From: a bacterium BMS3Abin14
GTDB lineage: Bacteria > BMS3Abin14
Direction: 5' to 3'
Assembly: GCA_002897695.1 (NCBI GenBank)
Contig: BDTG01000029.1
Coordinates: 1-19,030, forward strand
Length of the DNA: 19,030 nucleotides
Part shown: positions 1-19,030 of the stretch, one piece after another
Position numbering within the stretch: the first letter of the stretch is position 1
Layout of the letters: every line of letters starts with the position of its first letter
Notes under the pieces: model-generated
Seen by the model: only the letters and a program-made list of their open reading frames with translations
What the model was told of the DNA's origin: nothing
Databases searched by the model: none
Made by a program: the position numbers and the translations under genes

Positions 1-80
1 AGGGAGGCGGCATGAACAACGCGCTGCCTCTTACCCGGGGAAATTACACCTTAAGTTCAGAGAAGAGTGGTATTGACATT

Positions 81-93
81 GGGGTCCACTATC
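81..93 (+). repeat. IS-like terminal repeat copy (left)
   Basis: The 13-base word GGGGTCCACTATC occurs here, again at 991-1003, and inverted at 932-944. In the later pair it forms the outer arms of a palindromic element. This isolated copy may be the end of an insertion sequence whose body lies left of the window, but no transposase is visible in bases 1-80, so the assignment is an inference. Confidence 0.5.
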
Positions 94-130
94 TAGACTG
101 TCCGGCTCAACGTGACCCCAAAGTTGCTCG

Positions 131-769
131 TTAAGGGGTGTCTTTAAGATTTTCAAAAAACCTCCTAAATTCATCATCTTGAATGTTTATTTTATCGAGA
201 ACATCTTGTTGCGTAAGCCCATATGTATTTGGATGTTGTCCGTCAGATAGTAAATACAAATTAACATTTGAACACTCATTTTTGATTTTATCATGATCAT
301 TTTTTAGGGTTTTACCGCTGTTTTCTAGAGTAGCAATTAAAACGTGATATTTAAGTCGCTTAGAAAACTTACCATGCCTCTTTTCTTTTGATTTTCCATC
401 GGTAAACGTTGTTTCTGTCCCTTGTACAGCCTTGATGCGATCTTCCCATTCCATACAAAATTTATACATTCCATCTCTGTTCCACCCGATATCAGCCTTT
501 ACGTCTATTAAATTTTCGATCGTCTTGTCACCATTCTGAATAACTATATCTGGATATCTCGTCTTTGAAGAGCCGAATCTAACTGGTTGGTCTATGTAAT
601 ATGTACAGTGGTCAGGATTATTAAGGGCAATGAATAGGGCCGTGAGATCTTCGAGCTGACTGGAAATAGACGAACTTCTTCCCCTAAAAATATTTGGATT
701 ATAGTATTTTGTCTCTCTTGATTCTGAATAAAGTTCAATTAGTTTTCTAAAGTACTCTTTCGGTGGCAT
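131..769 (-). CDS. Orphan PD-(D/E)xK nuclease-like protein
   Basis: This 212-residue protein is not a family I can name. A plausible PD-(D/E)xK nuclease core is visible: a helix acid at E40, then RYPD with D74 at the end of a strand, and IDVK with D89 and K91 about 15 residues later. That spacing is typical of restriction endonucleases and related DNA-cutting enzymes. No methyltransferase or specificity gene is present, so a restriction role is only a guess. The gene is markedly AT-rich compared with everything to its right and sits between copies of an IS-like end repeat, both signs of recent transfer. The nearest good Shine-Dalgarno (GGGAGG) lies well over 10 bases upstream of the ATG and no alternative in-frame start is closer, so translation may be weak. 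The gene is complete, with an ATG start and TAA stop. Confidence 0.55.
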   Translation of the reverse strand: MPPKEYFRKLIELYSESRETKYYNPNIFRGRSSSISSQLEDLTALFIALNNPDHCTYYIDQPVRFGSSKTRYPDIVIQNGDKTIENLIDVKADIGWNRDGMYKFCMEWEDRIKAVQGTETTFTDGKSKEKRHGKFSKRLKYHVLIATLENSGKTLKNDHDKIKNECSNVNLYLLSDGQHPNTYGLTQQDVLDKINIQDDEFRRFFENLKDTP

Positions 770-930
770 TTTGTAATATATGGTGCACCTCCCTAATTTG
801 GCTCACACAGCGATTAAGTAGTTAATCTCCTTTATTTAATACACTCACATATTTAAACTAAACATTAAACCCATTATACATACACCCAGTTTTATAATTT
901 ACTCGAAGTAAGAAAGAACAGAACTGACCT
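770..930. other. AT-rich intergenic region upstream of nuclease-like gene
   Basis: This AT-rich stretch holds the leader of the minus-strand nuclease-like gene, including a GGGAGG ribosome-binding-like sequence. I see no coding potential. It ends where the palindromic element begins. Confidence 0.4.
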
Positions 931-1003
931 TGATAGTGGACCCCCTTTCGGAACATGTCTGTTACACTTTAACAGACTGTCCCTTCTAAGGGGTCCACTA
1001 TCA
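931..1003. mobile_element. 73-bp palindromic IS-end or MITE-like element
   Basis: Perfect 14-base outer arms (TGATAGTGGACCCC at 931-944, its complement at 990-1003) enclose imperfect 12-base segments and then perfect 8-base inner arms (GTCTGTTA at 957-964, TAACAGAC at 970-977) around a 5-base loop CACTT. Read as two halves, it looks like the left and right ends (each about 34 bp) of an insertion sequence abutted head to head. It could be a MITE, the scar of an IS that lost its body, or a strong hairpin. No target duplication is visible (CCT left, AGTGA right). It lies exactly where the DUF2779 reading frame loses its N-terminus, so it or its parent probably caused the truncation. Confidence 0.6.
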
Positions 1004-1048
1004 AGTGAGTATGCCAACCAGAACCTCGATGACAGTTTTCTCCTTGCG

Positions 1049-2911
1049 TTGGCTGGTGGTGGATTTCAAGTGGGTGACCTGGCTAAATGCTATTTCCCCG
1101 GTGGTCATGACATCAAAACGCTGGATCATGAAGAGGCTCTGGCTGAAACTAATCAGCTGCTGCAGCTGGATCAGGTTACAATTTTTGAAGCCGCCATAGC
1201 AACCGAGAAACTTTTTATTCGTGCGGATATTCTGATCAAAAACGGAAATCGACTCAGTCTCTATGAAGTTAAAGCCAAATCCTTTGATCCGGAAGAGGAA
1301 GATCCCTTTGCCAATAAAAACGGGACAATCAAATTGGGCTGGAAGTCCTACCTCTACGATGTTGCCTTCCAGAAGTATGTTGTCAATCAGGCCCTCCCGC
1401 AGTATGAAGTATCAGCCCATCTCATGATGGCTGACAAATCCGCGTCGTGCCCGACTGAGGGCCTTAATAAGAAGTTCCGACTGGTGAAAGACCACAATGG
1501 TCGGAAGTCAGTCTCTGTATCTGATAGCCTGACTGAGGCGGATTTAACACCGCCAATTCTCTGCAAGGTCAATGTGGATGTAGAGTGTGAACAGATTTAT
1601 GCCGGTACGGCTGGTGGCAACGATCCGTCCCTGAGTTTTAACCAGCGAGTTGATCTGTTTGCAGAACACTATGCCTCGGATACGAAAATCCCGTCACCGG
1701 TATCAACTACCTGTTCCGGCTGTGAGTTTTACATCACTGATAATTATGAACAATCAGGATTGAAAAGCGGCAGGAAAGAATGCTGGAAAGAGAATCTGGG
1801 CTGGGATGACAAGGATTTCGAGTGCCAAACAGTGCTGGATGTGTGGAACTTCAGGAAGAAGGAGAAATTGATTGAGGCTGGCTGCATCAAGATGTCGGAC
1901 CTTGCCAAGGAGGATGTGGCTCCAAAGCCCGACATAAAGCCGGGCATATCCGCGAGTGAACGACAGTGGCTGCAGATTGAAAAATACCAGACAGGCGATA
2001 ATACAGTCTGGCTGGACCGAGATAGCTTGCAAAGCGAGATGAATAGCTGGGTGTATCCGCTTCACTTTATTGACTTTGAAACCTCGATGGTGGCCATACC
2101 CTTCAACGCAGGTCGCCGACCTTACGAAGGAATCGCTTTCCAGTTTTCCCACCATATCGTTCGCGAAGACAGCACGGTCGAACACTTTGGTGAGTACCTG
2201 AATACGGAACAGGGAGTATTCCCGAACTACGATTTTGTAAGAGAACTCAAGGCTCAGCTTGAAAAGGATTCCGGAAGCATTTTTCGCTATTCCAACCACG
2301 AAAACACATTTCTCAACATGATTTACACCCAGCTTCAGGCGGACGACACCGTCGAGGATCGGGTGGAACTGTGCAATTTCATCAGATCGATCACCAAGCC
2401 TGTTAATGACTCCGTAGATCAATGTACCGGTGCACGCAATATGGTGGATATGTGGGAAATAGTTAAGCGTTACTATTATGACCCTGCCACCAACGGTTCC
2501 AACTCCATCAAGCAGGTGCTTCCGGCAATCCTGAATAGCTCAAAATATCTGCAGGATAAATATTCAAAACCGATTTACGGTTCCCCAGATGGCATCAAGA
2601 GCCTCAATTTCAAAGCTTGGCAATGGATCAGGTTTGAGGACGGAAAAGTCGTCGATCCATACAAAATGCTGCCTAAGATGTTTCAGGATATCTCTGACAA
2701 GGATATGCTGATTTTGAGCGATGATGAAGAGCTGAGAGACGGAGGAGCTGCCCTGACGGCATATGCCCGAATGCAGTTTGAAGAAATGTCGGATTATGAA
2801 TGGAAGGAGACCCGAAAGGCTCTGCTCAAATATTGCGAATTGGACACCATGGCGATGGTGATGATCTACGAAGGTTGGAAAGACCTTCTGCAACAGGAAC
2901 AACCAGAATAA
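1049..2911 (+). CDS. DUF2779 protein: Cas4-like nuclease plus DEDD-exonuclease-like fusion, 5'-truncated
   Basis: The protein belongs to the DUF2779 family. The N-terminal half is a PD-(D/E)xK nuclease of the Cas4/RecB type: D60, E73 and K75 (in YEVKAKSF), followed by iron-sulfur-type cysteines C222, C225 (CSGCEF) and C245. The C-terminal half (from about residue 335) resembles a DEDDy 3'-5' exonuclease: HFIDFE (D342, E344), YSNHENTF near 414-421, D467 in MVDMW, and Y595 to D599 in KYCELD. The first possible start is a TTG at 1049, but family-like sequence (SEYANQNLDDSFLLALA) continues in frame upstream to 1004, directly against the palindromic element. About 25-40 residues, including the N-terminal cysteine that normally completes the cluster, therefore appear lost. 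No upstream in-frame ATG, GTG or TTG restores them. Likely role in intact relatives is DNA processing or phage defence (inference); here it is probably impaired or a recent pseudogene. Confidence 0.8.
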   Translation: MAGGGFQVGDLAKCYFPGGHDIKTLDHEEALAETNQLLQLDQVTIFEAAIATEKLFIRADILIKNGNRLSLYEVKAKSFDPEEEDPFANKNGTIKLGWKSYLYDVAFQKYVVNQALPQYEVSAHLMMADKSASCPTEGLNKKFRLVKDHNGRKSVSVSDSLTEADLTPPILCKVNVDVECEQIYAGTAGGNDPSLSFNQRVDLFAEHYASDTKIPSPVSTTCSGCEFYITDNYEQSGLKSGRKECWKENLGWDDKDFECQTVLDVWNFRKKEKLIEAGCIKMSDLAKEDVAPKPDIKPGISASERQWLQIEKYQTGDNTVWLDRDSLQSEMNSWVYPLHFIDFETSMVAIPFNAGRRPYEGIAFQFSHHIVREDSTVEHFGEYLNTEQGVFPNYDFVRELKAQLEKDSGSIFRYSNHENTFLNMIYTQLQADDTVEDRVELCNFIRSITKPVNDSVDQCTGARNMVDMWEIVKRYYYDPATNGSNSIKQVLPAILNSSKYLQDKYSKPIYGSPDGIKSLNFKAWQWIRFEDGKVVDPYKMLPKMFQDISDKDMLILSDDEELRDGGAALTAYARMQFEEMSDYEWKETRKALLKYCELDTMAMVMIYEGWKDLLQQEQPE

Positions 2912-2921
2912 AGGTACCAAA

Positions 2922-2987
2922 ATGTCAGCCAACTTGATCGAAACATATAAGCCGATTCTGGGGCAAACCCTAGGGTCGCCCATTTAA
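2922..2987 (+). CDS. Possible truncated start of a downstream gene (21 codons)
   Basis: Ten bases after the DUF2779 stop, a purine-rich AAGG precedes an ATG opening a 21-codon frame (MSANLIETYKPILGQ and a few more residues) ended by TAA. The position and spacing look like the start of a co-transcribed gene cut short. I do not recognise the family, and chance is also possible. Confidence 0.2.
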   Translation: MSANLIETYKPILGQTLGSPI

Positions 2988-3018
2988 AAGGCACCTGTCA
3001 AGGCACAAAAAAAATTAT

Positions 3019-3042
3019 AGCAGGTTTTTTCTCCTGCTTTTC
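3019..3042 (+). terminator. Weak rho-independent terminator candidate
   Basis: A short hairpin, AGCAGG (3019-3024) and CCTGCT (3033-3038) around a T-rich loop, is followed by TTTT. The stem is only 6 bp, so this is a modest candidate for ending transcription from the DUF2779 unit. Confidence 0.35.
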
Positions 3043-3412
3043 ATTCCTGATCACAGATCTCTCGTTGCGCCCTTGATTTCTATTTATCAGGTGTCAGCCT
3101 CAGCTGCATCAGTCACCCATCAGGATCAAGGCCATCTCATCAGCCCCTGTCACATTCCGTGACCCAGAAAACCTTCGGTTCCGTACCGTGTCCATATGTA
3201 TTGTTCAGATCTAATGGTTATTAACCAGCCCCGCGTCGGTTCACGGCACAGGCAGCAAGAACCTGATATCAGTTATGTATTGGCGGGAACGGTTCCCAAT
3301 CAGTTCTCGTGGTTTTTAGCCAACCCCACATATTTCACTTCCCCATCCCTTCCGGTTTCCTCTGTGTAAAACTGAGGCCAAAGCAGAGAAATACAGGTAA
3401 TGGTATTTGACC

Positions 3413-3442
3413 TTTGCATTTGAGCGATCATCCCGCTAGAAT
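3413..3442 (+). promoter_or_regulatory. Possible promoter of first MNT/HEPN pair
   Basis: TTTGCA (3413-3418) and TAGAAT (3437-3442) are separated by 18 bases and lie about 20 bases before the MNT start. The -10 is good and the -35 is fair. A GGTGGTG ribosome-binding sequence follows just ahead of the ATG at 3464. Confidence 0.35.
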
Positions 3443-3463
3443 TGCTTCAAAAGGTGGTGTGAT

Positions 3464-3775
3464 ATGAGTCCATCAGTACAGGAAAAACTAAAGGAACTTG
3501 AGGATCTGTGTGAGAGGTTCAGCGTGAAACAGCTGGACATCTTCGGTTCAGCGGCCGATGACACGGCCATCCTCCCGAACGAAAGTGACATCGACTTTCT
3601 TGTGGAATTTCTTCCCCTGAAGGAAAATCAGCACGCCGATGCCTATTTTGGCCTTCTCTTCGCTCTTGAGGGTCTGTTCGGAAGATCTATCGACCTGGTC
3701 ATGATCCAGGCCATCAGCAATCCTTACTTTCGGGATTCGGTGGAGCGGTCAAGAAAGTTGCTTTATGCGGCTTGA
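3464..3775 (+). CDS. MNT-domain nucleotidyltransferase antitoxin
   Basis: This 103-residue minimal nucleotidyltransferase has the family signature FGSA (G28, S29) followed by SDIDFLV (D42, D44) and a third acid in SIDLV (D77). In HEPN/MNT toxin-antitoxin systems (MntA/HepT type) the MNT partner neutralises the HEPN RNase, in characterised cases by transferring AMP to the toxin. The ATG at 3464 has a good ribosome-binding sequence and the length is normal. The stop overlaps the start of the HEPN gene by 11 bases, the usual co-translated arrangement. All catalytic residues appear present, so the antitoxin looks intact although its toxin partner is broken. Confidence 0.85.
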   Translation: MSPSVQEKLKELEDLCERFSVKQLDIFGSAADDTAILPNESDIDFLVEFLPLKENQHADAYFGLLFALEGLFGRSIDLVMIQAISNPYFRDSVERSRKLLYAA

Positions 3776-3997
3776 GGTTAAGAAGCACCTTGAGGATATT
3801 CGTCGCGCCGGCGAACTCATTGCGGAGTTCATTGCTGATAAATCCTTTGAAGACTATTCCAGTGCCCCTCTTGTCCGTTCAGCGGTAGAAAGGCAAACGG
3901 TTATGACATGATCGACCACCGCGTGGTCTGGGATGTCCTCACTAATCACCTCCCGAAACTTATTCAGGAAGTGCAATCTCTATTAAAGGAAAGTTAG
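3765..3997 (+). pseudogene. HEPN (DUF86/HepT-type) toxin, internally deleted and frameshifted
   Basis: The frame from ATG 3765 reads like the N-terminus of a DUF86 HEPN protein (MRLEVKKHLEDIRRAGELI to LVRSAVERQ) and then stops at 3909-3911. From 3899, one frame over, the matching C-terminus continues (GYDMIDHRVVWDVL to the TAG at 3995-3997). Intact family members have roughly 35-45 residues between VERQ and HGYD, including the catalytic R-x(4-6)-H motif. Here that segment is missing and the frame is shifted, so an active HEPN RNase cannot be made. Both gene ends are well preserved, suggesting a single recent deletion with its junction near 3894-3899. What the two half-frames resemble is from memory of the family; the frame change itself is seen directly. 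Confidence 0.85.
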
Positions 3998-4245
3998 AAT
4001 TCTTTTTGCATCCTGCGCCTGGATCGGTTGATGTCTGCCGATTTTTGCAACTCCCTGATCCTCTTCCGTCGGGGAACTGATGGGGGTCAGGGGATGAATT
4101 GTGGTGTGCCTGACAAAACAAGTTGGAAATACCACAATTCACCCCTTGACCCCATTTAACTCCCAGAGATAAGGAGTCTACATGGGACGGGTTGTATATC
4201 CTTCAACCAGCGAATATGATAATATTCGTGCAGGCGGAGGATGTC
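3998..4245. other. Intergenic region between the two MNT/HEPN loci
   Basis: No gene is supported here. The main content is the long inverted repeat at 4083-4153, followed by the leader of the second MNT gene with a GGAGG ribosome-binding sequence at 4236-4240. Confidence 0.5.
4083..4153. repeat. Long REP/MITE-like inverted repeat
   Basis: The left arm (4083-4105, starting GGGGTCAGGGGATGAATTG) and right arm (4131-4153, ending CACCCCTTGACCCC) are near-perfect complements over about 23 bases, with a 25-base loop. The shape and the GGGGTCA tips resemble REP-type palindromes mobilised by Y1 (RAYT) transposases. No transposase is present in the window. It could also act as a transcription or mRNA-stability barrier between the two toxin-antitoxin loci. 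Confidence 0.7.
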
Positions 4246-4539
4246 ATGAAGAGAAGAGATATCGTACTTGAAAAACTTAAAGACAATGCTGGCGAACTGC
4301 AGCGATTTCACGTTTCCGCTCTGTCCCTTTTCGGTTCCGTTGTTCGGGGAGAGGAGGGCCCCGGCAGCGATGTCGATCTCCTCGTAGAGTTTAACGAACC
4401 CGTCGGAATGTTTACCTTTATACGCCTGAAGAACCATCTGGAAAAACTCCTCGGTGCCAAAGTAGACCTGGTGACGCCTGAGGCCCTTAAGGAAAGGCTC
4501 AGGGACAGGATCCTGAAGGAGGCGATTCGTGCCGCATAG
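4246..4539 (+). CDS. Second MNT-domain nucleotidyltransferase antitoxin
   Basis: This 97-residue protein carries the MNT motif: LFGSVVRG (G30, S31), GSDVDLLVEF (D42, D44) and KVDLV (D74). The ATG at 4246 is preferred over an upstream in-frame start at 4192 because GGAGG sits five bases ahead of it and the family begins near MKRRDIVLEKL. It differs strongly in sequence from the MNT at 3464-3775, so the two loci are separate acquisitions rather than a tandem duplication. The expected role is antitoxin to a HEPN RNase, probably by nucleotidylation. The stop codon overlaps the GTG start of the HEPN remnant by 11 bases, the same geometry as in the first pair. Confidence 0.85.
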   Translation: MKRRDIVLEKLKDNAGELQRFHVSALSLFGSVVRGEEGPGSDVDLLVEFNEPVGMFTFIRLKNHLEKLLGAKVDLVTPEALKERLRDRILKEAIRAA

Positions 4540-4633
4540 GGATTGGCTGGTTCCCATCCTCTGGAAAACAGTTCAGGACGACATTCCTTCGCTCATTCCC
4601 CTTCTGCAGGAGATCCTCAAGGACAACCGATAA
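4529..4633 (+). pseudogene. Second HEPN (DUF86) toxin collapsed to a 34-codon in-frame remnant
   Basis: The frame opens with GTG and reads VPHRDW, matching the usual DUF86 start MPHRDW, then passes directly into the family's C-terminal end (ILWKTVQDDIPSLIPLL and on to the TAA at 4631-4633). About 70-80 residues of the normal protein, including the R-x(4-6)-H RNase motif, are absent. Unlike the first HEPN gene, the deletion keeps the reading frame, so a 34-residue peptide containing the C-terminal helix could still be translated by coupling to the MNT gene. It is most simply a dead toxin; a residual MNT-binding microprotein is possible but unproven. Confidence 0.8.
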
Positions 4634-4921
4634 CCCACTTGGTTGTCAAAGGACAGGCATTTTCTTCCCCCTTCGCTCCATGGAGCTATGGCGGACCAGC
4701 AGGTTTCTAACAGCGATTGGTTGGCTCCAGAGGAAATGTTCGTGCCCGGCAAACCCTTGGGGTCGGAGCTCATTTTCTCAGGTTTTAAACATTTTGTGCC
4801 TGATGTTCACACAATTCTTCATTCATTTGGAGGATACGTCGCGGCAAATAAAAGGTATTGCTTGAAAAATGCCCATCCTCATACGAAAAATGTATGAAAC
4901 CGGGGATAAAGGAAATCTGAT
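4634..4921. other. Intergenic region, no supported gene
   Basis: An 84-codon plus-strand frame here (starting from TTG at 4643) has no recognisable motifs and no good ribosome-binding sequence, so it is not called. A small hairpin, TCATAC (4879-4884) with GTATGA (4892-4897), lies just upstream of the DUF4236 gene. Confidence 0.4.
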
Positions 4922-5962
4922 ATGGCTTTCCGTTTCTGGAGAAGGGTAAAGATCGCACCGGGGGTGACCCTGAACCTGAGCAAAGCGGGTGGGTCCTTCT
5001 CGTTAGGGCCGCGCGGTGCGAAGTTCACCGTCGGGTCCCGCGGCAAGCGGGCCACAATGGGTATTCCGGGAACGGGACTCTTTTACACCTCGACTTTTAC
5101 AGGCGGGAGGTCAGGCGGCGGGAAAAACGCATCCTGCTTCGCTCCGGCCGTCCCAAAGGTCAGCGCGGAAGACCGCCTGGACCTTGGCTTCTTCAAACGG
5201 TTCATCACACCGGACGACGAGGAAGCCCTGGTGGACGGTTGCCGGGAGTTGGTTCTGGGGGATGAAGACAAGGCGCTTGAGCACCTCGAACAGGCGGCCC
5301 ACCTTGCCGATGGAGCGTACCTCGCTGGCTTTATGGCCCTCAGGAAAGAACGGCTGGAGGAAGCCGCGAACTGCCTGGCCGCGGCCGCCGAAAAGCATAG
5401 CCGCTTAGGCTATTACTTCGCCAGATACGGCATCTCCGCCGTCATGAGCCTACCCATCACCGACGAGATATCCGCTCATGTGGGCCCGGATCTCCGTGGT
5501 GTGCTGCTGGGGCTGGTGGAGGTCTACCAGCGTCAGGAGCGCCGGCAGGATGCGTTGACATGTCTGGAGAAGCTGCAGCGGCTCGAACCCGACGACGTGG
5601 TAGTGAAGTTGTCTCTTGCAGAGCTGCTGCTGGACGCTCATCCGGGCGACAAGAAGGTCTGTCAGAAGGTTGTGCGGTTGGTTGAGGGCATTGAGAACGA
5701 GACGCCGATCCATGCCGCGCTATTGCTGTACAAGGCCAGGGCCCTGCGCGGGCTCGGCCTGCCGGATGCGGCCCGGGAGACCTTGACGATAGCCCTGCGC
5801 CGAAAGAAAGATCGTTCCGATGAGCTCCTCCGGGCGCTCAGGTACGAACGGGCCCTCGTATACGAGGAGATGGGTCAGCGCAAACGGGCGCGAAAGGAAT
5901 TCGAGAAGCTTTACGCCGATGATCCCGACTATGGGGACGTGGCAGCCCGGTTGGGGCTGTAG
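4922..5962 (+). CDS. DUF4236 domain plus TPR-repeat protein
   Basis: Residues 1-58 form a DUF4236 domain, recognised by FRFWRRVKIAPGVTLNLSK, the glycine-rich strand pattern and GIPGTGLFY. A glycine-rich linker (about 61-68) leads to a helical region from about residue 95 to the end with alanine/leucine-rich, TPR-like units (for example near 200-225 and 265-345). DUF4236 proteins have no firmly known function; TPR repeats usually bind proteins. The TPR part suggests an adaptor, but the partner is unknown. No signal peptide or membrane segment is evident, so it is probably cytoplasmic. An AAGGAA ribosome-binding sequence precedes the ATG. The gene is GC-rich, unlike the toxin-antitoxin loci to its left, and its last 34 bases overlap the end of a truncated minus-strand gene. 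Confidence 0.75.
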   Translation: MAFRFWRRVKIAPGVTLNLSKAGGSFSLGPRGAKFTVGSRGKRATMGIPGTGLFYTSTFTGGRSGGGKNASCFAPAVPKVSAEDRLDLGFFKRFITPDDEEALVDGCRELVLGDEDKALEHLEQAAHLADGAYLAGFMALRKERLEEAANCLAAAAEKHSRLGYYFARYGISAVMSLPITDEISAHVGPDLRGVLLGLVEVYQRQERRQDALTCLEKLQRLEPDDVVVKLSLAELLLDAHPGDKKVCQKVVRLVEGIENETPIHAALLLYKARALRGLGLPDAARETLTIALRRKKDRSDELLRALRYERALVYEEMGQRKRARKEFEKLYADDPDYGDVAARLGL

Positions 5963-6150
5963 CGCATACCCCCGGTTTTTCCTGGGGCCCGGATCATTTC
6001 TACGGCAGCGATATCAGCTTCGAGGAGAACTACCGGAAAGGAAAAGCCGGCCGGATAATAAATCTTCCGCAGGTAAACCACGATTGACGCCTTGATGTAA
6101 CCGAAGGCGATCCCCCAGACAACCAGCCGGAACAGCCTTCTTTTGAACAT
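5929..6150 (-). pseudogene. N-terminal fragment of a membrane-protein gene, 3'-truncated
   Basis: From the ATG at 6150 (GGGGAG about eight bases upstream) the frame reads MFKRRLFRLVVWGIAFGYIK and continues through VVYLRKIYYPAGFSFPVVLLE. This resembles the start of an uncharacterised deltaproteobacterial membrane protein with an N-terminal hydrophobic helix. After VEMIR (near 5995) the sequence turns into proline/glycine-rich residues that do not look like the rest of such a protein, and the frame runs into the antisense of the DUF4236 gene before stopping at 5929. The 3' part of the gene has therefore probably been replaced. It lies 40 bases downstream of guaC on the same strand and may be co-transcribed. 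Family identity is from memory and moderate in confidence. Confidence 0.5.
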
Positions 6151-6190
6151 CTTCACTCTCCCCGCCAAGGCAATGTGTGAGGCCGTGGAT

Positions 6191-7228
6191 TCAGCTGAAC
6201 ATCTGGTTCTCCTGCTCCATGACCCTGATAAAGGTCGTCCGCTTGGTCAGTTCCTTTAACGCCAGTGCCCCTACATACGTACAGGCGGAGCGCATCCCCC
6301 CCAGTATGTCCTTTACGGTATCCTCGATGAAGCCCTTGTAAGGGACCTGGACATTTTTCCCCTCAGACGAGCGGTAATCAGCAACGCCCCCTGAGTGCTT
6401 CTCCATGGCAATTGACGAACTCATGCCGTAGAACATTTTGTATGTTTTGCCGTCACGTTCCAGCATCTCGCCTCCGCACTCGTCGTGCCCGGCGAACATG
6501 CCCCCTACCATGACAAAGTCAGCGCCGCCACCAAAAGCCTTGGCGACATCTCCTGCACAGGTGCAGCCTCCGTCTGATATAATCCTTCCTCCCAAACCGT
6601 GCGCAGCGTCTGCACACTCGATCACCGCCGAAAGCTGAGGATAGCCAACCCCGGCCTTAATGCGAGTGGTGCACACAGAGCCAGGCCCGATCCCAACCTT
6701 GATGATGTCAGCGCCCGACAGAAGAAGCTCCTCCACCATCTCGCCGGAGACTACATTACCTGATACTATTGTCTTTTCGGGGAAATTTTCCCGCACTTTG
6801 CTGACGAACTCAACGAACGATTCCGCGTATCCGTTGGCCACATCTATACAAATAAATTCCAGTCCGGGGTGATCACCTATTATCCGCTTGAGTTTCTCCA
6901 TGTCCTTTTCCGACTTGCCGATGCTTACCATAATCTTGCCGTAGATATCCTGGTCTTTGCCTGACAGGAATCGGGTCCAGGCCTCGGCGCCGTAGTGTTT
7001 GTGGATGGCCGTCATCATACCGAACCGGCCCAGGACTTCAGCTACCTCGAAGGTCCCAATGGTATCCATGTTGGTCGCGATCACCGGAACCCCTGTCCAC
7101 TCTTTCTTGCTGTGTAAGAAGGTGTAGGTCCTGTTCAGTTCCACATCAATCCGGCTTTTCAGGGTCGATCTCTTGGGCCTTATCAACACGTCTTTGAATC
7201 CCAGCTTCAAATCTGTTTCCAGGCGCAT
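6191..7228 (-). CDS. guaC: GMP reductase
   Basis: GuaC reduces GMP to IMP with NADPH and release of ammonia, returning guanine nucleotides to the adenine branch of purine salvage. The 345-residue length matches the E. coli-type enzyme (347). Visible features of the IMPDH/GMPR barrel are an N-terminal [22 protein letters not shown] near residue 52, the catalytic loop [11 protein letters not shown] with C186, the phosphate-binding [24 protein letters not shown] region split over residues 217-240, and the flap [15 protein letters not shown] near 276-290. No CBS domains are inserted, which favours GMP reductase over IMP dehydrogenase. The ATG has a strong GGAGGA ribosome-binding sequence. It is transcribed alone or with the truncated membrane-protein gene after it. 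Confidence 0.93.
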
Positions 7229-7642
7229 AGTTCTTCCTCCTTATCGCTTGCGTCGTGCCCCAAGTATTAACGTGGCACCTGACATGTCCTTTTAACCTCC
7301 TGCGTCGGAACGCAGTTTCAAAACTCCCTGTTTCTCATATATAGCTTACCAGATTGTCAGTTATCGAGCTTGGCAAGCGACATTTCGTCGAATGTTTCGG
7401 GCATCACAGGAGGTCCCCAGCGATGCTTTCCCCGCGATTGGACACGTTTTCAACACACAATCCTTGCAATGGCAGGGTATTCCTGATCAGCTTGGAGACA
7501 AGCATGGGTTCCTCCCCGGATACAAAGGTTAGCTCTCACCACCTAAGTAACCGAAAGAACTCATGCTTTCAATTGTCAAAGACCAGATTCATGCACTCAT
7601 TTGTGCGACGAGCCAAAAATATTTATCGTAAGTGTATTCTGT
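7229..7642. other. Intergenic region between guaC and the RHH/MazF pair
   Basis: No gene is supported. On the minus strand it holds the guaC leader, with a small hairpin (CTGCGT 7300-7305, ACGCAG 7310-7315) and an AT-rich TATATA near 7336-7343 that could be a -10 element without a convincing -35. A 117-codon plus-strand frame (7354-7707) has no recognisable features and ends inside the next gene. Confidence 0.4.
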
Positions 7643-7671
7643 TTGACACGACATGGAGTATGGATTATTAT
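7643..7671 (+). promoter_or_regulatory. Sigma-70-type promoter of RHH/MazF operon
   Basis: A consensus -35, TTGACA (7643-7648), is followed after exactly 17 bases by TATTAT (7666-7671). The antitoxin ATG lies 32 bases beyond the -10, with AGGGGG (7692-7697) as its ribosome-binding sequence. The -10 lies inside a palindromic operator candidate. Confidence 0.75.
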
Positions 7672-7685
7672 AGCTATAACAATCC
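7662..7685. promoter_or_regulatory. Palindromic operator over the -10 box
   Basis: The arms GGATTATTATAG (7662-7673) and CTATAACAATCC (7674-7685) are complementary at all but one position, giving a 24-bp near-perfect palindrome that covers the -10 element. Ribbon-helix-helix antitoxins commonly repress their own operon by binding such sites, so autoregulation by the gene at 7704 is the natural reading. Confidence 0.65.
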
Positions 7686-7703
7686 ACATTTAGGGGGTTT
7701 AAT

Positions 7704-7937
7704 ATGAGAACCGTGCAAATGACTCTTGATGATGAACTTGTCAAAGCGGTTGATCGGGTTTCGAAGCAACTCCGCACAAGTCGTTCCGCTTTCACAAGAA
7801 GTGCGCTTCGTGAGGCGCTTGCCCGTCACAAACTTGAGCAACTGGAGCGAGAGCACCGTCAGGGCTACGAACGGCATCCGGTTGCTGCCGATGAGGTTTC
7901 GGTCTGGGAAACCGAGCAAGCCTGGGGTGATGAATGA
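7704..7937 (+). CDS. Ribbon-helix-helix antitoxin of a MazEF-like pair
   Basis: This 77-residue protein begins with a ribbon-helix-helix (CopG/Arc-type) DNA-binding domain: the MRTVQMTLDDELVKAVD strand and first helix, then TSRSAFTRSALREAL as the second helix (about residues 1-43). The charged C-terminal tail (about 44-77, rich in E, R and W) is the usual toxin-binding arm. It should neutralise the MazF-type RNase encoded next and repress their shared promoter. Its final codons overlap the toxin start in an ATGA junction. The ATG at 7704 is set by AGGGGG at 7692-7697. Confidence 0.85.
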   Translation: MRTVQMTLDDELVKAVDRVSKQLRTSRSAFTRSALREALARHKLEQLEREHRQGYERHPVAADEVSVWETEQAWGDE

Positions 7938-8245
7938 GACACGGCGAAATACGCTGGTACAAGTTCGGACGACCAGATAAAAAAAGGCCCGTACTTATTC
8001 TTACGCGAAATTCAGTGTTGGAATATCTTGGTGAAGTAACCGTCGCTCCCATTACAAGTACGGTCCGCAATATACCGTCTGAGGTGTTTCTGTCGAAAGC
8101 CGACGGCATGCCCCGGGATTGCGCTGTCAACTGTGACCACCTGCAGACTGTTTTGAAGGGGAAAATCGGATCACTGATCACATCTTTGCCGTCTCGAAAA
8201 ATGGTTGATGTTGGATGGGCAATCCGCTTTGCCCTCGATTTTTGA
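7934..8245 (+). CDS. MazF/PemK-family endoribonuclease toxin
   Basis: This 103-residue protein has the MazF/PemK beta-barrel layout: RHGEIRWYKF at the start, the KKRPVLILTRN strand with R18, VTVAPITSTVR (T41/S42), a GMPRDCAVNCDHLQTV segment and the closing helix VDVGWAIRFALDF. MazF enzymes cleave single-stranded mRNA at short sequences, stopping translation. R18 and the T/S after PI correspond to the usual active-site positions, so it appears complete. It overlaps the RHH antitoxin by four bases and shares its promoter. It is the only toxin in this window without an obvious lesion. Confidence 0.85.
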   Translation: MRHGEIRWYKFGRPDKKRPVLILTRNSVLEYLGEVTVAPITSTVRNIPSEVFLSKADGMPRDCAVNCDHLQTVLKGKIGSLITSLPSRKMVDVGWAIRFALDF

Positions 8246-8440
8246 TGACTTCGCAAAAAGCCATCATGGGAATCCTGGGGTCAAACCCCGATTCCGAGGT
8301 TTCGAGGGCCCTGATGATGCCACCAGGATAGTCGGGGTCCCTTCAGTTGACGTCCCTCTCCGTCCTTACCTCTGATATTGCAAAGCGAGGATAGGGGATA
8401 TTTTGTGGTTGAAACCATCAGGTGGTTATAATTCCACCAT
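8246..8440. other. Intergenic region after MazF with hairpin
   Basis: A hairpin lies just past the MazF stop: GGAAT (8269-8273) and GGGGT (8277-8281) pair with ACCCC (8285-8289) and ATTCC (8291-8295). It has no T-tract, so it may be an mRNA stabiliser rather than a classical terminator. Further right, TTGTGG (8403-8408) and TATAAT (8427-8432), 18 bases apart, form a possible promoter that would give a nearly leaderless transcript of the ATPase remnant. Confidence 0.4.
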
Positions 8441-8656
8441 ATGATAGCCAGGAATATAACAGACGGAATCCTTGAAAGCCTTTCGGACAGCCCGGTGGTC
8501 CTGCTCGTCGGGGCAAGGCAGGTCGCCAAAGTTGTTTTTAAACGACACCGGCCTTGCGGCGTACCTGATGGGATTGAACAGGGCCGGCTTGAGCTCGAAA
8601 AGTCCATCAACGTTATCCATTATAAACAGATCATGATGGTGCTGATTTTCGGATGA
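8441..8656 (+). pseudogene. AAA ATPase (DUF4143-type) gene collapsed by internal deletion
   Basis: The frame starts MIARNITDGILESLSDSPVV and reaches LLVGARQVAK, the beginning of a P-loop that would normally read GARQVGKT/S. From 8523 a different frame gives SPKLFLNDTGLAAYLMGLN (to about 8585), the start of the DUF4143 C-terminal domain. Intact members have about 200 or more residues between these points. Here the Walker A glycine/lysine-threonine, Walker B and the rest of the AAA core are missing, and the two ends meet out of frame near 8522-8530. The DUF4143 half also ends early. No ribosome-binding sequence precedes the ATG. These ATPases are common accessory genes of uncertain function; this copy is dead. 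Confidence 0.75.
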
Positions 8657-8678
8657 AAGCTTGCTTTCATCGCAAGCT
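8652..8678. repeat. Overlapping, mutually exclusive hairpins
   Basis: GATGAAAGC (8652-8660) and GCTTTCATC (8663-8671) form a perfect 9-bp stem. AGCTTGC (8658-8664) and GCAAGCT (8672-8678) form an alternative perfect 7-bp stem with loop TTTCATC. The two cannot form together. No coding or regulatory role can be assigned. Confidence 0.5.
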
Positions 8679-8775
8679 GAAATATCTCAACAGTTCTGGT
8701 GCGGGGATGCTCCTTCCTCTGCGAAACCCTTCTTTAAAACCCCGCTTTTCCCCTCTGGACACTGGATTCTGAAAA
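8679..8775. other. Short gene-free stretch
   Basis: Nothing recognisable was seen between the hairpins and the end of the PIN toxin remnant on the minus strand. Confidence 0.35.
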
Positions 8776-8898
8776 TCAAACATCCCCTATCCATTTCAGA
8801 TGCTTGGCGAAGGGTGTCCCGCGGACGGTATCGTAAAGCTCCCTCCCGGCGGTAACCATGCGGCATTCCTGCCGGACGGCAAGGGCGAGGCTCAAACC
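8776..8898 (-). pseudogene. C-terminal stub of a VapC-like PIN toxin
   Basis: Immediately after the antitoxin stop, a minus-strand frame without its own start reads SLALAVRQECRMVTAGRELY and ends DTVRGTPFAKHLKWIGDV before TGA at 8776-8778. This matches the last 35-40 residues of VapC/FitB-type PIN RNases, where the fourth acidic site is normally followed by LALA, then V-T-A/G and a final W-x-D. The first two thirds, with the conserved N-terminal D, the E and most of the catalytic acids, are gone, so no active RNase can be made. The remnant overlaps the antitoxin stop, indicating that the deletion removed the toxin start as well. Confidence 0.75.
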
Positions 8899-9122
8899 CT
8901 GCCCGATTTCTCGGCAAGCTTCGCGCTGTCCGTGTGTTCCCGGCCTCCGAGCATCCTCCGTATCCTCGCGGAGAGGATAACTGTATCCCGGGACTCCGAC
9001 CGGGCGGCATTCTCGATGATGTTCTTTATCTCGGACTGCATGGACCGGCCGTTTCGCCGCGCCCGCGCCTTGAGGTGTTTGATGGTTTCATCATCGAGAT
9101 CCCGCACAAGAATGTTGGGCAT
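8892..9122 (-). CDS. FitA/VapB-like ribbon-helix-helix antitoxin
   Basis: This 76-residue protein begins MPNILVRDLDDETIKHLKAR with the second helix NGRSMQSEIKNIIENA, the typical FitA/Arc-type ribbon-helix-helix domain found in antitoxins of PIN RNases. The C-terminal part (about 45-76) is the usual toxin-wrapping tail. The ATG at 9122 has GGGAGG ahead of it. Its partner PIN gene, expected directly downstream on the minus strand, survives only as a stub, so the antitoxin is now solitary. It may still repress its own promoter or counter related toxins elsewhere. A 13-bp inverted repeat lies just upstream. Confidence 0.8.
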   Translation of the reverse strand: MPNILVRDLDDETIKHLKARARRNGRSMQSEIKNIIENAARSESRDTVILSARIRRMLGGREHTDSAKLAEKSGRV

Positions 9123-9140
9123 GGCAACCTCCCTCTCTAA

Positions 9141-9178
9141 TCAGTTTCTGCTTTCGGGGACCTGGAAGCAGAAACTGA
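9141..9178. promoter_or_regulatory. 13-bp perfect inverted repeat upstream of the antitoxin
   Basis: TCAGTTTCTGCTT (9141-9153) and AAGCAGAAACTGA (9166-9178) are perfect complements around a 12-base spacer. It lies about 20 bases before the antitoxin start and has no T-tract. It is a candidate operator or leader hairpin; a role as fdhD terminator is less likely. Confidence 0.5.
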
Positions 9179-9233
9179 GGTTTGGGGTTTGGGGTTTAAC
9201 TTCAAACTCTCAAACTCTCAAACTTCAAACTTG
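9179..9233. repeat. Low-complexity GTTTGGG / CAAACTCT repeat tract
   Basis: Two to three units of GTTTGGG (period 7) are followed by four CAAACT-type units (period 7-8). The two halves are partly complementary and could fold back on each other. It sits directly after the fdhD stop and may serve as a transcription end or simply be slipped-strand repeat. Confidence 0.5.
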
Positions 9234-9236
9234 CCC

Positions 9237-12079
<2,843 letters not shown>

Positions 12080-13342
12080 TCACAGCGCGACTGCCTTGAG
12101 GAGCAGGAAGATGAGGACGGTCAAAACGGCGGTGGCGGGAATGGTAATGAGCCAGGAGTTGATGATATTACGGATCACCCGAAGGTTGATGGCCGCCATC
12201 CCCCTGGCCATGCCCACACCGATGATGGATCCCACCAGAGTATGGCTGGTGGAAACCGGCAGACCGAGTTTGGAACAGGCCAGAACAGTAGTGGCGGTGG
12301 CAAACTCCGCCGAGAAACCGCGGGAGGGTGTAATAGAGGTGATCTTCCTGCCCACCGTCTCGATGACCTTGTATCCCCATGTTCCCAGGCCGATGACGAT
12401 CCCAACGCCGCCCAGGGCAAGGATCCACATCGGTACACCCACTTGCATTTCGAGATTGCCGGTTTTAAATACGGACACGATAGCGGCGAATGGCCCGATG
12501 GCGTTGGCGACATCATTTGCACCATGGGCGAACGCCACGTAACAGGCAGTCCCAATCTGGAGGTATCTGAATATTCCTTCAACCTGATCGAATGCCGCCT
12601 TCCGTTTCCTTGGTCTGACGGCATAATTTCTCTCCAGGATGAACTTCATGACCAGGTAGGCCAGAACGCCGACGACAATGGCGATCATGAGGGCTTCCCT
12701 GAAAGGAATATCCAGGTGCAGGTTTTTCAGCCCTTTAAAGAGCATGGATAAGACAAGCACAACGGCCACCGGGAAGATGAGGATAGGTACGACTCTCCTC
12801 GCGGCCCGGACGGGGTCCCAGGCCGCCAGAACGGTTCTCTTGATGAACGAGAAGGTAATAAACGCGATTACCCCCCCAACCAACGGGGAGATAACCCAAC
12901 TCGCCACGACTGACCCCAGCCTTCCCCAGTTTATCGCAGAAATCCCGCCGACAAGAAGGCCGAAACCCACAATGGACCCCACGATGGAGTGGGTGGTGGA
13001 AACGGGAAGACCCAACGCTGTGGACAGGTTCAGCCAGATACCCGACGCCAGCAGGGCCGCCAGCATGCCGAGGACGAACAAGTCCGCATTGCCCTTGAAA
13101 ATGGCGGGAGAAACGATTCCCTTGCGAACGGTATCGGTGACGTGCCCCCCCACGAGGAAAGCCCCGGCGAATTCGAATACCCCTGCAAGTAAAACAGCCT
13201 GCTTAAGGCTGACGGCGTGGGAACCCACGGACGTTCCCATGGCGTTGGCCACATCGTTGGCGCCGATGTTCCATGCCATATAGAAGCAGACCGCAAGGCT
13301 GACCCAGAAAACCCAGATTCCAAGCTCAAGCACGAATAACAC
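12080..13342 (-). CDS. pit: PiT-family low-affinity phosphate transporter
   Basis: This 420-residue inner-membrane protein belongs to the PiT (PitA) family, which imports metal-phosphate complexes driven by the proton gradient. Two internally repeated PiT signatures are present: GANDVANAMGTSVG (about 27-40) with GLPVSTTHSIVGS, and HGANDVANAIGP (about 274-285) with GLPVSTSHTLVGS, reflecting the inverted-repeat topology. About ten hydrophobic segments are visible. The DUF47 gene 31 bases upstream encodes the usual PhoU-like partner. PiT-type carriers elsewhere also admit oxyanion look-alikes such as arsenate and tellurite, which may matter in a selenium operon, though that is inference. The start ATG at 13342 fits the first membrane helix. 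Confidence 0.92.
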   Translation of the reverse strand: MLFVLELGIWVFWVSLAVCFYMAWNIGANDVANAMGTSVGSHAVSLKQAVLLAGVFEFAGAFLVGGHVTDTVRKGIVSPAIFKGNADLFVLGMLAALLASGIWLNLSTALGLPVSTTHSIVGSIVGFGLLVGGISAINWGRLGSVVASWVISPLVGGVIAFITFSFIKRTVLAAWDPVRAARRVVPILIFPVAVVLVLSMLFKGLKNLHLDIPFREALMIAIVVGVLAYLVMKFILERNYAVRPRKRKAAFDQVEGIFRYLQIGTACYVAFAHGANDVANAIGPFAAIVSVFKTGNLEMQVGVPMWILALGGVGIVIGLGTWGYKVIETVGRKITSITPSRGFSAEFATATTVLACSKLGLPVSTSHTLVGSIIGVGMARGMAAINLRVIRNIINSWLITIPATAVLTVLIFLLLKAVAL

Positions 13343-13373
13343 CCCTACTCAATGGTGGCGCATCCCGATGGAT

Positions 13374-14048
13374 TTATTTGGAAATGAAAAGGCGTATACG
13401 ATTGCCAGTCTTCTCAGCGTTGTTCGCAATATCCCCCAACGCCCCCAGAACTTTCATCCAGAGAACAATATTCAAGGCCCCGAGCTCATCCTCCATGGCG
13501 AGAAGTTTTTTGAGCAGGTCATGCTGCATCCGATCGGCCTTGTGCTCCTCACGGCCCAGCGCATCGATCATCTCGGTGACCTTTCCGGCCTCGGCTCCGC
13601 CGAATGAAGCCTCAACCAGTTCGTCCAGTTCGCTGCTGATCCTGGCAAAATGCTCCACGGTTATCATGACCTGCCCGATGAAGCCCCACATCTCATCCCT
13701 GATTGCTGTTGGAAACGGGAGCTTGCGCATGTTCAAAAGGACCATGACGTCCTCGGCTACATCGCTGATCTTGTCCTGAAAGGACAGGATATCCACAATG
13801 TCCTTTCGTGCCACAGGTGTAAAAATGGTCTTGGGAAGATCGCCCCGGATCTCGTTTTTTATGATATCGGCCTCATATTCCGCATGCCCGATCTTTTCCG
13901 ACAGCTCATCGAACGTTTTTTCGTCGTCCTCCTCAAAGGCCTTGAAGAGATCCGGAATAAGCCTGGCAGTATCCATCACCTTTGTCATGTGATCCTGCAG
14001 CGGGCCGAATGGGGATTTGGCAAAAAGTTCGAAAATGGTCCTTCTCAT
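13374..14048 (-). CDS. DUF47 (PhoU-like) regulator of the Pit transporter
   Basis: This 224-residue, all-helical protein belongs to the DUF47/TIGR00153 family, distantly related to PhoU. Features include the N-terminal FELFAKSPFGPLQDHM, an acidic EEDDEKTFDELSEKI helix, HAEYEADIIKNEIR and ILSFQDKISDVAEDV, the last resembling the metal-binding E/DxxxD pattern of PhoU. Members are almost always encoded next to a pit gene and are thought to control its activity. Here pit begins 31 bases after its stop. It follows moeA with a 16-base gap and has an AGGAAAAT ribosome-binding sequence. It is probably cytoplasmic and peripheral to the transporter. Confidence 0.88.
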   Translation of the reverse strand: MRRTIFELFAKSPFGPLQDHMTKVMDTARLIPDLFKAFEEDDEKTFDELSEKIGHAEYEADIIKNEIRGDLPKTIFTPVARKDIVDILSFQDKISDVAEDVMVLLNMRKLPFPTAIRDEMWGFIGQVMITVEHFARISSELDELVEASFGGAEAGKVTEMIDALGREEHKADRMQHDLLKKLLAMEDELGALNIVLWMKVLGALGDIANNAEKTGNRIRLFISK

Positions 14049-14064
14049 GGATTTTCCTCCCGCA

Positions 14065-15300
14065 TCAAACGCCCCCTTTCAGGAGCGCATCGTCACTGTT
14101 CAGCAGGTACACATCGACCTGTTGACCGGCATCGACACCGTCGGTGTCCTCGGGCAGAACAATAATCCCGTTAGCAAGGGACATTGACCGCAGTATCCCG
14201 GAACCCTGCGCGCCTGTTGTTCTCGCATAGAAGATTCCATCCCTTCTCTCTACTATGCCTCGAATGAAATTTCTACGACCTTTTTTCTTTCTGATATCCT
14301 GCTCCATTGTTGCCTTCACTGTCGGCCTGAAGAGCCTGGTGTGGCCCATCATCTTCCTGATGGACGGACGGGCATAGAGCTCAAAGGAAAGGGCTGCGGA
14401 TACGGGGTTGCCCGGGAGAGCGAATATGGGTTTCCAGCCCATGACGCCGAAGGTCATGGGCTTGCCCGGCTTCTGGGCGACCCTGCTAAAGAGCACTCTG
14501 GCGCCGATCTCCTCGAGTACCTCCTTCAGGTAATCGTAATCCCCCATGGATACTCCGCCTGATGTGACTACCACATCTGAAGTAAACCCTTCCCGGATCA
14601 TTTCGGCCAGTTGGACAGGATCATCCCGGGAGATGCCCAGCAGGCGCGGAATGGCGCCGCATTCCCTGACAAGGCCCATAAGAGAATAGGAGTTGCTGCT
14701 GAATATCTGGGCCTCACGGGGGACCTCTCCCAGGTTAACCACTTCGTCCCCGGTGGCGATAATAGCCACCGTGGGCCTTCGGTAGACGGTCAGCTGAGCG
14801 ATGCCCTGCGAGGCGACAAGGCCCATGTCGACCGGACCTATGCATCTTCCCGCTTCCAGGATATCCGACCCTGCGGCAATGTCCTCTCCTGCGGCACGGA
14901 TATTTCCCCCCACCCTCGGAGGGTTACACAGAACAAGACAACCGTCCTTAAAGGATGTGTCTTCAACCCGGACCACCGTATCCACGCCATCCGGGATCGG
15001 GGCTCCAGTCATGATTTTGACAGCCCTGTTGGAATTCACGGCAGCCCCAGGCCAGTCACCGGCCCTGATTGTCCGGGACACGGGGATAAAGACGGGCGCA
15101 CTTTTTGAGGCACCGGCGGCCTGGACGGCGGTCAGCGCAAAACCGTCCATGGCCGAGTTGTTCGTGGGGGGAACGTCCCGGGAGGCATGGACGGACCGTG
15201 CGAGCACCCGGCCCAGACAGTCGGTCAGGGATACGACCTCCACCCCTCCGACATGGCTGTTTTCCAGAATAATCCTCCGCGCCTCCGATACCTGAATCAT
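14065..15300 (-). CDS. moeA: Molybdopterin molybdenumtransferase MoeA
   Basis: MoeA inserts molybdate into adenylated molybdopterin, the last common step in making molybdenum cofactor. The 411-residue protein shows the family's four-domain order: NNSAMDGFAL (about 47-56), GAPIPDGVDTVVRVED, TGDEV in the MPT-binding domain, TSGGVSMGDYDYLKE, KPGKPMTFG and FALPGNPVSA, followed by a C-terminal beta domain (about 330-411). It overlaps the SelB stop by four bases (ATGA), so it is translationally coupled to selB. In this operon it most likely supports the same molybdoenzyme that needs selenocysteine, with formate dehydrogenase the obvious candidate given fdhD downstream. Confidence 0.93.
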   Translation of the reverse strand: MIQVSEARRIILENSHVGGVEVVSLTDCLGRVLARSVHASRDVPPTNNSAMDGFALTAVQAAGASKSAPVFIPVSRTIRAGDWPGAAVNSNRAVKIMTGAPIPDGVDTVVRVEDTSFKDGCLVLCNPPRVGGNIRAAGEDIAAGSDILEAGRCIGPVDMGLVASQGIAQLTVYRRPTVAIIATGDEVVNLGEVPREAQIFSSNSYSLMGLVRECGAIPRLLGISRDDPVQLAEMIREGFTSDVVVTSGGVSMGDYDYLKEVLEEIGARVLFSRVAQKPGKPMTFGVMGWKPIFALPGNPVSAALSFELYARPSIRKMMGHTRLFRPTVKATMEQDIRKKKGRRNFIRGIVERRDGIFYARTTGAQGSGILRSMSLANGIIVLPEDTDGVDAGQQVDVYLLNSDDALLKGGV

Positions 15301-17246
15301 GAGGCAGTCCCTCCCTTCTGTGTGCCGCCTCGCCTGATGCGCACGTCTCCTCTTCTCATGGTTACCTGCATCCTGTCCAGGTATTCAAGGAGCGGTATCA
15401 TCCACTTCCTGCTGGTGCCGGCGATCTCCCGGAACCCTTTCATGGAGAGTTCGGCATTGGAACCGAAGTAACTGTCCACCCGCGCCATGAGGGTGCTGTT
15501 GGCATCGGGATGAACATAGAAATCGTCCTTGACCCTGACCGCCTCTCCCCTTTCGCACATGAGGCCCAGGACGGCCTTCAGATGAGGGGCATCCACACCA
15601 AGATCGGAGGCCAGATCCAGGACGAATGGCGCTGACAGGCCCGCGGCTTCCAGAATTGCTCCGACCCTCTTTGCCAACTTCTGCTGTTCGGGGGTAAACG
15701 CGGCGCTGTGACCCATGAGGAAGACGGTGTTCCCATCCACCCCGATCACATTCTTTTCCGCAAGAGCCGACAGGAGATTCCTGTAGGGCCGGTCGGGAAG
15801 CATTCCGGCTGACTTCATTCTGAGTTCCTCTTTCCCGATGCCCTTTTTAAGAGGATGCGCCCGGTGAAAAACATGGAGAACCTTGACAAGCCGGTCTTTC
15901 AGGCCATCGAAGGACACCGAGGAGTAGGCAAGCGCTCCGGGACCATCGCCGATGAGAACAGCTTTCCCGTCAGCTTCAAGGTCCCGCAACAGCCCTATTG
16001 CCTCAGGTACGGAAACACCCGCCCTGGTCCCGATGACTCCGGCCGTTCCGCCGTAATCACCTGCCTCGTCCAGAAGGGCTTCCATCCTGTTGCCGGGATT
16101 ATCCGTGTGCAAGCGCGCAAGATGGGCGATAACCGTCTTCCGCATGCGCCGGTGCTTCGCCGGAACCGGGTCAAGCACAACCCCTCCGCCGATGGTGGTG
16201 ATTGGAGAATAGCTGCGAAGGACAAATCTGTCGCCAGGCTGAGCCACCGCAGACGCTTCCAGACGAATCTGTGCCACCGCCTCATGGCCCGGGTCGAGGG
16301 ATTCATCCTCCAGAAGGACAACCCGGGCCATGATTTCGGACGTATAAAGGTGGAGACGCACCCGGGTGCGATTTTTCAGCGGCCGCGGCGCGGAGGATAA
16401 AAGCCTGATATGGACGTCCAGAAGATAGGTTGGAATAAGGGAACCTGCATGGGCCGCGGTCTCCCCTCGGCGGATCTGTCCTTTTTCAATCCCCTGAAGA
16501 TTCATTGCCGTACGAGTGCCCGCGGAACTCTCCCGGACCTGGTTGCCGTGGACCTGGATGCCCCGGAGCTTTGCTCTCCTGCCCTCGGGAAAGAAGTTCA
16601 CCTCCTCGCCCACTGCTATCCTGCCGGAAATAAGAGTTCCGGTGACCACAGTACCGAACCCCTTCATGGAGAAAACACGATCCACCGGCAGACGGAAAAC
16701 CCCTTCGAGGCTCTTTCCCGGAACGCGCATGGCCGCCTGTTCCATCGCCTTGAGGAGTTCGTCCTTGCCCGTGCCGTCAACGGCTGAGAAGGGGATAATC
16801 GGTGCGTCGCACAGGAAGGTCTCCGCCAGATATTCCCTGACATCTTCGGTTACCATCTCAAGCCAGTCGGCCTCAACCATGTCGATCTTGCTGAGTACCA
16901 CTATCCCGCCCCTCGTCCCAAGAAGTTGGCAGATGTCAAGGTGCTCCCTGGTCTGGGGCATGACGCCTTCATCGGCGGCGACTACAAGGAGAACGAGGTC
17001 AATCCCCGTGGCCCCGGCAACCATGTTCCGTACGAACCGCTCATGCCCGGGAACGTCCACCAGCCCTACCCTTAATCCGGACGGCAGGGTCAGCGGGGCA
17101 AACCCGAGCTCGATGGTAATTCCACGCTCCTTTTCCTCCTTTAGCCGGTCTGTGTTTATCCCGGTAAGAGAACGGACGAGAGCGGTTTTGCCGTGGTCAA
17201 TGTGGCCGGCGGTGCCTATTATGATGTGCGCTCGGGTATCGGTCAT
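15297..17246 (-). CDS. selB: Selenocysteine-specific elongation factor SelB
   Basis: SelB carries selenocysteinyl-tRNA to ribosomes paused at UGA codons marked by a SECIS hairpin. The 649-residue length is typical. The GTPase domain has G1 GHIDHGKT (14-21), the effector region [10 protein letters not shown] (41-50), G3 DVPGHE (64-69) and G4 SKIDM (119-123). Beta-barrel domains follow (about 180-365, including [15 protein letters not shown]), then four winged-helix segments (about 380-649) that bind the SECIS RNA. The gene overlaps selA and moeA by four bases each. Its presence implies at least one UGA-containing selenoprotein gene plus selC and selD elsewhere; none was recognised here. Confidence 0.95.
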
Positions 17247-18661
17247 GTCAGGCCGGAATAGACCGCTCCCCTTATGGACCGTTCCAGGTCGCCCAGTTCC
17301 CTGGGCAACACGGTCCTGAAGTCCAGGCAGACCCGGTCCTCCACGATACGCCCTATTACAGGTGGCTCCTGTTCCCTCAGCCGGGCCTCAAGGTCCTGCG
17401 CGGAAATCCCACCAGGCTCCAGGGCAAGAAGAATGGAGGGTATCTCCTCAAGAGGGAGTGAGCCGCCGCCGACCTTTGATAATGCGGGAAGGAAAGATAC
17501 CCGGACGGGAAGATCCCTGAGACGGGCAGCGAACCGACGGGCCCGGCGGGAAACGGAATCCCTGCTCGCCGAGATCATTTTCAGCGTCGGCAGATTCTTA
17601 ACGGCGGTTTCGGGGTTCAGATAGATTTTCAGGACGGCTTCAAGGGCCGCGAGGGTCATTTTTCCGCATCGAACTGCTCGTTTCATGGGGTTCATCCTAA
17701 TGTGCTGAATTGTGGAAGCGCTCCCGAGGATAACGCCCGACTGAGGCCCCCCAAGCAACTTGTCGCCGCTGAAGGTAACCACATCAGCCCCAGCCTTCAG
17801 GACATCCATCACGGTTGGTTCGTAGTGTGACAGACCCAGAACCCTGACATCCAGGAGGCTGCCGCTGCCCAGATCCACCATAACCTGGATCCCGGTTTCC
17901 TGCCCGAGGGCGACAAGGTCCTCAACACTTGCCTCCTGGGAGAAACCGACGATACTGTAGTTGCTGGTGTGGACCTTCAGCAGAAGCGCGGTGTTCTCGT
18001 CGACAGCCCTGCGATAGTCATCAATACGTGTGCGGTTGGTTGTCCCCACCTCGAGAAGGCAGGCTCCGGCGGCGGACATGACGTCGGGTATGCGGAAAGA
18101 ACCGCCGATCTCAACCAGTTCACCCCGGGAAACAACCACTCCGCGTCCGGCGCCGAGGGTATTGAGAGCCAGCATAACGGCCGCCGCGTTGTTGTTGACC
18201 ACCGTTGCCGCCGGGGCGCCGGTGATCTCCCTCAAAAGTCCTTCAATGAGATCGTCTCTGGAGCCGCGTCTGCCCTCCTTCAGGCTGTATTCGAGGTTGG
18301 AGTATCCCGATGCGGCCAGCTGCATCTGCCGGACAGCCTCATCGGGCAAGGGGCTGCGGCCCAGATTGGTGTGGATGATCACTCCTGTGGCATTGATGAC
18401 CCTGCGCAGCCGGGGAATGTTCTTAATCACCGCCCGTCTCTTCGCACCCTCGGAGACGAGGTCGATGGAAAGCAGTCCCGGCTGGGTGATCTCCCCCGAG
18501 AGGACCCTTTCCCTTAGATAACTAATCTCCTCTCTTACCGCGGCCTTTACGATACGCGGGGCAATGGCCGGTGAGAGGCGCAAAAGAGCGGTGTGAGCCA
18601 GGACCTGGTCCACCCTGGGAAGGTGGGGAAGAAGGTTTTTTCTATTGTTTTCCAAAGACAT
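17243..18661 (-). CDS. selA: L-seryl-tRNA(Sec) selenium transferase SelA
   Basis: SelA converts seryl-tRNA(Sec) to selenocysteinyl-tRNA using selenophosphate and pyridoxal phosphate. The 472-residue protein has the conserved N-terminal tRNA-binding helices ([11 protein letters not shown] at 11-21), [16 protein letters not shown] (90-105), the PLP-site segment [11 protein letters not shown] (154-164), [17 protein letters not shown] (179-195), [10 protein letters not shown] (231-240) and the PLP lysine K301 in [14 protein letters not shown]. It is the first gene of the minus-strand cluster; AAGGA about seven bases upstream serves as ribosome-binding sequence. Its stop overlaps the selB start by four bases. 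Confidence 0.95.
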
Positions 18662-18704
18662 CGACAGTCCTTTTCGAAGAAATCATTCAACAACCTGCGA
18701 ATCG

Positions 18705-18733
18705 ATAGTCCAATACGGGCCACAACTTGTCAA
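18705..18733 (-). promoter_or_regulatory. Candidate promoter of the selA-to-fdhD cluster
   Basis: On the minus strand TTGACA (18728-18733) is followed after 17 bases by GACTAT (18705-18710). The -35 is perfect and the -10 is weak (3 of 6). It lies about 45 bases upstream of the selA ATG. Confidence 0.45.
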
Positions 18734-18818
18734 GAACAAGCCAACCACACGGTAACGAAGTTTAAAATCGGAACCCTATGGTTAGATTTACTTTGCGCAA
18801 CTTTGTCTGTCCTGCCTG

Positions 18819-18845
18819 TCCACCGTAGCTTCATGCGAAGGTGGA
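18819..18845. repeat. Small palindromic repeat-like element
   Basis: TCCAC and CTTC pair with GAAG and GTGGA around an ATGC loop, with a CGTAG bulge on one side. The CCGTAGCTTCA...GAAGG pattern resembles a short palindrome I recall as widely dispersed in environmental bacterial genomes. Only one copy is in this window, so the repeat status is from memory. Confidence 0.35.
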
Positions 18846-18902
18846 AGCAAGTGCAACGCGTCGAATGGCGTACTTGGCGGTGGAATAGCTTCGGGGAAAC
18901 GG

Positions 18903-19030
18903 AATCGAGTAGGAGGGGGAGTCACCTCCCCCGTCCTCTCACACCACCGGGCATACGGTTCCGTACCACGGCGGTTCATGCAGCGCATTGAAGCTTTCGC
19001 AGCTGATTTTGCAGCGACATGAGACCAAGA
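18903..19030 (-). mobile_element. 3' end of a class C-like group II intron (domains V and VI), partial
   Basis: On the minus strand, ACCGCCGTGGTACGG pairs with CCGTATGCCCGGTGGT (about 18942-18976) as a domain V-like hairpin whose 5' strand contains CGC, the catalytic-triad form typical of bacterial class C introns. Next comes a domain VI-like hairpin: GAGAGGA, then GGGGGAG, loop GTGA, CTCCCCC, and TCCTACTC, where the A (base 18910) is bulged opposite an otherwise perfect stem. That bulged A lies seven bases from the proposed 3' end CTCGATT, matching the branch-point position of group II introns. The intron body and any reverse transcriptase would lie to the right of the window. Confidence 0.75.

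Follow-up and report, generated by a model that had tools for sequence, protein, structure and literature searches.

A 5'-truncated DUF2779 gene at the edge of a collapsed IS3-family element

Proteins with a DUF2779 domain (PF11074) have been assigned to the presumed 3'-5' exonucleases, in RNase H-like family F.17, that also contain DUF83, a PD-(D/E)XK-like domain (PMC3985635). Cas4 and AddB are four-cysteine nucleases that share the arrangement of one N-terminal and three later cysteines, together with the PD-(D/E)XK motif D..EVK, with DUF2779 proteins; unlike them, DUF2779 proteins are fused to a DEDD exonuclease. Cas4 proteins hold their cluster with a single N-terminal cysteine and three C-terminal ones, and substitution of any of the four in the Cas4 protein Sso0001 leads to insoluble protein (PMC3466216). 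A third described system is the IS3-family insertion sequence (IS), with its left and right inverted repeats and orfA leader, along with its internally deleted, MITE-like derivatives. Truncation of an acquired gene in association with an IS is ordinary genome decay and a well-known phenomenon.

The locus described here combines these elements. It lies in a stretch of 19,030 nucleotides (the window), contig 29 of a 2.28-Mb draft genome in 49 contigs with a completeness rating of 100%, and the window begins at the contig edge. The explanation that best accounts for the whole locus, with a probability of roughly 0.8, is that an acquired DUF2779 gene would have lost its 5' end through an IS-linked deletion, that the IS would have collapsed, and that a non-functional remnant of the gene would be left. 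The features on which the argument depends are as follows.

1–93, plus strand: right end of an IS3-family element, with the last orfB codons, a TGA stop at 13–15 and the right inverted repeat GGGGTCCACTATC at 81–93
131–769, minus strand: ORF of 212 aa without a family match, from the ORF list, between two IS ends; GC ~35%
932–1002 (71 bp), minus strand: internally deleted IS3-family element, identified from matches to IS left ends in the window's own genome (contigs 25 and 5) and in genomes G001, G004 and G005
940–944, minus strand: putative deletion junction GGGGT inside the IS remnant, from comparison of left ends, right ends and the window
1006–2911, plus strand: 5'-truncated DUF2779 gene (predicted Cas4-like nuclease and DEDD exonuclease), delimited by PF11074, alignments A1 and A2 and the DNA break point
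1049–1051, plus strand: TTG, the first possible in-frame start, with no Shine-Dalgarno-like sequence upstream
1712–1783, plus strand: the three remaining likely cluster cysteines, C222, C225 and C245 (numbered from TTG1049), in invariant columns of A1 and A2
2959–3317, no strand assigned: second mobile-element relic, probably of the IS110 family, just downstream of the DUF2779 gene

The DUF2779 reading frame is open from 869 to 2911 and matches PF11074 with an E value of 4e-22 (79 bits, versus a gathering score of 23.3). Its first ATG, GTG or TTG is TTG1049, consistent with the claim in the preliminary description that the gene has no upstream start codon. Twelve relatives were taken from public genomes, the nearest of which (~80%–81% identical) is L016, from Sphaerochaeta sp. 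UBA6084; one relative at 44% identity and seven plasmid-borne relatives were added. Six of the seven plasmid-borne sequences entered alignment A2, the seventh (L070) being left out because it is annotated as split, and L026, which has a frameshift, was left out of the alignments. All 12 public-genome relatives extend upstream of the point equivalent to TTG1049 with a segment such as RYLTKSRFKLATECPTKLFYTGK, and no relative examined starts at the TTG position. More broadly, an N-terminal segment of ~28 residues, L(S/T)KSxF...C, with its cysteine conserved, is present in 19/19 relatives whose start was read, which range from 81% to ~23% identity. The first cysteine (C18 in L016) is found in every aligned sequence except that of the window, down to ~23%–26% identity, and is thus constant among the DUF2779 nucleases examined. 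The earlier proposal that intact relatives begin with a short cysteine-containing segment is borne out by this wider alignment. The window frame has neither this cysteine nor a start codon at the family position. Aligned with L016 at the DNA level, the stretch from 1048 back to 1008 matches at 37 of 41 bases, and homology is then lost; the window gene therefore lacks ~28 residues, its start codon and everything further upstream. Family-like sequence had been described as running exactly to 1004, at the edge of the palindrome. It does come near that edge, ending at around 1008–1010.

What would the lost cysteine have done? In an AlphaFold2 model of intact L016 (mean pLDDT 77), residues 1–306 align with Cas4 (7mi4_A; Z 10.6, rmsd 5.3, 201 aligned) and residues 374–661 with DEDD exonuclease domains from DNA polymerases of the B family (Z up to 11.8), in agreement with the published assignment of DUF2779 (PMC3985635). 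As modeled, the intact relatives combine a Cas4-like PD-(D/E)XK nuclease and a DEDD exonuclease in one protein and, because of this likeness, the first cysteine is most likely an iron-sulfur cluster ligand. The window copy, 81% identical to L016, shares the two domains and keeps three of the four cluster cysteines: C222, C225 and C245, correctly numbered in the preliminary description, are encoded at 1712–1714, 1721–1723 and 1781–1783, align with C264, C267 and C287 of L016 (CxxC...C), and are invariant in both alignments. It also keeps the PD-(D/E)XK motif (D...EVK), the DEDD-type motif (FIDFET) and the catalytic D/E residues of both domains, with the invariant D102, E115, K117, D384 and E386 all found in the window protein in A1 and A2. 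It differs from other DUF2779 nucleases in lacking the first ~28 residues, the N-terminal cysteine and the start codon at the family position. By analogy with Cas4 Sso0001, the window protein would fail to fold properly.

What is the palindrome at the edge of the gene? The preliminary description had the gene “decapitated” by a palindromic element of 73 bp. The palindrome is real and measures 77 bp (929–1005), with perfect 16-bp arms (929–944 and 990–1005), an inner stem and a DNA fold z of −7.2. What is added here is its identity. In a same-family genome (G004, contig 9), the right-arm and inner-stem sequence runs straight into orfA and orfB of an IS3-family element, whose products carry HTH_Tnp_1, HTH_21 and rve domains. 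This part of the palindrome is therefore the left end of such an IS with its leader, read leftwards. Copies of this left end in contigs 25 and 5 of the same draft genome and in G001, G004 and G005 match only ~940–1002, without the left arm, so the left arm derives from the other IS end; indeed, it equals the right inverted repeat found in IS copies of this kind, as seen at 81–93 in the window. The remnant thus has a left inverted repeat and ~45 nt of orfA leader from 1002 down to ~945, then a right inverted repeat from 944 to 932, and these terminal repeats are common to the IS with IS3-type orfA and orfB in G004. The sequence GGGGT is common to the leader (AAAGGGGGTAAG, in the contig 25 copy) and the right end (CATTGGGGTCCAC). 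The palindrome is an IS3-family element without its interior, which would have been lost most simply by a short-homology deletion.

The 71-bp element contains no transposase genes and is a remnant rather than a working IS. It shares the inverted repeats and orfA leader of MITE-like derivatives of IS3-family elements; unlike them, it is a single collapsed copy, without a direct target duplication and with no repeated two-ended form seen. A multi-copy MITE was considered and rejected, since the copies in the same genome and in relatives lack the left arm and do not support a two-ended repeat. Exact-tip matches on contigs 16, 21 and 34 of the draft genome are at chance level (eight matches versus seven for the control). 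Immediately outside the IS tips, CTT (929–931) and AAG (1003–1005) are reverse complements of each other, extending the palindrome by 3 bp on each side; this match could arise by chance (1 in 64) or may be the trace of an inversion.

The DUF2779 gene was likely acquired horizontally: 11 other genomes of the same family contain no close relative, only partial matches below 40% identity, and the nearest relatives found are from Sphaerochaeta. A phage or plasmid as the source was rejected because no phage record matched and plasmid relatives are at most ~54% identical. After acquisition, an upstream deletion reaching the end of an IS3-family IS would have removed the promoter, the start codon and the first ~28 codons of the gene, either as an adjacent deletion mediated by the IS or through recombination of two IS copies with each other. 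A deletion between GGGGT repeats would have collapsed the IS, leaving the 77-bp palindrome and, beside it, an open but most likely non-functional frame in which decay has only begun. The earlier suggestion that the missing 5' end might lie elsewhere in the genome and reveal a rearrangement partner did not hold: in the draft genome, which was searched by query only, neither a protein search nor a degenerate pattern with 3 mismatches gave any trace of it. Loss is thus favored over displacement within the genome, with some room left by the contig edge. The absence of the 5' piece from the assembly, together with the lack of a direct target site duplication (3–5 bp) at 932–1002, where the flanks are instead inverted, favors an upstream deletion to the IS end over simple insertion. 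The order of events and the recombination partner are not visible because the contig ends inside an IS. A point against this deletion and collapse is that the internal-deletion model leaves the 3-bp CTT/AAG extension of the palindrome to chance, at 1 in 64.

The right end of an IS at 1–93, whose remaining body lies beyond the contig edge, raises the question of whether the gene was broken by insertion instead of deletion. Positions 3–90 are 85% identical to the IS right end in G004 contig 9 and 79% identical to a degraded copy in contig 5 of the same draft genome. With the contig starting inside this left IS and the two right ends facing each other around 94–931, two inverted IS copies could form a composite transposon that carried the 131–769 gene into the DUF2779 gene, and the missing 5' piece would then lie past the left IS, in DNA that is not part of this contig. 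This is improbable, given that the N-terminal piece was found nowhere in a genome rated 100% complete and that the only other near-complete IS copy in that genome is degraded. A false junction is a further reading, for which a draft in 49 contigs, with a contig edge within an IS and IS ends that are repeated, would speak. Such an assembly error is very improbable, however: with exact arms of only 16 nt and no second, identical copy of the palindrome in the genome, a false join would need very short overlaps, and remnants of the same IS family occur at other sites here and in sister genomes.

Is the remaining frame still used? Its 620 codons contain no stop and no frameshift, and the pairwise dN/dS with L016 is 0.09, which suggests that the gene spent most of its history under selection and that the truncation is recent. 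Decay of the frame is nonetheless visible to a modest degree. Where the other seven genes are invariant, the window carries 13 replacements versus three for L016 (binomial p 0.02), while the branch N/S counts for the window and L016 (62/85 versus 49/89) do not differ significantly (p 0.27). The open frame, the low dN/dS and the intact catalytic D/E residues of both domains would also suit a truncated gene that is still expressed from TTG1049 or GTG1070 and, although it lacks a proper cluster, acts by means of its DEDD exonuclease half; GTG1070 is shortly preceded by a purine-rich stretch, GGTGGTGGA. Continued expression of this kind is unlikely, since a consensus scan of 1–1300 gave no promoter-like match, TTG1049 is not preceded by a Shine-Dalgarno sequence, the protein lacks one cluster ligand and the helix with which the Cas4 fold begins, and invariant residues have been replaced more often than in the sister gene. 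It is more improbable still that the headless protein is produced and serves as an exonuclease-only DUF2779 protein without a cluster, under selection since the IS-linked loss of the cysteine. The window frame is most likely a young pseudogene. Of the two options offered in the preliminary description, a dead gene or a start at TTG1049, the first is better supported by the missing Shine-Dalgarno sequence and the excess of changes at invariant residues.

What are the implications of this locus? It would be a clean example of IS-linked truncation where the IS has all but erased itself, such that a short palindrome is the sole mark of the cause. A short palindrome at the edge of a gene can thus be what is left of a collapsed insertion sequence. 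The locus also calls for caution in annotation, as the 620-aa ORF should not be annotated as a working nuclease.

The surroundings of the gene contain further mobile-element relics and genes of uncertain assignment. The relic at 2959–3317 is 89% and 79% identical to repeats in G004 (contigs 19 and 25) that adjoin transposase-like fragments. A Pfam scan of these fragments was uninformative; one of them shares 81% identity with a stretch of G004 contig 29 that matches PF01548 below the cut-off, and the relic is probably from an IS110-family element. The DUF2779 gene thus appears to sit between two collapsed mobile elements. The window has no Rfam or tRNA match, so an RNA gene or a tRNA-based insertion site was ruled out. 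The 131–769 ORF has no Pfam, NCBIfam, PADLOC or PHROG match and no relatives in viral contigs. Its one relative, at 31% identity over 96%, is a hypothetical protein from a Staphylococcus plasmid, encoded beside an HNH endonuclease gene. Judged by motif only (PDIVIQ...DVK), the ORF product is possibly a PD-(D/E)XK-type nuclease and may be of the restriction type; no methyltransferase gene was seen next to it. Further downstream on the plus strand, two small MNT-like nucleotidyltransferase genes (3464–3775 and 4192–4539) match the PADLOC candidate defence group PDC-S09, and the same variable stretch contains a gene with a PemK/MazF-like toxin domain (7934–8245, plus strand; PF02452). Elsewhere, in the Comamonas aquatica plasmid pB1A (L067, 1492–3069), a DUF2779 gene is truncated at the C-terminal end, and an integrase gene follows shortly after.

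What the first reader, a model, noticed from the sequence alone, without database searches (positions are those of the whole stretch)
3464..9122. Serial toxin decay: antitoxins intact, toxin genes gutted
Three independent toxin-antitoxin loci in about 5.7 kb (two MNT/HEPN pairs and one FitA/VapC pair) retain complete antitoxins while the toxin gene has lost its catalytic core; a nearby AAA-DUF4143 gene shows the same kind of deletion. In both HEPN genes and the ATPase both gene ends survive, indicating discrete deletions rather than slow point-mutation decay. Retained antitoxins could protect against homologous incoming toxins (anti-addiction) or act as repressors. Alternatively the deletions could be assembly artefacts, which needs excluding because so many occur close together.
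Basis: partly seen in the sequence, partly recalled or inferred. Interest (0 to 1): 0.75.

Follow-up and report, generated by a model that had tools for sequence, protein, structure and literature searches.

The report
Recently broken toxin genes beside intact antitoxins
Three small self-poisoning (toxin-antitoxin) gene pairs in this bacterium have recently lost most of the toxin gene while the antidote gene is still whole, which is the expected first stage of ordinary decay because the antidote cannot safely be lost first.

Summary
Relatives in the same bacterial family carry full-length versions of all four genes, and at FitAB and the ATPase the full-length version lies at the same chromosomal place in a same-genus sibling (G001). 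The losses are about 109 bp (HEPN1), 240 bp (HEPN2), 300 bp (FitB) and 746 bp (ATPase). The two junctions that can be resolved against the sibling both lie on perfect 7-bp direct repeats, the mark of slippage or short-homology joining. The next 9.85 kb of core genes is collinear with the sibling, with no indel above 16 bp. One correction: the ATPase lost its C-terminus in a second, more complex event. Antitoxin-intact/toxin-dead loci recur: three more in this genome, one in the sibling and two in a third genome; no reverse case was seen. The anti-addiction or repressor reading is not supported. The dead fragments still show purifying selection (0 amino-acid changes, 8 silent) while FitA has 4 and 6, so the deletions are too young for antitoxin retention to mean anything. 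No intact HepT or PIN toxin was detected in the genome. Best explanation: ordinary, recent, toxin-first decay of dispensable loci. Read-level artefact could not be excluded.

The parts
3464..3775 (+). MNT1: MntA-like nucleotidyltransferase antitoxin, intact (103 aa)
   Evidence: PF01909 E 4.6e-10; 103-aa relative in G005:C134
3765..3895 (+). HEPN1 (HepT-like) toxin, N-terminal remnant (about 44 codons)
   Evidence: aligns with G005:C134 up to the junction; PF01934 with the pieces joined, E 6.7e-8
3895..3899 (+). HEPN1 deletion junction (about 109 bp lost, RX4H motif lost, frameshift)
   Evidence: gap in alignment with G005:C134
3899..3997 (+). HEPN1 C-terminal remnant (32 codons, GYDMIDH...LLKES), now out of frame
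4246..4539 (+). MNT2: MntA-like antitoxin, intact (97 aa, GSX10DXD present)
   Evidence: PF01909 E 8.1e-16; G004 homologues
4529..4633 (+). HEPN2 remnant: in-frame 34-aa ORF with a junction (about 240 bp lost) at 4552/4553
   Evidence: alignments with G004:C37 and G004:C12 full-length 114-aa HEPNs
8441..8525 (+). AAA-DUF4143 ATPase, N-terminal remnant (ends in CAGGTCG repeat)
   Evidence: G001:C44 intact 426-aa gene at the same place
8519..8594 (+). AAA-DUF4143 ATPase, internal remnant (about codons 275-300); 746 bp lost on the 7-bp repeat CAGGTCG
8595..8752 (.). Second rearrangement: replaces about 1371 bp of the sibling (ATPase C-terminus and a 259-aa ORF); contains a dispersed repeat at 8652-8724
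8776..8895 (-). FitB (PIN/VapC) remnant: in-frame 39-aa C-terminal ORF using FitB's own TTG start
   Evidence: 300 bp in-frame deletion on TCAAACC against G001 139-aa FitB
8892..9122 (-). FitA RHH antitoxin, intact including its stop codon (76 aa)
   Evidence: PF22513 E 9.6e-16; 96% identical to G001 FitA
7704..8245 (+). Intact RHH/MazF-like (PemK) pair in the same interval: a toxin that has not decayed
   Evidence: PF01402 and PF02452

Best explanation
These are three ordinary toxin-antitoxin loci (two HepT/MntA, one FitAB) caught at the first stage of decay. Deletions of 0.1-0.75 kb removed the toxin cores and, by the same kind of event, a neighbouring dispensable ATPase; at the two resolvable junctions they lie between 7-bp direct repeats (shown). 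The antitoxins are still whole for two reasons, both inferred: a cell that loses the antitoxin first is poisoned, so toxin-first is the only viable order; and the deletions are too recent for the now useless antitoxins to have decayed. Later stages are visible elsewhere in the genome: a FitB stump without FitA, a VapC without its N-terminus or an evident VapB, and an MNT2 paralogue cut to its first codons with no HEPN. The deletion mechanism (replication slippage or short-homology end joining) is inferred from the repeats.
For: Full-length homologues of all four genes occur in relatives, collinear in G001 for FitAB and the ATPase. Two of two junctions resolvable against the sibling lie on perfect 7-bp repeats (0.04% expected). 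Dead fragments of FitB and the ATPase carry 0 amino-acid and 8 silent changes against G001, while FitA carries 4 and 6, so the losses are young. Core genes next door (8889-18734) are collinear with no indel above 16 bp. Same state elsewhere in the genome: C39 MNT with frameshifted HEPN; C46 AbrB-like antitoxin with frameshifted PIN; C46 HigA with gutted HigB. Same state in relatives: G001:C29 VapB/VapC frameshift, G005:C134 HEPN frameshift, G005:C124 HEPN truncated. Nine toxin-first cases, no antitoxin-first case. Later stages. Non-toxin decay: the ATPase, a partial DUF4143 at C8, and a 480-bp in-gene loss in the sibling's TPR gene.
Against: Exact repeats for HEPN1 and HEPN2 cannot be resolved because the homologues are only 71-76% identical and not collinear. 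G005's HEPN1 is itself frameshifted. The nine cases are few and were found in islands chosen by toxin and antitoxin hits, so the sign test (0.59^9 = 0.009) is indicative only. Several of the other cases rest on indels of about 1 nt that could be sequencing errors. Some partners in other contigs were named by reading the sequence, not by a model.
Confidence: 0.8

Rival explanations
1. The antitoxins are kept by selection as anti-addiction (immunity) factors or as repressors after loss of the toxin.
For: Antitoxin reading frames, the MNT2 catalytic motif and the FitA DNA-binding domain are intact. FitA omega 0.17 is like housekeeping genes next door (0.05-0.18). Orphan antitoxins acting as anti-addiction modules are discussed in the literature (PMC7354431, PMC7192599).
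Against: Toxin and ATPase stumps are at least as conserved as FitA (0 N/8 S against 4 N/6 S), so conservation reflects recency. No intact HepT or PIN toxin was detected in the genome. A second FitA is already lost at C10 and an MNT2 paralogue is truncated at C34.
Confidence: 0.08
2. The deletions are artefacts of assembly or amplification (chimeric reads), and the true genome has intact toxin genes.
For: Several events fall close together. The stumps still look selected, which intact genes would also give. Short repeats also seed amplification chimeras. Reads were not available.
Against: Assemblers cannot join on 7 bp without spanning reads. The assembly is near complete (100%, 49 contigs). 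Nearly 10 kb of adjacent core genes has no such event. Antitoxin-only loci occur on other contigs and in independently assembled relatives.
Confidence: 0.1
3. The in-frame stumps (34-aa HEPN2 and 39-aa FitB) are maintained miniproteins that bind the antitoxin and tune autoregulation.
For: Two of the three toxin stumps are in frame and keep the overlapping start with the antitoxin gene. No stop has appeared in either.
Against: One deletion in three is in frame by chance; two or more of three has probability 0.26. HEPN1 and the ATPase are frameshifted. The absence of non-silent changes is also expected from recency, and the ATPase stumps show it too.
Confidence: 0.02

Closest known systems
Decay of the ccdO157 system in E. 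coli (Mine et al. 2009; cited in PMC2654758 and PMC10305079, original not held)
   Same: A chromosomal toxin-antitoxin system undergoing degeneration within a species
   Different: Here several loci of unrelated families in one genome, hit by deletions of 0.1-0.3 kb; compared between species, not within one
Orphan antitoxins of the Klebsiella pneumoniae complex (PMC7192599)
   Same: Antitoxin kept without a functional toxin, often in the original context; a median of nine per strain
   Different: Here the toxin stumps and, for FitAB, the junction are resolved against a collinear sibling
HepT/MntA (type VII) toxin-antitoxin system (PMC7641770)
   Same: MNT2 carries GSX10DXD; full-length partners in relatives carry RX4HXY
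   Different: In the window the RX4H core is deleted; MNT1 has GSX12DXD, as in its G005 relative

Membership tests
HepT/MntA toxin-antitoxin system | Antitoxin with NTP_transf_2 fold and GSX10DXD | tested here: met
   MNT2 met in full; MNT1 matches PF01909 but has GSX12DXD, shared with its G005 relative
HepT/MntA toxin-antitoxin system | Toxin with RX4HXY motif | tested here: not met
   Deleted in HEPN1 and HEPN2 of the window; present in G004 and G005 relatives (RNIVVHEY, RNILIHGY). The loci are degenerate members, not working systems
FitAB / VapBC (PIN) toxin-antitoxin system | FitA-like RHH antitoxin | tested here: met
   PF22513 E 9.6e-16
FitAB / VapBC (PIN) toxin-antitoxin system | PIN-domain toxin with acidic active site | tested here: not met
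   Only the last 39 codons remain; full 139-aa gene in G001
Orphan antitoxin from a decayed locus | Antitoxin intact, toxin remnant in original position, intact pair in relatives | tested here: met
   for HEPN1 the closest relative (G005) is itself frameshifted
Anti-addiction module | Antitoxin neutralises a homologous incoming toxin | not testable with these tools
   Needs expression assays; no intact homologous toxin was found in this genome

The most novel reading that the evidence does not exclude
This lineage is purging RNase toxins (HepT and PIN) genome-wide by short-repeat deletions while selection keeps the antitoxins as a stock of antidotes against incoming toxins. It would then be a natural series of stages in which order, speed and selective value of antitoxin retention could be measured.
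Probability: 0.07. Interest if true: 0.55.

Novelty: new member of a known kind. Interest (0 to 1): 0.27.

Why it matters
It gives a clean set of recent, resolvable toxin losses with the antitoxin left behind, with an intact sibling for comparison. That makes the toxin-first rule countable, and it is a warning: an intact orphan antitoxin is not evidence of function unless the age of the loss is known. Otherwise it is ordinary decay of accessory genes.

Tried and rejected
The genome-contig scan with MNT1 found only distant relatives and did not name the organism. I first took the C10 RHH antitoxin for an orphan; the ParE search showed an intact partner, and it was dropped. The C39 Phd-like ORF has no recognisable toxin but was not counted. 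dN/dS of MNT1 and MNT2 against G005 and G004 is near saturation and says nothing about the time after the loss. Rfam found nothing in the window. The Mine et al. 2009 paper is not held.

Full report
What is there. The window is the whole of contig C29 of a 2.28-Mb genome. MNT1, MNT2 and FitA are complete antitoxins by Pfam. Each lies beside a toxin remnant. A MazF-like pair between them (7704-8245) is intact.

Full-length relatives. The same-genus sibling G001 is collinear with the window from 8382 to 18734. There FitB is a 139-aa PIN protein and the ATPase a 426-aa protein. FitB is also full length, or nearly so, in G002, G003 and two contigs of G010. HEPN2 has two full-length 114-aa homologues in G004. 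HEPN1's best homologue in G005 keeps the middle part but has its own frameshift near the N-terminus. The short forms in the window are therefore not the family norm.

The deletions. Against G001, FitB lost 300 bp between two TCAAACC repeats. The loss is in frame and keeps FitA's stop codon and FitB's overlapping TTG start. The ATPase lost 746 bp between two CAGGTCG repeats, with a frameshift. About 0.04% of random deletions in this stretch would show 7 bp or more of microhomology. HEPN1 lost about 109 bp (frameshift) and HEPN2 240 bp (in frame) against more distant homologues; exact repeats cannot be read there. The ATPase C-terminus was lost in a separate, complex rearrangement (8595-8752), so its two surviving pieces are not its two ends.

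How old. Between G000 and G001 the FitB stump has 4 silent and 0 non-silent changes, and the two ATPase stumps 4 and 0. FitA has 6 silent and 4 non-silent. Dead fragments as conserved as the retained antitoxin mean that most of the divergence built up while the genes were alive. FitA's omega (0.17) and those of neighbouring core genes (0.05-0.18) therefore carry no information on selection after the loss. The same pattern would arise if the deletions were artefacts, so read mapping remains the decisive test.

How general. Among the islands I read, the genome has three more loci with an intact antitoxin and a dead toxin: C39 MNT with a frameshifted HEPN, C46 AbrB-like with a frameshifted PIN, and C46 HigA with a gutted HigB. 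The sibling has one (C29 VapB/VapC) and G005 has two (C134, C124). I saw no intact toxin whose antitoxin was dead. Intact pairs also occur, for example ParE with an antitoxin at C10 and C13, HigBA at C33, and several in C39. No intact HepT (PF01934) or PIN (PF01850) toxin was detected in the genome. Later stages exist: a lone FitB C-terminus at C10, a VapC without its start at C39, and an MNT2 paralogue cut to its first codons at C34. Nine against none is unlikely if hits fell by gene length (0.009), but the sample is small and chosen by toxin and antitoxin hits.

Not toxin-specific. The ATPase is decayed in the same way, a partial DUF4143 lies at C8, and the sibling has lost 480 bp inside a TPR gene. 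By contrast 9.85 kb of core genes (FdhD, LigA, PitA, MoeA, SelB, SelA by reading) shows no indel above 16 bp. Deletions are tolerated where genes are dispensable.

Literature. Orphan antitoxins are common (a median of nine per Klebsiella strain, PMC7192599) and are ascribed to degraded loci, anti-addiction or regulation (PMC7354431). Degeneration of ccdO157 in E. coli is the classic case (cited in PMC2654758). HepT/MntA motifs are from PMC7641770.

Verdict. A real and neatly resolvable set of recent toxin losses; the mechanism and the antitoxin-last order are as expected from established knowledge. The functional reading of the retained antitoxins has no support here.

Noticed in passing
window 2959-3317: A non-coding stretch 79-94% identical to copies in at least four family genomes; in G007 (L037) it lies next to an intact IS110-like transposase ORF, so here it is probably an orphan IS110-type non-coding end beside the MNT1 locus.
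   Followed up: partly
window 4083-4156: REP-like palindrome (GGGGTCAGGGGATGAATTGTGG...CCACAATTCACCCCTTGACCCC) with many copies in G003, G004, G005 and G011; it lies between the two MNT/HEPN loci.
   Followed up: partly
window 4658-4743 and 8652-8724: Two further dispersed repeats with copies on other contigs of this genome and (8652-8724) in the sibling, some with inverted partial copies.
   Followed up: no
L056 (G001:C2) 4205-6362: The sibling's DUF4236-TPR gene has lost 480 bp (in frame) and the gene's first 48 bases occur twice, about 1.5 kb apart.
   Followed up: no
L069 (G000:C39:59000-78500): Toxin-antitoxin island with several intact-looking pairs next to decayed ones; a VapC without its N-terminus is joined head to head with an MNT gene.
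   Followed up: partly
L063 (G000:C10:111376-111514): Second FitB remnant, only the last 46 codons, without FitA: a later stage of the same decay.
   Followed up: yes
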